Assembly: GCF_016595465.1 (NCBI RefSeq) | Contig: NZ_JAENIK010000008.1 | Coordinates: forward strand, 186,001 to 250,000 | Reading direction: 5' to 3' | Source: Luteolibacter yonseiensis | GTDB lineage: Bacteria; Verrucomicrobiota; Verrucomicrobiia; Verrucomicrobiales; Akkermansiaceae | DNA length: 64,000 nucleotides | Made by a program: the position numbers and the translations under genes | Shown: positions 1 to 64,000 of the stretch, one piece after another | Layout of the letters: the number at the start of each line of letters is the position of its first letter | Numbering within the stretch: the stretch's first letter is position 1 | The notes under the pieces: model-generated | Databases searched by the model: none | What the model was told of the DNA's origin: nothing | Seen by the model: the letters and a program-made list of their open reading frames with translations, nothing else

Positions 1-174
1 TTTCCCGCATGAGATAGCTGAGAACCCATCGGTGGGAAGAGAGGGGCTTTTTCGCTTTCGGCTCGGACAACGGCATGTGCGGATGGGAAACGATTGGGCG
101 GGCTGCGTCAATGACCGCGAATGCTGGAAATTTTCCATTTGCCAATCCTCCGGAAAATTCTGAGTCTCATAGTT
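1..174. other. Leading non-coding stretch
   Basis: No convincing gene lies here. The stretch precedes the first secreted-protease gene and presumably carries its promoter, but I see no clear -35/-10 pair. An in-frame ATG at 121 would lengthen the protease N-terminus, but it would put extra residues before an ordinary signal peptide, so it is treated as untranslated. Confidence 0.4.
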
Positions 175-1098
175 ATGAAAATATCCCGGCTGTGGATTCC
201 CGCCATTTTCGTGCTTTCCGCAATGTCCGCACAAGCGGTGGTGAACCTTTCCGGGAATATCAACAACACGGCTCCCGGAATCATTCCCGGCTTCGGCCTC
301 TTCGGCAATGTCGGCGTGGTGAACACCAGCGGTTCCGGGATCTACCTGGGCGGTGGATGGGTGCTGACGGCGAATCATGTGGCGGGATCGCTGCCCGCCA
401 CGGCGACGTTCGGCGGCGTCGCCTACCCGACCCAGGCGGGAAGCTGGCAGCGCATCACCAACCCGACCGGCATGGGATTGAGCACCTACACGGACATGGT
501 GGTATTCCGGCTTGCGGGTTCATTGGCGTTGCCAACGGTGGATCTCGCATCCTTGAGCCCCGCCCTGTCGGACAACGCGATCCTGGTGGGGAACGGACGC
601 ATTCAGGAAAACACTTCCACCACCTGGATCCATACGCCGGTGGCTGGAATCAACAACGATACCTGGGTCGAAACCCCTCCCGGCAGTCCGAACCGCGAGG
701 GCTATGAGACCATCGGAACCCACGAAGTCCGCTGGGGGGTGAATGACGTGGCCTCCGTATCGGTTCAGACGGTGAACATTGCCGGGGCGGATGTACGGTA
801 TTTCACCACGAGCTTCGACAACCCGGGGTATGCCAACGAGGCGCAGGCGGTGACGGGAGACTCGGGTGGCGGGGCATTCATCTACAGCGGCTCATCCTGG
901 AAGCTCGCCGGCATGATGTTCTCCGTGGCGACCTATGAAAACCAACCCGGCGGGGCGAATTCCGCCATCGTAGGACAACAAACGGCGATCGCCGACATCG
1001 CATCCTACCGGAACCAGATTCTGGCGATTGTTCCGGAGCCGTCGACGGCCCTCCTCGGGTTGTTGGGCTTGCTCGGATTCTGCAGGCGCAGAAGGTGA
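175..1098 (+). CDS. Secreted trypsin-like serine protease with PEP-CTERM sorting signal
   Basis: The 307-residue protein starts with a signal peptide (about 1-21, ending AQA). It carries a trypsin-type triad: His68 in LTANHVA, Asp107 in TYTDMVV and Ser230 in TGDSGGG. The C-terminus has VPEPS, a Leu/Gly-rich helix and a CRRRR tail, the PEP-CTERM signal that directs proteins to exosortase/archaeosortase-type processing at the cell surface. I chose the ATG at 175 because the 18 residues added by the ATG at 121 would bury the signal peptide. It appears to be a single gene, followed on the same strand by unrelated rsmA. The substrate is unknown; a secreted endopeptidase or a matrix protein with residual protease fold are both possible, but the intact triad favours activity. 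Confidence 0.85.
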   Translation: MKISRLWIPAIFVLSAMSAQAVVNLSGNINNTAPGIIPGFGLFGNVGVVNTSGSGIYLGGGWVLTANHVAGSLPATATFGGVAYPTQAGSWQRITNPTGMGLSTYTDMVVFRLAGSLALPTVDLASLSPALSDNAILVGNGRIQENTSTTWIHTPVAGINNDTWVETPPGSPNREGYETIGTHEVRWGVNDVASVSVQTVNIAGADVRYFTTSFDNPGYANEAQAVTGDSGGGAFIYSGSSWKLAGMMFSVATYENQPGGANSAIVGQQTAIADIASYRNQILAIVPEPSTALLGLLGLLGFCRRRR

Positions 1099-1217
1099 AA
1101 ACCCGCAGGGAAACGAGGCCAGATGCTAGTCCGGCCCCTATTTTCCCCCCGCCACCCGGCGGTCTCCCCACTCTCCGCTATTGCGCGTGGCCTGCGGATA
1201 GGCCATGAACGGCGGCC

Positions 1218-2558
1218 ATGACGGGTCGAGAAATACGGGAACTGCTGGATCACGCGGGGGTGCTGCCGAGCAAGCAGCTTGGGCAGAACTTCCTCATCGA
1301 CCCGAATATGGCGCGCTGGATCGTCTCCCAGCTCGAAATTTCCCCGGATGACGCGGTGGTGGAGGTCGGCCCGGGAGCGGGTTCGCTGACCACGCACCTC
1401 GTGGGTCAGGTGCGGAAGTTGATCCTGATCGAGTTCGACGCGCGCCTGGCCGCCGCGTTGAAGGAAAAGCACAAGGACGATCCCGGCGTGGAGGTCCATC
1501 ATGAGGACGCGGTGAAGTTCGACGGCAGGAAACTCTTCAAACACCGCCCGCTGAAATTCCTCGGCAATCTCCCGTATTCCTGCGGCGGGGCGATCATGAA
1601 AAACCTTCTCAGCCGTCCGCATCCGTTCGACCGGGCGGTCATCATGCTGCAAAAGGAAGTCATCGACCGTCTCGCGGCGCAGCCGGGTACCAAGGACTAC
1701 GGCATTCTTTCCCTGCGGACACAGGCGAACTGGGAGGTGAGATCCCTCCGCACCGTGCCTCCCGAAGCGTTTTACCCGCAGCCGAAGATCGACTCCAGCG
1801 TCGCGGTGCTGACACCCCGGACGAGCGGGCTGCCGGTTTTCGACTACCGCTTGTATGACGAGCTCATCCGCCGTGGCTTCGCCCAGCGCCGCAAGCAGTT
1901 GAAAAAGCAACTGCCCGACGGGCCCGATTGGGAGACCGTCACCCGGGAACTGGGCGTGAACACCACCGTGCGCGGCGAGGAACTCACGCTGGTCCAGTGG
2001 GTGGATCTCACGCGGGCCTTCGATCCACACCCGCTCAAGGACATCGCCCAGAAAGCCGGGGAGATCTTCGATGTGGTGGATGAAAATGACAACGTCACCG
2101 GCACCGCCACCCGTGGCGAGGTGCACGCACAGAAGCTGGTCCACCGCGCGGTGCACGTCTTCGCCTTCAACAAACGCGGGGATCTGTTGCTCCAGAAACG
2201 TTCGTCGCTCAAAGATCTCTGCCCCGGCCTCTGGGATTCCAGTGTCTCCGGCCATCTTGATTCCGGTGAAGATTACCTCGCCGCATCCGTGAGGGAGCTG
2301 GAGGAGGAAATGGGCATCGTGTCAGAAACCACGCCGGAGGAGATCGCCCGCATCACCCCTCGCGAGGAAACCGGCTGGGAACACGTGCGCCTCTACCGGG
2401 TCCGCTACGATGGAGCGCTGCGCTACCCCTCGGCGGAGGTCGAAGCGGCCATCTGGTTCCCGTTGGAAGAGGTCGGCGCGTGGATCGCCGCGAGACCTGC
2501 CGACTTCGCACCCGGTTTTCTCCAGTGTTGGGAAAAATTCAAATCACTACCGTCATGA
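1218..2558 (+). CDS. rsmA: 16S rRNA adenine dimethyltransferase RsmA (KsgA) fused to a Nudix hydrolase domain
   Basis: The protein has 446 residues against about 270 for ordinary RsmA. Residues 1-270 are a complete RsmA: LGQNFL near 21, SAM motif VEVGPGAG (48-55), catalytic NLPY (117-120), and a C-terminal domain with FAQRRKQLKK. RsmA dimethylates two adjacent adenines in helix 45 of 16S rRNA. Residues about 281-446 are a second domain like YfcD / type 1 isopentenyl-diphosphate isomerases, with a Nudix box G-x5-E-x7-REL-x-EE-x-G-I running from Gly345. There is no stop or frameshift between them, so this is a true fusion. The stop overlaps the next start (ATGA), implying translational coupling. 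The Nudix substrate cannot be read from sequence. Confidence 0.93.
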   Translation: MTGREIRELLDHAGVLPSKQLGQNFLIDPNMARWIVSQLEISPDDAVVEVGPGAGSLTTHLVGQVRKLILIEFDARLAAALKEKHKDDPGVEVHHEDAVKFDGRKLFKHRPLKFLGNLPYSCGGAIMKNLLSRPHPFDRAVIMLQKEVIDRLAAQPGTKDYGILSLRTQANWEVRSLRTVPPEAFYPQPKIDSSVAVLTPRTSGLPVFDYRLYDELIRRGFAQRRKQLKKQLPDGPDWETVTRELGVNTTVRGEELTLVQWVDLTRAFDPHPLKDIAQKAGEIFDVVDENDNVTGTATRGEVHAQKLVHRAVHVFAFNKRGDLLLQKRSSLKDLCPGLWDSSVSGHLDSGEDYLAASVRELEEEMGIVSETTPEEIARITPREETGWEHVRLYRVRYDGALRYPSAEVEAAIWFPLEEVGAWIAARPADFAPGFLQCWEKFKSLPS

Positions 2559-3313
2559 CACGCCTGCTCGTCTCACTCGCCGCCAGCCTGGCGCTGGTTT
2601 CCTGTCACAAGCCCGCACCGGATGCCCTGTCCTACCGGATCGTCTCCACCCGCGAGCACGACGGAGGAGCCTACACCCAGGGTCTCCAACTGGTGAACGG
2701 CCGCCTTTTCGAAAGCACCGGCCAATACGGTGAGTCCACCGTGCGCGAGCTCGAACCCTCCACCGGCAAGGTCCTCCGCAAGCGTCCGCTCGCGAAAAAC
2801 GTCTTCGGCGAGGGGCTCACCGTCATGGGCAACGAGATGTGGGTGCTGACTTGGAAAGAGAAAACCGTTTATGTGCTGGAGCCGGACACCTTCAAGCCGA
2901 TCCGCACCCATACCTACGAAGGCGAGGGCTGGGGACTGGCCAACGATGGCAAACAGCTCATCATGAGCAACGGCAGCGAAACGCTGAAATTCCTCAACCC
3001 CAAGGACTTCACCGTCACCAGGTCACTGGAAGTCAAGGACGGCACGCAACCGGTCCGCATGCTCAACGAACTGGAATTCATCGATGGCCAGATTTTCGCC
3101 AATATCTACCTGACGGAAAAAATCGCCCGCATTTCCCCGGAAACCGGCCAGGTCACCGGCTGGCTCGACCTCAAGGGCCTCCGCAACCAGCTCGCGAATC
3201 CCGGTCGCGCCGAGGTTCTCAACGGCATCGCCCACGACCCGGCCACCGGCCACCTGCTCGTCACCGGCAAATACTGGCCCCAGATGTTCGAGATCAAGAT
3301 CGGGAAGAAATAA
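2555..3313 (+). CDS. Glutaminyl-peptide cyclotransferase (glutamine cyclotransferase family) lipoprotein
   Basis: The 252-residue protein has an N-terminal lipoprotein signal with lipobox LVSC (Cys about residue 17). The rest matches the plant/bacterial glutamine cyclotransferase beta-propeller: AYTQGL, EGWGL, LNELE, NGIAHDP and TGKYWP at the expected spacings. The family turns N-terminal Gln of exported proteins into pyroglutamate; anchoring in the cell envelope fits that. The ATG at 2555 overlaps the rsmA stop (ATGA), so the two genes are probably co-translated. An in-frame upstream start inside rsmA would give a non-signal N-terminus and was rejected. Confidence 0.85.
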   Translation: MTRLLVSLAASLALVSCHKPAPDALSYRIVSTREHDGGAYTQGLQLVNGRLFESTGQYGESTVRELEPSTGKVLRKRPLAKNVFGEGLTVMGNEMWVLTWKEKTVYVLEPDTFKPIRTHTYEGEGWGLANDGKQLIMSNGSETLKFLNPKDFTVTRSLEVKDGTQPVRMLNELEFIDGQIFANIYLTEKIARISPETGQVTGWLDLKGLRNQLANPGRAEVLNGIAHDPATGHLLVTGKYWPQMFEIKIGKK

Positions 3314-3361
3314 CCGTCCCCGGCTTGCTTAGCCGCACCACCCGACTACCTTCCGCCGCCG

Positions 3362-4138
3362 ATGCCCCTGCCTGATCCAAGCCAAGAACCCGCGATCCGG
3401 GACCCGAAAAAGCTTCGCAACACCGCATTTGTCCTGCTCGCCATGATGATCGTCGGTGGCGCGCTGATCCTGAAAGCCTACGAGCAGTGGTCCGTGAAGC
3501 AGTCCCAAGACGACCGGCCCGCCGTCGTTTACCGCATCACTCCGGAACGCGACCTGCGCATGCTCCGGCAGGATGGAAAGACCGTCGATCTGGTGGATCT
3601 GCGCGGAAAGGTCATCGCGCTCAACGTCATCAGCCTGCGTGATCCCCAGGCCGCCGAACGCAGCCTGGCGGTGATGAAACGTCTCGCCGGGACCCGCAAG
3701 GCGGACGGCGACATCCACCTTGTCACCCTGATCCTCGACCCCATGCCCTCGGAGAAGCTCCTTCCAGCCCTCCAGGAAACGGCCGCGGCCCACGGCATGA
3801 CCCTGCCGCAGTGGTGGCTTGGCAGCAACGAGCCAAAGACCCTCCACAAGTTCATCAAGAACGAGCTCAAGGCGAATGTTTACCCCAACGAGGCAAGAGG
3901 CAGTTGGGAATACGACCCCGCCATCGTGCTGATCGATAAAAACGGCCATGTCCGCCGGGCGGTGGTGCCGCAGAAACAGGGCGGCCCTCCGTTCATCGCC
4001 ACCTTCGATTTCGACCAGGCCGCGGGATGGGACGCGAAGGGAGTCAAAACAGGCACGGATCATTCCAATTCCGAGCAACTGGAAATCCTTCTCAACCATA
4101 CCATCGACAAGCTTCTGGCAGAAAAATACGTGAAATGA
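3362..4138 (+). CDS. Membrane-anchored SCO1-like protein lacking the redox cysteines
   Basis: The 258-residue protein has one transmembrane helix (about 21-42) and then a thioredoxin-fold domain organised like SCO proteins (VDLVDLRGKVIALNVIS, then an IVLIDKNGHVRRA strand). The loop after LNVIS reads LRDPQAAE, so the Cu-binding/redox CxxxC or CxxC is absent. The gene overlaps the next, a SCO protein with CPHC, by ATGA, and a DUF420 gene follows. It is probably a structural or partner subunit of the same assembly module rather than a copper donor. Because both copies keep the same anchor-domain layout, a tandem duplication followed by loss of cysteines is likely (inference). Confidence 0.7.
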   Translation: MPLPDPSQEPAIRDPKKLRNTAFVLLAMMIVGGALILKAYEQWSVKQSQDDRPAVVYRITPERDLRMLRQDGKTVDLVDLRGKVIALNVISLRDPQAAERSLAVMKRLAGTRKADGDIHLVTLILDPMPSEKLLPALQETAAAHGMTLPQWWLGSNEPKTLHKFIKNELKANVYPNEARGSWEYDPAIVLIDKNGHVRRAVVPQKQGGPPFIATFDFDQAAGWDAKGVKTGTDHSNSEQLEILLNHTIDKLLAEKYVK

Positions 4139-4845
4139 AAAAGAACACCACCATCGCCCTCTTCTACACCGGCGTGGCCGCTCTCTGCGTCGGGATCCTC
4201 GCCATCGCGTTCTCACTGAGGCCCGGACTGACCAACACCTATACGGAACCGGCTGTGGACATGGGGAAAGACACCGTCCGCGAATGGTTTCCCATTGAAA
4301 AGGATCTCGCCGCCGTCAACCAGGACAACGAGTCCGTCAAGCTTTCCGACCTGCGCGGCAAGGTGTGGGTCGTCGCCGAATTCTTCGCCATCTGCCCGCA
4401 TTGCGCGGTGAGGAATGGCGAGGAGCTGCGGAAGCTCTATGACGAGTTCAAGGGGAATCCGGATTTCCACATCACCTGCATCTCGGTGGACCCGGAAAAC
4501 GACAAGCACGACAAGCTCTCCGACTACGCCAAGGCCCTCGGCGCCGAGACGAAGAACTGGTGGTTCCTCAATGCGGGTGAGGTGAAGGCCACCCATGAAT
4601 ATCTCGAAAAGGAACTCAAGTTCTTCGGCATCCGCGAGCGCACCGATCCCGTCGATGTCGAGGCGAACGGCAAATTCGCCCACGACCTCGGCTTCCTGCT
4701 GGTGGACCGGGATTTCAAGGTCGTCGGCAAGTGGCCCCTCGCCGACGCACGCTCGGAGGACGCGAAAAAGCGTGACCCGGAACTTTACCAGAAACTCAAG
4801 GACGATCTCTACGGACGCATCCGCCAGGAGCTTGGCAAGAACTGA
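4135..4845 (+). CDS. SCO1/SenC-type thioredoxin-fold protein (CPHC)
   Basis: The 236-residue protein has an N-terminal signal anchor (about 6-29) followed by a SCO/thioredoxin domain: LSDLRGKVWVVAEFFAICPHC, a TCISVDPENDKHDKL segment and FAHDLGFLLVDRDFKVV, which supplies the His expected of SCO proteins. The cysteines are CxxC (CPHC) rather than the CxxxC of canonical SCO1, so thiol-disulfide exchange is at least as likely as copper delivery. In this family the role is building the Cu-A site of cytochrome c oxidase outside the cytoplasmic membrane. It is coupled to the preceding Cys-less homologue (ATGA) and lies 17 nt before the DUF420 gene. Confidence 0.82.
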   Translation: MKKNTTIALFYTGVAALCVGILAIAFSLRPGLTNTYTEPAVDMGKDTVREWFPIEKDLAAVNQDNESVKLSDLRGKVWVVAEFFAICPHCAVRNGEELRKLYDEFKGNPDFHITCISVDPENDKHDKLSDYAKALGAETKNWWFLNAGEVKATHEYLEKELKFFGIRERTDPVDVEANGKFAHDLGFLLVDRDFKVVGKWPLADARSEDAKKRDPELYQKLKDDLYGRIRQELGKN

Positions 4846-4862
4846 ACCACCGGCACCCGACC

Positions 4863-5429
4863 ATGAATGACGAGCGCAAACAATGGCTGTCCCGCCCGCC
4901 GCAGGAAGCCCTCTCGAAAAAACTCGGCACCATCGCCTGGATCCTGACCGCGGCGGTGCTCGCCCTGGTGATGGTCATGCGCGGGCCGAAGATTCCTTTG
5001 CCGGACGGCTGGTCGTTCGCCTTCCTGCCTCCGGTGCACGCGGTGCTGAATTCGCTGGTGGCCGTCTCGCTCATCGCCGCCATCGTCGCGGTGAAACAGG
5101 GGAAAATCCGTCTGCACCGGATTTTCGTTTCCATCGCGATGCTGTTGTCTGTCGGATTCCTCCTTTGCTACGTGGCCTACCATTTCACCACGCCGGAAAC
5201 CCGCTACGGCGGAGAGGGCGCGCTGCGCCTCGTCTATTTCTTCCTGCTCGCCACCCATATCGTCCTCGCGGCGGTGAGCCTGCCGTTCATTCTTCTCACC
5301 TTCATCGCCGCACACACGAACCGTTTCGCCGCACACCGGAAACTGGCGCGGTGGGTGTTTCCCATCTGGCTTTACGTGGCGGTCACCGGGCCTGTCTGCT
5401 ACCTGATGTTGAAACCGTATTACGGATGA
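4863..5429 (+). CDS. DUF420 membrane protein (YozB/CtaM-like), cytochrome oxidase maturation
   Basis: This 188-residue integral membrane protein has about five hydrophobic segments and DUF420 hallmarks: PPVHAVLNSL, the HR of RLHRIF, a YVAYHF helix, and ATHIVLAAVSLPF followed by AHRKLARWVFPIWLYV. The conserved histidines suggest metal or haem contact. The Staphylococcus member CtaM is needed for maturation of an oxidase, and DUF420 genes often sit with SCO and oxidase genes. Here the gene ends a probable operon SCO-like / SCO / DUF420. The oxidase subunits themselves are not in this window; ctaB lies far away near 52 kb. Confidence 0.82.
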   Translation: MNDERKQWLSRPPQEALSKKLGTIAWILTAAVLALVMVMRGPKIPLPDGWSFAFLPPVHAVLNSLVAVSLIAAIVAVKQGKIRLHRIFVSIAMLLSVGFLLCYVAYHFTTPETRYGGEGALRLVYFFLLATHIVLAAVSLPFILLTFIAAHTNRFAAHRKLARWVFPIWLYVAVTGPVCYLMLKPYYG

Positions 5430-5477
5430 TGGCGCGGGCGCGCGGAGCTTGTGAAGGATCCGCCCGCCGGGCGGTGG

Positions 5478-6260
5478 TCACTCCGCCGGCTTGGCTTCCT
5501 CCGGCTTCGGAGCATCAGGTTTCTGCTTGGGCGGTGGCGGTGGAAAATCCTCGGTCGAGATCTTCAGATCGTTGTTCCGATCCAGCAGCTCGAAGCGCTC
5601 TTCCTGCTGGTCCTCGGTGAGGTTTTTCACCGCAGGCCCGAGACGGAATTCCTCGAAGGAAAGTGAACCGTCGCCATTGGTATCCAGCTTGCGGTTGATC
5701 TGCTCGGGCGGTTTCTCCGGGCGGTCACCGTCTTTTTTCGGGCCGCGGAACGGAGGCTCGGGTTTGTCCTTCGGAGTGATGACACCGTCGCCGTCCGTGT
5801 CCAGGCGGCGGAACACCGTATCCTGTTTCTCCGGCGGAAGTTTCTTGAAAACCTCACCTGCCTTGAACTCCTCCAGACTGATCCCGCCGCTCTTGTCGGA
5901 GTCGAGTTCCCAGAACCGTTTCGCCGGGTGGTCACCCTTGTCGTGGGGTTTTCCGAAGCGGCCGAGCTCTTCGCGGCTGAGCTTGCCGTCACCATCCTTG
6001 TCGAGACGTTTGAAAATGTTCGCGCGCTTTTCCTCCGGGATGTTCACGATGCGGGGCATGGCGGCGAACTCGGCGGTGGACAGGAATCCATCGTTGTCCT
6101 TGTCCGCGGCCTTCCAGGTTTCGGCAAATGGCGGACGGGGCCCCGGCGGGCGTCCCTTTCCCTCACCCGGCGGCGTCTTCTCCTGTTCCGGCGGTTGGGC
6201 AAGGCACAGGACTGGCATCAGCATTCCGGTGACAAGTAAGGAAACAGGGATTGTTTTCAT
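5478..6260 (-). CDS. Secreted EF-hand calcium-binding protein with six loops
   Basis: The 260-residue protein has a signal peptide (1-21, cleavage after CLA). It has six EF-hand-like loops: DKDNDGFLSTAE, DKDGDGKLSREE, DSDKSGGISLEE, DTDGDGVITPKD, DTNGDGSLSFEE and a degenerate DRNNDLKISTED. Pro/Lys-rich low-complexity segments lie at both ends. Such proteins bind calcium in the periplasm or outside the cell; the partner is unknown. It is convergent with the DUF420 gene and divergent from metF, so it is probably monocistronic. The last loop has Leu-Lys where Gly is usual and may not bind calcium. Confidence 0.85.
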   Translation of the reverse strand: MKTIPVSLLVTGMLMPVLCLAQPPEQEKTPPGEGKGRPPGPRPPFAETWKAADKDNDGFLSTAEFAAMPRIVNIPEEKRANIFKRLDKDGDGKLSREELGRFGKPHDKGDHPAKRFWELDSDKSGGISLEEFKAGEVFKKLPPEKQDTVFRRLDTDGDGVITPKDKPEPPFRGPKKDGDRPEKPPEQINRKLDTNGDGSLSFEEFRLGPAVKNLTEDQQEERFELLDRNNDLKISTEDFPPPPPKQKPDAPKPEEAKPAE

Positions 6261-6378
6261 TGGCGATTGAAGCTTTCCTAGCCGCGCTCCGCGCAGCTAA
6301 CGAGCAAAGAAACTCCACCCCGAAGGAAAAGTTTCGCCCCCGCCGGAATGCCTTCCATCCATTTTCAACCGACCACCC

Positions 6379-7284
6379 ATGCACATCCGCGACATTCTCA
6401 GCGACCCGAAGCCATCGCTCTCGTTTGAATTCTTTCCGCCACGCAGCGCGGCGGCATGGGAGGACCTTTACCAGGCCATCCGCGAATTGGAACCGCTGCA
6501 CCCCACCTTTGTCTCGGTGACCTACGGCGCGGGCGGCGGCACGCGGGAACTGACGCATGATCTCGTGGTGCGCATCAAGGAAACCACCTCGATCCCGCCG
6601 GTCCCCCATCTCACATGCGTGGGCCACTCGGAGGAGGAGGTTTTTGAAATCCTCGAACGTTATGCGAAAGCGGGGGTGAGCAACATCCTGGCGTTGCGCG
6701 GAGATCCGCCCAAGGACAGGCCGGATTACGATTGGTCGGAAAGCGGCTTCCGCCATGCGGCGGACCTCGTGGCGTTCATCCGCAAATTCAACGAGTCCGG
6801 CGCACACCCGGACCCGCGCGGATTCGGCATCGGGGTGGCGGGATTTCCCGAAGGCCACCCGACGACGCCGAACCGGGTGGATGAACTCGATTTCCTGAAG
6901 GCGAAGGTGGATGCGGGAGCTGACTACATCTGCACCCAGTTGTTCTTCGACAACCACGACTTCCTGGACTTCCGCGACCGTTGCGATTTCGCGGGCATCC
7001 GTGTGCCGATCATCGCCGGCGTGATGCCGGTGACCTCGCTCTCGGGGATGAAACGGATGGCCGAGCTCGCCGCGGGCGCGCGCTATCCGGCCAAGCTCCT
7101 GCGTGCCTTGGAACGGGCGAAGGCGAATCCGGAGGCCGTCGAGCGTGTGGGCATCCACTACGCGGCGGAGCAATGCGCGGGCCTGCTCGACGAGGGAGTG
7201 GATGGCATCCACTTCTACACGCTGAACAAAAGCCACGCCACGCGGGAGATCTACAACAGCCTCGGGCTGACGGCGGGGGTCTGA
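6379..7284 (+). CDS. metF: 5,10-methylenetetrahydrofolate reductase
   Basis: The 301-residue TIM-barrel flavoprotein has the family signatures SFEFFPPRS, VSVTYGAGG, HLTCVGHS, ILALRGDPP, GVAGFPEGHP, YICTQLFFDN, PIIAGVMPV and the C-terminal GIHFYTLN. It reduces methylene-THF to methyl-THF, the methyl donor for methionine synthesis. Length matches the bacterial enzyme (about 296). The ATG at 6379 is the only plausible start. The 118-nt upstream region shows no SAM or cobalamin riboswitch that I can recognise. It stands alone, with a GC-rich hairpin just downstream. Confidence 0.97.
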   Translation: MHIRDILSDPKPSLSFEFFPPRSAAAWEDLYQAIRELEPLHPTFVSVTYGAGGGTRELTHDLVVRIKETTSIPPVPHLTCVGHSEEEVFEILERYAKAGVSNILALRGDPPKDRPDYDWSESGFRHAADLVAFIRKFNESGAHPDPRGFGIGVAGFPEGHPTTPNRVDELDFLKAKVDAGADYICTQLFFDNHDFLDFRDRCDFAGIRVPIIAGVMPVTSLSGMKRMAELAAGARYPAKLLRALERAKANPEAVERVGIHYAAEQCAGLLDEGVDGIHFYTLNKSHATREIYNSLGLTAGV

Positions 7285-7304
7285 ACCTCTGGAAAACAAG
7301 GAAG

Positions 7305-7324
7305 CCCCGCCTTTGAGGGCGGGG
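7305..7324. terminator. Hairpin between convergent metF and the 7343-8989 gene
   Basis: CCCCGCC (7305-7311) pairs with GGCGGGG (7318-7324) around a six-base loop. Read on the minus strand the hairpin is followed by a U-richer run (CTTCCTTGTTTTCC), so it may mainly terminate the minus-strand gene while also serving metF. Confidence 0.55.
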
Positions 7325-7342
7325 GGATTGGGCATCTCCGTT

Positions 7343-8989
7343 TCAGCGGCGGCCCTGCTGGTAAAGTTCCTCGGCCTGGTCGAGGGTGAGTTCGTAAAGA
7401 GTGCCCTTCAACGGCACCACCATCGGAATCCGCCCCAGGTTGGCATCCACGGGGAATTGCTGCAGGAGCCTTGGAGAGCGCTCGAAGATGTCGGGAGGCA
7501 GGGTGATGCGAACCGAGCCTTCGTAGCGGAGCATGCGGGACGAGCGTTCCGTGGCCTGCACCTCCAGTTGCCGGGCATCCAGGGTTTGTGTCATCCGGTC
7601 CATCAAGGACGTGTTTTCCAGCGCCTTGGCACCCCCCGCACGTTTCGCCGCCTGACCCGCCTTGCGCAGGGTGAAATCGAGCGCCTTGTCTTTCTTCGCA
7701 GGTTCGGCAACGACATCCTCGGAGTCCTCGCCATCAAAAATCGGGGTTGCTCCCCCAGTGGCCGCCTTGTTGAGCGACTCCTGGATTTCCTCGGGAGTGG
7801 GAAGCTTCACGGTGAACCCGCCATCGATAGAGAAATGGTCGCCTCCGCTGAGGCTCAGCTCTGTAACACTCATCCCGCCATTCGTCGTCTTCAGCTGGAT
7901 GTATCCCTCGGTGAAGTCCACCCGGTGGTAGTTCCGTACGATGTCCAGATTGGAAAGGGCCTTCAACAAATGCACGCGGTCCCGCAAGGTGAGGGTGTCC
8001 TGTCCGTCCAGAAGAATGCGGCCTTCGAAACCAACCCCTTCGGGCGAGTTTGTCGATCCCGTGACCTTGAAATCTCCGGAGATCGTACCTTCCAGGAAAT
8101 TTCTCATCGCGGGAGCCAGAACGCTGTCGAGGCCCAGTTTCCGGAGTTTCGCCACCCCGTCGATCGTCGGACGCTCGCCACCGGTCACCCTCGTTCCGGA
8201 CAAATCCACCGTTCCCTCACCCCGGCGGAATTCCGCCTTTTCAAACACCATTCCCTCCGGGTCGCAGGCGATCGTCAGGTTGACGATGCTCAGATCCGTC
8301 AGCCAGTTTTGGGAAAATTTGCCGCCGGTGAACATCAGCTTCATGCCGGTGGCCGAGTTCTGGATTTTCAGGTTGCTGCCGGTGATCTCACCGCGGGTCC
8401 TGTCGGAGTAGCCCCAGCTCAGGGAAGCTTCCGCGATTTCGTATGCGTTCGTCGTCACGCCGCCCGACCGGGTGAAGAGGGCCTTGGACAGCATTTGCGC
8501 GGACTCAGCATCGTCCGCTCCCGCGCGCAGTTCCATATCCAGCCGCGAGATGAAAACCGTGCCGGTGTCCCAGTTGTTCGAAAAGCCGTCCAGCAGGTTC
8601 ATTTTCCCCCGGAGGTTTCTTGCCTCCAGCCGGGTGAAAAACGTCTCATTTCCACCTTCGGCGGCGATCTGCTGGATATTGAACTCCCCTTGGGCGCGGC
8701 CGAACCCCTTGAGCTCGGCCTCGGTCGCGTGAAGCCCGGCCTTGAGCTTGTCCTGCAGGCCTGCCCTGAATTTCTCGGACTCCAGCCGCTTCATCAGATA
8801 AACCCAGCCGCATGCGGCGACGATGAGGAGGAAGACCAGCCCCCGGAAACCCATTCTCAACAAATGGAACATCACGGTTCCCTTCGAACCACTGCCCGAC
8901 ATCGAATAACGGATCTGGAACCAGAAACCCTGATTTGACACCCACTGGCTCAGGCGCTCGTTGAAATTTTGCGATTGCTCGGACTCCAT
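7343..8989 (-). CDS. Single-pass membrane-anchored protein with a large periplasmic AsmA-like domain
   Basis: From the ATG at 8989 the protein has 548 residues: a short cytoplasmic N-terminus, one transmembrane segment (about 48-66, LVFLLIVAACGWVYLM), and a long extracytoplasmic part rich in alternating beta strands (GEITGSNLKIQNS, ISGDFKVTGSTN, FEGRILLDGQDT). A late Lys/Ala-rich insert (about 430-460) precedes a final beta segment. The repeated strand pattern and anchor recall the AsmA/TamB-like or DUF3971 lipid-bridge proteins, but I cannot name a family with certainty. It is divergent from scpA. An in-frame start 42 nt upstream is less likely because it precedes no extra feature. Confidence 0.75.
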   Translation of the reverse strand: MESEQSQNFNERLSQWVSNQGFWFQIRYSMSGSGSKGTVMFHLLRMGFRGLVFLLIVAACGWVYLMKRLESEKFRAGLQDKLKAGLHATEAELKGFGRAQGEFNIQQIAAEGGNETFFTRLEARNLRGKMNLLDGFSNNWDTGTVFISRLDMELRAGADDAESAQMLSKALFTRSGGVTTNAYEIAEASLSWGYSDRTRGEITGSNLKIQNSATGMKLMFTGGKFSQNWLTDLSIVNLTIACDPEGMVFEKAEFRRGEGTVDLSGTRVTGGERPTIDGVAKLRKLGLDSVLAPAMRNFLEGTISGDFKVTGSTNSPEGVGFEGRILLDGQDTLTLRDRVHLLKALSNLDIVRNYHRVDFTEGYIQLKTTNGGMSVTELSLSGGDHFSIDGGFTVKLPTPEEIQESLNKAATGGATPIFDGEDSEDVVAEPAKKDKALDFTLRKAGQAAKRAGGAKALENTSLMDRMTQTLDARQLEVQATERSSRMLRYEGSVRITLPPDIFERSPRLLQQFPVDANLGRIPMVVPLKGTLYELTLDQAEELYQQGRR

Positions 8990-9090
8990 AATTCTACTCG
9001 GCTTCGACGCCGCGAGTAAATCCGCTCGCACCCTATGAGGCGAGGCAAATTTCCTCGCACTCGTCCACCCGAACCTCTACCAACCGCCCC

Positions 9091-9870
9091 GTGGAAGCCA
9101 CCGACTACAAAGTCCGCCTCGAAATCTTCGAAGGCCCCCTCGATCTGCTGCTCTATCTCATCAAAAAGGACGAGGTGGACATCCATTCGATCTCAATCGA
9201 GCGCATCACCCGGCAGTATCTGGACTACATCAACACCTTCAAACTGCTGAACATCGACCTCGCTTCCGAGTTCATCGTCATGGCGGCGAACCTGATGTAT
9301 CTGAAAAGCCGGACCCTGCTTCCCCGTGTCGACCAACCGCCGGAGGAAGACGCGGAGGACGACGATCCGCGCTGGGAGCTGATCCGGCAGCTCATCGAAT
9401 ACAAGAAGTTCAAGGATGCCGCCGGTTTCCTCAGCCTCAAGGAAATGGAACAGGAAGGCAGCTTCGCCCACCAACCGGACGCGGCGGACGCTCCTGTGGA
9501 AGAGCCGCCCGCGTTGGCGGAGGTCTCGATCTTCGACCTGATCCGCGCGTTCCAGAACGTGTTGAAACGCTTCGAGGAATCGCACGATTTCGGCGACATC
9601 ATCGACGACCGCTACACGGTCTCGGACAAGATCGAACTGCTGCTCGGTCATTTCAAACCCGGAGAATCGCGGCGTTTTGAAACACTTTTCCAGTCCGCCA
9701 CGACCAAGGCGGAAGTCATCGTCACATTCCTCGCGCTGCTGGAGCTGATGAAGTTGAACCAATTCATCGTCCGCCAGAACGAGCTGCTCGGAGACATCGT
9801 CATCGAGCGGCGCGACAACCAGTCCGTTGCCGCGCTGGAAGCCGCGGAGGTGGGTGCGGATTACGCGTGA
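9091..9870 (+). CDS. scpA: Segregation and condensation protein A
   Basis: The 259-residue protein has the ScpA signature EIFEGPLDLLLYLIKKDEVD at 9-28, then IERITRQYLDYI and MAANLMYLKSRTLLP, and the C-terminal winged helix (FLALLELMKLNQFIVRQNELLGDI). ScpA is the kleisin that closes the SMC ring with ScpB to compact and segregate chromosomes. The start is GTG at 9091; no in-frame ATG occurs before the conserved N-terminus. scpB is not adjacent, unlike in many genomes. The acidic linker near 90-105 (PPEEDAEDDD) is normal for kleisins. Confidence 0.95.
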   Translation: MEATDYKVRLEIFEGPLDLLLYLIKKDEVDIHSISIERITRQYLDYINTFKLLNIDLASEFIVMAANLMYLKSRTLLPRVDQPPEEDAEDDDPRWELIRQLIEYKKFKDAAGFLSLKEMEQEGSFAHQPDAADAPVEEPPALAEVSIFDLIRAFQNVLKRFEESHDFGDIIDDRYTVSDKIELLLGHFKPGESRRFETLFQSATTKAEVIVTFLALLELMKLNQFIVRQNELLGDIVIERRDNQSVAALEAAEVGADYA

Positions 9871-9901
9871 GGAGGCGAAGAACCCTCCCACATGCGAAAA
9901 G

Positions 9902-9922
9902 CCCGGTGGAACCGGGTTATTT
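9902..9922 (+). terminator. Intrinsic terminator of scpA
   Basis: CCCGGT-GGA-ACCGGG (9902-9916) is a perfect six-base stem followed by TTATTT. It lies 32 nt after the scpA stop and between convergent genes. Confidence 0.7.
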
Positions 9923-9940
9923 CCGGGCCTTCAACACCAC

Positions 9941-10513
9941 TCAGTTCACTTCGAGAACGACATCATCCTCCGTCCACAACGCGCGGTCCGGCCCCGCCGA
10001 CCTCACGTCGATTTGACGCGAGGTGACCGGGTGGAAAAAATACGGCGCACCCCAGCGATCCAATAGTTCGCCGTTTTTCGCAAACGCCGGATGGTCGGGA
10101 GGCAGGACCGCGAAACCCTTGAAGTTTTTCCCCGCCAGCGCCCCGGCGATTTCCTCGTTCAGACCGCCATCGGGATTCAGCCCGTTGTTGGCCTTGCGGA
10201 AAATCGTGAGCAGGAGTTCGACGATTTCGAGATCCTCCTGCGGACTGGTTTCGCCGGAGTTGAGCCTCCGCGCGATTTCGGCGGCGTCGGGCAGCAGGTA
10301 GATCCGGGCCGGGGTCGTGGGTTGCAGGATGAGGGGCTGGGTATTCTCCGACGCCGGGTGAGGAGCCGGCTCCGGCAGCTCCGGAGCCACCGGGTCCGCT
10401 TGGCGGCCTGGAGTGAAACTCCGCTGATCTTCTTCCCGCAACCACGCGACCAGACCGATCGCGAGGAGAAGGAGACCAACGGAGAGGAGCGTGACGGGTT
10501 TCTTGCGTGACAT
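9941..10513 (-). CDS. Single-pass protein with a pseudopilin GspG-like C-terminal motif
   Basis: The 190-residue protein starts with Lys/Arg and a membrane helix (about 7-25), then a Pro-rich linker. The C-terminal part, LLDRWGAPYFFHP followed by SAGPDRALWTEDDVV, resembles the calcium-loop end of type II secretion major pseudopilins (D-x-WG-x-PY ... S-x-GPD ... DD). It lacks the N-terminal prepilin motif, so it is not itself a standard pseudopilin. It lies 9 nt behind the DUF1501 gene as the third member of a DUF1800-DUF1501 operon, suggesting a role with those exported proteins. Function unknown. Confidence 0.75.
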   Translation of the reverse strand: MSRKKPVTLLSVGLLLLAIGLVAWLREEDQRSFTPGRQADPVAPELPEPAPHPASENTQPLILQPTTPARIYLLPDAAEIARRLNSGETSPQEDLEIVELLLTIFRKANNGLNPDGGLNEEIAGALAGKNFKGFAVLPPDHPAFAKNGELLDRWGAPYFFHPVTSRQIDVRSAGPDRALWTEDDVVLEVN

Positions 10514-10522
10514 GACCGCGTC

Positions 10523-12037
10523 TCAGAGGAAGCCCAGGTTCGCGCTGCCGCCGAAGGGATTCTCAAACCGTGAAAGGTTCGGAAAAATATCCGCGAGGTA
10601 GTTGGCATCGACGCCCAGCCAGTTCGCGGAAACAGCCGCATATTGGTCCACCGAGGTCGTCGGTATCCATCTACCCCGGTTGCTCGACCCGGCGTCCAGC
10701 CCCGCGCCCAGAGCGAGGGAAGGAAAGGAACCGTAGATCTGCCCGCCATTCACCGGACCGCCGAGGACGATCTGGTGGCCGCCCCAGCCGTGATCGGACC
10801 CGGCCGTGGCAGCATCCTGACCGTTGGGCGTGAGGGTGCGGGTGAAGTCCGAGTGGGTGATGGTGACCACATTATCGTTCACCCCGAGCGCCTTGAGGGT
10901 CTCGTTGAATGCCTTGAGACTGTTGCCGAGCTCTCCCAGCAGATTGTTCTGTGCGTCGAGCTGGTCCTGGTGCGTGTCGAAGCCGCCGATGCTGGCGAAG
11001 AAGATCTGGCGGCTGTTGCCCAGACTGACACGGCCCGCGATGAGTTTCGCGATCGATTTCAGCTGATCGCCGAGGGGCGACTGGGCGTTCGCGAACTGTG
11101 CGTCGAAATCCACGCCCGAGGTCGCCGCAGCCGTGAGGGCCGCTCCGATGAGCCCCTCGTTCGCGCGGGCCCGTTTCACCACTTTCGCATGGTCGTCATC
11201 AAGCAGGTGCTGGTACGTATGGTTGGTGATGTCGTCGAAGGCCTTGAGCCGCTTGCCGGTGAGGCTTGTCTTGTAAGTTCCATCCGTATTGAGCGCGGCA
11301 CCATAAGGACCGCTGGCATTGCTGTAGCCGGCCAATGGAATGGCCCCCTCCGGAGTGACGGCATACTGCACCTCCTGATCCGCCACCTGCAGGCTGTTGA
11401 TGCCGGCCAGGCTGACGGAAAGCGACACCTGCCCCTGCGCATGTCCCTGCGAGGCCAGCAGATCGGCAACCCGTCCGCCCCAGCCACGGCTGAAAGGCTG
11501 GTCCGGCACCGAACTCTGCCACTGGACCTGTTGGTCCGAATGCGAGAAAAGCTGTGGTGGCAGGGGCACCGTACCCGCGTTGTATTGGGCGCGCGTGGTC
11601 GGATGCACCAGAGTGCCCACGTTTGCCACGAAGGCCAGCTCTCCGCTGTTGAAAAGATCCGCGATCCCTCCCGCCGCGGGGTGAGTGCCGTAGTCCGCGC
11701 CGCCACCGGTCAACGGAATGGAGGCCGGCTGTCCGGCGACGTAGGCAGGATCATTCGAGTCGAGGATCTTGAGCACGCCGCGGGCGGTCTTGTATTGTTC
11801 GTAGGAGCCGTGGGTGCGGCGCGGGATGAGCAGGTTGTTCGAGTCGTTCCCGCCGAAGAGGAACAGCACGACCAGAGCCTTGTAGCCTCCCGCCGGTGTG
11901 GTCTGGGCCAGCGCGGAGTTCACCAGCCGGAGATGGGCCAGGGTGTTCACCACTCCTGTGATGCCGAGCGAGGCGCAGGCGGACTGCCGGAGGAACGAGC
12001 GGCGGGAAAAGAAGGAGTTGTTGTCTTGGGATTTCAT
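10523..12037 (-). CDS. DUF1501 family exported protein (alkaline-phosphatase-like fold)
   Basis: The 504-residue protein has a Tat-type leader (RRSFLRQSACASLG near 12-25). Family motifs follow: LVVLFLFGGNDSNNLLIP, HPAAGGIADLFNSGELAFVANVGTL in the early domain, IGGFDTHQDQ in the middle and TITHSDFTRTLTPNG ... SDHGWGGHQIVLGG late. DUF1501 proteins are distant relatives of the alkaline phosphatase/sulfatase superfamily and are almost always paired with DUF1800, as here (36 nt downstream of it). The biochemical role of the pair is not established to my knowledge; the leader implies export after folding. Confidence 0.92.
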   Translation of the reverse strand: MKSQDNNSFFSRRSFLRQSACASLGITGVVNTLAHLRLVNSALAQTTPAGGYKALVVLFLFGGNDSNNLLIPRRTHGSYEQYKTARGVLKILDSNDPAYVAGQPASIPLTGGGADYGTHPAAGGIADLFNSGELAFVANVGTLVHPTTRAQYNAGTVPLPPQLFSHSDQQVQWQSSVPDQPFSRGWGGRVADLLASQGHAQGQVSLSVSLAGINSLQVADQEVQYAVTPEGAIPLAGYSNASGPYGAALNTDGTYKTSLTGKRLKAFDDITNHTYQHLLDDDHAKVVKRARANEGLIGAALTAAATSGVDFDAQFANAQSPLGDQLKSIAKLIAGRVSLGNSRQIFFASIGGFDTHQDQLDAQNNLLGELGNSLKAFNETLKALGVNDNVVTITHSDFTRTLTPNGQDAATAGSDHGWGGHQIVLGGPVNGGQIYGSFPSLALGAGLDAGSSNRGRWIPTTSVDQYAAVSANWLGVDANYLADIFPNLSRFENPFGGSANLGFL

Positions 12038-12073
12038 GATGATGAAGGGACGAAGGGATGAAATGAGACGGAT

Positions 12074-15000
12074 TTACTTCTGGTTGACGTATTCCGGCGA
12101 GGTGGCCAGCAGGTAGAGCAGCTCCTTGACCCGAACCGCGGTGGTGGTCGCGGGGTCCAGCGAAGCGACCGTGTCCAGCGTGATGCTGCGTGGATTCGGC
12201 GTGGCCGCGGAACCGTAGCTGTTCTTGAAGTTCCCTGCGGTGAGAAGCAGGTCGAGCTGATCCAGCACCACGGTGGATGCCTGCGCCACCGTGTCACCGG
12301 CGGTGATCCGGGCGTCGTAGAGCTGTTCGTAAACAGTCCGGTCGAGCTTCACGTTTTCCTCCAGATCATCCGTGGAGCCGACGAGGCGGTTCACGTTCTG
12401 GCCATTGTTGTTCTGGATGAGGGTATTCGCGTAGTTCGTCGTGCGGATCACGCTGGTTTCCGTGCTGAGCTGGAGCTCGGGTGCCACCAGTCCGGCGGCG
12501 GCGAGCGAACCGCCGGGGTTGAAGCCGGGGAGGAACCAGTTGAAAACCGTCGGCGCGTTCTGCGGCGTCTGGGCGAGCTGGTCATCGGTATTCGGATAGC
12601 GGTAGAGCGTGGTGCCTGCGGGGAAGTTGTTCAGCTGCCCTGACGGATAGCCGAACGAAGTGAGGGCCGAGAGCGGGAGGGTGGATTTTCCGTCCAGCGC
12701 GCGGATCAGCTGCAGATAACGAATGATCGGTTCCTTCTGTTTTCCGTAGCCGACCTGGTTCACGAGCGTCAGGTCGCGGGCCTCGGGATCGAGAAGGATC
12801 GCCTTGATGACGGCTTTCAGGTTTCCACGGGTGCCGGAGCCGTTGTTCTCGAATTTCTGGGCGACGCGATAGACATACCCACGGCTCGGGTTCGAGGTGA
12901 CCAGGCGCTGGATGAGCTGGCGGCTGATGAACGGCCCGACGTTCGGGTGGGCGTAGATGATGTCCAGCGCCGCGGCGAGGTCGTCCTGGCCGCTGAGCCC
13001 GGCGGCGATGCTTGTCCCGAGCACGGTTTTCGCACCGGTGTCATGGTAGGCGGCGAAGTTTTTCAGCGGGTTGGTCCATGATGCCTGGTAGTAGGCAGGG
13101 CCGTTCCCTTGGAAAAAGTTCGTGTTGTCCTGCTCGGGATACCCCGCACCCGCGGTGCCGTTTTTCTTGCTGAAACTCCAGCCGGTGAAAACCCGGGCGA
13201 GGTTGGTGATGTCGTCATTGCCATACGTGGCGATCGGCAGGCCATCGCCGCCCAGCTTCAACGATCCGTCCGGATGGAGCTGCACCAGCCCGATCGAGAA
13301 AAGCTGGAGGATCTCGCGGGCATAGTTTTCGTCCGGACTGATGAGCACGTTGCCACTGCCATCGGTCACGGTTTTCTGGTTCTGCAGGTGGCTGAGGTAT
13401 TTCCCCATCACCGGGCTCTTGCTCACATCCCCCAGCAGGCTGCGGAAGCCGCCGTCCGCCTTCGCACCCAACTGGTCGTAATAATTCGCCAGGCCGTAAT
13501 GCCTGCTGCGGAGCAGCGCCAGTTCCTCGGACACCACGAAGATCTCGCTCAGCGCGAAAGCCGTCCGCTGCCGGAGCTGGTCCTTCGCCTTGGCGGAAAT
13601 GAGCCACCAGCCCCTGCGGCGGTTGTGGTAGTCCACCTCGTTGTTGGTGGTGAAATTCGAGGGAGATGCCCCGCGCAGATTCCACTCGTGGGCGTCGGCC
13701 GCCTGCGTGTAGTCCAGCAACCGTGTCTGGCCGAGAGCGAACTGGGCCTCGATCCATGCGGCGTATCCGGCGATGCGGTCACCGGCGTGGGTCGTCTGGA
13801 TCGAATCCACCAGCGCGTCGATTTCCGGCTTGGTCGCGCCGAATGTCGCCTGTGTCAGGAAGCGGGAGACATCACGGGTCAGCGCATCCCCCGTCAGGAC
13901 CGCCGGTGCGGGCGCGGCGGGCGGCGGGGTGAAAGTGCTTGAGCCGGTCTGGAGGCCGAAGGTGCCCGCGATCTCTCCCGCCGGATAGGTGCCGGTACCG
14001 ATGTTCAGGTAGATCCATTTTCCACCGCTCTGGAACAAGCCGTCGACAAGATCCTGCCCGGCCAGCGCGCCGACCGGATTGACGGTCCACGTTTCATTGA
14101 TGACCTGTCCGATCGGCAGGGTGGGACGCAGTTCCTGTCCGATGCCGGAGGTCACTCCGTAACGGATGTAGGCGTTCACCTGGTTGGAGGTGAGGCCGCT
14201 GAAGCCGAGGTTCACCCGCGCCACGGTTTTCGAACCGTTGAGGTAGAGCGTCGCGATGCCGGAGGCATACGTCTGGGCGGTGCCCTGGCGTGTCAGATAG
14301 GCGACGAACAACTGCTCGTTTTGAGCCGTGTCTGTCGCGTCCTTGATTTTCACCGCCGCCGTGGATGGCGAGCCGAGGGAATAGGCGGCTCCGGACGAAA
14401 GCGTGAGCGCCACGGTTTCCGGATATTCGTTCAGCGAATCCAGCACGGGAACGATGAAGATGGTCCGCACGCTTTCCCCCGCCGCGAAGGAGATCGATCC
14501 GGTGAGCGTGTTTCCGCGATCATCCTTCACCACATAGTCGCCCGCCGAAGCGGTGCCGGTGAGCGCGAAGGAAACCGTTGCCGGTGCGACTCCTCCGCTG
14601 CGGGTGATGAGGAACGCGGCACGTCCGCCTTCTTTCTCGAAAGCATCCGGAACCGACGCCGCAACGGTCAGGGTGCCGGCCCCGTTCGCCACATTCGGAT
14701 TCGTGCCGTAGGTCTGCTCCGCAAGATTGCCCAGTCCGTCTCCATCTGGGTCGAGCGCTCCATCGGCGGAGTTGTTCGGATTCAGGCCGTTCGCCAGTTC
14801 CCATGTGTCCGGCAGCCCGTCCTCATCCGTGTCCAACGCGCCGGAAACCGCGAGGAATCCCGCCTTTTCCGCCGTGTGTGCGATGTTCACCTCCAGCGAG
14901 GTTTCTTCCTGCAATCGAAGATCCGCCCCTCCGGCGGTCAGGTTCGCGAAGCGGGGCGTCACCGGATCCGCATCATTCCGCGTCTGCGGATCCGCGAACA

Positions 15001-16522
15001 GGAAAGGTTCGGCAAGCTTCCGGGCGAAAACCAGCGGCCTGAAAAACTCGGTCACGTCAGCGGCCGTCACGCCCGCATGAACGGAGAGATAGGGCGGAGT
15101 GACCAACCGGCCATTGCCTTGCTCGACCGCCAGATAATGCACCGTTTCGTCGGCATGGGTCTGATCCTGCGCCGACTCCTCTTCCAGTCTGACCGAAAAT
15201 CCGGTGGCCGTGACTCCGCTGAGGCGCGACTTCACCGCGCTGCTCCCATTCCTCGTGACGGTCTGCGTCAGCACCGCCGGAGCCGCTGCGAATGCTTCCG
15301 CAAACGTCCGCGCCGACGGGGTGTTGTTCACCAATGTGGACCGGCCGAACTGCCACTGCAGTCCGCCGATGACATACGTCCCCTCCTCCGCCACGACATA
15401 GTGGACCTGCTCCTGCGCGTGGATGCCGTCTTGGAAATCCCATTCGTCGAACTGCCACTCGAAACCGGTCGAGGTGACGTTCCGCACCCGCACTCCCACG
15501 GGTTCCGGATCGTTCTGCGTCGCGGGTCCGAAGACTACCACCGGGTTTGCGTAGCTCTTGGCGAATGTCACCGTCTGCCAGGTTCCCGCAGCCGCCTGCG
15601 CCTGCACCAGCTCGCCGAATTGCAGCTTCGAGCGCAGTTCTCCCGCCGTTTCACCGAGCACGAGGTAACCCACGTTTTCCGCGTTATGTGTGGTTTCCGT
15701 CGCTGCGGATTGCTCCTCCTGCAGGAAGATCTCAACCCCGGTTTTCGTCAGGTTCCGCTGGCGGACCACAAAGGGATCGCTGCCGTTCGCCGTCTGCCCC
15801 TGGGCGAAAATGAGCGGCTGCCGCACCGTGCCGCCGAAGGTGATAGGCTTCCATGCATCCGTCACATTCGCCGCGGTCCTGACCGCTTGGAAAGATGTTC
15901 CGTCCAGTGTTCCGCTGGCTTGGGCGATGGCGATCCAGCCCACCGATTCATTCGACAGCGCGGCGGTGTCGGATTCCTGGGTGAGCGCCTTCACCTGGAA
16001 ATTGGTGGTGGTGACCGCCTGCACCCGGCTGGTCACCGCCTTGGCATTCGCCACCGATTCGACCTGGGCCAGCACGATGGGAGTCGTGGTGAAGCCCGTG
16101 CCGAGGGCCACCGTCTGCGCCGTGCGCGTCACCCCTGTCGTCCGGCCCGCTTTCCAGGTCTGCCCATCGATGGTGTGCGTGCCCGGTTCGATCGCAAGGT
16201 AGTTCAAGGTCTCCTGGCCGTGCACCCCGTCGAGATAGTCCCATTCGTCGATCTGGTATTCGAAACCCGTCGCGCTCACATTGCGGACGCGGGCTGCGAA
16301 GCCGGCCGGATCCAGATGGGTCGGCGTGCCCAACACCACCACCGGCACAGCCGGAAACGGAGTGATGAACGTCACGGTTTTCCACGTTCCGGCATTCGGC
16401 TGTGAAAATGTGAGGGATCCGGATTCATATTTCGGGACGGCGGCGGCGATTGCGGAGATTCCGATCGACAACAACGAGGTAAGGAAGACGGCATTGCGCC
16501 GCCCGGATAAGGGATGGGTCAT
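12074..16522 (-). CDS. Giant exported DUF1800 protein with six lectin-like repeats, TSP3-like, Calx-beta and CHRD segments
   Basis: The protein has 1482 residues. Approximate order: signal peptide 1-28; six repeats of 80-93 residues (35-561); Ca-binding thrombospondin-type-3-like segment with DTDEDGLPDTWE and DPDGDGLGN (563-605); Calx-beta-like domain (615-720); CHRD-like domain with GTYPAGEIAGTF (725-860); DUF1800 from about 880 to the end (ATFGATKPEID, ENYAREILQLFSIGL, NDDITNLARVFTGWS, HPNVGPFISRQLIQRLVTSNPS). The repeats share GTWxTVTF, PVVVxG, RVRNVxxTGFE and EWD blocks and resemble H-type lectin modules. DUF1800 alone is usually about 500 residues, so the N-terminal 880 are an adhesive extension. 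It is the first gene of a three-gene operon; cell-surface display is inferred. Confidence 0.9.
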   Translation of the reverse strand: MTHPLSGRRNAVFLTSLLSIGISAIAAAVPKYESGSLTFSQPNAGTWKTVTFITPFPAVPVVVLGTPTHLDPAGFAARVRNVSATGFEYQIDEWDYLDGVHGQETLNYLAIEPGTHTIDGQTWKAGRTTGVTRTAQTVALGTGFTTTPIVLAQVESVANAKAVTSRVQAVTTTNFQVKALTQESDTAALSNESVGWIAIAQASGTLDGTSFQAVRTAANVTDAWKPITFGGTVRQPLIFAQGQTANGSDPFVVRQRNLTKTGVEIFLQEEQSAATETTHNAENVGYLVLGETAGELRSKLQFGELVQAQAAAGTWQTVTFAKSYANPVVVFGPATQNDPEPVGVRVRNVTSTGFEWQFDEWDFQDGIHAQEQVHYVVAEEGTYVIGGLQWQFGRSTLVNNTPSARTFAEAFAAAPAVLTQTVTRNGSSAVKSRLSGVTATGFSVRLEEESAQDQTHADETVHYLAVEQGNGRLVTPPYLSVHAGVTAADVTEFFRPLVFARKLAEPFLFADPQTRNDADPVTPRFANLTAGGADLRLQEETSLEVNIAHTAEKAGFLAVSGALDTDEDGLPDTWELANGLNPNNSADGALDPDGDGLGNLAEQTYGTNPNVANGAGTLTVAASVPDAFEKEGGRAAFLITRSGGVAPATVSFALTGTASAGDYVVKDDRGNTLTGSISFAAGESVRTIFIVPVLDSLNEYPETVALTLSSGAAYSLGSPSTAAVKIKDATDTAQNEQLFVAYLTRQGTAQTYASGIATLYLNGSKTVARVNLGFSGLTSNQVNAYIRYGVTSGIGQELRPTLPIGQVINETWTVNPVGALAGQDLVDGLFQSGGKWIYLNIGTGTYPAGEIAGTFGLQTGSSTFTPPPAAPAPAVLTGDALTRDVSRFLTQATFGATKPEIDALVDSIQTTHAGDRIAGYAAWIEAQFALGQTRLLDYTQAADAHEWNLRGASPSNFTTNNEVDYHNRRRGWWLISAKAKDQLRQRTAFALSEIFVVSEELALLRSRHYGLANYYDQLGAKADGGFRSLLGDVSKSPVMGKYLSHLQNQKTVTDGSGNVLISPDENYAREILQLFSIGLVQLHPDGSLKLGGDGLPIATYGNDDITNLARVFTGWSFSKKNGTAGAGYPEQDNTNFFQGNGPAYYQASWTNPLKNFAAYHDTGAKTVLGTSIAAGLSGQDDLAAALDIIYAHPNVGPFISRQLIQRLVTSNPSRGYVYRVAQKFENNGSGTRGNLKAVIKAILLDPEARDLTLVNQVGYGKQKEPIIRYLQLIRALDGKSTLPLSALTSFGYPSGQLNNFPAGTTLYRYPNTDDQLAQTPQNAPTVFNWFLPGFNPGGSLAAAGLVAPELQLSTETSVIRTTNYANTLIQNNNGQNVNRLVGSTDDLEENVKLDRTVYEQLYDARITAGDTVAQASTVVLDQLDLLLTAGNFKNSYGSAATPNPRSITLDTVASLDPATTTAVRVKELLYLLATSPEYVNQK
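14840..16420 (-). repeat. Six-fold protein-coding repeat array, ABC-ABC order
   Basis: This part of the DUF1800 gene encodes repeats at residues about 35-122, 123-210, 211-303, 304-395, 396-475 and 476-561. Repeats 1 and 4 are closest to each other (TWxTVTF, RVRNV, TGFExQxDEWD, DGxHxQE). Repeats 2 and 5 share a shorter form, and repeats 3 and 6 share an RLQEE/FLQEE strand and an N-AEKAG/AENVG end. This suggests duplication of an ancestral three-repeat block. Confidence 0.7.
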
Positions 16523-17095
16523 GGTGGAAATGAGGGATTTCCAACACCAGGGGCCACGCGGCCTATGGGCGGAGGATGATTTCGGTCACTCTAACCGGCC
16601 TGCGGGATGCCGCAGGTGGGTGCCGCCGCCGTGTGGAACTACCGGTGGGCGAAATCGACGATCCTCTTCCAAAGGTCTCTGTCGCTGCTCGTCCGATTCC
16701 AATATGAATCGCTCAAGCGGATTAAATCATTACTTAAATGAGCAATATGGTCAACAATTTTCTTACAAATGAACAATGCTGCCAATTGATTTATTTCCAG
16801 CAATTTACAAAATGATGCAACACCTCTTGAGGAGAAGCCTCCGTGGAGGCATGAACAAACGTGCCCGAGAAACCTCCATCACGGTCCCCTTGGATACCCG
16901 GCATCACCGATCTGAAAAATATCGGTCCCCCTGGCTGCCATCACGGATGCACGGCACCTCATCAACTGGAGCAAATGATCCACACCTCCGCTCCGCCAAC
17001 GGACGGGCGCTTTGCCACGAAAAACAATCCGGCGGTTTGAACAACCCCATCGCCCTCGCACGATCGTCCACAAGGACGATCAGCGGGCCACCACT
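16523..17095. other. Intergenic region with an AT-rich patch
   Basis: These 573 bases separate the DUF1800 operon from infA. The part from about 16690 to 16820 is clearly AT-rich against a GC-rich background and is the natural place for the DUF1800 promoter. I see no tRNA, no reliable small gene and no repeat here, apart from the hairpin behind infA at 17062-17081. Open frames crossing it run into infA antisense and lack coding character. Confidence 0.5.
17062..17081 (-). terminator. Hairpin downstream of infA
   Basis: GATCGTCC (17062-17069), a four-base loop and GGACGATC (17074-17081) form a perfect eight-base stem 14 nt after the infA stop. No U run follows on the minus strand, so it may be a transcript-stabilising or Rho-assisted end rather than an intrinsic terminator. 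Confidence 0.5.
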
Positions 17096-17389
17096 TTACG
17101 AGAGACGGAAAACGATCCGCGCCTTCGTAAGATCGTAAGGAGACATTTCCATCTTCACCTTGTCACCCACGACGAGGCGGATGAATCGCTTGCGCATTTT
17201 CCCGGAAATGTGGGCGAGCACTTCGTGACCGCTCTCCAGTTTCACACGGAACATGGTTCCCGCGAGAACCGAGGAAATCTCGCCGTCCACTTCCACCGCC
17301 TTCTCATCTTCGTCCTTGGAGGAACGCTTCGGCGGACCGTAGCGGTTGCGGTTGGTACGACGGCCGGAATTCTTAGGGCGTGGAGGCAT
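17096..17389 (-). CDS. infA: Translation initiation factor IF-1 with a basic N-terminal extension
   Basis: Residues about 30-97 are a complete IF-1 OB fold: [50 protein letters not shown] and ARIVFR. IF-1 occupies the ribosomal A site during initiation. The first 29 residues (Pro/Arg/Lys/Asn-rich, such as [13 protein letters not shown]) are extra compared with the usual 71-72 residues. No internal ATG gives the short form, so the extension is probably real. The gene stands alone on the minus strand, with hairpins on both sides. Confidence 0.93.
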
Positions 17390-17410
17390 GGTGGAGTGGA
17401 ATAAAACAAG

Positions 17411-17433
17411 CGGCGGAGCAAAAACCTCCGCCG
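17411..17433 (-). terminator. Terminator-like hairpin in the infA leader
   Basis: CGGCGGAG (17411-17418) and CTCCGCCG (17426-17433) form a perfect eight-base stem. On the minus strand it is followed by CTTGTTTTATT, 22 nt before the infA start. No minus-strand gene lies just upstream, so it would act on infA's own leader transcript as an attenuator, or end a short RNA begun between 17434 and 17611. Confidence 0.5.
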
Positions 17434-17611
17434 TGCGACGAGTCGGTAACTTATCCCAGCGGCGCCATCAATCCCAAAAAATGCGGGATTTCGCCACACT
17501 CGTGCTTTTCTGCATCACCCCACGCTTGCCAAGGCGTCCTCGAACCTCCACTTTTCCCGCCGCAGCCATCGTCGAGTGGCATTTCCAAAAACCGCACTAT
17601 CTTCAATTGCC

Positions 17612-18988
17612 ATGCCTGAGATCACCGAAAAAGAACTCCCCGCCAATCTGAAGCCACTTTGGCTCAAAGCGCTCAGCGCCGTTCAAACGAATAACCTTCC
17701 CTATGGCATCAGCCTGCTGCAAGCCGTGCTCAAGGATGCTCCCGGCTTCCTCGACGGCCGGAAGATGCTCCGCAAGTGCGAGTTCCAAGTGGCCGGCCCA
17801 CCTAAGAAAAAGGGCGGTCTCTTCGGTTCCTCCGGTGGCACGAAACTGGCCGGCCAAGCGAAAAAAGATCCTCTCGGAACCATCCCTCTCATTGAAAAAG
17901 AGCTGGAGAAGGATCCATACAACGACGCTTCCAACGATCTTCTCTTCGACACCTTCTTCAAGCTGGACCTTTTCGAAAGCGCCGCTTTCGCCCTCGAAAC
18001 GGTCCGCAAGGGCAGCCCCGAGAATGCGAAGCTCCTTCACAAGCTGGCGGAATTCTACATCAGCCGCGAACAACCGATGCAGGCATCGGAAGTCTACAAC
18101 GACATCATCAAGCACCACCCGACCGACGGCGCCGCCATCAAGGGTTCCAAGGATTGTTCCGCCCGCGCTTCCATGCAGAAGGCGAAGTGGGATGAGAACT
18201 CGGACATGCGCTCGCTCATGAAGAACAGCGCGGAGTTCGAGGAACTGGAAAAGGCTTCCCGCACCGGCCTCACCAAAGACCAGCTCGAAGAGCGTCGTGA
18301 CGCCGTCATCGCGAAATACAACGAGAACCCGAACAATCTGGCCACCGCCAAAGACCTCGCCGGGCTTTATGAGCAACTCGAGGATTGGCACAACGCGCAC
18401 GCCTTCTACGGCTGGGCACACACCCTCAGCAATGGTGACGTGGCGCTCGCCACCAAGGCCGGTGCCATGAAAGACCGGGCTCTTGAGACGGATCTGAAAA
18501 ACCTCGAGGCCGCTGTCGCGGCGGACCCGGGCAACGAGGAGCTCAAGGCGGCGCTCGACGCACGCAGGGCGGACCGCCTGGCGGAGCAGGTGCAGGAAGC
18601 GCAGAAGCGTGTCGATCAGAACCCGACCGACCCGCAGCTCCGCTTCGAACTGGGCAGCGCGCTCTACCACGTGGGAGACCACAGCGGAGCGATTCCACAC
18701 CTCCAGCAGGCGACGCGCAACCCGCACATCCGCACCAAGGTCCTGCTCCTGCTCGCCCGCACGTTCCGCGCCAAGGGCATGTTCGACCTCGCCATCAAAC
18801 AGCTTTCGGACGCTCTCGCCGATCTCGTCGCCATGGACAACACCAAAAAGGAAGTCCTCTACGAAAAGGGCCTCATCCACACCGAAATGGGTGGCAAGGA
18901 AGCCGCTCTCGATTGCTTCAAGCAAATCTACGAAGTGGACTACGGCTATCGTGACGTGGCCAACCGCGTGGAGTCCTCCTACGCGTGA
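17612..18988 (+). CDS. Cytoplasmic TPR protein
   Basis: The 458-residue soluble protein starts MPEITEKELP at the ATG at 17612; an upstream in-frame ATG only adds residues with no feature. TPR-like helical pairs are visible near 30-60 (ISLLQAVLKDAPGFLDGRKML), 95-190 (LLHKLAEFYISREQPMQASEVYNDII), 240-300 (LAGLYEQLEDWHNAHAFYGWA) and 340-430 (LRFELGSALYHVGDHSGAIPHLQQA, LIHTEMGGKEAALDCFKQI). A Lys/Gly linker lies near 62-90. No signal peptide is seen. It is presumably a protein-interaction scaffold; the partner is unknown. It is monocistronic with a strong terminator. Confidence 0.85.
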   Translation: MPEITEKELPANLKPLWLKALSAVQTNNLPYGISLLQAVLKDAPGFLDGRKMLRKCEFQVAGPPKKKGGLFGSSGGTKLAGQAKKDPLGTIPLIEKELEKDPYNDASNDLLFDTFFKLDLFESAAFALETVRKGSPENAKLLHKLAEFYISREQPMQASEVYNDIIKHHPTDGAAIKGSKDCSARASMQKAKWDENSDMRSLMKNSAEFEELEKASRTGLTKDQLEERRDAVIAKYNENPNNLATAKDLAGLYEQLEDWHNAHAFYGWAHTLSNGDVALATKAGAMKDRALETDLKNLEAAVAADPGNEELKAALDARRADRLAEQVQEAQKRVDQNPTDPQLRFELGSALYHVGDHSGAIPHLQQATRNPHIRTKVLLLLARTFRAKGMFDLAIKQLSDALADLVAMDNTKKEVLYEKGLIHTEMGGKEAALDCFKQIYEVDYGYRDVANRVESSYA

Positions 18989-19017
18989 TGCCCTTGCGGG
19001 ATATCTGACAATCACCT

Positions 19018-19051
19018 CGCCGTCCTTCTCAAAGAGGGACGGCGTTTTTTT
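19018..19051 (+). terminator. Intrinsic terminator of the TPR gene
   Basis: CGCCGTCC (19018-19025) pairs with GGACGGCG (19037-19044), followed directly by seven T residues. Loop eleven bases. It lies 29 nt after the stop. Confidence 0.93.
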
Positions 19052-19211
19052 GGATCCGTCACGCCGGGCTCTACCGCGGCGACGGCAGGCCCCGTGCTCC
19101 CGGGAAGCCGTCGCACCTTGATCAAAGGAGGTCGGATGCCCGGGCGGGTACCGTCCCGGACCGGATCCCGGTTGCGTGGCATCCGGTGCGAATCGACCAT
19201 TCTCCCAGGTA

Positions 19212-20195
19212 TCAACCGTGCCGCCCCGGAGGCTCGGCCACAACCCAGTCACCCGCAACGATGCGGGTGATCTCGAACTGCTTGGACTCCGCCTCGCTGT
19301 TGCGGCGGATCTCAATGGTCGCACGGCTCATTTTCTGCCCTTGTGAAAAGAGCTGTTCCATCCTCCGCGCCTCGGCCGAGCCGACCTTGCAATAGCCGCG
19401 AAGCAGCTCTTCGGTATCCGGCGAGGCGATGGTATAACAAACCCAGTCCTTTTCGGTGTAGAGGCCGTTGTAGTAGGAATCGTTCCCCACCAGGACGCGC
19501 ACCACTCCTTGGTCGATTTTTTTCGTCACCAGGTCCTGCCAGGACGGGCGGTTGGAACGGGCGAACGCGTCAAAATCCACCTTCCACTCTCCCGCTTCGT
19601 CCGGAGTGAGAAAGGCGAGACGCTCCACCGGTCTTTCGGAATTCTTGTAAACCACGAGCACTCCCTCCAACAACAAACCGTCCGTATCCATGCTGCTGAG
19701 CCAGTCGTATCGCTCCACGACGCCGTCACGTTGTTCGCTGGATTTCAGGAATTCCAGAACCTCGGCGCTGGTGGCACCCCCCATGCGGAAAAGGGCGGGC
19801 ATCTGGTCCTGGTTGCGGTTCGTCAGGGCACGCTTCACCTTCTCCAACGCCTGCTCCTTGCTCGGGGATGGAAATTTGGAAACCACACGCTCCTCCGCCA
19901 CGGGCTCTCCCGGATGCGTACGCACCACATTCTGGAACACGCGCGACTTGGCCCAGAGGGAAAAACAAACGCCCAACACACCCAGGGTCGCCCCCCCCAA
20001 CAGGACGGACCAGACCAGCAGGACCCTGCTGCGGTTGGCATCCGGCTTCCCCTCGCCGCGACGGCGCAGGCGACGGGTGCCGGTCGAGGAAGTGAGGCCG
20101 CCACGCAGACGCGAGACACGGCCGATGTCGGGCGCTTCACCGCCCGTCCTGCGACGGGTGGATGCGATTCCGCATTGGATATCGGGAGTTTTCAT
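19212..20195 (-). CDS. Membrane-anchored protein, paralogue of the 20394-21422 gene
   Basis: The 327-residue protein has an Arg-rich cytoplasmic head of about 55 residues with EAPDIGRVSRLRGG, one transmembrane helix (about 59-80) and an extracytoplasmic domain. It matches its upstream neighbour closely in several blocks: LTPDEAGxWKVDFDAFAR, DSYYNG, WVCYxxASPDT, LLxGYC and RATxEIRR. I do not recognise the family. The two genes lie in tandem 198 nt apart. The conserved Trp/Tyr-rich outer domain suggests a fold in the periplasm, and the short basic head could contact nucleic acid or a cytoplasmic partner (inference). Confidence 0.75.
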   Translation of the reverse strand: MKTPDIQCGIASTRRRTGGEAPDIGRVSRLRGGLTSSTGTRRLRRRGEGKPDANRSRVLLVWSVLLGGATLGVLGVCFSLWAKSRVFQNVVRTHPGEPVAEERVVSKFPSPSKEQALEKVKRALTNRNQDQMPALFRMGGATSAEVLEFLKSSEQRDGVVERYDWLSSMDTDGLLLEGVLVVYKNSERPVERLAFLTPDEAGEWKVDFDAFARSNRPSWQDLVTKKIDQGVVRVLVGNDSYYNGLYTEKDWVCYTIASPDTEELLRGYCKVGSAEARRMEQLFSQGQKMSRATIEIRRNSEAESKQFEITRIVAGDWVVAEPPGRHG

Positions 20196-20393
20196 TGGGG
20201 GATGATCCTGGGGAAGGATTGGAGCCTCGACGCTCGGCAGGATCAGATCCGCCCATGAAACGGGGGAGCGGGTATCACCCTGATTTACGATGACAGGGTT
20301 ACTAATAAATCCCGGCCTGAGTGCGCAAGCCCAGAAATGTTACAAGTCAAATGATTTTTCCAAAAGAAATAACCATTCTCCCGTGAATGCCGT

Positions 20394-21422
20394 TCATTTG
20401 AAGCGATCTTCAAATGGCTTGGATCCCACAACCCAATCTTCCGCAACAACTTGGGAAATTTCCACCTGTCGGGAATCCCCGCCTTCCACCCGGCGTATCT
20501 CCAAAGTGGCCCGGTTCATACTGGGATTTTTCCTGAAAATGGACGCCATCGCGGCCGCCTGGGGAGAGTCTTGCCTGCAATAGCCCAGCAGGATCCGGCT
20601 GGTGTCCGGCGAGGCGAGGCCGTAGCAGACCCATTGCGTCTCGTCCCGGAAGACGCCATTGTAGTAGGAATCCGCCGCCGCGTAGATCCGGACCCGGGCC
20701 GACTTCGCACCCTTTTCCAGAAATTCGTCCCAAGAGGGGGTCACGGTCCGGGCGAACGCGTCAAAATCCACCTTCCACTTTCCCGCCTCGTCCGGGGTCA
20801 ACATGGCCACCCGGTTGCGGGGCAGCTCCGTGCCTTTGAATGCGACGATCAGGCAGTCGACCGCCATGCCGTTCCCATCAATGCTGCCGATCGAATACAC
20901 CTTTGAGACCACTCCATCCACCTGATCGAGCGACTTGAGAAAAGCCACGATCGCCTCTGGCGATGACTCGCCCAGACGGAAATATTCGGAAATTCTCTCC
21001 GGTTCGCGGACAGTCAGGGCCTCCTTCACCAACGCGATGGCATCCGCCTCCGGCAATGACGGAATGGCGGGCCTGATGAATTCGTCCTCCTTTGCCAGAG
21101 CCGCCGGCCTTCGCGCCACTTCCCTTCTTTCCATGTTCGGACGGATCCACAGCCAGACCGAAACCCCCAGGATCACCAAAACCAATCCGGACAGCAGCAG
21201 CGACCACATGAGGATGACCTTCCGCCGGAACTCGCGGCCCCGGTCAGTCTTGCGGATTTCCCCGCTCGCGCTGCCGCCCCCTTCCCCCCTGCGCTTGCGC
21301 CGGATGGTTCTCGGCAATCCGGTACCGGGCATCCGCCCTACTTTCCCGATGTTGGGAGCATCCCCCTCCGAGCGGCCATTCTTGCTGGAACGGACGGAAC
21401 GCTGAAAGTCGTCGGATTTCAT
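20394..21422 (-). CDS. Membrane-anchored protein, paralogue of the 19212-20195 gene
   Basis: The 342-residue protein has a basic head (about 1-66, with DAPNIGKVGRMPGTGLP and a KRRGEGGG run), one transmembrane helix (about 68-92) and an outer domain. It shares LTPDEAGKWKVDFDAFAR, DSYYNGVF, WVCYGLASPDTS, LLGYC and RATLEIRR with the downstream copy, while linkers have diverged, so this is an old tandem duplication. A small lipoprotein gene (21462-21962) precedes it by 39 nt on the same strand and may share its transcript. Function unknown. Confidence 0.75.
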   Translation of the reverse strand: MKSDDFQRSVRSSKNGRSEGDAPNIGKVGRMPGTGLPRTIRRKRRGEGGGSASGEIRKTDRGREFRRKVILMWSLLLSGLVLVILGVSVWLWIRPNMERREVARRPAALAKEDEFIRPAIPSLPEADAIALVKEALTVREPERISEYFRLGESSPEAIVAFLKSLDQVDGVVSKVYSIGSIDGNGMAVDCLIVAFKGTELPRNRVAMLTPDEAGKWKVDFDAFARTVTPSWDEFLEKGAKSARVRIYAAADSYYNGVFRDETQWVCYGLASPDTSRILLGYCRQDSPQAAAMASIFRKNPSMNRATLEIRRVEGGDSRQVEISQVVAEDWVVGSKPFEDRFK

Positions 21423-21461
21423 AGAGGGGGGATGGGGAAGGAGGAACTCAACTGGTGACGC

Positions 21462-21962
21462 TCAGCGCGGAAACATCGTGATCCGGTAGCGGTTGTAACG
21501 GTCGTCCGGACGGAAAAGCCAGCCGGGCTGGCGATCCACCACCTCATAACCGGTCAACATGAACTCGGGCAGGAATTGGTTGCTGTTCGGATCATAGGCC
21601 TGGGCTCCGGTGTAGTAGCCCCGCAGGCGGTATTCGAAATTATTGTCGAACGCATAGCGCTGGCCGGAAGGGCCGTTTTCGGACATGCGGTCCGGCGCGT
21701 GTTTCTTATCCTCCCGCAGGACAACGAGCTTGCCCCGGTTCCACGATTGGCGGGGCTGGCGGACATAACCCCAGAAGCGGGTTTTTTCGACGAAATAACG
21801 GCGTCCGTAGAAAAAGTCACCGGTCGGCTCGCTGGCGATTTTCGCGTTCCTCTCCTCCACTGTCGGTCCGCCCAGGTTGCCGGAACCCATTGATGGTCCG
21901 CACTGCGTCAACAGCGCGCACACGCTTCCGAGCAGGATCATTTTCAGTGAGAAATTCGCCAT
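21462..21962 (-). CDS. Small Tyr/Arg-rich lipoprotein
   Basis: The 166-residue protein has a lipoprotein signal with lipobox LTQC (Cys about residue 21). The mature part is rich in Tyr, Arg, Phe and Asn (FFYGRRYFVEKTRFWGYVRQP, RPDDRYNRYRITMFPR) without a recognisable domain. It probably sits in the outer membrane or periplasm. It is the first gene on the minus strand before the two paralogous membrane proteins and is divergent from pdxA. Confidence 0.75.
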   Translation of the reverse strand: MANFSLKMILLGSVCALLTQCGPSMGSGNLGGPTVEERNAKIASEPTGDFFYGRRYFVEKTRFWGYVRQPRQSWNRGKLVVLREDKKHAPDRMSENGPSGQRYAFDNNFEYRLRGYYTGAQAYDPNSNQFLPEFMLTGYEVVDRQPGWLFRPDDRYNRYRITMFPR

Positions 21963-22077
21963 GGAGGAAACCTAGCCGCCTTCCCGCCCGCCCCGCAAGC
22001 GCGGAACCGGGGCAATAACCGGATATAAGACGAATTTCCCCGCTTGGCAGGTCCCGCCGATCCACGGATGTTCGGGC

Positions 22078-22932
22078 ATGCCCCGCATTGTCATCACCAT
22101 CGGAGATCCCGCCGGCGTCGGACCGGAAGTCATCGACCTCGCGCTCGCTTCCGGAAAAATCCCCTCGGGTTTTGAAATCGAAGTGCTCGGCGACAGGACC
22201 GCGGGCACACCCGGCCGACCGGACAGCCGTTCCGCCGCCGCCGCGCTCGCCGCGCTTGATGAAGCCGTGCGCCGGTTGAAGGAAGGCAGCGCCGACGCTG
22301 TCGTCACCGGCCCGGTCTCGAAGGAAGGACTCCAGGCCCTCGGTTTTCCGTTTCCCGGCCAGACGGAATACTTCGCGGATGCGTTCGGAGTGGCGGACTA
22401 TGGAATGCTCCTTACGGGAGACACCCTGAGCGTCGGACTGGCGACCATCCACGAACCGCTGGCCAAGGTCCCGGAGCTTCTCACGCAGGAATCCATCCTC
22501 CGCATCGGCCATCTCACCGCGGATTTCCTGAAGCGCCGGGGCATCGCCAGGCCGAAGATCGCGGTGGCCGGACTCAATCCCCACGCCGGAGAGAACGGAG
22601 CCTTCGGGGACGAGGAAATCCGCACCATCACCCCTGCCATCGCCCGCCTGAACGCCACCGGAGATGCGGTCTTCAGCGGCCCGGCCGTGCCGGACGCCAT
22701 TTTCCGCGATGCCGCACAGGGACATTACCATGCGGTTCTCGCCATGTACCACGACCAGGGTCTGATCCCGCTCAAGCTGCTGGACTTCGACACGGCCGTG
22801 AATGTCACTCTCGGCCTGCCGAAGCCCCGCACCAGCCCGGACCACGGCACCGCCTTTTCCATCGCGGGAAAAAACCTCGCCAGCCCGTCCTCCATGATCG
22901 CCGCCATCCGGCTGGCGTGCGAACTGGCTTGA
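22078..22932 (+). CDS. pdxA: 4-hydroxythreonine-4-phosphate dehydrogenase
   Basis: The 284-residue protein has all PdxA hallmarks: TIGDPAGVGPEV at the start, VVTGPVSKEGL, FPGQTEYFA, AGLNPHAGENGAFG, YHDQGLIPLKLL and RTSPDHGTAF. The metal-binding histidines are those of NPHAGE, MYHDQG and SPDHGT. PdxA oxidises 4-phosphohydroxy-threonine for the DXP-dependent pyridoxal phosphate pathway. It is about 45 residues shorter than the E. coli enzyme (329), the missing part lying in the first third where the sequence goes directly from GDRT to a short Ala-rich helix. Single gene; start ATG at 22078. Confidence 0.93.
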   Translation: MPRIVITIGDPAGVGPEVIDLALASGKIPSGFEIEVLGDRTAGTPGRPDSRSAAAALAALDEAVRRLKEGSADAVVTGPVSKEGLQALGFPFPGQTEYFADAFGVADYGMLLTGDTLSVGLATIHEPLAKVPELLTQESILRIGHLTADFLKRRGIARPKIAVAGLNPHAGENGAFGDEEIRTITPAIARLNATGDAVFSGPAVPDAIFRDAAQGHYHAVLAMYHDQGLIPLKLLDFDTAVNVTLGLPKPRTSPDHGTAFSIAGKNLASPSSMIAAIRLACELA

Positions 22933-22963
22933 TCCGGCAGGCCGAACCACTAGCGTCACGGAT

Positions 22964-23509
22964 ATGAAAAACTGGATGTCCTGGGAAGGCGGCGTGGATC
23001 TCATCGCCAAAACAAATGCGGAACTCGAAATGCCGAACGTGATCGTCCACGTCGCACGGATGGTCCACACCCCCGCAGGCTCCTCACCAAGCGGCATGAT
23101 TTTCTGGCAACCGGATCCGGCGGCACCTCCTCTCGCATTCGGCTTCGTGAGCGGTGACGAGGCGGTGGGCGGTTATTTCTCCAAGCACATCTTCGCGGGA
23201 ACGCCCTTCGAGGGAGCCCCCGTCATCCTCGGAACCATCACCATCGACATCGATTCCGAAAAGGCCACCGCTCGGGTGGAGATTCCCGGCTTCGTCTTCG
23301 AATCGCACCTCACAGGGTTCTCTGAAACCACACTGATCAACCGCGCGCCGCTGCCAACCGCGCCGTTTCACCAACAGGGCCTCGAAGCCGCCGCCAGCCA
23401 TGCGGATCTGAAGGTGAATGGGGAGAAAATCGAACTGGTCATCCCACCCGTCGGCATCACAGGCGGTCCCTGTGCGGTCGTCGCCGCCAGCGGAATCTAC
23501 GCACGCTGA
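22964..23509 (+). CDS. Conserved-looking hypothetical protein
   Basis: The 181-residue soluble protein has no signal peptide or membrane segment. It begins MKNWMSWEGGVDLIAKT and ends VVAASGIYAR. The middle (FGFVSGDEAVGGYFSKHIFAGTPFEGAPVILG) is Gly/Phe-rich and probably mixed alpha/beta. I do not recognise the family. Codon use matches its neighbours. It follows pdxA by 31 nt and may be co-transcribed. Its last 13 bases overlap the 3' end of the MFS gene on the other strand. Confidence 0.7.
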   Translation: MKNWMSWEGGVDLIAKTNAELEMPNVIVHVARMVHTPAGSSPSGMIFWQPDPAAPPLAFGFVSGDEAVGGYFSKHIFAGTPFEGAPVILGTITIDIDSEKATARVEIPGFVFESHLTGFSETTLINRAPLPTAPFHQQGLEAAASHADLKVNGEKIELVIPPVGITGGPCAVVAASGIYAR

Positions 23510-24741
23510 GTTCCCGGATCACCCGCCTCGCGCCCGCGGTAAAACACGGCGAACACGACGAAACACACCGCGATAATCCCGGCGAGGATGGACCAGAAAT
23601 CCAGCCAGCCGTGGCCGTCCGCCGTGACGTAATGTCTCCTCACCCAACCGCAGACCACCGCGCCCACCAGCGGGCCCAGGCCGCTTGTCACCAGTGACAG
23701 CAATCCCTGCGCCTGGCCGCGCATGCCCGGATCCACCCTTCGGTCCAGGAACACCTGCGCCGTGATGAAGTAGAAGGTATAACACATGCCATGCAGCATG
23801 ATCCCCGCGATGTGCCAGCCGATCATGCCGCTCGCTCCGGCGTAACCACTCATTCCGAACCGCACCACGGACAGACCCAGCGACCACAGCAGCACGGTTT
23901 TCACACGGAATTTCATCATCACGGACCCCACCAGCAACATCGCCGCCACCTCGGTGATCTGCGCCAGCGTCATCGTCGCCGTGGAACGCTGGTCTCCAAG
24001 GACCTTCAACAACTCCGGCGCATACATGTAAAAGGCCGTCAGCGGGATCGAGTAAATCGCCGTCACCACGAAAAACACACAGTGGTCGCGGTGTTTCATC
24101 AGGGAAAAGGCGTCCAACCCCAGTCGGCTTTGCCAGGAACTTCCCTTCCCCAACGGCGGCGTGTGCGGAAGAAAGAACGCCAGCATCCCCACCGTCATCC
24201 GCGTGGCCGCCGAGGCATAGCCGGCGGTGGGGCTGGTGTCGGCTTTCAGGACATAACTTGTGGTCACCCCGGCAAGCATCCACCCCAGCGTCGCGCCGAG
24301 CCTGACCAGGGGAAACTTCCGCTCACCTTCGGACAGATTGGTCAATGCGATGGTCGTGAGGAGTCCCCATGCCGGCCCCGAAACAAGCGAGTAACAACCG
24401 AGCAGCGCGACGAACCACCACGGATTCCACCCGGCGTGCAGCGTGCCGAACGCGGCCAGCAGAGCCACCGATCCGATCAACGAGGTCCACGCGAACAACC
24501 GGTCCGCCGCCACCCGCTGGTCCGCCAGCGCGCCGCCTATCAATGGGGAAATCACCGCGCACAACGGCGGCACGATGAACACCAATGCGACCCAGTCCTC
24601 CAGCCCCCTTGCTTTCAATATGTTCGTGAGGGCCGGCATCCAGAAGCCGGGTGTCATTCCTTGCAGGAAAAACACCAGCCACAACCGGACGAAAACCCCG
24701 CGGCCGTTCGTCGAGGTTCCTGTTACGCCATGCACGTCCAT
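23497..24741 (-). CDS. MFS transporter of the nucleoside:H+ symporter (NupG-like) type
   Basis: The 414-residue protein has about 12 hydrophobic segments. The N-terminus (VRLWLVFFLQGMTPGFWMPAL), the early GGALADQRVAADRLFAW loop and YFITAQVFLDRRVDPGMRGQAQGLL in the second half are typical of the NHS/LacY-like nucleoside symporters. The expected role is nucleoside uptake, but substrate specificity cannot be read from sequence. It is divergent from lexA, 101 nt apart, with a LexA-type operator in the shared promoter region, so SOS influence on both is possible. It overlaps its convergent neighbour by 13 bases. Confidence 0.82.
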   Translation of the reverse strand: MDVHGVTGTSTNGRGVFVRLWLVFFLQGMTPGFWMPALTNILKARGLEDWVALVFIVPPLCAVISPLIGGALADQRVAADRLFAWTSLIGSVALLAAFGTLHAGWNPWWFVALLGCYSLVSGPAWGLLTTIALTNLSEGERKFPLVRLGATLGWMLAGVTTSYVLKADTSPTAGYASAATRMTVGMLAFFLPHTPPLGKGSSWQSRLGLDAFSLMKHRDHCVFFVVTAIYSIPLTAFYMYAPELLKVLGDQRSTATMTLAQITEVAAMLLVGSVMMKFRVKTVLLWSLGLSVVRFGMSGYAGASGMIGWHIAGIMLHGMCYTFYFITAQVFLDRRVDPGMRGQAQGLLSLVTSGLGPLVGAVVCGWVRRHYVTADGHGWLDFWSILAGIIAVCFVVFAVFYRGREAGDPGTQRA

Positions 24742-24816
24742 TCACTACCCATCCCCATCGGAAAAGGCCAGCGGGATAGGAAAAATTCCGCTTGCGGGTA
24801 CCCCCTCCTTCTGATT

Positions 24817-24836
24817 TGTTCTAAGGAACACTGTTC
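24817..24836. promoter_or_regulatory. LexA-type operator with an overlapping third half-site
   Basis: TGTTC-TAAG-GAACA (24817-24830) is a perfect palindrome ending 12 nt before the lexA ATG. The second half-site also pairs with GTTC at 24833-24836 (GAAC-ACT-GTTC). The first matches TGTTC-N4-GAACA, which I recall from memory as the motif reported for verrucomicrobial LexA. Its position predicts autorepression of lexA. Confidence 0.8.
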
Positions 24837-24842
24837 ATAGCG

Positions 24843-25457
24843 ATGCAAGACGACCTCACCCTCCGCCAACAAGAGATTCTCGACTACCTGCGGAAATCCC
24901 AACGCAAGACCGGGATCATGCCGTCCACCCGCGAGATCCAGCACTATTTCGGATTCGCAAGCCAGACCGCCGCCATGAGCCATCTGCGTGCGCTCGAGCG
25001 CAAGGGCGTCATCCAACGGCTTCCCGGAAAAGCCCGCGCCGTCATTTTCCCGGAAGAGCTCGACCGTGGCGAGATCATCGATATCCCGGTGCTTGGAAAC
25101 ATCGCCGCCGGCATGGCGCAGCTCTCGGAACAGGACCGCCAGGGCTGCATCTCCATCGACATCGCCTCTCTCGGACTCCCCCGCCATGCGAAAACCTTCG
25201 CTCTCAAGGTCCGGGGTGAATCCATGATCGATGCCCACATCTGCGATGGAGACACCGTGATTCTCGAATTCCGCGAGCCGCGCAAAGGTGACATCGTCGC
25301 CGCCCTCATCGACGGAGAAACGACGCTGAAACGCTACGTCGTGGAAAAAGGCAGACCCTTCCTCCGTGCGGAGAACCCCCACTTCCCGGACCTCGTTCCC
25401 GCGCAGGAACTCGTCATTCAAGGTGTCATGATCGCCTTGCTCAGGCAATCGATATGA
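24843..25457 (+). CDS. lexA: SOS repressor LexA
   Basis: The 204-residue protein has an N-terminal winged helix (LTLRQQEILDYLRKSQRKTG; MPSTREIQHYFGFAS; LRALERKGVIQRLPGKAR) and a C-terminal S24 autoprotease. The cleavage bond is Ala89-Gly90 (NIAAGMA), the nucleophile Ser127 (RGESMID) and the general base Lys163 (TTLKRY). LexA represses DNA-repair genes until RecA filaments trigger self-cleavage. An operator sits directly upstream. Full-length and intact. The downstream genes are on the other strand, so lexA is alone. Confidence 0.97.
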   Translation: MQDDLTLRQQEILDYLRKSQRKTGIMPSTREIQHYFGFASQTAAMSHLRALERKGVIQRLPGKARAVIFPEELDRGEIIDIPVLGNIAAGMAQLSEQDRQGCISIDIASLGLPRHAKTFALKVRGESMIDAHICDGDTVILEFREPRKGDIVAALIDGETTLKRYVVEKGRPFLRAENPHFPDLVPAQELVIQGVMIALLRQSI

Positions 25458-25555
25458 ATGGGACAGCCCCGCGGTTGAGGCGGAGGCTTCCAAGCCCTTG
25501 AAAAGGGCGCTTCTTCATGAGCGGCCCACGAACGCCTGATGATGACCAACGAATA

Positions 25556-25927
25556 TCATTCCCCGGCGATCGGGTAAGGCTCCATGTCGTGGGCATCCTT
25601 CCAATAAAGGTAGAGTTCACGCCAGCGGCGGAACAAGCTTCCGCCCTCGTCCCCTTCGCCGATGCTCCAGCCACGGACATGAAACCAATGGAGCAATCTC
25701 ATCTTCTCAGCCTCCAGGCGCGCCCGCGCCTCGCGGGAAAGCGGGGCATTGGAATTCTCAATACTTGTCAGATAGTAGTATTTCTCAGTCTGGAGCTGGT
25801 TGAGTGAAAGCGATGTTCCCGATCGATAGATCAAATGGATGATCGAGGGACCGGTCACCACGATTGCCGCGAGAAGAGCGATCAGCAGCAGGCATCGGGC
25901 CGAGGCGGATTGGGGTATGATTTTCAT
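25556..25927 (-). CDS. Small hypothetical protein with an N-terminal membrane anchor
   Basis: The 123-residue protein has one hydrophobic segment (about 12-31, LLLIALLAAIVVTGPSII). A helical, charged part rich in Arg, Glu, Trp and Tyr follows (REARARLEAEKMRLLHWF; RRWRELYLYW). No family recognised. It lies 70 nt downstream of the NlpC/P60 gene on the same strand and may be co-transcribed with it. Codon use is normal for the window, which supports a real gene. Confidence 0.6.
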   Translation of the reverse strand: MKIIPQSASARCLLLIALLAAIVVTGPSIIHLIYRSGTSLSLNQLQTEKYYYLTSIENSNAPLSREARARLEAEKMRLLHWFHVRGWSIGEGDEGGSLFRRWRELYLYWKDAHDMEPYPIAGE

Positions 25928-25997
25928 GACTAATGAAGATTTTGTGACAATCGATGCCTGATCCGGAAATCGGTCGGATGTCGGGGTTCAAGTGTTG

Positions 25998-26705
25998 TCA
26001 TTCCAGCAGCATCCAGCGATGCAGGGTGACATGAGAGTCGTACCATGGATTGCGGTCCGTCTTCGGATTCCCGACCGCCACCTTCCATGGCCCTGGATCG
26101 GCTTGGATCCATCTCCCCTCGCCGAAGCAGACCATCACGTGCCGGCCATCTCCCGTGACGGCGAGATCTCCGGCGGACAGCACACCGGAATCCAGATCCC
26201 GCAGTTTGCCAGCCATGCCCAGCGGTCGGGTGAATCCGCGATAATTTTCGCCCAGGGCCTTGGCGCTCGTGTCAAACCACCACTGTTCCGCCCATTGACG
26301 GAGGGCGGTCGGATTTGCGGTTTCAAAAGCGGTCTCCCACAGCGCATCCCTCAACGCCCTGCGGGGCAGGCCGGAGCAATCGACGCCCCTGCGGCCCTCT
26401 CCTCCCCACAGGTAGGGAACACCCTCCATCCGCCCGAGCGCCGCGACATAGCGGCTCGAAAGGTCGCTCGGAGAGACAGGCTTGCCCGGCATCAGAAACG
26501 GAACCACGCACAACACCGGCACCACCAGCAGGGCGAACCGTAAAACCTTCCGGTTCCAAAACAAAACCATCCCCGCCGACAGCAACGCCAGCAGGGACAA
26601 CGGGAGACCGTAGCGCAATGCCCCGTCATGATACGGATGAAATGCCAATGCGACCAGCCCGGTGACCCCCGCCGTGAAAACCACCCGGAAAAATTGACGA
26701 ATCAT
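25998..26705 (-). CDS. Membrane-anchored NlpC/P60 peptidase
   Basis: From the ATG at 26705 the protein has 235 residues: three hydrophobic segments in the first 75 residues, then an NlpC/P60 domain. The catalytic Cys is in YLWGGEGRRGVDCSGL and the His in GDGRHVMVCFGEG. The family cleaves peptide links in peptidoglycan stems or acts as amidases. The membrane helices put the domain outside the cytoplasm. A GTG start at 26759 would add 18 residues without a feature. It is divergent from thiH. The usual Cys-Ser motif is kept but the stretch after it (LPRRALRDAL) is shorter than in many members. Confidence 0.78.
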   Translation of the reverse strand: MIRQFFRVVFTAGVTGLVALAFHPYHDGALRYGLPLSLLALLSAGMVLFWNRKVLRFALLVVPVLCVVPFLMPGKPVSPSDLSSRYVAALGRMEGVPYLWGGEGRRGVDCSGLPRRALRDALWETAFETANPTALRQWAEQWWFDTSAKALGENYRGFTRPLGMAGKLRDLDSGVLSAGDLAVTGDGRHVMVCFGEGRWIQADPGPWKVAVGNPKTDRNPWYDSHVTLHRWMLLE

Positions 26706-26854
26706 CCCCGTGTCATGTGACGGTTCGGGCGGATTGACGATGAAGATCCGCACCTTCACGGAAATTTCACACTGGAGCCCCCACCGCCAGACGCGCCATT
26801 TCTTGAGAAACCACCTTTGACGTGCGCCGTCTGAGGACGCACATTCCGCCCGCC

Positions 26855-27991
26855 ATGGCTTTTGCGGATGTTTTTCCTGAACTGATGAAGCGACCGACTC
26901 CTCTGATGAGGCGTTTCCTCCAGCTTGTTTCCGAAGAGACCGGGGGTCCGCTCGAAACGCTGGCCCGCCAGAGCCAGCAGGTGACGCGCCGCCACTTCGG
27001 GAAGACCATGCGCCTGTTCGCCCCGCTCTACGTCTCGAACGAGTGCGTGAACAACTGCAAATACTGTGGTTTCTCGCGTGATGCCGCCATTTTCAGGACC
27101 ACCCTGACAATCGACCAGGTGGTGACCGAGGCGAAGCACCTCCATGGCCTCGGTTTCCGCAACGTCCTGCTCGTCGCGGGCGAACACCCGAAGTTCGTCT
27201 CGGACGGCTACCTCCAGGAATGCCTGGACGCCCTCAAGCCCTTCATCCCCACCCTGGGACTCGAAGTCGGGCCGATGGAGGACGACCAATACGCGGAAAT
27301 CGTCAGCCATGGTGCCGAGGGACTGGTGGTCTATCAGGAAACCTATCACCGGGACACCTACCAACAGCTCCACACCGCCGGACCCAAGAAGAATTTCAAC
27401 TGGCGGCTGGACTGCCCGGAGCGCGCCTACGCGGGAGGCTTCCGCCGCATCGGTATCGGCGCGCTGTTCGGACTGGCGAACTGGAAATACGAGGCGCTCG
27501 CGCTCTGCGCCCATTTGGAATACCTCTACCGCCATTGCTGGAAAGCGCAGTTCACCGTCGCGTTTCCCCGCATGCGCCCCTACGCGGGCAATTACGAATA
27601 TGAGCCGGATCCGGACCTCTATCTTCCCGACAAGGCCTTTGTCAGACTGATCGCCGTGTTCCGCCTGCTCTTCCCCCAGGTCGGCATCGTGGTTTCCACC
27701 CGCGAACCCGCCGCGCTCCGCGACGCCATCGCCACCCTCGGAGTGACCCACATGTCCGCCGGCGCGCGCACCGAACCCGGCGGCTACACCGGCGCGGGCA
27801 GCGACGACCTCCACCTCACCGTGAAAGGCCGCCGCGTGGAGCTTGAGGAAAAATCCGGTTGCGAGAAAGCCACCGAGCAATTCCAGATCACCGACCACCG
27901 CAGCCCCGCCGAGGTCGCCGCGATGCTGCGTTCGCAAAACCTCGATCCCGTGTGGAAAGACTGGGATGAGTCGCTGCTGGCGATGGCGTGA
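26855..27991 (+). CDS. thiH: Radical SAM 2-iminoacetate synthase ThiH
   Basis: The 378-residue length matches ThiH (377 in E. coli). The radical-SAM cluster motif Cys64-x3-Cys68-x2-Cys71 lies in NECVNNCKYCGFS. Other typical parts are LLVAGEHPKFV, LEVGPMEDDQYAEIV, VVYQETYHRDTY, GIGALFGLANWKYEALAL and MSAGARTEPGGYT. ThiH cleaves tyrosine to dehydroglycine for the thiazole ring of thiamine. I chose the ATG at 26855; a GTG at 26822 is possible. No thiG, thiS or thiF is nearby and no TPP riboswitch is visible upstream. HydG-like activity is less likely as the C-terminal extension of HydG is missing. Confidence 0.9.
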   Translation: MAFADVFPELMKRPTPLMRRFLQLVSEETGGPLETLARQSQQVTRRHFGKTMRLFAPLYVSNECVNNCKYCGFSRDAAIFRTTLTIDQVVTEAKHLHGLGFRNVLLVAGEHPKFVSDGYLQECLDALKPFIPTLGLEVGPMEDDQYAEIVSHGAEGLVVYQETYHRDTYQQLHTAGPKKNFNWRLDCPERAYAGGFRRIGIGALFGLANWKYEALALCAHLEYLYRHCWKAQFTVAFPRMRPYAGNYEYEPDPDLYLPDKAFVRLIAVFRLLFPQVGIVVSTREPAALRDAIATLGVTHMSAGARTEPGGYTGAGSDDLHLTVKGRRVELEEKSGCEKATEQFQITDHRSPAEVAAMLRSQNLDPVWKDWDESLLAMA

Positions 27992-27993
27992 GG

Positions 27994-28098
<105 letters not shown>

Positions 28099-28174
28099 CG
28101 ACGCCACACACCAGATGGCGGAGGGTGGAAACAAGGCACCGCCCGCAAACGGGCGGCGCCCTGCGTCCGATCAA

Positions 28175-29761
28175 TCACTGAAGACGCCAGCGCTGCTGGA
28201 GCGCGCCATTCCAGCCCCACTGGATCAACGACTGGCCGTTGGTCATCGTGCTGGCGCTGTCAAGGGACGCGCCGCTCTGCTGGTTCCAGATCCTATAACT
28301 CCCGTCCGTCTGCAGATCCACCCACCATCGTTGGTTGCTTCCCCGGGTGGCGGGCCATTGGATGATCTTCGTGTTGTTGGCGGAAGTGCCACCCGGAACA
28401 TCCAGCGATTTCCAGCTGGACTGGCTGACGATGTTCCAGGAGTTGTCCGCATTCTGGCTGAAGTTCCAGATCTGGGTCTGGCCGTAGTTCAGGCCCCATA
28501 GACCGACGGTGCTGTTGTTCGCGGTCAGGCCGAGGGAGTCGATCGCCATGTTGTGCAGGCCCACGATGGTATGCCGGCCCCAGATGTTGCTGGGGATGTT
28601 GACGGGGGTGAATTGCAGCCAGGCCGCGGCATCGCAGAACCGGTTGGTGATGATGTTGTTGTCGTTCGGAGTCTGCTGGGTGAAGTTGCTCCACGTGATG
28701 TTATAGTCGGTGCGCCGGCGGGCCCACGCGGCGTTGGCGTTGGCCACCGCCCAGCTGTGATAGGTGGCCCACTGGCGGTTGTCCCGGCAGAAATGTCCCA
28801 GAGCCCGGGCGTATTCGTCCGACCAAGTGTTGGTGCCGCCTCCGGTCATGATGCCGTCGTTATACCAGAGTGAACCCTTGACATAATCGAGCGCCCTTTT
28901 GGCGTCGTTATAATACATCACGTTTCCGGTGATTTGGTAAAGGTAGTTGGCGTAATCCGCGAACGTTCCCTGGTTATACACATTCCTGCTCGTGTTGACG
29001 GTACCGTTGGGTTCTATACCGTTGTAAACGTGGCCGTTCGAGGTGTTGTAGAGATTGGCCCTCACCCAGGCATAGATCTGGACCGCTCGGTCCAGGTACC
29101 ATTGGTCGTGATTTCCCATGTAGATCAGGCAGGCCGCCTTGCCCATGGTATTGTTGGAGAGGGCCTGCTTGTCGATGGTCTGGCCCGGCGGAGTCATGTT
29201 CGGCTGCTGCTCCCAGATTCCACCTCCGTTGTACTGGGTATCCCAACCGCGCGCCCACACCATGTCGAAGCAGGGGACGCGGGCGTTGTAGAGCAGGTCC
29301 GCGTTGCCGGTGATGAGATAACCGCGGGCCAGCATGATGGAGATCCATCCGATATCATCGTTCCAGCCGTCCCACTCGTAGCCCGGAGGAAACTTCTGGA
29401 GAAAGGTGGTGCAGAGCGCGTTGACAAGATTCTTGTGCGCGATGCTGCCGGTCCGCTCGAAGGCGTCCTGCGCGATCATGATATTGATCGCGCCGGTCCA
29501 GCCTTCATCGAACGTGTTTCCATTGATCTTATTCTTGTAGTAGTTGCCGTTCACGAGGAAGGCATTGTTGAAGCCGTTGAACATCGTATCGGCATCGCCA
29601 GCTCCGATGGCGGAAGCCGGTTGGACAAGGACGCTGCCGGCGGCGATGGCGAGGGCGGCCAGGAAGGACCGCGCCAGCCATCCCTTCCGGACCGGCGTCA
29701 TGGCTTTTTTTCCGGACGAGGACATGGCTCCGCCATTCGCTTTTTCCAATGCATGTTTCAT
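28175..29761 (-). CDS. Secreted GH76 (alpha-1,6-mannanase-type) glycosidase with C-terminal ricin-B lectin domain
   Basis: From the ATG at 29761 the protein has 528 residues. A long basic leader ends in ASA (about residue 50). The GH76 catalytic domain spans about 52-395, with the signature double Asp in WDGWNDDIGWISIMLARGY and further typical parts FDEGWTGAINIMIAQ, GGGIWEQQPNMTPPGQTIDKQALSN and YNQGTFADY. Residues about 430-528 form a ricin-type beta-trefoil (QIWNFSQNADNSWNIVSQS, GSNQRWWVDLQTDGSYRIWN, LQQRWRLQ). GH76 enzymes cut alpha-1,6-mannan backbones such as yeast or algal mannans, and the lectin part would bind the glycan. Starts at 29725 or 29701 are possible. No regulator is adjacent. 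Confidence 0.88.
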   Translation of the reverse strand: MKHALEKANGGAMSSSGKKAMTPVRKGWLARSFLAALAIAAGSVLVQPASAIGAGDADTMFNGFNNAFLVNGNYYKNKINGNTFDEGWTGAINIMIAQDAFERTGSIAHKNLVNALCTTFLQKFPPGYEWDGWNDDIGWISIMLARGYLITGNADLLYNARVPCFDMVWARGWDTQYNGGGIWEQQPNMTPPGQTIDKQALSNNTMGKAACLIYMGNHDQWYLDRAVQIYAWVRANLYNTSNGHVYNGIEPNGTVNTSRNVYNQGTFADYANYLYQITGNVMYYNDAKRALDYVKGSLWYNDGIMTGGGTNTWSDEYARALGHFCRDNRQWATYHSWAVANANAAWARRRTDYNITWSNFTQQTPNDNNIITNRFCDAAAWLQFTPVNIPSNIWGRHTIVGLHNMAIDSLGLTANNSTVGLWGLNYGQTQIWNFSQNADNSWNIVSQSSWKSLDVPGGTSANNTKIIQWPATRGSNQRWWVDLQTDGSYRIWNQQSGASLDSASTMTNGQSLIQWGWNGALQQRWRLQ

Positions 29762-29893
29762 TTTATGGGTTTTGTTTGGGTTTGCGATATCGCGACCGTT
29801 TTCGTCGTGCCGCGTGAACCACCTGATGGCATCGAATAAATATCCGATGGATATACCGTGATTCATGATCAGGCTGCGCCATGTGAACGCTTT

Positions 29894-29924
29894 TGATAAG
29901 CTCCCCAAGTAGGGAGTTTTATCA
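29894..29924. promoter_or_regulatory. Inverted repeat upstream of the GH76 gene
   Basis: TGATAAG-CTCCC and GGGAG-TTTTATCA flank a six-base centre (CAAGTA). The arms match over about 11 bases with a one-base offset. It lies about 135 nt upstream of the mannanase start and could be an operator or the folded end of a transcript. Confidence 0.5.
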
Positions 29925-29949
29925 GACCGGCCGCCCGAGCCACGCAGGA

Positions 29950-29967
29950 CCACATGAATACATGTGG
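29950..29967. promoter_or_regulatory. Second inverted repeat upstream of the GH76 gene
   Basis: CCACATG-AATA-CATGTGG is a perfect seven-base dyad with a four-base spacer, 26 nt beyond the first dyad. Size and symmetry fit a dimeric regulator site. Confidence 0.45.
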
Positions 29968-30050
29968 ATCTTGTCTCCCGATCTCGGTTTCATCAGCAAT
30001 CCGACCTATATAATTGAATATTCCAATCCTTCGAAAACATGATGCGAGCA

Positions 30051-30086
30051 TTGCTCCATTTTCCATACAGGATATGGAATGAGCAA
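30051..30086. promoter_or_regulatory. Third inverted repeat, long and bulged
   Basis: Inner arms TTCCATA (30061-30067) and TATGGAA (30073-30079) are perfect. Outer arms TTGCTC (30051-30056) and GAGCAA (30081-30086) are also perfect, separated from the inner arms by a CATT/T bulge. Its role is unknown. Confidence 0.45.
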
Positions 30087-30258
30087 CCCTGCCAGTGACG
30101 GCACGATCGATGATGGAACGAAATTTCCGAGCCTTCCGCCATGAAATCACGCGGCAGCATCATGAAGCCCCACAGGCTTGGAGCATTGGATTTCGATCCG
30201 GATCCGGAACCTGCCTTTCATACAAAAAAACCACATCCGACCCTACCGGCGGGCGGGT

Positions 30259-31062
30259 TTACTGCGTCGCCACCTTCACCAGCAATCCGGATTTCCGCAC
30301 GTGCCTGAGGTTCATCGCGAAGAAGATGGCCGCCACCGCGCCCCAGACAAGATTGAGCAGGAGCGCGTGCTCCACATTTCCCCATGGCACCGGTTTTCCG
30401 GAGAGGACGGTGCGCATGCCTTCGAAGACGGGTGTGCAGGGCAGGGCCATGGCGGCGGGTTGCAGCCATGAGGGCAGCACGGAGACCGGATAAAACACGG
30501 CGGCGAGCGGCTGGATGAAGAACGGGATGGCCCAGGCCAGACTCTCCGCCGCCTGGCCGAAGCGCATGATGAGGGCGGTGGAAATCATGCCGAGGAACCA
30601 GCCGAAGAGGATCAGATTTCCCAAGAACGGCAGCAGGCCGAGGCCGAGATTGGTGAGTTGGAACTGATAGGCCAGCGCCGCGACGATGGTGAGGACGACG
30701 AGGGTGACTCCGACACGCAGCACTCCGACGACGCAGGTGGATGCGACATACTCCGCCGTGCGCACGGGCGCGACGAAGACGTTGAGCAGGTTGCGGGTCC
30801 AGACATCCTCAAGGAAAGAGATGGCGACCCCTTGTTGGGAACGGAAAAGCACGTCCCACAGGATCATCCCGCCGATGAGGAAACCGATCGAAGATGGAAA
30901 GCCTCCCTCCCCATGTCCCTTCAGGTAGGTGGTGAGGAATCCCCATACGAGCAGATCCACCAGCGGCCAGAAGATCAGCTCCACCAGCCGGATCGGATGG
31001 CGGGTGTAGAGATACAGGTAGCGGAGGACGAGGGCTTGGACGGTGTTGATGGAAAACGGCAT
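30259..31062 (-). CDS. ABC-2 type transporter permease
   Basis: The 267-residue protein has six hydrophobic segments and the ABC-2 layout (amphipathic N-terminus LRYLYLYTRHPIRLVELIFWP, then LVWGFLTTYLK; late AAVFYPVSVLPSWLQPAAMALPCTPVFEGMR). It is the membrane partner of the ATP-binding gene 12 nt upstream. ABC-2 systems export drugs, lipids or polysaccharides; the substrate here is not evident. Its 3' end faces the GH76 upstream region. Confidence 0.9.
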   Translation of the reverse strand: MPFSINTVQALVLRYLYLYTRHPIRLVELIFWPLVDLLVWGFLTTYLKGHGEGGFPSSIGFLIGGMILWDVLFRSQQGVAISFLEDVWTRNLLNVFVAPVRTAEYVASTCVVGVLRVGVTLVVLTIVAALAYQFQLTNLGLGLLPFLGNLILFGWFLGMISTALIMRFGQAAESLAWAIPFFIQPLAAVFYPVSVLPSWLQPAAMALPCTPVFEGMRTVLSGKPVPWGNVEHALLLNLVWGAVAAIFFAMNLRHVRKSGLLVKVATQ

Positions 31063-31074
31063 GGCTTCGGGTGG

Positions 31075-31827
31075 TTACTTCACGATGGCTTCCACCTCAC
31101 CGCGGGCGACGCCGATGAAGAGGTCTTCGAGGGAACTGCGGTTGAATTTCTCCGCGATGTGGTCAGGCGTTCCTTCCGCCAGGACCTTTCCACCGTGCAG
31201 GAAGATCAGGCGGTCGCATACCTCGTGGATGTCCCGCATGTTGTGGGAGGTGTAGAGGATGGAGAGGTTGTTCTCGTGCTGGAGCTTGCGGAGCAGTTTC
31301 CGCACACGGTCGGCGATGTCCGGATCGAGCGATGCCGTGGGTTCGTCCAGCAGGAGCAGGCGCGGCTTGTTGAGGAGGGCCTTCGCCAGGTTCACGCGGG
31401 TGGACTCTCCGGCGGAGAGGGTGCCGGTGACGGATTTCCGCAGGTGGGTGATGTCGAGGAGCTCGAGCAGTTCTTCGATGCGCTGCTTCGGTTTTGGAAT
31501 GCCGTAGAGCTTGGCGAAGACATTCAGGTTCTGCCAGACGAGGAGGTTCGACGGCAGGGCGGTGTAGGCGGAGGAGAAATTCACCTGCCGCAGGATCTCG
31601 ATCCGGTGCTTCCACAGATCGAGCCCGAAGACCCGGATGCTGCCCGATGTCGGCGTGGTGAGGCCGAGCAACAGGTTCATCGCGGTGGTTTTTCCCGCCC
31701 CGTTCACACCGAGCAGGCCGAGTGATTCCCCTTCCGCGAGGGAGAACGAAAGGCCGTCGAGCGCGGTGGACGTGCCGAAGGATTTGGCGAGGCGGTCCGC
31801 TTCAAGAATGGGAGTGGCGTCGGGCAT
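31075..31827 (-). CDS. ABC transporter ATP-binding protein
   Basis: From the ATG at 31827 the protein has 250 residues. Walker A is GVNGAGKTT, the signature is LSAGEST (Gly to Ala at position 3), Walker B is LLLLDEPTASLD and the H-loop is SHNMRD. It energises the ABC-2 permease encoded 12 nt downstream. The usual signature LSGGQ/LSGGM is altered to LSAGE, which occurs in some exporters. Fourteen additional residues from an in-frame start at 31869 look unrelated to the domain. Confidence 0.93.
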   Translation of the reverse strand: MPDATPILEADRLAKSFGTSTALDGLSFSLAEGESLGLLGVNGAGKTTAMNLLLGLTTPTSGSIRVFGLDLWKHRIEILRQVNFSSAYTALPSNLLVWQNLNVFAKLYGIPKPKQRIEELLELLDITHLRKSVTGTLSAGESTRVNLAKALLNKPRLLLLDEPTASLDPDIADRVRKLLRKLQHENNLSILYTSHNMRDIHEVCDRLIFLHGGKVLAEGTPDHIAEKFNRSSLEDLFIGVARGEVEAIVK

Positions 31828-31920
31828 CGCCGCAAGCTGGCACCTCCGGCATGGGTTTGCCACTAACATTTGACGCGATCCGGTGGTGGCACGGACCGCG
31901 TCATAAAAAAGAGGCGCCGG

Positions 31921-32853
31921 TCAGCGGACAAATTCCAGCAGGTCCTTGTTGAGCTGGTCCTTGCTGGTGTCTCCGAGACTGTGCGTGCCGCCCGGATAGA
32001 TTTTCAAAACGGCGTCCGGCACCAGCTTCGAGGAAATCAGGGCGGACGCGCCGATGGGCACGATCTGGTCGTCATCGCCGTGGATGATGAGCGTGGGGAT
32101 GTCGAATTTCTTCAGATCCCCGGTGAAGTCGGTTTCTGAAAACGCCTTGATACAATCGTAGGCGTTCTTGTGGCCGGACATCATGCCCTGCGTCCACCAG
32201 GACTGGATCAGGCCTTGGGAAATTTTCGCTCCGGGCCGGTTGAATCCGAAAAACGGTCCGCTCGCGACATCGAGAAAAAACTGCGCGCGGTCCGCCAGAT
32301 AGGCGGCGCGGAATCCATTGAAGACATCGATGGGAAGCCCGCCGGGATTCGCCTCGGTCTTGAGCATGATGGGCGGCACGGCACCCATCAGCACCGCCTT
32401 TCTCACGCGCTTGGTGCCGTGACGGCCGATGTAACGCGCGACCTCGCCGCCACCGGTGGAGTGGCCGATCATCACGACATCCTTGAGATCCAGTTTCTCG
32501 AAAAGCTCGGCAAGATCGTCGGCATACTGGTCCATGTGATTTCCATCCCACGGCTGGCTGGAACGTCCGTGTCCACGGCGGTCGTGGGCGATGCAACGGA
32601 AGCCGTTGGACGCCAGATGGAACATCTGCGCCTCCCATGCGTCCGCCGTGAGGGGCCAGCCGTGGCTGAAGGTGACGACAGGGCCGGTGCCCCAGTCCTT
32701 GTAATAGATGCTGGTGCCGTCCTTGGTGGTGATCGTGCTCATGGTTTTGTTTGTTTTTTGGGTAGCGACTGTTTTTTGCGAAGCGGCGTCTGTCAGGAAA
32801 GGGAGCCCCATGACGGAGGCAGCCGTGGTGAAAAAGAATCTGCGACGTTTCAT
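31921..32853 (-). CDS. Exported alpha/beta hydrolase of the cofactor-free haloperoxidase type
   Basis: The 310-residue protein has a leader with [19 protein letters not shown], Tat-like but with weak consensus. The mature domain has [32 protein letters not shown] and nucleophile Ser in [19 protein letters not shown], with Asp in [12 protein letters not shown] and His in YPGGTHSL. This is the non-haem chloroperoxidase/aryl esterase subfamily: perhydrolase or esterase activity. It is the last gene of a seven-gene operon. The start overlaps the redoxin stop (ATGA), so the two are coupled. Confidence 0.88.
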
Positions 32854-33350
32854 GACCTATCATTCTCCGCGGATTCGTCAACGAGCTGTTGGATGGCGGC
32901 AGCGACCGCGAGATCCTCCACCTGCCCCATCTTGTGGGCGCGGAGCTGTCCGATACGGTCGATGAGAAGCAGGCTGGGAGTGCCGCGCATCTGGTAGCGG
33001 CGCATGGATTCCGGAATTCGGTCATGGCCGGCACGGTCGATGCCCACGGGGAATTTCACCCGGAACTCGTGCATGAAGACACGCAGCGCGTCGGGAGTCA
33101 TGACGGCATGGTTTTCAAAAACCGTGTGGATTCCGACGACCGCGACGTCCTCTGGATCGAAGAACTGATGGAGCCGGCTGGTCTGTGGCACGCCGTGCAG
33201 GACGCAACCGGGGCAGAGCATCTGGAACGCGTGCAGGACGACAACCTTTCCACGCAGCGCCGCAAGTCTCAGCGGCTCCGCCGTGTTCAGCCATTCACTG
33301 ACGCTCCATTCCGGAGCGGGAACAGGATCAGTCAGGAAGATGGGATTCAT
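32850..33350 (-). CDS. Thioredoxin-fold redoxin with CPGC motif
   Basis: From the ATG at 33350 (GTG at 33362 is the alternative) the protein has 166 residues. It follows the AhpC/TSA-TlpA layout: [21 protein letters not shown], a [16 protein letters not shown] strand and [15 protein letters not shown] with the cis-Pro. No signal peptide, so it is cytoplasmic. It probably reduces disulfides or peroxides. Its stop overlaps the start of the haloperoxidase-type hydrolase, and the OsmC gene ends 24 nt upstream. Confidence 0.85.
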
Positions 33351-33374
33351 GAAGGATTTCACAAAATGAAAAGC

Positions 33375-33794
33375 TCATGCCTCCAGCACGGCGGACAGGG
33401 TGATGTCCGCGCGCAGAACCTTCGAAACCGGGCACCCGGATTTCGCCTGCACGGCGATTTCCTGGAACGCCTCATCCGTAATGCCCGGAATTTTCGCCGT
33501 GAGGGTGAGATGGACGGCGGTGATCGCGAGGGCTCCGGGATCGAAGGTGAGATCCGCACGGGTGGCGATGGACTCCGGTGGGTATCCGGCATGATCAAGG
33601 GAAAGCGCCAGGGCCATTGAAAAACATCCCGCATGGGCAGCGGCGATGAGCTCCTCCGGATTGGTCTCCTTGCCATCTCCGAAGCGGGAGCGGAAGGAAT
33701 AGGGAGTTTCATGGAGGACATGGCTCTGGGTTCCGAGAGTGCCGGATCCATCCTTGAGGGAGCCGGTCCAACCGGCGTTCGCGGTGCGTTTCAT
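33375..33794 (-). CDS. OsmC/Ohr family peroxiredoxin
   Basis: The 139-residue protein has the two reactive cysteines of OsmC, in AAHAGCFSMALALSLDHAG and VQAKSGCPVSKVL, and the early GDGKETNPEELIAAAH motif. OsmC proteins reduce organic hydroperoxides using lipoyl or thioredoxin-type donors. The adjacent redoxin could be such a donor (inference). It is intact and of typical length (143 in E. coli). Confidence 0.95.
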   Translation of the reverse strand: MKRTANAGWTGSLKDGSGTLGTQSHVLHETPYSFRSRFGDGKETNPEELIAAAHAGCFSMALALSLDHAGYPPESIATRADLTFDPGALAITAVHLTLTAKIPGITDEAFQEIAVQAKSGCPVSKVLRADITLSAVLEA

Positions 33795-33828
33795 GGGTAT
33801 GTTGGATTGATAGGTCAGATAGAATTCA

Positions 33829-34635
33829 CTAACGATCTGAAGCGATGGAGCTCTCCGCCCACTGAAGCGCGTGATCCGCCACTTCCTCCCAACCTTTCTC
33901 CGCGATGATGTAGTGGCTGCGGCCGGGAAACTCCTTGAACGCGGTGACCGCCGGGCCCCGGTATTTCCGGAAATTCTTCCGGTTCAGCGCGGAGGGCATG
34001 ATGACATCCTTTTCCCCGCCGATGAGCAGCAGCGGAGGGCGCTTCGCATTGCGGAAGTTCACGGCGGTGGGAGCGTCCGGCATGAGATTCGCCAGAGCGG
34101 CCTGGAAAATGGAACGACCGGAGGCGGGGATCGCCTGACGTTCGTATTCCTTCCTCACTTCCGTTTCGGAAAGCGTGTTGGCGAAGACTTTCCAGAACTG
34201 CGGCAGGGTGAACAGGAAGGTCCCCCAGAAAGTCCCCGGCTTCAGGAACGAAGGAAGCAGCGCGAGATACGTGGAAACCGGAAGAATGTAGATCCCCTTC
34301 GGCGGCACGGAATCGATGGCCACTCCGGCGGCACCGAGCCCCTTGTCGATCAGGACCTGGGTGATGACACCGCCGTAGGAATGTCCGATGATGATCGGAG
34401 GCTCGGGAAGGCCCCGGATGATCCTCGCATAATGATCGATGACTTCCGCAGCCCCCACGCCGTTCAAGCCGGAAGGATCGCGCCTCATCGCGGCGGCATC
34501 CCCCTTGATGCCCGGCCATGCGGGTGCGACCACCTCATGACCGAGCGCTTCGTAGTGGCGTTTGAAATGCTCCCAGCAAAGCGGTGTGACCCACAATCCG
34601 TGGACCAGAACGATGGTTCTTTTTGAATGGCTCAT
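33829..34635 (-). CDS. Alpha/beta hydrolase (cytoplasmic)
   Basis: The 268-residue protein has TIVLVHGLWVTPLCWEHFKRHY at the N-terminus, nucleophile Ser in IIIGHSYGGVITQVL, an acid in LLIGGEKDVIMP and His in EFPGRSHYIIAEKGW. No leader. Typical esterase/lactonase-like enzyme; substrate unknown. It is in the middle of the stress operon, 34 nt before OsmC. Confidence 0.9.
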   Translation of the reverse strand: MSHSKRTIVLVHGLWVTPLCWEHFKRHYEALGHEVVAPAWPGIKGDAAAMRRDPSGLNGVGAAEVIDHYARIIRGLPEPPIIIGHSYGGVITQVLIDKGLGAAGVAIDSVPPKGIYILPVSTYLALLPSFLKPGTFWGTFLFTLPQFWKVFANTLSETEVRKEYERQAIPASGRSIFQAALANLMPDAPTAVNFRNAKRPPLLLIGGEKDVIMPSALNRKNFRKYRGPAVTAFKEFPGRSHYIIAEKGWEEVADHALQWAESSIASDR

Positions 34636-34675
34636 GGTTGTCTTGCGGATGAACGGATCATCGGAATCCGATGTT

Positions 34676-35422
34676 TCATTTCGTCTGATAGGGCAGGCTC
34701 AGGTCCTTCGACGCCACCGAATACACTTCGTAAACGCCGAGCATCGGCTTCGCCATGCAACTCGTGTTCACCTGCATGTAGCAGGTGACGCCGTCGAACT
34801 TGAACTTCGTCCTGTTCCGCAGGTAGTAGGCGGGAACGATGGCGCGCAGGGTGTTCCCGCGCTCGACGACGGAATGGCCGGCTGCATCCAGATACATCGG
34901 CATGCCGCAGTTGGTGGGAGGCAGGACCACACTCTTGTCCTCTTTCTTGAACTCCTTCACCGCCAGCCCGCCGGGGACACGCTCGTCCTTGGCGAGCAAC
35001 GCCCAGTGGGTGTGATAGATCACCTTGTCGTCATCATACTTCCCGTTGGCGTCCTCGTCCCACAACGGCGTGTCGTCGAAATCCGGATGCGAGGTGATGG
35101 CCAGCGCCACGATCCCCTCGGCATTTCCCATGCCCACATCCGCCGCCTTCAGCGTGGTGGGGAAAACATAGGCCAGCACCGGAGCGCCATCCAGCCCGCC
35201 CACGGCTTTCGGCACGGTTTTTCCCGCGGGGCCTTCGAGGTTCATGCTGAAGACCATGAGATCGAGTTCTTCCTTATATTCCACGGAGACCTCCTTGATT
35301 TTCAGACCGGGGGATTTCGCGAATGCCGGATCGCTGTTGATCTTCACCTCGCATCCGCACACCGGGACGAGGGAAACGGAGAATGCGAGAGCGGCGAGAA
35401 GAAGTTGGGAACGTGTTGGCAT
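34676..35422 (-). CDS. Lipoprotein of unknown function in the stress operon
   Basis: From the ATG at 35422 the protein has 248 residues with a lipoprotein signal and lipobox LVPVCGC. The mature part is a compact mixed domain with PAGKTVPKAVGGLDGAPVLAY, an Asp-rich loop DEDANGKYDDDKV (possible calcium site) and KVIYHTHWALLAKDE. No family recognised. An in-frame start at 35476 overlaps the SDR gene and adds nothing. Its place in an operon of redox enzymes suggests an envelope role, for instance substrate binding (inference). Confidence 0.75.
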   Translation of the reverse strand: MPTRSQLLLAALAFSVSLVPVCGCEVKINSDPAFAKSPGLKIKEVSVEYKEELDLMVFSMNLEGPAGKTVPKAVGGLDGAPVLAYVFPTTLKAADVGMGNAEGIVALAITSHPDFDDTPLWDEDANGKYDDDKVIYHTHWALLAKDERVPGGLAVKEFKKEDKSVVLPPTNCGMPMYLDAAGHSVVERGNTLRAIVPAYYLRNRTKFKFDGVTCYMQVNTSCMAKPMLGVYEVYSVASKDLSLPYQTK

Positions 35423-35459
35423 GATGATGGATGGTTTGATTGGGGAAGGATGATGCGCC

Positions 35460-36215
35460 TCATTTGAGGCCGCCATTGATGTGGAGGGATTCGCCGGTCA
35501 TCCAACCGGACTCGTCGGAAGCGAGGAAAACGACTCCCGGCGCGATATCTTCCGGCTGCCCCACGCGGCCGAGCGCGGTCTGCTCGCCGAGCGCGATGAA
35601 TGTTTCGATGAGTCCTTGAGCATGCACACCGTCGGTTTCGATCGGACCGGGGTTGATGGAGTTGACCCGGATTTTACGGGCCGCCAGCTCTTTCGAAAAC
35701 GAGCGGGTCAGGCCGTCCACCGCCGCCTTGGTCGCGCCATAAACCGAGACGTAGGCCGGTGATCCGATGCTGACCACCGAGCTGGTGTTGATGATGCTGC
35801 CGCCCCGAGGGTTGAAGTATTTCAACGCTTCCTGAGTGCTCAGGATAATGCCGAGCACATTGATGTTGAAAAGCCGGTGGAAATGCTCGGGCGTGATTTC
35901 CCCCAGGGGAGCCAACTCGTAAATTCCGGCATTGTTCACGAGGATGTCGATTTCGCCCAATGCCTCCGCGCTCTCGCCAAAGAAACGGGCGATGTCGGCG
36001 GGATTGGAAACATCGGCACCGATGGCGACCGCCTTTCCGCCAGCGGCGGTGATTTCCGCGACGACGCGTCCCGCGCCCTCCTTATCGGAACCATAATTGA
36101 CAACGACCGCCGCGCCTTCCGCAGCGAGGTGTTTGGCAATTCCCGCTCCGATGCCTTTCGAAGCTCCGGTGACGACCGCGTTCTTTCCTGCGAGTCTGGG
36201 CCATTTCGTGCACAT
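35460..36215 (-). CDS. Short-chain dehydrogenase/reductase
   Basis: The 251-residue protein is a classical SDR: TGASKGIGAGIAKHLAAEGA (NAD(P) site), NNAG, INTSSVVSI with catalytic Ser, YGATK (Tyr/Lys) and NSINPGPIETDG. It is close to 3-oxoacyl-ACP or glucose dehydrogenase-like general SDRs. The start at 36215 lies just after the azoR stop. Substrate unknown; in this operon reduction of reactive carbonyls is plausible. Confidence 0.93.
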   Translation of the reverse strand: MCTKWPRLAGKNAVVTGASKGIGAGIAKHLAAEGAAVVVNYGSDKEGAGRVVAEITAAGGKAVAIGADVSNPADIARFFGESAEALGEIDILVNNAGIYELAPLGEITPEHFHRLFNINVLGIILSTQEALKYFNPRGGSIINTSSVVSIGSPAYVSVYGATKAAVDGLTRSFSKELAARKIRVNSINPGPIETDGVHAQGLIETFIALGEQTALGRVGQPEDIAPGVVFLASDESGWMTGESLHINGGLK

Positions 36216-36234
36216 GGTTTTCAGGGAATGAGGG

Positions 36235-36864
36235 TTAGAATGTGGCCGCGATCCCGGCAGCCGCCTGGTTGGCATTCGCGACGGCGGCGTTTTTCGCATC
36301 GGGGCCGGCGAGCGTCGGCTCCACGAAAACTTCGCTGACATCGGTGAATCCGATGAAGCCGAGAACTTGTTTGAGATAAGCGCTCTGCTGGTCGTAGGAT
36401 TCCGCTCCAGTCCCTGGCCCGTAAGCTCCGCCCCGCGCATAAACCGCCGCGGCCGGCTTGCCGGTGACCAGGCCTTTGTAACCCTCCTCCGGCGTGTAGC
36501 TGAAAGTCAGACCGGGTTGGACGAGGAGGTCGATGTAGTGCTTCAGCTTGTAGGGAATGCCGAAGTTCCACATGGGTAGCGAAAACAGGATCTTGTCAGC
36601 CGATTTGAAATGATCGGCAAGCGACACCACCCTCCCCCAGGCCGCGATTTGCTCCGCCTCGGGTGACTGTCCGCCGAGCACGGAATATTTCGCATCAAGC
36701 GTGAATCCGTCGAACTCCGGCAGATCCTCCTGCCAGAGATCGAGCGTTTCAACACTGTCGCCGGGATGCGTGGCGAGATAACTCGCGATGAAGTGTCCGG
36801 CGACTTCGATGGATGCCGAGCGGCTGCCGCGCGGGGAGGATTGGATATGCAGGATTTTTGCCAT
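36235..36864 (-). CDS. azoR: FMN-dependent NADH-azoreductase
   Basis: The 209-residue flavodoxin-like protein has ILHIQSSPRGSRSAS (FMN phosphate loop), FSLPMWNFGIPYKLKHYIDL and GGAYGPGTGAESYDQQSAYLKQVLGFIGF. AzoR enzymes reduce azo dyes and quinones by two electrons and protect against thiol and quinone stress. It is the first gene of a seven-gene operon (azoR, SDR, lipoprotein, hydrolase, osmC, redoxin, haloperoxidase-type hydrolase). A perfect dyad lies one base before its start codon. Confidence 0.95.
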   Translation of the reverse strand: MAKILHIQSSPRGSRSASIEVAGHFIASYLATHPGDSVETLDLWQEDLPEFDGFTLDAKYSVLGGQSPEAEQIAAWGRVVSLADHFKSADKILFSLPMWNFGIPYKLKHYIDLLVQPGLTFSYTPEEGYKGLVTGKPAAAVYARGGAYGPGTGAESYDQQSAYLKQVLGFIGFTDVSEVFVEPTLAGPDAKNAAVANANQAAAGIAATF

Positions 36865-36865
36865 G

Positions 36866-36887
36866 ACGGTTCGTGTGTTCGAACCGT
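36866..36887. promoter_or_regulatory. Perfect dyad abutting the azoR start codon
   Basis: ACGGTTCG-TGTGTT-CGAACCGT is an eight-base inverted repeat with a six-base spacer, ending one base before the start codon of azoR. It leaves no room for a separate Shine-Dalgarno. It could be a repressor site for a redox-sensing regulator or an mRNA hairpin that controls initiation. Confidence 0.65.
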
Positions 36888-37000
36888 TCTTGGGAAGCCG
36901 CGCGGGAACGTGACATCATTTGATGAAAAAATTTTCCAATGCCCCGCCGCGCGCCATTTTCGAAACCGCCCCGGTCGTCATGCGGGCGATGGACATGGAA

Positions 37001-40000
37001 TCACTCGATATCCCCGAGTGGTCCGACGGCGATCCACTCCGATTCCCCCGGTTTCACTTTCAATGTCAGCGGCTCCGATGAACCCTTGTCAGGGATGAAA
37101 ATCCGCATCCCGCTCTCGACCGTATGCACCGCCCCGGTACCGGAAACCCCGCCCAGACGGATGCGCCCCTCGATCTGATAGACGTTTGTCTTGCCCGAAG
37201 GCTGGACCTCGGTCCACCGGTTGCCAGAACGCGTCCAGACACGCTTGCCGGGATCATCGTGGGGGTAGTCGAAAGTGAAGCGGGACGGACTGCGATCGGC
37301 GGGATCGGGGGCCGGTTCCTCCAGTTCCATGAACGGCGCATACCCGCGCAACGGGACAAACCGTTCGTCCGCAGCCGCGTTCCAAAGTTCGGTGTAGCCA
37401 AGCGCGCACGCATTCCGCAGGGCTTTTACGGCGATCTCACGGCAACGCTCCGCACAGCCCGATTTATCCTGCCCGGACAATGAGGAATCGGAATCGATGA
37501 CAGGGACGTTCCTCGCCGAGAGAACCGCAAGATTGATCCAGTCCTGCCAGATCGGCAGCGGCTCCTGCGCACACTCTGACAACGCTTCCGTCGCCGCCCG
37601 ACCATTCCCGCTGTCAACGCAGGTTGTGGCCAATCCCCCCAGATGCGAACGCAGGGCGAGCTGGTAATTCGGATTTTCCGGCAGGATCCGCAGGGCTTCG
37701 CGCTGGCAGGCAACCGCCTTCCGCAATGACACCACCGCCGCCCCCGCCTGGTTTTCCCGCCTTTCCACGACAGCGAGTTTTTCTTTGGCAAGTCCCTCGA
37801 CATACCAGGTCTGGGGATTCGTCGGCTGGTCATGCCGCAGGCTTGAGTAGAGATCGGCCGACTCCCGAAGCGCTGCCCCCGCTTCCGCGTCACGCTCAAG
37901 CGAAATGAGCGCGCTTCCTAGTATGCTCAACGCGCCCGCCAGGGCATCCCGTGGGGCGGGCAGTGAAAAATACTCGCCGACGATGCGCCGGTCCACTTCC
38001 ACCGCCCGTTGCAGGACGACGATGGCATCGGAATGCCGGCCCTGATGGTGAAGCAGGAACCCGAGGTTGTGACACGACATGCCGAGGGGTGAGCTGTATT
38101 CGCGCTTTCCGGGAAATTCCGCAGCGATTTTTTCCTGAATCCCGATCGCTTCCCGGAAGACCCGCTCGGACTCCCCGATCTGGCCGGCGTCATGAAAGAG
38201 CCCGCCCATGGTGCTCAGGCACGAGGCGAACTGTGCGCGGTAGTCTGGCTCGGACGGCACATCCGCAATCAGCCCGCGCCCCACGTCCATGGCCCGCGAC
38301 AATGTCCGCCGGGCCTCATCTTTTCTCAGGACGGTGCTGAGCGCCATCGTCCGCTTGAGAAGGATCGTCATCAAACCGAAACGCACGGCGGGATCGGCCG
38401 GAAATTCCTTAACCAGTTGTTCGGAAATCTCCATCGCCCGTTGCTGGGCATCCAGGGCCTCCGCGCTTCTTGCCTGGGTGGTGAGAAGATCGGAGAGGTT
38501 GTGATGGTGGAGGGTCAATGCCTCGCGGTGGCTCCGTTCCTTCGGGGATTTCCGCGAAAGCTTTTCGTGGATGTCGATGGCTTCGTGGAAAAGCATCTCC
38601 GCTTTCCCGAAATCACCCAGCTCCTGATTGATCCTCGCCAGCCTCCCCATCGCCTCGGCCCGGTCCGACAGCAGCGAGGGATCGCCACCGGTCTTCCGTT
38701 CCATTTTTTCGTAAAAACGCATCGCGGTTTCCAGCAGTTCTTTCCGGAGAGGCTCGAAGTTCGCATCCTTCAGCCGTGGATTCTCGGTGACGCGGCTGAG
38801 GTATTGTTCCACCGCCTCACGCGCGTCATTGTAGTTCGCCTGCGCTTCAGCACGGCTGCGTTCCGCCTCCCTCGCCTGCCACAGGCTGACTCCGGTGCCG
38901 GTCACCAGCGCGGCGCCAACCAGTCCGGCGGCGGTGAAGGCGGTGCGGTTCCGCCGGACCAGTTTGGAAAACTGGTAGTTCCAGGTAGGTGCCGCGGCGC
39001 TTACCGGCTCCTGCCGGAGAAACCGCCCCAGGTCCGCGGCCAGCGCGGTGGCGGTACCATAGCGCCTGCCGCGGTCTTTTTCCAAAGCCTTGAGGACGAT
39101 CCAGTCCAGGTCCCCCTTCATCATCCGGCGCAGGCGCGGAAGCTCGCTCCCCCTGCACGCGGCGGCGTCCAGGGATTTTTCCGTCACCGATTGAAAGCCC
39201 GTGCTGGGTTTCGCCGCCTCCTCCTCACGGATGCGGCGCAGGAGCTGGTCTCCGCCGGTCACCTCACCGCCCGAGCGGGCAAGCGGCGTCTGGCCTGTCA
39301 GCAGTTCATAAAGGATGACGCCCAGCGAATAGATGTCGCTGCGGGTATCCACATCCGGCACGCTCCCCGCTTGTTCCGGGCTCATGTATTCCGGCGTGCC
39401 CACCACCGCTCCGGCACGGGTCCGCAGCAGGCTCGCCTCGTGATCCGCCCCGTCCGGCGAGCCCAGTGCTTTCGCGATGCCGAAGTCGATCACCTTCGGA
39501 ACCGGCGTCCCGTCCACCAGGGACACCAGGATGTTCGAGGGTTTCAGATCGCGGTGGAGAATCGCCTTCTGGTGCGCATGTTGCACGGCGTGGCAGACGG
39601 GGATGAAGAGCTCCAGGCGCTCGCGGATGGAAAGGTTGCGGGAATCACAGTAACGGGTGAGCGGTTCCCCCTTCACCCACTCCATCGCGAAATAAGGCCT
39701 CCCGTCCGGTGTGGTCCCGGCGTCCCAGACGGCGGCGATGTTCGGGTGATCCATCAGCGCGAGCGCCTGCCTCTCCGCACCGAATCGGGCGATGATCTCC
39801 CGGCTGTCCATGCCGCGCTTGATCAGTTTCAACGCAAGCTCCCGGCGGATGGGTTCGACCTGCTCCACCTGCCAGACCGAACCGAAGCCGCCCTCACCCA
39901 GCGGGGCGACGAGGCGGTAACGCCCGATGACCACGCCGGGGTGCTCCGCCTCATCATGCGCGAGCGGACGATGGCCCAGATCGAACCATCCCGCCACCGT

Positions 40001-40051
40001 GGGTTCGGCGGGAAACTGCGATTCTCCGGAAGCGGTCGCATCGTCATTCAC
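37001..40051 (-). CDS. Transmembrane Ser/Thr protein kinase with extracytoplasmic TPR region
   Basis: The protein has 1016 residues. The kinase domain (about 44-330) is intact: glycine loop LGEGGFGSVW (51-60), Lys75, HRDLKPSN (His166-Asp168-Lys170), DFG (189-191) and GTPEYMSPEQ. A transmembrane segment spans about 371-392. A long TPR-type region follows (about 400-880) and then a C-terminal beta-rich domain (about 900-1016). This is the planctomycete/verrucomicrobial STPK-TPR type. It lies 79 nt downstream of an ECF sigma gene on the same strand; in this phylum group such pairs are common and the kinase is thought to control the sigma factor. Ligand and targets unknown. Confidence 0.92.
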   Translation of the reverse strand: MNDDATASGESQFPAEPTVAGWFDLGHRPLAHDEAEHPGVVIGRYRLVAPLGEGGFGSVWQVEQVEPIRRELALKLIKRGMDSREIIARFGAERQALALMDHPNIAAVWDAGTTPDGRPYFAMEWVKGEPLTRYCDSRNLSIRERLELFIPVCHAVQHAHQKAILHRDLKPSNILVSLVDGTPVPKVIDFGIAKALGSPDGADHEASLLRTRAGAVVGTPEYMSPEQAGSVPDVDTRSDIYSLGVILYELLTGQTPLARSGGEVTGGDQLLRRIREEEAAKPSTGFQSVTEKSLDAAACRGSELPRLRRMMKGDLDWIVLKALEKDRGRRYGTATALAADLGRFLRQEPVSAAAPTWNYQFSKLVRRNRTAFTAAGLVGAALVTGTGVSLWQAREAERSRAEAQANYNDAREAVEQYLSRVTENPRLKDANFEPLRKELLETAMRFYEKMERKTGGDPSLLSDRAEAMGRLARINQELGDFGKAEMLFHEAIDIHEKLSRKSPKERSHREALTLHHHNLSDLLTTQARSAEALDAQQRAMEISEQLVKEFPADPAVRFGLMTILLKRTMALSTVLRKDEARRTLSRAMDVGRGLIADVPSEPDYRAQFASCLSTMGGLFHDAGQIGESERVFREAIGIQEKIAAEFPGKREYSSPLGMSCHNLGFLLHHQGRHSDAIVVLQRAVEVDRRIVGEYFSLPAPRDALAGALSILGSALISLERDAEAGAALRESADLYSSLRHDQPTNPQTWYVEGLAKEKLAVVERRENQAGAAVVSLRKAVACQREALRILPENPNYQLALRSHLGGLATTCVDSGNGRAATEALSECAQEPLPIWQDWINLAVLSARNVPVIDSDSSLSGQDKSGCAERCREIAVKALRNACALGYTELWNAAADERFVPLRGYAPFMELEEPAPDPADRSPSRFTFDYPHDDPGKRVWTRSGNRWTEVQPSGKTNVYQIEGRIRLGGVSGTGAVHTVESGMRIFIPDKGSSEPLTLKVKPGESEWIAVGPLGDIE

Positions 40052-40130
40052 TGCCGGGAATATGATCTGTTCCCGGGAAAAAAGGCAATGTCGTCCTAAC
40101 AGTCTTGAAACGGCGGTGCGGGCAGGCTGG

Positions 40131-40868
40131 CTACAACCGCCGCAAGGCCCTTTTCAACGCCGTCAGTTCCGCATCCACCTGTTCATCGGTGGGAAACCGC
40201 AGCGTATCGCCGATCTGCCGCCGCAGGATATCCCGGAATTTTCCGCGCAACCGGCTCACCACCTTCCGCGCCGCCTCGCCGCTCATCCCCAGCGCGTCCG
40301 CCGCGTCGGCGTAGTTCCCCCCCGCTTCGGACCTGGGATTCAAAAAAGGTTCCAGAATGGCGAACTGCGTCCCCCTGCCCGCTCCATCCTCTTCTTCTCG
40401 AAGCGTGCCCAGTGCTCCGAGCAGCACGGTCATCGCCCACTGGTGGTCGAAGATCTCGTGAGGGGTGAGCGCTTCGGCGGGTTCTCCGAAATTCCGCTCC
40501 GCCTCATCGACATCGAGCGAGAGGATCTCATATCCACCGCCGCGCTTGAGGGCCAGCCCGCGCTCCCTCACATCGCCCGCATAACGCTGGAACGCCGTGA
40601 GCAGGAATGTCCTCAATTTGCCCAGTTCCTGGCTGGCGGAAGAAAACAGGCCCCGCTCCAGCAAATATTGGAAAAATCCCTGGGTCAGATCCTCGGCGTC
40701 CTGACGGCCGTTTCCCGTCCTGCGGGCGAACGCATACAGCGGATACCAATAGTTGTGGCAAAGGGTTTCCAGCGCGCGTTGCCGCAGTTCCGGAGCTCCT
40801 TCCCGGCAGACGTCGACGAGCATGGTCCATTGCGTCTGGGGAAAAGGCGAAATGCGCGTCGTTCTCAT
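40131..40868 (-). CDS. ECF-type RNA polymerase sigma factor
   Basis: The 245-residue protein has a sigma-2 region (RALETLCHNYWYPLYAFARRTGNGRQDAEDLTQGFFQYLLERG) and a sigma-4-like helix-turn-helix (YADAADALGMSGEAARKVVSRLRGKFRDILRRQI) separated by a longer linker than in the E. coli type. DLTQGFF is typical of planctomycete/verrucomicrobial ECF groups partnered with Ser/Thr kinases. No anti-sigma gene is adjacent; the kinase 79 nt downstream is the likely regulator. Divergent from asd. Confidence 0.9.
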   Translation of the reverse strand: MRTTRISPFPQTQWTMLVDVCREGAPELRQRALETLCHNYWYPLYAFARRTGNGRQDAEDLTQGFFQYLLERGLFSSASQELGKLRTFLLTAFQRYAGDVRERGLALKRGGGYEILSLDVDEAERNFGEPAEALTPHEIFDHQWAMTVLLGALGTLREEEDGAGRGTQFAILEPFLNPRSEAGGNYADAADALGMSGEAARKVVSRLRGKFRDILRRQIGDTLRFPTDEQVDAELTALKRALRRL

Positions 40869-40985
40869 TCATACGCACGTCACCATGTTCCGCCTCCGGA
40901 TTCGAATCTTTTTCTCTTGAAACGAATCGGTTGCCAGTCCGCAGGATCTGGGTATGCTCCGCGCCCCGGCAAAAGACGCCGGCCC

Positions 40986-41990
40986 ATGAAAATGAATCAT
41001 CCCCATGTAGCGATCGTAGGTGCGACGGGTGCCGTCGGCGTCGAGATGCTCCTTTGCCTGGAGCAACGGAATTTTCCACTGAGCAAGCTCAAGCTGCTCG
41101 CCTCCGCTCGTTCCGCTGGGAAAAAGATGACCTTCCGTGGTGAGGAAATCACCGTGGAGGAGCTGACCCACGACTCCTTCGGGGACGTGGACATCGCCCT
41201 TTTCAGCGCGGGTGGCGGGATTTCCCTGGAATACGGCCCCTCCGCAGCCGCGGCGGGCGCGGTGGTCATCGACAATTCCTCCGCTTTCCGCATGGATGCG
41301 GATGTCCCTCTCGTGGTGCCTGAAATCAATCCGGAAGCGGCGAAGAACCGCCCGCGCGGCATCATCGCGAATCCGAACTGCACGACCATCATCTCGCTGA
41401 TGGCGCTGGCACCGCTGCACGCGGCGTTCGGCCTGCGGTCCATCATCGCCTCCACCTACCAGGCGGTGTCCGGCTCGGGAGCCCAGGGCATCGTCGAACT
41501 GGAAGAGCAGATGAAGGCCATCGCAAGCGACCAGCCTTTCACTCCGAAAATCTACCCGCGCCAGATCGCCTTCAACGTCATCCCGCAGGTGGATGCGTTC
41601 ACCGACAACGGCTACACCAAGGAAGAGCTCAAGATGCTCAACGAAGGCCGGAAGATCATGGACCTGCCGGAACTGCGCGTTTCCTGCACCTGCGTGCGCG
41701 TGCCGGTCTACCGCTCGCACTCGGTTTCCATCACCGCACAATTCGAGCGCCCCGTGGATGTCGCCGCCGCCCGCGCCGCCTACGAAGGCAGGCCCGGCGT
41801 GAATGTCGTCGATGATCCATCCGCCAAACTTTTCCCGGTGCCTCTCGACACCACCGGCAAGGACGACTGCCTCGTCGGCCGCATCCGCAAGAACCTCGTC
41901 TTCGACAACGCGCTCGACCTCTGGGTCGTGGGCGACCAGGTCCGGAAAGGCGCGGCTCTCAACGCGGTGCAGATCGCGGAGATCCTGTGA
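40986..41990 (+). CDS. asd: Aspartate-semialdehyde dehydrogenase
   Basis: The 334-residue protein has VAIVGATGAVGVEML (NADP site), catalytic Cys132 in IANPNCTTII, the QAVSGSGAQG loop and His in PVYRSHSVS. It converts aspartyl phosphate to aspartate semialdehyde for lysine/diaminopimelate, threonine and methionine. The reading frame stays open far upstream but the conserved N-terminus begins here; ATG at 40986 or 40992. Single promoter region of 117 nt shared with the divergent ECF gene. Confidence 0.97.
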   Translation: MKMNHPHVAIVGATGAVGVEMLLCLEQRNFPLSKLKLLASARSAGKKMTFRGEEITVEELTHDSFGDVDIALFSAGGGISLEYGPSAAAAGAVVIDNSSAFRMDADVPLVVPEINPEAAKNRPRGIIANPNCTTIISLMALAPLHAAFGLRSIIASTYQAVSGSGAQGIVELEEQMKAIASDQPFTPKIYPRQIAFNVIPQVDAFTDNGYTKEELKMLNEGRKIMDLPELRVSCTCVRVPVYRSHSVSITAQFERPVDVAAARAAYEGRPGVNVVDDPSAKLFPVPLDTTGKDDCLVGRIRKNLVFDNALDLWVVGDQVRKGAALNAVQIAEIL

Positions 41991-42033
41991 TGCAGGAGGA
42001 CGTGACGACCTCTTACAGCGGAGGCTGCAGGTG

Positions 42034-42375
42034 ATGATCCACCCAAAGGACATCGATGGAGCCTCCATCGCCGTTTTCATCTGGGATCAAACCCATTCCT
42101 ATGGTGGCAGCATGGTGCTGTTCGGCATCGCGCGTTTTTCAAAGGGTGGATTTTTTGTCGAAAGGGAATCGGAACCTCTCCAAATGCCGATCCCGGAATC
42201 CGCATGGGAAAATATCCGGGAAAACGATGACCGGGGTGAAGGGAAAACTTTCGAGTTGGCGGACTACATCGTCATGCTGAGACTTGGCCCGCTGCCCGAG
42301 GACGATCCGCCCGAGAACTACGAAAGGATCGATCTCCCGCCCCTCACACGACAATGGACCTCAAGACCTACCTGA
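42034..42375 (+). CDS. Small hypothetical protein overlapping ispA
   Basis: The 113-residue acidic protein starts at 42034 with a good ribosome site (GGAGG about 9 nt before). It begins MIHPKDIDGASIAVFIWDQ and shows LFGIARFSKGGFFVE and FELADYIVMLRLGPLPEDD. No signal or membrane segment. No family recognised. Its last 22 bases overlap the ispA start in another frame, so the two are translationally linked. It may be an immunity- or adaptor-like small protein, but nothing in the sequence shows it. Confidence 0.65.
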   Translation: MIHPKDIDGASIAVFIWDQTHSYGGSMVLFGIARFSKGGFFVERESEPLQMPIPESAWENIRENDDRGEGKTFELADYIVMLRLGPLPEDDPPENYERIDLPPLTRQWTSRPT

Positions 42376-43235
42376 AAACCACCGCCTCCGAAGTGGATGC
42401 GGCGATGGATTCCTTTTTACCAAAGGCGAAGGAACGCCCGGCCACGATCCACGCGGCCATGCGCTACAGCGTCTTCGCCGGAGGGAAACGCCTGAGGCCC
42501 GTGCTCTGTCTTGCGGCGGCGGAGGCTTGTGGTGGTGAAGTCTCAAACGCCCTCGCTCCGGCCTGCGCGGTGGAACTGATGCACACCTATTCTTTGGTTC
42601 ATGACGATCTCCCCGCGATGGACGATGACGACCTGCGCCGCGGACGCCCGACCTGCCACAAGGTCTATGGCGAGGGCATGGCCGTCCTTTGCGGCGACGC
42701 CCTTCTCACGGAAGCCTTCATCGTGCTCGCGAAAGCCCCGGCGACCAAACGCTACGGCACGCGCGAGTTCATCGCCGAGCTGGCGGAAACCGGCGGCAGC
42801 CGCAAGCTCATCGGCGGCCAGGTGATGGACCTTGAAGGCGAAGGAAAAAAACTCACCAAACGCGACCTGGTCCGCATCCATGAGGCGAAGACCGCCGCAC
42901 TGCTCACCACCTCGCTGCGCCTCGGCGGCATGTCCGCCAATGCGACCCCGGCGAAACTCGACGCCCTGACGAAATTCGGCTACGCGCTCGGGCTGGCTTT
43001 CCAGGTGATCGACGACATCCTGGATGTCACCCAAAGCACCGAAGTGCTGGGCAAGACAGCGGGCAAGGACGAAGCGGTGGAGAAATCCACCTATCCGGCG
43101 ATTCTCGGGCTCGATGCCTCGCGCAAGGAGGCCGCGAAGCTAACGAGATCCGCCATGGAAGCGCTGAAACCGCTTGGTAAAAAGGCGGCCCGGCTGGAAG
43201 AGATCGCCGCTTACTTGCTCAAGCGGGAATATTGA
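42354..43235 (+). CDS. ispA: Polyprenyl synthetase, farnesyl-diphosphate synthase type
   Basis: The 293-residue protein has the first Asp-rich motif DDLPAMDDDD at about 84-93, GGQVMDLEGE, and the second motif DDILDVTQ. SLVHDD before the first motif and overall length match IspA. It joins IPP and DMAPP/GPP to make C15 (possibly C20) diphosphate for quinones, undecaprenyl phosphate and haem O. CtaB (haem O synthase) at 51.4-52.4 kb uses farnesyl diphosphate. Chain length cannot be fixed from sequence alone. Confidence 0.93.
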   Translation: MDLKTYLKTTASEVDAAMDSFLPKAKERPATIHAAMRYSVFAGGKRLRPVLCLAAAEACGGEVSNALAPACAVELMHTYSLVHDDLPAMDDDDLRRGRPTCHKVYGEGMAVLCGDALLTEAFIVLAKAPATKRYGTREFIAELAETGGSRKLIGGQVMDLEGEGKKLTKRDLVRIHEAKTAALLTTSLRLGGMSANATPAKLDALTKFGYALGLAFQVIDDILDVTQSTEVLGKTAGKDEAVEKSTYPAILGLDASRKEAAKLTRSAMEALKPLGKKAARLEEIAAYLLKREY

Positions 43236-43249
43236 GGGTTGGGGGCGAG

Positions 43250-43276
43250 GGGAGAGCCGGCCTACCCGGCCCTCCC
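43250..43276. terminator. Hairpin between convergent ispA and actP
   Basis: GGGAG-A-GCCGG (43250-43260) pairs with CCGGC-C-CTCCC (43266-43276) with one A/C mismatch and a five-base loop. It is placed between two convergent stops and probably ends both transcripts; no T run. Confidence 0.55.
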
Positions 43277-43292
43277 GCGCCATCTGAAATTC

Positions 43293-45065
43293 TCAATGCC
43301 CCGCACCTTGTTGCTCCTGGATGTACTCTTGTTTGAGTCCCAATGCTTCCGGTGCGTGCAGGACGAGCATCTTCATGCGCGCGTCCTTCGGAATGCTGGA
43401 GCGGGTGGCTTTTGACACGACGATCATCAGGCCGATCGAAAGAGGCACCGACCAGATGGCGGGCTGCTCGCAAAGGATGCGGAGCAGCGGGTGCTCCTTC
43501 CAGAAATCGTTGATGCCGACGAAGCTGGCGAAGACCTTGCCCATCGGCCCCTTGTCCAAAGCGAGCGTGCTGACATTCACGACGGCGGCGGAAACCAGGG
43601 CGCAAAGACCGCCGGTGAGCATGCCGGTCGCTGCACCCTTCATTGTCATGCCACGCCACCAGACGCTCATGAAGAGCAGCGGGAAATAACTGGCGGCGGC
43701 GATGGCGAATGCCTGGCCGACCATGAAGTTGATTTCCAACGGCTCGACCAGGGAGCCGAGTCCCACGGAAACGGTCCCCACGAGCACGGCGCACCATTTG
43801 AACATTTTCATCCGTTCTTCCGCAGTCGCTGTCGGACGCAGCATCCGTCCGTAAACATCGTGTGCCAGCGCGCCGGTCATCGAGACCAGCAAACCGGAGA
43901 AGGTGCTCATGAACGCCGCGAAGGCACCCGCGCAAGTGATGCCGCTGAGAATCGAACCGAGTGCTCCGTATTTGTCGCGAATGAGGATGGGAAGCTCCAG
44001 AACCACCTTGTCCGGACCTTTCGAACCGGTCGCGGCGTAAAGCTCCGGCAGGAAGTTGCGGCCCAGCACCCCGAACACCGGCGGGAAAACATAGAAGACG
44101 CCGATAAGGATCATCACCCACATGGTGGTCTTCTTGGCGGCCACACCGTCGGGATTCGTATAAAACCGGACAAGGATGTGTGGCAATCCGGCGGTGCCGC
44201 AGACCAGCGCGACGATGAGTGAGAACGTGTAGAGCAGGGAGAGCGGACGCGTCTCCTCCGGGCTGAGGCCCGCGGCCTTCGCCGCCTTCGTGGTGAGCGG
44301 ACCGAAGGGGGCGATCCAGGATTCGTCCTTCGGTGCTTTTTCCGGCAGGGCCAGACGTTCGGCCGTCGCAGGCTCCGCCGTCCGTACGATGGGAGCGGGA
44401 TCGGCGGCGGACTTGTTGACGGAGAGATTCTTTCCGTATCCGCCATAGACGAACAACAGGACGAAAATCGGCGCCGAGATGGCGAACATCTTGATCCAGT
44501 ACTGCACCGCCTGCACGAGAGTGATGCCTTTCATGCCGCCCAGCGCGACATTCAGCGTGATGACCGCGCCGACGACCGCGACGCCCACCCAGTAGGGAAG
44601 GCCCGGGAAGATGTAGGCGAGCGTCGTGCCCGCGCCCTTCATCTGCGGCATCGTGTAGAAGAAACCGATGAACAGCACGAAGCAGACGGCGATTTTCCGG
44701 AAGACCGGCGAGTCATAGCGGCCCTCCGCGAAGTCCGGGATGGTGTAGGCACCGAAGCGCCGCAAAGGCCCGGCGATGAACAGCAGCAGGAACAGGTAGC
44801 CGCACGCATAACAAACGGGATACCACAGCGCGTCATATCCGGAGAGCATCACCATGCCGGCGATGCCCATGAAGCTGGCGGCGCTGAGGTATTCACCGGA
44901 GATGGCGGAAGCATTCCAGCCGACGGAAACTGAGCGGCCCGCGACGAAGAAGTCGGACGCGGATTTCGAGGATTTCGCGGAGCGGAATCCCATGATGATG
45001 GTGACGACCACCGTGATGGCCGAGAAGGCCAGGATCCAGCCGTCGATTTTTTGAGTGAAGTCCAT
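43293..45065 (-). CDS. actP: Sodium:solute symporter, acetate permease ActP type
   Basis: The 590-residue protein has about 13 hydrophobic segments. SSS-family features include SASDFFVAGRSVSVGWNASAISGEYLSAASFMGIAG, GTAGLPHILVRFYTNPDG, and CAGAFAAFMSTFSGLLVSMTGALAHDVYGR. This is the ActP/MctC branch for acetate and other short monocarboxylates. It lies directly behind a DUF485 gene, the standard yjcH-actP arrangement. An extra soluble loop (about 220-270) is longer than in E. coli ActP. Confidence 0.9.
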   Translation of the reverse strand: MDFTQKIDGWILAFSAITVVVTIIMGFRSAKSSKSASDFFVAGRSVSVGWNASAISGEYLSAASFMGIAGMVMLSGYDALWYPVCYACGYLFLLLFIAGPLRRFGAYTIPDFAEGRYDSPVFRKIAVCFVLFIGFFYTMPQMKGAGTTLAYIFPGLPYWVGVAVVGAVITLNVALGGMKGITLVQAVQYWIKMFAISAPIFVLLFVYGGYGKNLSVNKSAADPAPIVRTAEPATAERLALPEKAPKDESWIAPFGPLTTKAAKAAGLSPEETRPLSLLYTFSLIVALVCGTAGLPHILVRFYTNPDGVAAKKTTMWVMILIGVFYVFPPVFGVLGRNFLPELYAATGSKGPDKVVLELPILIRDKYGALGSILSGITCAGAFAAFMSTFSGLLVSMTGALAHDVYGRMLRPTATAEERMKMFKWCAVLVGTVSVGLGSLVEPLEINFMVGQAFAIAAASYFPLLFMSVWWRGMTMKGAATGMLTGGLCALVSAAVVNVSTLALDKGPMGKVFASFVGINDFWKEHPLLRILCEQPAIWSVPLSIGLMIVVSKATRSSIPKDARMKMLVLHAPEALGLKQEYIQEQQGAGH

Positions 45066-45080
45066 GGGTGTGCCGGCTTG

Positions 45081-45401
45081 TTAGTTTTTCCGCTTGTTCC
45101 CTTCCGCCGCGTTGACGACCTCGGCATCCTCCAACGCCATCGAGCGGGTGATGAAAATCCGCGCGATCACCCAGACATACGGGAAAAACAGCACGCCGAG
45201 GATGAGCCAGGTGAGGGTGAATCCTCCCACCCGCCGCGCCATGAAGACCGGGGCGAGGTAGTTCAGCAGCGGCAGGCCGAAGAGCAGGATCACGAACGCG
45301 GTGGCGCAGGTGACGGAGAGCTTGAGCTGGCGTTTCATCAGACCATGGAGGAATTCCTCGCTGTGGATGAAGTCGGTTTCCTTCGGTGGGTTTTCGGGCA
45401 T
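45081..45401 (-). CDS. DUF485 two-helix membrane protein (YjcH-like)
   Basis: The 106-residue protein has EFLHGLMKRQLKLSVTCAT before the first transmembrane helix, a second helix FTLTWLILGVLFFPYVWVIARIF, and a charged tail. DUF485 proteins accompany ActP-type symporters; here the gap is 15 nt. Presumably an accessory subunit of the transporter. Confidence 0.88.
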   Translation of the reverse strand: MPENPPKETDFIHSEEFLHGLMKRQLKLSVTCATAFVILLFGLPLLNYLAPVFMARRVGGFTLTWLILGVLFFPYVWVIARIFITRSMALEDAEVVNAAEGNKRKN

Positions 45402-45548
45402 ATGATATTACTGCTGGAGTCTAGAATGAGAACAGGAACCCATGCGCGGTGCGTCAAGAACCATTTCCCTCCGGCGGCCTCACAATCGGGTAACGGGCAG
45501 GGTGAAGTTCCCGGTTTCAAACCCGCGATTTTCCATTACGCTCCTCCC

Positions 45549-46205
45549 ATGCCGTCGCTTGAAAGCTTTTTGGATCCCGCCACCGTCTCGCTCAAAATCT
45601 GTGGGGTCACCACCCGTGAGGATGCCGGCCAACTGGTGGCGATGGGTGTCGATGCCCTCGGTGTGAATTTCTGGCCCCGCTCGAAACGCTATCTCCCACC
45701 GGAGGATGCGGCCTGGTTGCCGGATCTGGCGGGAAAGATCCTGCGCGTCGGTGTGTTCGTGAACGAGCCACCCGAGCTTCCGTTGCGTCTGGTTCGCGAG
45801 GGGTATCTCGACGTCGTTCAACTCCATGGAGATGAGAAACCGGAAGACGCCGCGGCATTCCGTGAGGCGGGCATACCGTTCATCAAGGCCATCGGCGTGA
45901 AGACACAGGCGGACCTCGCGCTGGCCACCGGCTACGGAGCCATGGCCATCCTGCTGGACGCGCACGCGCCGGGCATCTACGGCGGCACGGGCGAGGTGTT
46001 CGACTGGGAGGTGGCGTCGGAATTCCGCAGGGAGAATCCCGATCTGCCAGTCATCCTCGCCGGAGGCATCGTCCCGGAGAACGCGGGGCTCGCCGCGATG
46101 AGCGTGCAACCCGCCGCGCTGGACATCGCATCCGGCGCGGAAATCTCGCCAGGCATCAAGGACTTTGAAAAAGTCTCCGCATTTCTTACCGCACTGCACC
46201 GCTGA
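45549..46205 (+). CDS. trpF: Phosphoribosylanthranilate isomerase
   Basis: The 218-residue TIM barrel has LKICGVTTREDA with catalytic Cys, FWPRSKRYLP, VGVFVNEPPE, VVQLHGDE, ILLDAHAPGIYGGTGEVFDW and ILAGGIVPEN. It carries out the third committed step of tryptophan synthesis. The frame is open upstream but the conserved N-terminus starts at the ATG at 45549. No other trp gene is adjacent; tatD follows 6 nt later. Confidence 0.95.
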   Translation: MPSLESFLDPATVSLKICGVTTREDAGQLVAMGVDALGVNFWPRSKRYLPPEDAAWLPDLAGKILRVGVFVNEPPELPLRLVREGYLDVVQLHGDEKPEDAAAFREAGIPFIKAIGVKTQADLALATGYGAMAILLDAHAPGIYGGTGEVFDWEVASEFRRENPDLPVILAGGIVPENAGLAAMSVQPAALDIASGAEISPGIKDFEKVSAFLTALHR

Positions 46206-46211
46206 TCCGAC

Positions 46212-47024
46212 ATGTTGACCGACTCGCATTGCCATCTCGCCTCCCACAAGTTCTCTGCCGGGGAAATTCCGAACCTGCTTCAACGTGCGCGCGATGCCGG
46301 CGTGACACGACTGGTTTCCCTGGTGACCAGCCTGGAGGATCTGCAGGCGAATCTCACCATCGCGGAAAATCCCATGGTCCACACCTGCATCGGCATCCAT
46401 CCTTGCGACGTCCATCACGCTCCGGACGATGCGACAGCGCGGCTTGCCGGGTTCTCGGGAGATCCCCGCGTGTGCGGCATCGGCGAGACCGGCCTCGATT
46501 ATTTCCATCCGGCTCCCGATGGCTGGAGCGAGGAGGCTTTCCGCGAACGCCAGCGCACGTTCCTCCGCCAGCACTTCGAACTCGCCGCGTCGGCGAAACT
46601 GAATGTCGTGATCCACACGCGGGACCGCGAGGGCTGCGGTTCGTTCGAAGACGCCCTTTCCATCTACCGTGAGTACCATGCTTCCGTGCGGGCCGTGTTC
46701 CATTGTTTCATCGGCCCATGGGAGAACGCCCGGCGCGTGCTGGACCTCGGCGGACTCGTCTCCTTCGGCGGCGTCGCCACCTTCAAGACCGCACACGATG
46801 TCCGTGAAACCGTGAAGCGGTGTCCTGCGGGAGATTTCATGTTGGAAACCGACGCGCCCTACCTCGCTCCCGAGCCCTTCCGGGGGAAACGCAACGAACC
46901 GGCGTTCGTTCGAAATACGGCGGAACGCATCGCCGGACTTCGCGGGGAATCGTTGGAATCCCTCGCCCTCCACACCACCCTTGCCGCCGTCACATTTTTC
47001 CGGTTGCGCCCGGAAGCCGTTTGA
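46212..47024 (+). CDS. tatD: TatD family metal-dependent DNase
   Basis: The 270-residue protein has DSHCHL at the N-terminus, IGIHPCDV, GIGETGLDYF, NVVIHTRD, VFHCFIGPWENA and MLETDAPYLAP. The His/Glu/Asp ligands for two metals are all present. TatD enzymes degrade DNA during apoptosis-like processes or repair 3' ends. It starts 6 nt after trpF and is probably in one operon with it. Confidence 0.93.
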   Translation: MLTDSHCHLASHKFSAGEIPNLLQRARDAGVTRLVSLVTSLEDLQANLTIAENPMVHTCIGIHPCDVHHAPDDATARLAGFSGDPRVCGIGETGLDYFHPAPDGWSEEAFRERQRTFLRQHFELAASAKLNVVIHTRDREGCGSFEDALSIYREYHASVRAVFHCFIGPWENARRVLDLGGLVSFGGVATFKTAHDVRETVKRCPAGDFMLETDAPYLAPEPFRGKRNEPAFVRNTAERIAGLRGESLESLALHTTLAAVTFFRLRPEAV

Positions 47025-47118
47025 ATAAAGAACCGTTCCGGCGACGTTTCAACAATTCTCCGGCGGCACCCTCGTTCCGTCCTTCCCAATCCAACTCCAA
47101 TCCGCTACCTCCATCATC

Positions 47119-47547
47119 ATGACATCGATCCGCATCCTGGCCCCGGCGCTTCTCGCCTGCGCTTTCGTTTCCTGCGCTTCCCAAAAGGCAGATCAATACG
47201 ACACACCGAACGCCGCGGGCGCGGCACAAGCCAGCGCACCCGCCACCGAATCCGCGAATCCGGTTTACGACACTCCCGCCGCTTATGAGGAAACCGGCAC
47301 CGCCGCCGTGGCGGATGGGTCCGGAGTGAACATCCCCGCCTCACCCGCTCCCGAAGTCTCCGCACCCGCCGCTCCACCGGCACCATCCAACGGAGCCGCC
47401 ATCATCCATACCGTCGTGGCCGGCGACACGCTCTCCGGCATCAGCGCGAAGTACAAGGTGCCTTCCGCCGCCATCAGACAGGCGAACAACATGACCAAGG
47501 ACACCGTCATCCTCGGCAGAAAAATGGTGATCCCACCCGTCCGCTGA
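47119..47547 (+). CDS. LysM-domain lipoprotein
   Basis: The 142-residue protein has a lipoprotein signal with lipobox FVSC, an Ala/Pro-rich linker (about 20-95), and one LysM domain at the C-terminus (HTVVAGDTLSGISAKYKVPSAAIRQANNM ... LGRKMVIPP). It binds peptidoglycan glycan strands and may link the outer membrane to the wall. No catalytic domain. Strong terminator downstream. Confidence 0.9.
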   Translation: MTSIRILAPALLACAFVSCASQKADQYDTPNAAGAAQASAPATESANPVYDTPAAYEETGTAAVADGSGVNIPASPAPEVSAPAAPPAPSNGAAIIHTVVAGDTLSGISAKYKVPSAAIRQANNMTKDTVILGRKMVIPPVR

Positions 47548-47558
47548 ATTTTCCAACC

Positions 47559-47597
47559 GCCGCCGTCAGCCATGCGCTGCCGGCGGCTTTCTTATTT
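47559..47597 (+). terminator. Intrinsic terminator of the LysM gene
   Basis: GCCGCCG-T-CAGC (47559-47570) pairs with GCTG-C-CGGCGGC (47576-47587) around CATGC, followed by TTTCTTATTT. One T/C mismatch in the stem. Confidence 0.88.
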
Positions 47598-47603
47598 AAT
47601 CCC

Positions 47604-48566
47604 ATGCGCATTCTCCCTACCCTGCTCCCCGTCCTCCTCCTGACCTCCGCCTTCGCCCAGACAGAACCCGCGGCGGAGGCTCCCGGCGCCAGCGCGAAGG
47701 AAGCCGCTCTCGACAACCTGTTGTCCGAAAGGAATTCGGACAAGGCCCTGGAGGAGGTCATCGAGGCAGCCCGGAAAAACGGCATCAGCGAACAAGCCAT
47801 CCTCGAGGCACGCTTCCTCTATCATGTGGACCGCCGCGAGGATGACGAGGTCGCGGCGATGCTGCCCGAGTTCACCAAACAGAGCGAGAGCTTCAAGCTG
47901 GCGGACTCCGCCATCTTCAGCGTGAGGGAAGACTGGCTCGCCGTCTGCGAATACGTGCAGGCCATCGCGGCGTTGAAAAAATCCGACAAGGCGGGCTTCA
48001 AGACCCACATCACCGAGGCGTTCTGGCTCAGCCCGCGCCAGGCCTCCGCCTTCGCTCCACACATCGAACGCATGCGGTTGGAGGAATCGATGAGTTCGGT
48101 GAAGATCGACTTCGAAACGAAGCTGGCATCCGTCACCGGCGGCGATCCCGTCGCGCTCAAAAGCCTTCTGAAAGACAACAAGGCCATGATCATGCAGTTC
48201 TGGTCACCCTCGTCACGGGAGTCGGAAGCAACGCTCCCTGACTATGCCATCGCGGCGAAGGCGCTCGGGGAAAAAGGCATCGCCATGGTCACCATCATCC
48301 CCGATGACTCCGCGAAGGCCCTCGCGGACGCACGCAGGATGATCGCTCCATTGGGAGCGAAGCCACCGGGCGCGTGGCTCGTCGACCAGAAGGAAAATCC
48401 GCTGGCCCGCCAGCTCCGCGTGCAAGCCCTTCCTCTCTTCGTGCTGGTCTCGAAGGAAGGCCGCGTGCTCTTCAACGGCGATCCCACGGACGACGGCTTG
48501 TGGGACGCGCTGCTCAAGATCGACCCGCAGATCCAGCGTCCGGAATCACATGGCATCGGCGAATGA
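47604..48566 (+). CDS. Secreted thioredoxin-fold protein without redox cysteines
   Basis: The 320-residue protein has a signal peptide (1-19, AFA-QTE). A helical N-terminal domain (about 30-165) resembles TPR-like bundles. A C-terminal TlpA-like domain follows, with MIMQFWSPSSRESEATLPDYAIAAKALGEKGIAMVTI and LRVQALPLFVLVSKEGRVL with the cis-Pro. The WCxxC position reads WSPSSRE, so it has no disulfide chemistry. The domain pair suggests a scaffold or ligand-binding role in the periplasm. The name TlpA-like describes only the fold. Confidence 0.8.
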   Translation: MRILPTLLPVLLLTSAFAQTEPAAEAPGASAKEAALDNLLSERNSDKALEEVIEAARKNGISEQAILEARFLYHVDRREDDEVAAMLPEFTKQSESFKLADSAIFSVREDWLAVCEYVQAIAALKKSDKAGFKTHITEAFWLSPRQASAFAPHIERMRLEESMSSVKIDFETKLASVTGGDPVALKSLLKDNKAMIMQFWSPSSRESEATLPDYAIAAKALGEKGIAMVTIIPDDSAKALADARRMIAPLGAKPPGAWLVDQKENPLARQLRVQALPLFVLVSKEGRVLFNGDPTDDGLWDALLKIDPQIQRPESHGIGE

Positions 48567-48589
48567 CGCGCGTCCCTCAATTACGATGA

Positions 48590-48679
48590 ATCTAGTAGAT
48601 CGATGGAGCGTGTCGGAAATATTTAAGATTTCTTGAAAATCGACACGTTTCAACTTGACGCGACATCGAACTACTAGTT
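48590..48679. promoter_or_regulatory. Paired dyads (candidate operators) upstream of the BlaI-H1 gene
   Basis: ATCTA-G-TAGAT (48590-48600) and AACTA-C-TAGTT (48669-48679) are perfect odd palindromes that share CTA-N-TAG. Their centres lie 79 bases apart. A perfect CGTGTCG/CGACACG dyad (48609-48615, 48641-48647) lies between them, and TTGACG at 48655-48660 is a possible -35 box. The layout fits autoregulation by the BlaI-type protein encoded just downstream. Confidence 0.5.
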
Positions 48680-48707
48680 TCGTCGTCGTTAGCGAAGAGA
48701 CACATTT

Positions 48708-49520
48708 ATGGCGCGGCCCATCCACCCATCCAATCTCGAACTGCAAGCCCTATCGGTTTTATGGCATGAAGGTCCTTCGACCGTCGCCGCCGTCCAGGAA
48801 ACCCTTCCTGATAGAAAAGACCGCGCCTACACCACGGTGCTCTCCGTCATGCAGAGCCTGGAGCGCAAGAGTCTGGTGAAACGCTCGCGGGTCGGCCGTG
48901 CGGATGTCTATGCCGCGGCTTATTCGCAGGAGGTCATCGTCCAGCGCGCGACGCATGATTTCCTTACCAATGCTTTTGGAGGACGTCTCGGTGAGGCGCT
49001 CCTCGCTATCCTCTCCGCCGGCACATTGACGCCGGAAGAGAAAACAAACATCGAACGCGAACTCCAACGACACAAGACAATGGCTGCAAAAAAAACTGCG
49101 AAGAAAGCAGCGGTGAAAACCGCGAAGAAGGCCGTGAAGAAGGTCGCCACGAAAGCCCCGGCCAAAAAGGCCCCGGCGAAGAAGGCGGCAAAGAAAGCGG
49201 CAACCAAAGCCCCCGCCAAAAAGGCTCCTGCGAAAAAAGCAGCGCCCGCCAAGAAAGCGGTGAAGAAGGTCGCCAAAAGCGCTAAGAAAGCCGCTCCCGC
49301 CAAGAAAGCCGTGAAGAAGACGGTGGCCAAGAAAGCGGCTCCTGCGAAAAAGGCGGCACCCGCCAAGAAGGCCGCTCCCGCCAAAAAAGCCGCTGTGAAA
49401 GCAGCACCAGCCAAGAAGGCGGCTCCTGCGAAAAAGGCTCCCGCCAAGAAGGCCGCTGTCAAGGCAGCGCCTGCGAAGAAGGCTGCCAAGAAAGCTGTGA
49501 AGAAAGCGGCATCGAAGTAA
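48708..49520 (+). CDS. BlaI/MecI-type winged-helix regulator fused to a histone H1-like Lys/Ala/Pro tail
   Basis: The protein has 270 residues. Residues 1-123 form a Penicillinase_R domain: SNLELQALSVLWHEGPSTVAAV, RAYTTVLSVMQSLERKSLVKR, and a helical dimer part to NIERELQRHK. From Met125 the sequence becomes a tail of 146 residues of nearly only Lys, Ala, Pro, Val and Thr, with repeated PAKKA units, like histone H1/Hc1-type proteins. One open frame joins both; Met125 could be an internal start giving a free H1-like protein. No BlaR1 sensor or beta-lactamase is adjacent. It may be a repressor that also compacts DNA. Two hairpins and a strong terminator follow. Confidence 0.9.
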   Translation: MARPIHPSNLELQALSVLWHEGPSTVAAVQETLPDRKDRAYTTVLSVMQSLERKSLVKRSRVGRADVYAAAYSQEVIVQRATHDFLTNAFGGRLGEALLAILSAGTLTPEEKTNIERELQRHKTMAAKKTAKKAAVKTAKKAVKKVATKAPAKKAPAKKAAKKAATKAPAKKAPAKKAAPAKKAVKKVAKSAKKAAPAKKAVKKTVAKKAAPAKKAAPAKKAAPAKKAAVKAAPAKKAAPAKKAPAKKAAVKAAPAKKAAKKAVKKAASK

Positions 49521-49545
49521 TCCACACCCCGGGAGGACGAACCGA

Positions 49546-49565
49546 CTGTCCCGCGTGCGGGACAG
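49546..49565 (+). other. Hairpin downstream of the BlaI-H1 gene
   Basis: CTGTCCCG-CGTG-CGGGACAG is a perfect eight-base stem with a four-base loop, 25 nt after the stop. No T run; it may stabilise the mRNA 3' region ahead of the true terminator. Confidence 0.6.
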
Positions 49566-49598
49566 CCGTCAGCACCATCCGGATACAAGGTTTATCAA

Positions 49599-49634
49599 CG
49601 GCGGGAGATCAGAGGATCTCCCGCCGCTTTTTTT
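49599..49634 (+). terminator. Strong intrinsic terminator of the BlaI-H1 gene
   Basis: CGGCGGGAGATC (49599-49610) pairs perfectly with GATCTCCCGCCG (49615-49626) around AGAG, followed by C and seven T. One of the clearest terminators in the window. Confidence 0.96.
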
Positions 49635-49705
49635 AGCAAAAAAGGGGTTGCATCCCATACGGCGTCCATCCTAGCTTCGCGCGCCCTGAAGGGGCACGAC
49701 CTATC

Positions 49706-49780
49706 GCGCGGTTAGCTCAGTGGTAGAGCACCACCTTGACACGGTGGGGGTCACTGGTTCGAACCCAGTATCGCGCACCA
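49706..49780 (+). tRNA. tRNA-Val (anticodon GAC)
   Basis: Cloverleaf: acceptor GCGCGGT (49706-49712) with ATCGCGC (49770-49776, one G-U pair); D stem GCTC/GAGC; anticodon stem CCACC/GGTGG with loop TTGACAC, anticodon GAC at 49738-49740; five-base variable loop; T arm ACTGG-TTCGAAC-CCAGT. CCA is encoded (49778-49780). Confidence 0.97.
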
Positions 49781-49816
49781 TTTTTTCCACTTGTCCCCAG
49801 CCAGATCCATCCTGCG

Positions 49817-50659
49817 ATGAACGCGGAGTCGCCCGCACCCGAAGAGCTGGACGCTCTTCTCCGGCTCTTGGATGACGAAACGCCCGGCATTCGGGAACGC
49901 ATTGCGGAACGCCTCGCCCTGGGCAGCGGCGACCTCAGCGAATGGCTCGCCAGCCGTCCCCGGTCCCTGAGTAAAAAAGAGGAGAGGATTTTAACCGGAC
50001 TGCTCGGTCCCGCCCGCCGCAGGACGCTCACCCGTGAGTGGCTCGCTCCCTCCGGTGGTGCCGCCGCGCTGCAGGAAGATTGGGAAACCTTTGAAGCCCT
50101 GCTGCGCGTCCTGTCGGATTTCCTGCACGACGGCGTCACGCTCCGGCAACCGCTGTCGGACGCGCTCGACCTGCTCGCGGAGGAGGCTGCCGACGAAGGC
50201 GTCACCACCGCGAACGAACTGCGGGTTTATCTCTTCGAGGAAAAGCGCCTGACCGCGAACCAGGTCGAATACCACGACCCGAGAAACTCCGACCTCGCCT
50301 GGTCCATCGCCGAAGGACGTTCGAATCCCCTGGGCCTGTGTGTGATCTTCATGCTCACGGCGCGTCGTCTGAATCTTGAAGTGGAGGGAGTCAATTTCCC
50401 GGGTCACTTCATGTGCCGTATCTTTGAGGATGGCTTTCCCATCATTGTCGATTGCTTCGGCGAAGGCCGGCTCCACCTCCAGGCATCCCTGCTGGAAAGC
50501 CCGGATCTCAACCGCGCCCAGCGCCAGCAGCTCCGTTTGACGGCGGATCCCGGCACGATCCTGCTCCGCCTGCTCAACAACCTCGACCAGGCGCTCGCCC
50601 AAGCCGCGAGAGATGAGGATGCCGCCTTGATCGAACAGCTCCAGGCCACACTCGCGTGA
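49817..50659 (+). CDS. SirB1-type transglutaminase-like protein
   Basis: The 280-residue protein has a helical, acidic N-terminus and a central SirB1/Transglut_core2-like region: VYLFEEKRLTANQVEYHDPRNSDLAWSIAEGRSNPLGLCVIFMLTARRLNLEVEGVNFPGHFMCR lies between about 147 and 215. The Cys in GLCVIF and the His in PGHF are candidates for a catalytic pair. A helical C-terminus with LLRLLNNLDQAL follows. The enterobacterial homologue SirB1 has no firmly established activity. It lies 36 nt after tRNA-Val. Confidence 0.85.
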   Translation: MNAESPAPEELDALLRLLDDETPGIRERIAERLALGSGDLSEWLASRPRSLSKKEERILTGLLGPARRRTLTREWLAPSGGAAALQEDWETFEALLRVLSDFLHDGVTLRQPLSDALDLLAEEAADEGVTTANELRVYLFEEKRLTANQVEYHDPRNSDLAWSIAEGRSNPLGLCVIFMLTARRLNLEVEGVNFPGHFMCRIFEDGFPIIVDCFGEGRLHLQASLLESPDLNRAQRQQLRLTADPGTILLRLLNNLDQALAQAARDEDAALIEQLQATLA

Positions 50660-50709
50660 AATCGAACGGCACTCGTGAATGAGAGCCTTCCTTCCACCCG
50701 CCTACGGGA

Positions 50710-51429
50710 TTATTCCCAAACCCCCAGTGCGGCCAACTGGCGGCCCGCGGCCTCGGCCCACCCTCTGTTGGCCGCAGGCGATGCGGGTGACGGATGCAGC
50801 ACACGCCCGATCGACGCCTTGCTCCCGCAGGATTCCGCGGCACGGCGCAGGCGTTCTTCCGCGAAACCTCCCACACCGATCAGCCATGATGGCTTGAGCA
50901 ACGAGATTACCTCGCTGAGATGCTTCTGGCACGCGGCCTCCACCGGAGCCATTTCCGCCACGGAGAGCTTGTCAGGCGTCAGGTTCGCCCCCGTCTCACT
51001 CATCCAGACCAGAGGGCAGTAGTTGAGGACGAAGTGATCCTTGAAGAAGGCATCCGCCGTGCCGAACCGTTCCGCGAACAATCCCCACAAGCGGCGGCCG
51101 CTCACTTCGGAGCGCTGGCATTGGAAGCCTTCTATGGGACGCTTCGGATGCTCGCGCGCGGGTTTGCCGACAGGCGCCTCGATGCCCATCCAGTCACGCA
51201 CCGCCGCCACCTCGCCGAAGGGCACGCCCGTCTGAGCCATGCCGAACGGTCCCGGATTCATTCCAAGAAAGACCACACGCTTCTTTCCCTTCCCGAACCG
51301 CTCCAGGTACATCCGGTGTGCTTCCCAGGTATAGTCCAGGGTGCGGTAAACGTAGGCCACCGGCGGCGAAAACTCCAACTCCCTCAGCTCGTCCGCCAGG
51401 CGCGCGGTGGATGGGATCAACTCGTTCAT
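50710..51429 (-). CDS. SMUG1-type uracil-DNA glycosylase
   Basis: The 239-residue protein has FLGMNPGPFGMAQTGVPFG, the catalytic-loop motif of SMUG1, and the second motif LHPSPASPAANRGW near the C-terminus; LNYCPLVWM lies between. SMUG1 enzymes remove uracil and oxidised pyrimidines from DNA for base-excision repair. It is 10 nt behind ctaB on the same strand, which is unlikely to reflect function. Bacterial SMUG1 occurs sporadically, including PVC-group genomes. Confidence 0.9.
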   Translation of the reverse strand: MNELIPSTARLADELRELEFSPPVAYVYRTLDYTWEAHRMYLERFGKGKKRVVFLGMNPGPFGMAQTGVPFGEVAAVRDWMGIEAPVGKPAREHPKRPIEGFQCQRSEVSGRRLWGLFAERFGTADAFFKDHFVLNYCPLVWMSETGANLTPDKLSVAEMAPVEAACQKHLSEVISLLKPSWLIGVGGFAEERLRRAAESCGSKASIGRVLHPSPASPAANRGWAEAAGRQLAALGVWE

Positions 51430-51439
51430 AAAAATTCCC

Positions 51440-52357
51440 TCAATGTTTCCACGCGAGCGCCAGCACCAGCAGCGCGACCGGGATGTAGATCAGCGTGAAG
51501 AAGAACAACTTCCGAGCCGAGGTCCGCTCGCCGTCACGCGAGAATTTCAACGCCAGCGCCATCATCACCAGCGCAAGCAGCGGCCCGACGATGGTCCACA
51601 GCAGGTTCGCGAATCCCACGAACGCCGGCAGCAGCGAGAACACCGCCAGCGAGAGCGCGAACACCGCGGACAGCACTCCGCTTTTTTTGCCGGTGAGATC
51701 GCCGTTCGACCACATCTTGTAGCCCACCGATTCATACTCCTCGCGGCACAGCCAGTTGATGGCGATGAAGTGCGGAAGCTGCCAGAAAAACAACAGCCCG
51801 AAAAGGAACCAAGCCTCCCAACCAACAGCCCCGCCCGCGCCCACCCAGCCGATCACCGGAGGAATCGCTCCCGTGACCGCACCGACCAATGTGTTCGTCG
51901 AACTCAGGCGCTTCATGGGCGTGTAGGCGAAAACATAGACCGCCACCGTGGCCGCCGCGAGGTAGGCCGCGAGATGTCCGACCTGCACCGCGAGGTGGAT
52001 GATGCCGATCGCTGAAAGCACCCAGCCGATGCCGAACGCCACCAGGGGGTCCATGCGGCGCGAAGGCAGCGGGCGGTCCGCCGTGCGCTTCATCCGGGCA
52101 TCCAGGTCCACCTCCATCAGTTGATTGAAAGCCGCCGAGCCGAACGCCGCCGCCGCGGTGCCGAGGAGGGTGTGGAGCAGTCTCATCCAGTCCATCCCCG
52201 CTCCGAGCGAATAAAGGAGGAATCCGACGAACGTCGTGATGAGGACGAAAAAATTCAGCCGCACCTTCATCAGCACCGCCAGATCCTGCCGCAGTCCCGG
52301 GATGGGCAACAGGGGCTCGGCCGCAGCATTCGTGTCATTTGTTCCAGATTCGTCCAT
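51440..52357 (-). CDS. ctaB: Protoheme IX farnesyltransferase (haem O synthase)
   Basis: From the ATG at 52357 the protein has 305 residues with about nine hydrophobic segments. The prenyl-diphosphate site is NQLMEVDLDARMKRTADRPLPS, with a second Asp-rich loop near LCREEYESVGYKMW. CtaB adds farnesyl to haem b for cytochrome oxidases. A TTG start at 52396 is possible. It complements the SCO/DUF420 genes near 3.4-5.4 kb, although far apart. Confidence 0.93.
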   Translation of the reverse strand: MDESGTNDTNAAAEPLLPIPGLRQDLAVLMKVRLNFFVLITTFVGFLLYSLGAGMDWMRLLHTLLGTAAAAFGSAAFNQLMEVDLDARMKRTADRPLPSRRMDPLVAFGIGWVLSAIGIIHLAVQVGHLAAYLAAATVAVYVFAYTPMKRLSSTNTLVGAVTGAIPPVIGWVGAGGAVGWEAWFLFGLLFFWQLPHFIAINWLCREEYESVGYKMWSNGDLTGKKSGVLSAVFALSLAVFSLLPAFVGFANLLWTIVGPLLALVMMALALKFSRDGERTSARKLFFFTLIYIPVALLVLALAWKH

Positions 52358-52490
52358 GGCGCGGCGGGATGATGCCCCGATCCCGTCGTTTTCCAAGCAG
52401 TGACTTGGCCCCGGCGAGTTTTCCCTGGGGCAAGCCAGTGCTCGACTCCGGGAAAACAGCCGCTAGCATGCGGTTTCAAAACCCACCACC

Positions 52491-53693
52491 GTGCGATTCC
52501 TCCCCATTTCACTCCTGCTTTTAGGACTCTGCCATGCCGCGGAAGTCAGAACCTGGACCGACGCCCAGAGCCGGAAGATCGAGGCGACCCTTGTCCGCAT
52601 CGAGGGCACGTCCGTGGTCCTCAAGCTTGCCGATGGCCGCGAAGCCCCGTTCCCGCTCGACAAGCTGTCCGAGCCGGACCGCAAATACGTCGAGGACAAC
52701 CGCGCGCTGACACCGACCACCAAGGAGCTGAAGCCCGCCACGAAGGTGGAGACCGAAAGCCCGGACGCTTCGAAAAAACTCAATTTCGACGATCCTTGGC
52801 CCGAAAGCATCCGTTTCACCGAGGACCCGGAGATCAGCACCATCGAGGAGAACGCGGAGAAAAAACACTTCATCTACGAGAGCGCCAACTACCGCTACGT
52901 CTGTGATGTCCGGCTCGCGAAGTCCGTGGTCAAGGGCTTCGCCGTCATGTTCGAAGCCACCCATCTTTTCTGCCGCACCATGCCTCTCGCGATCAACGGC
53001 GGCGTGAAAAAGGATGGAAAACACCAGATCCTGCTTTTCGAAAAATTCGACGACTACGTCAAAGCCGGCGGTCCCCCCACCAGCGCGGGGGTATACATCG
53101 GCGGCAAGGGCGTCGTCATGGTTCCTCTCGGCAGCCTGGGCGTGAAACCCGTGGGCAGCGGCTACATGCTGGACCGCGACAAGAGCAGCAAGACCCTGCC
53201 CCACGAACTCACCCACCAGCTCACCCCGGACCCTTATTATGACAAGGGGTCGATGGGATGGTTCACCGAAGGAATCGCCGAATACGTCGCCGTCACCCCC
53301 TACCGCTCCGGCTCCTACAGCGTCCGGGGCAACCAGAAGGACATCTTCGACTACGCCACCGGCTATGGATCGAAGGACATGGGAGGCCGCGCGCTCGGCA
53401 CGAAAATCCATCTGCCGCCGCTCAAGGATTTCATGCTGCAAAGCTACTCCTCCTTCCTCGAACAACCCCAGCTCAGCTACGGCTGCGGCCTGCTCATCAC
53501 CACCTACTTCCTCCACATGGACGGCGCGGGCGACGGCAAGCGCATCAAGGCGTTCCTCAAGGCCCTCCATGAGGGCAAGGACGGCGAGGCATCGCTCTCC
53601 CTCCTGCTGGACGGCCGCACCTTCGAGGAACTCCAGAACGACCTGATCAAGGCATGGAGCCGCAAGGGCGTGGATTTCACGTTCGGGAAGTAG
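52491..53693 (+). CDS. Secreted gluzincin-type metallopeptidase with N-terminal SHD1 domain
   Basis: The 400-residue protein starts with GTG at 52491 and has a signal peptide (1-16, CHA-AEV). Residues about 18-68 form an SHD1-like module (VRTWTDAQSRKIEATLVRI, LADGREAPFPLDKLSEPDRKYV), common in planctomycetes and Verrucomicrobia. The C-terminal half has zinc motif HELTH (about 239-243) with Glu in WFTEGIAEYVAV as third ligand. The middle LFEKFDDYVKAGG part is typical of such peptidases. Substrate unknown. It is followed 20 nt later by the DUF2891 gene, probably one transcript. Confidence 0.85.
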   Translation: MRFLPISLLLLGLCHAAEVRTWTDAQSRKIEATLVRIEGTSVVLKLADGREAPFPLDKLSEPDRKYVEDNRALTPTTKELKPATKVETESPDASKKLNFDDPWPESIRFTEDPEISTIEENAEKKHFIYESANYRYVCDVRLAKSVVKGFAVMFEATHLFCRTMPLAINGGVKKDGKHQILLFEKFDDYVKAGGPPTSAGVYIGGKGVVMVPLGSLGVKPVGSGYMLDRDKSSKTLPHELTHQLTPDPYYDKGSMGWFTEGIAEYVAVTPYRSGSYSVRGNQKDIFDYATGYGSKDMGGRALGTKIHLPPLKDFMLQSYSSFLEQPQLSYGCGLLITTYFLHMDGAGDGKRIKAFLKALHEGKDGEASLSLLLDGRTFEELQNDLIKAWSRKGVDFTFGK

Positions 53694-53713
53694 GTATCGG
53701 AAGTCGCAGACCC

Positions 53714-54799
53714 ATGATCCGAGCCACCCTCATGTCCCTGACCGCCGCGCTCGCCATGCCGGTCTGTACTGCCGAAGAAAAGCCCATGACCGTCGAACAG
53801 GCGGGAGGCTTTGTGAAACTCGCGCTAGCGGGGATCGACCGCGAATATCCGAACAAGACCGGCCACGTGATGACCGGCCCCGAGGATCGGAAATCACCGG
53901 CCGGGATGCACCCGGTGTTTTACGGGCATTTCGACTGGCACTCGTCGGTGCACGGGCACTGGATGCTGGTGCGTCTCCTTAAAAATTTCCCCACCGCCCC
54001 GTTCGCGGAGGAAGTGCGCGGCGTGCTGAAACGCCGTTTCACCGCAGAAGGACTGAAGGCGGAAACCGCGTATTTCCAACAAAAGGAAAACCGCAGCTTC
54101 GAGCGGATGTATGGCTGGGCATGGGCGCTGCGCCTCGCAACGGAATTCCACGGATGGGACGATCCCGACGGCCGCGAATGGGCGCAAAATTTCCAGCCTT
54201 TGGAAAAGGAAATCACCAGCCTGGCGAAAGCCTACCTGCCCAAGCTCGATTGGCCGGTCCGTTGCGGGTTCCATCCGGAGAGCGCGTTTCCGCTGGCACA
54301 GATGCTCGACTACTCGCGGAAGACCGGCGACGCGGAGTTTGAAAAACTGCTGGTCGCCAAAGCCCGGGCGTTTTATGCGAAGGATCGCACCTATCCCACC
54401 GCCTACGAACCCTCCGGCAATGACTTCTTCTCACCGGGCCTCAACGTCGCGGATCTGATGCGGCGGGTGCTTCCCGCGGATGAGTTCGCCAACTGGTTGA
54501 CCGGTTATTTCCCCAACCTCGCCGCGGGAGAAGCAGGCAATCTCCTCACACCGGTCACCGTCAGCGATCCCAGCGACGGCCACCTGATCCATCTTGCGGG
54601 CCTGAATCTCAGCCGCGCCTGGACGATGCGGGGGATCGCCTCGGTTCTTCCAGAAGGTGATGCCCGCAAGAAGGTCCTGCTGGATTCCGCGGCAAAGCAT
54701 GCGGATGCGGGAATGGCACTCGTCTCCAGCGGCCACTACGAGGGCGAGCACTGGCTGGCTTCCTTCGCTGTTTACCTGCTCGACGACGCCGGGCTCTGA
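53714..54799 (+). CDS. DUF2891 family secreted protein
   Basis: The 361-residue protein has a signal peptide (1-20) and DUF2891 hallmarks: HPVFYGHFDWHSSVHGHWML, RMYGWAWALRLATE, RCGFHPESAFPLAQMLDYS, and SGHYEGEHWLASFAVYLL at the end. The His/Glu-rich helical pattern suggests an alpha/alpha toroid like six-hairpin glycosidases, but no activity is known to me. Co-transcribed with the SHD1 metallopeptidase upstream. Confidence 0.88.
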   Translation: MIRATLMSLTAALAMPVCTAEEKPMTVEQAGGFVKLALAGIDREYPNKTGHVMTGPEDRKSPAGMHPVFYGHFDWHSSVHGHWMLVRLLKNFPTAPFAEEVRGVLKRRFTAEGLKAETAYFQQKENRSFERMYGWAWALRLATEFHGWDDPDGREWAQNFQPLEKEITSLAKAYLPKLDWPVRCGFHPESAFPLAQMLDYSRKTGDAEFEKLLVAKARAFYAKDRTYPTAYEPSGNDFFSPGLNVADLMRRVLPADEFANWLTGYFPNLAAGEAGNLLTPVTVSDPSDGHLIHLAGLNLSRAWTMRGIASVLPEGDARKKVLLDSAAKHADAGMALVSSGHYEGEHWLASFAVYLLDDAGL

Positions 54800-54962
54800 C
54801 AAGCAACCGGAGGGCAAAGAGTGGCGCGTTCATTCTGAACGCAGCGTGCCGGGGATGCTGTCTCTCGGCAGTTCGCCGGAGCGGTCGTCAGAATGGCGAC
54901 GCCCCTTGCTTTCGGCAATCGCCGCTTGTCCGCGGTTCCCCGCCTGATAGGAGTGCTCACGA

Positions 54963-55925
54963 ATGAACCGCATCGACCGACTCACCGGCATGATCCTGCT
55001 GCTGCAAGGGCAGCGCGTGATCACGGCGGAGCAGATCGCCGGGCATTTCGAGATCAGCGTGCGGACGGTCTATCGGGATCTCGCCGCCCTTGGCGAGGCT
55101 GGGGTGCCGATCATCGCCGAGGCGGGCATCGGCTACAGCCTGATGCGCGGCTACCACATGCCGCCGGTGATGTTCACCGAGGACGAGGCGGCGGCGCTTT
55201 TCATGAGCGGCGTGGTCACGGAACAGATTGCCGACGATTCCCTGAGCCAGTCGCTGAAGTCCGCGCTGCTCAAGGTGCGATCCGTCCTGCCACAGGAGAA
55301 AAGGGACTATCTCCACCAGTTGAAGGACAAGGTCAGCGTCTCGTTCCGCCAGAGCCATGATGTGGGAAAGCGCGAGTCCCTGATGCCGATACAGGATGCG
55401 GTTGTCAGGAGACGTTGTCTGAGGATCGGCTACAATACCGCCAGCCAGGGCGACATCACGGAGCGTCTGGTGGAGCCGCTCGGGTTGGTATTCTACGCCC
55501 GGCGGTGGCATCTCATCGCCTGGTGCCGGTTGCGCAAGGAGGTCAGGGATTTCCGGTTGGACCGCATGGCGAGCTGGAAGGTGATGGATGAATGTTTCCA
55601 GGAACACTCTGGTTTTCTTTTGAAGGAGTTCCTGCGGAAGAGCATCGAAAACCATGAACTGACCCCGGCCACGGTCATCGTCGAGCGCGGGGCGCTCGAG
55701 CGCTTTCATGGAGAAATCCCCTGCACGCGGATTTCTGAGGAAATCCAACAGGACGGGCGTGTTCGGCTGGAACTGCTGACCTATTCGTGCGAATGGCTGG
55801 GTGGCTGGCTGCTGGGATTCGGAACGCGCGTGGAAGCGGTGGAGCCGCCGGAGCTTCGCGATGGCATCCGCGACGCGGCGCTCGCCGTGGCCGCACGCCA
55901 TGCGGAAGAATTTTCCGTCGTTTGA
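54963..55925 (+). CDS. HTH-WYL transcription regulator (YafY type)
   Basis: The 320-residue protein has an N-terminal winged helix (RIDRLTGMILLLQGQRVITAEQIAGHFEISVRTVYRDLAAL; 3-43), the GYHMPPVMFT hinge, a WYL domain (about 135-240, with LVEPLGLVFYARRWHLIAWC) and a C-terminal WCX part. Such regulators usually control a neighbouring enzyme gene, here a VOC protein 94 nt downstream, with a perfect dyad between. A ribosome site GGAG precedes the ATG. The small ligand sensed by WYL domains is generally unknown. Confidence 0.93.
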   Translation: MNRIDRLTGMILLLQGQRVITAEQIAGHFEISVRTVYRDLAALGEAGVPIIAEAGIGYSLMRGYHMPPVMFTEDEAAALFMSGVVTEQIADDSLSQSLKSALLKVRSVLPQEKRDYLHQLKDKVSVSFRQSHDVGKRESLMPIQDAVVRRRCLRIGYNTASQGDITERLVEPLGLVFYARRWHLIAWCRLRKEVRDFRLDRMASWKVMDECFQEHSGFLLKEFLRKSIENHELTPATVIVERGALERFHGEIPCTRISEEIQQDGRVRLELLTYSCEWLGGWLLGFGTRVEAVEPPELRDGIRDAALAVAARHAEEFSVV

Positions 55926-55928
55926 AAC

Positions 55929-55954
55929 CCTGCTGACATAGGGTTGTCAGCAGG
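55929..55954. promoter_or_regulatory. Perfect ten-base dyad between the WYL regulator and VOC gene
   Basis: CCTGCTGACA-TAGGGT-TGTCAGCAGG, three bases after the regulator stop and 65 before the VOC start. It could be the binding site of the WYL regulator for the VOC promoter or the regulator's own transcript end; no T run follows. Confidence 0.65.
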
Positions 55955-56019
55955 CCGTGGTGGAATCCTTTCGTCGCCCGCAACAAGGGCGCGCGAAACC
56001 AAAAACAACCACCATCCCT

Positions 56020-56388
56020 ATGAAAACAAACGCACTGAACTGGTTCGAGATCTTCACCAACGACCTCGCCAAGGCCACCGAATTCTACAGCACCATCCTC
56101 AAGGCGGAACTCACAACCCCGTCCTCCGGCTGCAACATGGCGATCTTTCCCTACGATGCCGAAAGCGGCGTGGGCGGAGGACTCACCCAGATGGACGGCC
56201 ACAACCCCGGCCCCGGCGGAACGATCGTCTACCTGAACGTCGAGGGAGATCTGGACGGAGTCCTTTCCCGCATCCCCGCCGCCGGAGGCAAGGTCCTGAA
56301 GGAACGCTTCGACATCGCCCCCCACGGATTCATCGGCATCTTCAGCGATCCGGAAGGAAATATCGTCGGCCTGCACAGCATGTCCTGA
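56020..56388 (+). CDS. VOC (glyoxalase/bleomycin-resistance fold) protein
   Basis: The 122-residue protein has the VOC beta-alpha-beta fold: NWFEIFTNDLAKATEFYSTIL at the start, GGGLTQMDGHNPGPGGTIVYLNV and FDIAPHGFIGIFSDPEGNIVGLHS at the end. Metal ligand Glu/His positions fit the family only partly; it may be a binding protein. Partner of the WYL regulator upstream. A very strong GC hairpin follows. Confidence 0.9.
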   Translation: MKTNALNWFEIFTNDLAKATEFYSTILKAELTTPSSGCNMAIFPYDAESGVGGGLTQMDGHNPGPGGTIVYLNVEGDLDGVLSRIPAAGGKVLKERFDIAPHGFIGIFSDPEGNIVGLHSMS

Positions 56389-56402
56389 GACGGCCCGAAT
56401 CA

Positions 56403-56433
56403 CCCGCCCCGTTGTCCTGCACAACGGGGCGGG
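56403..56433 (+). terminator. Strong hairpin after the VOC gene
   Basis: CCCGCCCCGTTGT pairs perfectly with ACAACGGGGCGGG (13 bases) around CCTGC, 14 nt after the stop. No T run on the plus strand (AATCAGAAAAA follows), so termination may depend on Rho. Confidence 0.7.
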
Positions 56434-56450
56434 AATCAGAAAAAGGCCGG

Positions 56451-56469
56451 ATCCCGCCACGAGCGGGAT
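56451..56469. other. Second hairpin after the VOC gene
   Basis: ATCCCGC-CACGA-GCGGGAT, a perfect seven-base stem 17 nt beyond the first hairpin. Role unknown. Confidence 0.5.
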
Positions 56470-56750
56470 GCGTCGATTTCAGAAGACCGTTTTCCATGAG
56501 GAACGGCGTTTTAGGATGATTTTCGAGTGTAAACTCAGCGTTCGGCAAAAAGAAGCCCGGACACCTCCCCCCAATGGGTCGTTGCGGCAGAGTAAGTTAT
56601 GTGGGAACTTAGCCATTGAAAGGTCTCCCTCGGTTTTCCAACGGGACACCCCGTCTGTCAAAACCCACCGCGCGTTTGCCTGTCGTTTCCGTGTTCATCC
56701 ACGGCGGCATCTCCGCATTCGATCGTCCAAACCCATCGGCTTCTTCCCTC

Positions 56751-59700
56751 ATGTCAAAACCCACCTCTTTCGAGCGCCCCGCCGCGTCGCCGGGAATCCG
56801 GCTCGCGTCAGCCATCGCCCTTTTGTCAGCCGTCACAGTCCCCGCGCTGCGGGCCGACATCACCTACAATCTTAATTTCGATCCCGCATCATCCCCGCAG
56901 ACACAACAGGTGGCGAACTCGGTGGCGGTGGCGGCCGCGTTCTACAACCAGTACGGCTCGTTCAACAAGCACTGGAGCGTGAATTACAACGCCGGAATTC
57001 CCACGGCGGAGGCGAATTACAGCGGCTACATGGGCTACGGCGGCATCCGCAATGAACGCGTCGTGTTTCATGAGGCGGCACACACATTCGGCATGGGCAC
57101 CGGCCCGAACTACGGCAACCTGATCTCGGGCGGCGTCTGGAAGGGCAGATACGGCAACCAGGCACAATTCGACACTTATAATGACTTCGGAGACGGACTG
57201 CATGGCGATGGTCACGCCGTCTGGCCCAGCGGCTACAACTATGACAACGAGGATGGCGTCATCGAGCGGCACTGGCACACCCGCATCATGGCCGGCATCC
57301 GCGCGGACATGGGCATCCTCTCGTTCACCCGGGAAGCGAGGAATGAGGGGGTGGTGGCGGGTGAGACCGCCGAGTTCCGCGTGGAGTCTCCCATGGCGGC
57401 GTCATGGCAGTGGTCCAAAAACGGAGTTCCCCTGACGAACGGAGGCGACATCTCCGGAGCGACCAGCCCGAGATTGAGGATCGCCAATGCCGAAGCCGCC
57501 GACGCGGGAAGCTACCGCTGCACCGTCACCGGCGCGAACGAAACCCTGAACAGCCGCCCCCGCCAGCTATGGGTCCATGCGGCCGCACCACTCGGGCAAT
57601 GGAACTTCAATGGCAACCCCGGCGACGCCCTCGGCCTGAACCACGGCACCGCCATCGGTTCGCCCGCCTACGTCGCCGGAAAAACCGGTCAGGCCGTGGA
57701 TCTGGATGGGACGGATGATTACATCGATCTTCCCGACCCGGTCGGGCGCGCCGGAGACATCACCGTGGCGACCTGGGTGAACTGGGACGGAGGAGGCAAC
57801 TGGCAGCGCGTCTTCGACCTCGGCTCGAACACCTACCAATACCTGTTCCTCAGTCCCAAATCCGGCGACAACACCCTGCGGCTGGCGCTGAAGGACAGCA
57901 TCAATGGCAGGGACGTGGAATACCAAGTCAACGCCCCCGCCCTGACCACCGGACAATGGGTCCATCTGGCGGCGGTGTTGAATGGCAACTATATGACTCT
58001 CTATGTGAACGGAAAGCCGGCGGGTTCCGCTTTCGATCTCGACGCCAGTCCCGCCCATTTCCCAGCCACGAACAACTACATCGGCAAAAGCCAGTCCGCG
58101 GACCCGCTTTTCAACGGACGCGTGGATGACTTCCGCATTTATGGCAAGGCCCTCTCCGGTTCGGACGTCTGGTCGCTGTGGGGGCAGAGCGCCAATCAGG
58201 CGCCGGTATTTTCACAGCCGGTCATCACGCTGCCGGCAGTCAGCGCGCTGGAGCCTTTCGCGCCCCAGACGGTCGCCCCGTTCGCCAGCGATCCGGATTC
58301 GAATCCTCTCACGTTTTCCAAATTATACGGCCCCGCCTGGCTGGCGGTCGCGGCGAACGGCACCCTCACCGGACAACCCGGCGCGGGCAGCGGTGGAGAA
58401 AACACCTTCATCATCCGCGTCACGGATCCCTCCGGTGCGAGTTCGGATGCCACGGTGAAAATCCAGATCCACGCCCCGTTGGCCGCTCCCGTGACTTCCA
58501 GCACGACCGCCCCCGTCACGGATGACGACGATGCCTATCATTTCGCCAGCAACATCGGCGAACCCGACACCATCAACGGCACAACCAACGCCGCCGACAA
58601 TGATGAGTCGACCTACCTTGCGGAGGACCGGAGCAGCAAAGGCCAGACCTTCACGACAGGGACCAGCGCCCAGGGGTATTTCCTCCAGTCCTTCACCGTC
58701 CAGCACGTGAACTGGCCCACCGTCACTCCCAATGGATCGGGCTACGACATCCAGCCGGGCGACCAGTGGGAATTCCAGATCGGCACGATGAGCGGCACCA
58801 CCAAGACTCCGCTTCTGAGATATACCGCGGTGTATGACGGCACGGCCCTCACCGGCAGCGGCACGGGCGGCACCGGGCGCTACCTGACGTTCAACGTCTC
58901 GGGCATGGCCGTGCGGCTCGAACCTGCCACGACCTACTACTTCGAAATCGCGCCACTCTCCGGTGATCCTTATTTCGAGATGAACAGCAAGCGCACCGGC
59001 ACCTACGCGGGCGGCACCGCCTTCCGGGGCAACGTCGCCGGCACGCTCGGCACCAGTGTCACCCCGCTCGCCGGAGACTACATTTTCCATGTGAATCTGG
59101 AGGCGAAAAACATTATCGCCCCCGGCACCGTCGCCTACTGGAACTTCGAAGAAGGTTCCCCGAACACCTACGTTCCCTACGCCCGCACCACGGACAACCA
59201 GTATCAGGGAAGCCTCTTCGACCAATCCGGAAACGGCAACCACCTCTCGGTCTGGACAGGGAACTGGCAGTGGTACCGTCCGCAGGTGCCATCCGGCACC
59301 ACACCGCAGACCGGCATCGCCAACTCCCTCAGCATCCAAAACGCGGGTGCCTACCCCTCCATCACCTCCACCGGCACCTCCCTGGCAAGCTGGAGCCCGG
59401 AAACGTGGACCATCGAGGCCGCCATCCGGCCCGACGATGCCACGAACGGCTACCAGACCTTCATCGGTCGCGACAGCCGGGGAGCCTTCGCCGGAGATCC
59501 GGCACTCGCCGCAATTTATTTCACAGTGGTACCCAACGGAGGCCTGCGCTTCATGTTCACCGATGCGGCGGGAAACAATTGGGACATCACCACCGCCGCA
59601 AACACCATCCAGGATGCGAAATGGCACGCCGTCGCCGCCACATCCGACGGCGACACCCTTTCACTCTATCTGAAAAACATCAGCAATGGTGCCACGGCGT

Positions 59701-60299
59701 ACACGCTTCTCGGCACCCGCGACATCTCCGCCAGCGCGAATCCCGCCATTTCCACCGGTGCGGGTGATGGTGGCGACTGGGATCCCGGGACGATCACGAT
59801 CGCACGCGGCCTCCACAACGGCGGCCACACCGACCGCTTCTTCGGCCACATCGACGACGTCCGGCTGACCAACGGCGCGCTCGCACCCGAAAACTTCCTC
59901 TACAGCCCGCTCGGCTCCATCCAAGCGTGGCGGCTCGGTCATTTCGGCACCACCGCCGCCACCGGCAGCGCGGCGGACAACGCCGATCCCGATGGTGACG
60001 GCTGGGACAACATCAGCGAATACATCTCCGGCACCCTGCCCAACAATCCCTCCAGCAAGCTCGGCATCGCCAGCCTTCTCGCCGAGGGCGATGACCGCAC
60101 CATCACCTTCCCGACCATCAACGGACGTTACTACACCGTGCAGGCCACCGACACACTTGTCGCTGCGAGTTGGGAAACCGTGCTCACTTCGGGCGTCCCT
60201 GCGGCGAACCTTCCCGGCACCGGCGGCGACCTCCAGGTGACCGACAGCGGCGGAGCCACCCACCCCAAGCGCTTCTACCGCATCCTCGTCACGAAATAG
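56751..60299 (+). CDS. Giant secreted protein with HExxH site, Ig-like, LamG-like and TSP3-like segments
   Basis: The protein has 1182 residues. The signal peptide (about 1-35) ends ALRA. Residues 36-200 contain HEAAH (His107, Glu108, His111) followed by TFGMGTG, a possible zinc-peptidase site. Then an Ig-like domain (about 215-290), a LamG/concanavalin-like domain (295-480), an Ig-fold (cadherin-like) segment with FAPQTVAPFASDPDSNPLTF (485-580), a beta-sandwich (600-785), a second LamG-like domain (790-1045), and a Ca-binding DPDGDGWDN near 1080 with a terminal beta domain. It is probably secreted or surface-bound. The third zinc ligand is not obvious, so activity is uncertain. Confidence 0.85.
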   Translation: MSKPTSFERPAASPGIRLASAIALLSAVTVPALRADITYNLNFDPASSPQTQQVANSVAVAAAFYNQYGSFNKHWSVNYNAGIPTAEANYSGYMGYGGIRNERVVFHEAAHTFGMGTGPNYGNLISGGVWKGRYGNQAQFDTYNDFGDGLHGDGHAVWPSGYNYDNEDGVIERHWHTRIMAGIRADMGILSFTREARNEGVVAGETAEFRVESPMAASWQWSKNGVPLTNGGDISGATSPRLRIANAEAADAGSYRCTVTGANETLNSRPRQLWVHAAAPLGQWNFNGNPGDALGLNHGTAIGSPAYVAGKTGQAVDLDGTDDYIDLPDPVGRAGDITVATWVNWDGGGNWQRVFDLGSNTYQYLFLSPKSGDNTLRLALKDSINGRDVEYQVNAPALTTGQWVHLAAVLNGNYMTLYVNGKPAGSAFDLDASPAHFPATNNYIGKSQSADPLFNGRVDDFRIYGKALSGSDVWSLWGQSANQAPVFSQPVITLPAVSALEPFAPQTVAPFASDPDSNPLTFSKLYGPAWLAVAANGTLTGQPGAGSGGENTFIIRVTDPSGASSDATVKIQIHAPLAAPVTSSTTAPVTDDDDAYHFASNIGEPDTINGTTNAADNDESTYLAEDRSSKGQTFTTGTSAQGYFLQSFTVQHVNWPTVTPNGSGYDIQPGDQWEFQIGTMSGTTKTPLLRYTAVYDGTALTGSGTGGTGRYLTFNVSGMAVRLEPATTYYFEIAPLSGDPYFEMNSKRTGTYAGGTAFRGNVAGTLGTSVTPLAGDYIFHVNLEAKNIIAPGTVAYWNFEEGSPNTYVPYARTTDNQYQGSLFDQSGNGNHLSVWTGNWQWYRPQVPSGTTPQTGIANSLSIQNAGAYPSITSTGTSLASWSPETWTIEAAIRPDDATNGYQTFIGRDSRGAFAGDPALAAIYFTVVPNGGLRFMFTDAAGNNWDITTAANTIQDAKWHAVAATSDGDTLSLYLKNISNGATAYTLLGTRDISASANPAISTGAGDGGDWDPGTITIARGLHNGGHTDRFFGHIDDVRLTNGALAPENFLYSPLGSIQAWRLGHFGTTAATGSAADNADPDGDGWDNISEYISGTLPNNPSSKLGIASLLAEGDDRTITFPTINGRYYTVQATDTLVAASWETVLTSGVPAANLPGTGGDLQVTDSGGATHPKRFYRILVTK

Positions 60300-60316
60300 C
60301 GGCGATCACGGAATTC

Positions 60317-61027
60317 TCAGGCAATGAGCAAGAGGCGGGCGGGCGAACCGGGGAGACTTTCCGGAGCACGATGAACACAGGGTGATGCGGAATTTCCCGG
60401 ATAATCCACGGCGATCCGCCAGAGATTCCCCACCCCGAAAGTGAACGGGCTTGCACCGGGAAGAGGATCATAGTGGAGATCGTAGCAATGGTCCGCGAGG
60501 TATTCGAGGAAACCGGCATCATCCGGCCCGCCGTAGTCCTTGAGCAGGATCGCGCGGACGGCGGGATCGTCCACGCGACGGCGGGCCTGGTCCTTTCCGA
60601 GACCTTCGCTGGAAGGACCGAGGTAGGTGCACAGCCACGTGTCCGCCTCATCGGTGGCGGTGTCCACGTGAAAGGAGTAAACATCGGTGCGCAGGAGGCC
60701 GGGGTCCTCGTCGCGCTCGTAACCGGTGATGCCATTGAGTTCGGAAAACAGTCCATGCCGGCGGAGAAGATCCAGGTCGGCAAGCATGGCATCCACCGCC
60801 ATCTGGCAGGCGGGAGACCAGGATGTTTCCTCAAGCAGCAGGTCCTCCACCGGAATGATACCGCCGGGAAGCGCCAGTTTTTCGATCACACCCGCATAGT
60901 CTCCGGCAAGCGTCCGCTCCCAGCAAAGGGCGTTCACCCCATCCGCGAACGGAGTGGTGAGAAGTTCCTCGAAACTGGCGACACGACGCACGTTCGGATG
61001 CTCGGCTGGCGGAGTGGAGGTGGACAT
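60317..61027 (-). CDS. DUF1826-like cytoplasmic protein
   Basis: The 236-residue protein has no signal or membrane segment. VNALCWERTLAGDYAGVIEKL near 30-50, VDTATDEADTWLCTYLGPSS in the middle, and the end CVHRAPESLPGSPARLLLIA recall DUF1826 proteins, in which an HR(S/A)P segment near the C-terminus is conserved. The match is from memory and partial. Its stop lies 17 nt from the convergent giant gene, and uvrA is upstream on the same strand (48 nt), so it may be transcribed with uvrA. Confidence 0.65.
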   Translation of the reverse strand: MSTSTPPAEHPNVRRVASFEELLTTPFADGVNALCWERTLAGDYAGVIEKLALPGGIIPVEDLLLEETSWSPACQMAVDAMLADLDLLRRHGLFSELNGITGYERDEDPGLLRTDVYSFHVDTATDEADTWLCTYLGPSSEGLGKDQARRRVDDPAVRAILLKDYGGPDDAGFLEYLADHCYDLHYDPLPGASPFTFGVGNLWRIAVDYPGNSASPCVHRAPESLPGSPARLLLIA

Positions 61028-61075
61028 GCCGGAACGTAGGAAAAGCGGAAGCGGGAATCAACCCGCCGGGCTGTC

Positions 61076-64000
61076 TCAAATCCGCAGGGCGGTTTTCAAG
61101 AACGGTGCCGTCCGCGAGGTCTTCGATTTCGCCACTTTCTCCGGCGTACCCTGGGCGATGATCTGGCCGCCGGCCTCGCCCGCTTCCGGGCCGAGGTCGA
61201 GGATCCAGTCGGCTTCGGCGGCGACGGCCATATGGTGCTCGATGACGACCACCGTGTGCCCTTCGTCCGCAAGGCGGTGGAGCACGTCAATGAGGCGTTG
61301 CACGTCTTCGAGGTGCAGGCCGACGGTCGGCTCCTCGATGAGGTAGAGGTTGCGCTGGGTGAGAGCCGCGTTGTTCAGCGTGGCTTTCGTGCCGCGACCC
61401 TTGGTGAGTTCGGAGACGAGCTTGATGCGCTGGGCCTCGCCACCGGACAAGGTGGGGCTGGCCTGACCCAGTTGGAGATAACCGAGACCGGTATCCGCCA
61501 TGAGCTTGAGCGGATGGGAGATCCGTGGCTGGGATTCGAAAAACGCCGCGGCATCGTCGATGGTCATCGCGAGGACCTCACCGATGTTTTTCTGCCTGAA
61601 GGTGACTTCCAGCGTGGCGGGGTTGTAGCGCTGGCCGTTGCAGGTTTCACAATGGACCCAGGTGCTGGGAAGGAAATCCATCTCAAGCTTAACCCGGCCG
61701 TTGCCCTTGCAGTCGGGGCAGCGTCCGCCCTCGGTATTGAACGAGAACCGCGAGGCGTCGAAGCCGCGCATGCGTGCTTCCGGAAGCTGGGCGAACAGGG
61801 CGCGGATGTGATCGAACACCTTCACATAGGTCGCCGGACAGGAACGCGAGGTCTTGCCGATCGGTGACTGATCGACCTCGAAGGTGGCCTTGACCAGCTT
61901 TTCCCCGCTGGTCTTGCCGAAAGGAAGTTCTGATTTTTTAACGCGGGTGGTCTTGGCCTCGTTCTTGAAAAGCGCCGCGATGCAGGAGTGCATGAGCGAC
62001 GATTTCCCGGATCCGGAGATACCCGTCAGCACGGTCAGGCGGCCCAGGGGAATGGCGACATCGACGTTTTTCAGATTGTTCGCATGGCAACCGGCGAGGG
62101 TGAGGAACGGGTGGTCCTTCCCCACGGCGCGGCGTGATCCACGGAGCGGGTGATGCATCACGGCGGAGAGCGCGCGGTAGGTCGGGGAAGAAGAAGCGGC
62201 AAGTACGGGGTGATCGGTGGCCGGTGAGGAAGAATTGCCAGTGGAGTGCTTTTTCCTACCTTTTCCACCGACCACTGGTGGCAGATCACCTGGCGCTTTG
62301 GGAATCTCGGGCGGCTTTCCTTGGTAGACGATTTCCCCGCCGAGCCGGCCCGCGCCGGGACCGAGGTCGATGAGGTGGTCCGCGGCGACGATGGTGTCTT
62401 CATCGTGCTCGACGATAATGAGGGAGTTCCCTTGGTCGCGGAGGGAGATGAGGGTCTTGAGCAGGGCGGCGTTGTCGCGCGGGTGGAGGCCGATGGTGGG
62501 CTCGTCCAGCACGTAGAGCACGCCACGGAGGTTGGATCCAAGCTGGGCGGCGAGGCGGATGCGCTGGGATTCTCCGCCGGACAGCGTGTTTCCCGAGCGA
62601 TCCAGTTGGAGGTAGCCGAGGCCCACTTCCTGCAGGAAGGTAAGCCGCTGGCGGATTTCCGGCAGGATGTCTCGGGCGATGAGAGTGTCGCGGGAATCGG
62701 TGAACGTCAGGTCCGTGAAATGGGTGGTGGCGGAGTTGATCGAGAGTTTTCCGAGGGCGGAGATGGGGGTGGAGAACCTGCCACCCCGGCCACCCGCCGG
62801 CGGTGATCCTTGCAGGCGGACGGCGGAGGCGGTGGGATTGAGACGCGAACCGTGGCAGGCGGGACACTCGGTGAGTTCGTTGGACTCCATGCGGTCGATG
62901 GCGCGGTCCGCATCCATCTCGGCCTCCAACACGGTGTCGAAACGCGAGGTGTCGAGATGCTGGCGGCGCTTCGGCACCCGGCCATGGCCACGGCACTCCG
63001 GGCACCAGCCGTGCGGAGAATTGAAGGAAAACAGGCGTGGATCGAGCTCTTCGAACGACTGGTTGCAGCTCGGACAGTTCGAGTGGGTGGAGAGAAGGTG
63101 GATTTTCCCATCCGCGGTGTGGAGTTTGATGATGCCTTTTCCGATGTCGAGCGCACGGGGGATGAGGGTGTGCAGGTCCAGATGATCGGTGACCGGTGAA
63201 GAGGACGACACATGGGAAGAAGCATTCTTTTTCCCCACCTTGCGACCAGCCACCGGTTGCCGGTCGTTCGAAACCTCCGCAACCACGACGTCGATATCGT
63301 GCTCCTTGAAGCGTTCGAGGCGGGTGAAGGTTGATGCCTCCTGGAATCCGCCATCCACCAGCAGGCTTGTGAATCCCTGTTTCACCGCCCATTCGGCGAT
63401 CTCGGTGTGGAAGCCTTTTTTACCGCGGATGATGGGAGCCAGCAATCTGACAGCACCGCTTTTCAAGTGGTCGCGGATGGTGTTTTCGATGGCCGCCAGC
63501 GACTGCTTCTCAACCGGGACATGGCAGTCCGGGCAATAGAGGGTGCCGAGCTTGGAGTAGAGGAGGCGGATGAAATTCCACAACTCGGTAACGGTGGCGA
63601 CGGTGGATTTTCCGCCGCCTTGGGAAATGCGCTGCTCGATGGCGACGGTGGGCGGAAGTCCCTGGAGCTGGTCGATCTCGGGTTTTTCCAACTGCTCGGC
63701 GAACTGCCGGGCGTAGGCAGACATGGAGTCGAGGAAGCGCCGCTGGCCCTCGGCGAAAAGGATGTCGAAGGCGAGGGTGGATTTTCCCGAACCGGAGAGG
63801 CCCGAAATCACGACGAGCTGGTCGCGCGGGATGTCGAGCGAGATGTTCTTGAGATTGTGGTGCCGCGCGCCACGCAGGGTGATGGAGTTGGAGGAAGCCG
63901 GGAGTTCCGGGTTGGGAAGCGGGAGTGAAGAGGAAGACCCGGTGGAACCCTCCGCTCCTTTCGTCACGCCGGCGAGGGCTTGTTTGAGGAACCCGGCGGT
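61076..64000 (-). CDS. uvrA: UvrA excinuclease subunit, probably second half of a tandem UvrA fusion; cut by window edge
   Basis: Residues counted from the codon at 63967 give a full UvrA of 963 residues. First ATPase: [36 protein letters not shown]. Second: [33 protein letters not shown]. The zinc module is CPDC ... CETC near 745-770. UvrA scans DNA for bulky lesions with UvrB. The frame stays open upstream to the window edge without a stop; the codons just before read [11 protein letters not shown], close to this protein's own C-terminal [11 protein letters not shown]. So a second UvrA module probably precedes it, as in the double-length chlamydial UvrA. Two insertions (about 235-261 and 560-585) are unusual. 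Confidence 0.92.
62212..62287. repeat. Palindrome-ended insertion element B inside uvrA
   Basis: About 76 bases encoding residues 560-585 in the linker between the two ATPase modules. The ends are inverted: GATCGGTGGCCGGTG on one side and CACTGGTGGCAGATC on the other (10 of 15 pair). It is related to element A: both encode PVxGxK...KK...SSSPxTDH. Confidence 0.65.
63184..63265. repeat. Palindrome-ended insertion element A inside uvrA
   Basis: About 82 bases encoding residues 235-261. The ends GATCGGTGACCGGTG and CACCGGTTGCCGGTC are imperfect inverted repeats (12 of 15 pair). Inner part GGAAAAAG is shared with element B when both are read on the minus strand. It is in frame and has not broken the gene. 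Confidence 0.65.

Follow-up and report, generated by a model that had tools for sequence, protein, structure and literature searches.

The window, the whole stretch of 64,000 nucleotides from Luteolibacter yonseiensis that was analyzed, contains a reading frame of 446 amino acids (1218-2558, plus strand) in which an RsmA rRNA dimethyltransferase and a Nudix domain are joined in frame, without an internal stop. This fusion, already proposed in a sequence-only reading of the DNA, is real: it occupies a single frame of 446 codons, and both parts (PF00398 and PF00293) score well above curated cut-offs. The product is best explained as a bifunctional housekeeping enzyme; very probably it combines two enzymes, with a Nudix site that is competent for catalysis. 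RsmA, an almost universal protein, usually serves one purpose only; its stable fusion across an order and in two genomes of 0.9 Mb marks a directly testable functional link. RsmA-Nudix is a new domain architecture assembled from known enzymes, and no earlier description of it was found in the literature searched, most subscription journals being outside its scope.

Gene Organization and Domain Layout

The features of the gene are listed in Table 1. Conservation refers to 60 diverse fusions, whose identity to the window protein ranges from 37 to 79%, and to an alignment of 125 rows, whose counts include redundant entries and the window's own sequence three times.

Table 1. Features of the RsmA-Nudix gene and of the gene that follows it (positions in the window).
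Feature	Position	Strand	Basis
Complete RsmA-Nudix fusion gene	1218..2558	+	446 codons plus stop; ORF reading, Pfam/NCBIfam matches
RsmA/KsgA domain, residues 19-265	1272..2012	+	Pfam/NCBIfam; fold match to B. subtilis KsgA
SAM-binding motif EVGPGAG, residues 49-55	1362..1382	+	E49, G51, G53 invariant, 60 fusions
E72, probable counterpart of E. coli KsgA Glu66	1431..1433	+	Invariant, 60 fusions; equivalence inferred from motif position
Catalytic NLPY motif, residues 117-120	1566..1577	+	Invariant, 60 fusions and 125/125 rows
RsmA FxPxPxxxS motif, residues 185-193	1770..1796	+	F185, P187, P189, S193 invariant
Inter-domain linker, residues 268-281	2019..2060	+	Near-constant length; model pLDDT >=84
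Nudix domain, residues 282-442	2061..2543	+	Pfam; fold matches YfcD, DR_0079, E. coli IDI
H303 ... H309-R310 (subfamily HxxxxLHRAxH motif)	2124..2147	+	H303 invariant; H309, R310 nearly invariant
S344, position of IPP-isomerase catalytic Cys67	2247..2249	+	Alignment; Ala 68 / Ser 57 of 125 rows, never Cys
Nudix box GX5EX7REUXEEXGU, residues 345-367	2250..2318	+	Catalytic residues invariant
E388 (TGWE[HF] motif), Glu outside Nudix box	2379..2381	+	Invariant, fused and stand-alone forms
Glutaminyl-peptide cyclotransferase-like lipoprotein gene, next after fusion	2555..3313	+	PF05096; ATG overlaps fusion stop (ATGA)

The AlphaFold model of the whole protein is compact, with a pLDDT of 95.1, a pTM of 0.91 and no floppy linker; modeled alone, the Nudix part reaches a pLDDT of 94.6. 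The segment across the linker measures 21 residues in 114 of the 125 aligned rows. Separate translation of the Nudix part from an internal start was considered, as a Shine-Dalgarno-like site and an in-frame GTG lie near residue 286. These are found in only 29 of the 125 rows and are not conserved.

The RsmA Domain

Residues 19-265 match the RrnaAD/RsmA family (PF00398, 201.5 bits), and the score against the ksgA model TIGR00755, 227 bits, exceeds the equivalog cut-off of 171. The N-terminal model matches the fold of B. subtilis KsgA (Z 31, 271 residues, 2.3 Å). E49, G51, G53, E72, NLPY and FxPxPxxxS are all invariant in the 60 diverse fusions. In E. coli KsgA, Glu66 is essential for the methyltransferase (PMC9032327).

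According to the PF00398 search, the fusion is the sole RsmA of the 5.7 Mb genome. The other match (L002), examined as a second RsmA that would make the fusion a spare, is a PmtA/OlsG-like lipid methyltransferase. The GGAA target loop was found in five 16S 3' ends of the genome. Being the only RsmA of the organism and having all the catalytic motifs, the N-terminal part should dimethylate A1518/A1519 of the 16S rRNA during 30S assembly. On the immature 30S, the C-terminal domain of RsmA contacts the platform and the N-terminal domain h45; the enzyme methylates A1518/A1519 and then departs (PMC9032327).

The Nudix Domain

Membership of the Nudix superfamily is established by the match of residues 309-420 to PF00293 (67.6 bits, gathering cut-off 21.1), together with a complete GX5EX7REUXEEXGU box. 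This box, GHLDSGEDYLAASVRELEEEMGI (residues 345-367), had been called intact on first reading, and its catalytic residues are indeed present: the G, E, R, E, E and E are invariant in the 60 diverse fusions. Over the whole domain, H303, G345, H346, E351, R359, E360, E363, E364 and E388 do not vary in this set, and the active-site residues are common to the fused forms and the stand-alone orthologues. E388 is a candidate metal ligand or base.

The closest folds are those of YfcD (Z 23.7), DR_0079 (Z 22.4) and the E. coli IPP isomerase (Z 22.3), which bears out the resemblance to YfcD and IPP isomerases noticed earlier. Sequence and predicted fold both place the Nudix part in the YfcD/DR_0079/IPP-isomerase branch. 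The YfcD model NF011922 is the best family model with 84.6 bits, yet this is below its equivalog cut-off of 152. Scores also stay below the cut-offs for type I IPP isomerase (TIGR02150, 69.8 bits, cut-off 105.8), NudB/FolQ (NF006961, 27.2 bits, equivalog cut-off 103) and RppH (NF001938, 23 bits, equivalog cut-off 116). Because the position of the catalytic Cys67 of the type I isomerase is always occupied by Ala or Ser (125 of 125 rows), the Nudix part is predicted to be an active Mg2+-dependent pyrophosphohydrolase and not an isomerase.

Distribution and Origin of the Fusion

Relatives share the fusion: of the genomes sampled from the same genus, family and order, all 38 (the window genome among them) carry it at full length, as do seven other genomes of the class, from families f6, f7, f11, f14 and f15, giving a total of 45 among the genomes searched across the phylum. 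In a second genome collection, the best 80 of 190 relatives are all fused and all Verrucomicrobiota. Over the two collections, this amounts to at least 124 fused loci, partly redundant. Isolate genomes are among them, namely, those of Luteolibacter pohnpeiensis, Rubritalea profundi and Persicirhabdus sediminis. The family of the window genome includes Akkermansia.

The remaining genomes of the class mostly encode RsmA and, in a gene of its own, a Nudix protein that shares 36-55% identity with the fused one. In the remaining families of the class, the match stops after the RsmA domain, and in the other classes sampled, the RsmA domain alone is covered by the best matches listed. A match on a Monoglobus plasmid, which seemed to span both domains, is an rsmA gene beside an RdgB-type gene and not a fusion.

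In the RsmA tree, all fused forms make up one clade (support 100/96), nested among the RsmAs of the phylum itself, with split forms from families f4 and f8 beside it. The tree of the Nudix domains is weaker; a single clade of fused forms is not rejected (p-AU 0.82). Since the fused RsmAs form one clade, the fusion appears to have arisen once and to have been inherited vertically. The simplest history would be one fusion in the ancestor of the fused lineages, with vertical inheritance afterwards and changing neighborhoods. The idea of an isolated accidental fusion has to be abandoned, as the fusion is ancient, goes back to one event and was found in all the genomes sampled from the order. No point in favor of an assembly error, a missed stop or such an accident was found; the number of fused loci in two collections, the isolates among them and the one-clade origin of the fused RsmAs make these explanations practically negligible.

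Median dN/dS is 0.14 for the RsmA domain and 0.20 for the Nudix domain (330 partly non-independent pairs); on these sequence comparisons, purifying selection acts on both domains. In family f7, two genomes of 0.9 Mb keep the fusion and its box, each with one other Nudix protein, which is RppH-like in one of them (G036).

Genomic Neighborhood

No general conserved neighborhood of the fusion was found; the best candidate is a glutaminyl cyclase gene at position +1, at 18 fused loci. In the window, a trypsin-like protein with a PEP-CTERM sorting signal is encoded upstream of the fusion (121-1098). The region 3362-5429 resembles a cytochrome-oxidase accessory cluster, with a SCO1/SenC-like protein (4027-4845) followed by DUF420; the ORF in front of the SCO1/SenC-like gene (3362-4138) has no Pfam match. 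The minus strand carries, at 5478-6260, the gene of a protein that looks secreted and has several EF-hand calcium sites. The metF gene (methylenetetrahydrofolate reductase, 6379-7284), 4 kb downstream, was rejected as a folate link, being absent near the other fused loci.

At one split locus (L213, 588-4208, G102:C5), the two halves of the fusion are found unjoined, 2.3 kb apart: the stand-alone Nudix gene overlaps a YgjP-like gene, followed by mazG, and is divergent from a trpC-rsmA pair.

Putative Role in Folate Synthesis

The main substrate of the Nudix part could be dihydroneopterin triphosphate, i.e., the FolQ/NudB step of folate synthesis, an assignment that is the leading one but is made tentatively, with moderate to low confidence. 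Gene context is the sole specific pointer to a substrate: the assignment is proposed because the stand-alone orthologue adjoins folE2 and because the fused genomes checked have GTP cyclohydrolase and FolK. At six loci of split genomes (L115, L125, L130, L131, L134 and L175), from two families of the same class (f3 and f13), the stand-alone gene immediately follows folE2 on the same strand; at L134, the two reading frames overlap. In family f12, the two genes are ~4 kb apart. Judging by its position, the stand-alone Nudix protein behind folE2 might perform the FolQ step that is missing. This step, following dihydroneopterin triphosphate, is performed in Lactococcus by the Nudix enzyme FolQ; in most genomes, the step is missing (PMC1971073).

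A GTP cyclohydrolase is encoded in all 26 genomes checked: only FolE2 in 23 and FolE in exactly the other three, all of them fused (G240, G013 and G166). FolK is present in 23 of the 26, with every one of the 13 fused genomes among these. The two 0.9 Mb genomes with the fusion contain FolE2 and FolK, with two Nudix proteins only, the fusion included. In the window genome, none of the four other Nudix proteins scanned passed the NudB cut-off, and three further ones were outside the scan.

In the proposed mechanism, the Nudix part would convert 7,8-dihydroneopterin triphosphate, the product of GTP cyclohydrolase, and would thereby supply the FolQ/NudB step, for which no gene was recognized in the window genome. 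As a Mg2+-dependent pyrophosphohydrolase, the domain would act on its own in the cytosol. Its attachment to RsmA would set the stoichiometry and coordinate expression rather than channel an intermediate. The fusion may also tie one-carbon/methyl supply to ribosome assembly, and it might influence 30S assembly physically.

Several observations weaken the folate assignment. In the Nudix tree, families f3 and f13 fall together, so the folE2 adjacency may be a single event in one lineage. Queuosine synthesis draws on FolE2 as well, and the folE2 gene of the window genome is part of a queF-queC-queD cluster away from the fusion (L217, G000:C12:346500-351000); these neighbors suggest that it may mainly serve queuosine synthesis there. 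The NudB model score is weak (27 bits vs. a cut-off of 103), and the preference of DR_0079 for cytosine nucleotides is a further argument against. Finally, enzymes that are not Nudix proteins can take the place of FolQ (PMC1971073). If true, the folate assignment would fill an often-missing step for the whole group, including gut Akkermansia; if false, the fusion would still offer a way to the substrates of the YfcD branch, which is poorly understood.

Alternative Functions

Sanitation of the nucleotide pool, where the Nudix domain would act on non-canonical or oxidized pyrimidine nucleotides and would be joined to RsmA because of a reported DNA-repair role of KsgA, is rather unlikely. The nearest folds and sequences, YfcD and DR_0079, agree with it, as does the cytosine preference of the latter, as cited in a review (PMC5389931), and E. 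coli KsgA has been reported as a DNA glycosylase acting opposite oxidized thymine (PMC10091538). The locus where mazG (an NTP pyrophosphohydrolase) comes after the YgjP-like gene that the stand-alone Nudix gene overlaps also speaks for it. However, the window genome already has MutT-like enzymes, and this mazG context concerns a single split genome, folE2 being the commoner neighbor. The sequence-only reading had also thought of the removal of RNA 5' ends; as an RppH-like protein is encoded separately, such processing by the fused domain is not needed, though it may occur. Linkage of ksgA, apaG and apaH is known from E. coli. The fusion might recreate it, with the Nudix domain cleaving Ap4A or Np4-capped RNA in place of ApaH, the main Np4A decapping enzyme of E. 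coli (PMC8131947). The window genome has no ApaH match, but the domain falls in the YfcD/IDI branch, Ap4A hydrolases match more weakly and the separate RppH-like enzyme is present, all of which makes this stand-in unlikely.

Only slightly less probable is a mainly structural or ribosome-contact module, tuning the binding of RsmA to the 30S, with catalysis secondary. The compact two-domain model (pTM 0.91), the near-constant linker length and the contact of the RsmA C-terminal domain with the 30S platform (PMC9032327) are in line with this, but the metal-binding box and E388 are fully conserved, as in the stand-alone forms. More speculative still, and improbable, is a metabolite-responsive gate: with RsmA positioned at the immature-30S checkpoint, the Nudix domain would bind or hydrolyze the triphosphate of a nucleotide or a pterin, coupling one-carbon/nucleotide status to ribosome maturation. 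IPP isomerization, suggested by the significant similarity to type I IDI and by the lack of a type II IDI above cut-off in the window genome, is disfavored to the point of being very improbable: Cys67 is replaced throughout the 125 rows, the scores lie under both IDI model cut-offs, and the fusion has a full hydrolase box, whereas that of E. coli IDI reads RRX2YE (PMC5389931).

Comparison with Known Systems

The N-terminal 270 residues resemble RsmA/KsgA (TIGR00755) in sequence, motifs, fold and single genomic copy; the fusion differs by its additional 175-residue Nudix domain. The closest solved structure to the latter is E. coli YfcD (PDB 2FKB; superposed over 161 residues at 1.8 Å), a stand-alone protein that lacks the Glu of the TGWE motif conserved in the fusions and that is listed without an assigned substrate in a large review (PMC5389931). 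Deinococcus DR_0079 (PDB 2O5F/1Q27), of the same branch and fold, is also a stand-alone protein, without H303 and E388 at the aligned positions. This nearest characterized relative prefers cytosine nucleotides (Buchko 2008, as cited in PMC5389931). Type I isopentenyl-diphosphate isomerase has the same fold and a similar His-rich N-terminal region, but its catalytic Cys is missing from the fusion, which has a complete hydrolase box instead. With FolQ/NudB, the likeness would be one of function, through the folE2 linkage of the stand-alone orthologue, although these enzymes belong to another Nudix subfamily than the fused domain.
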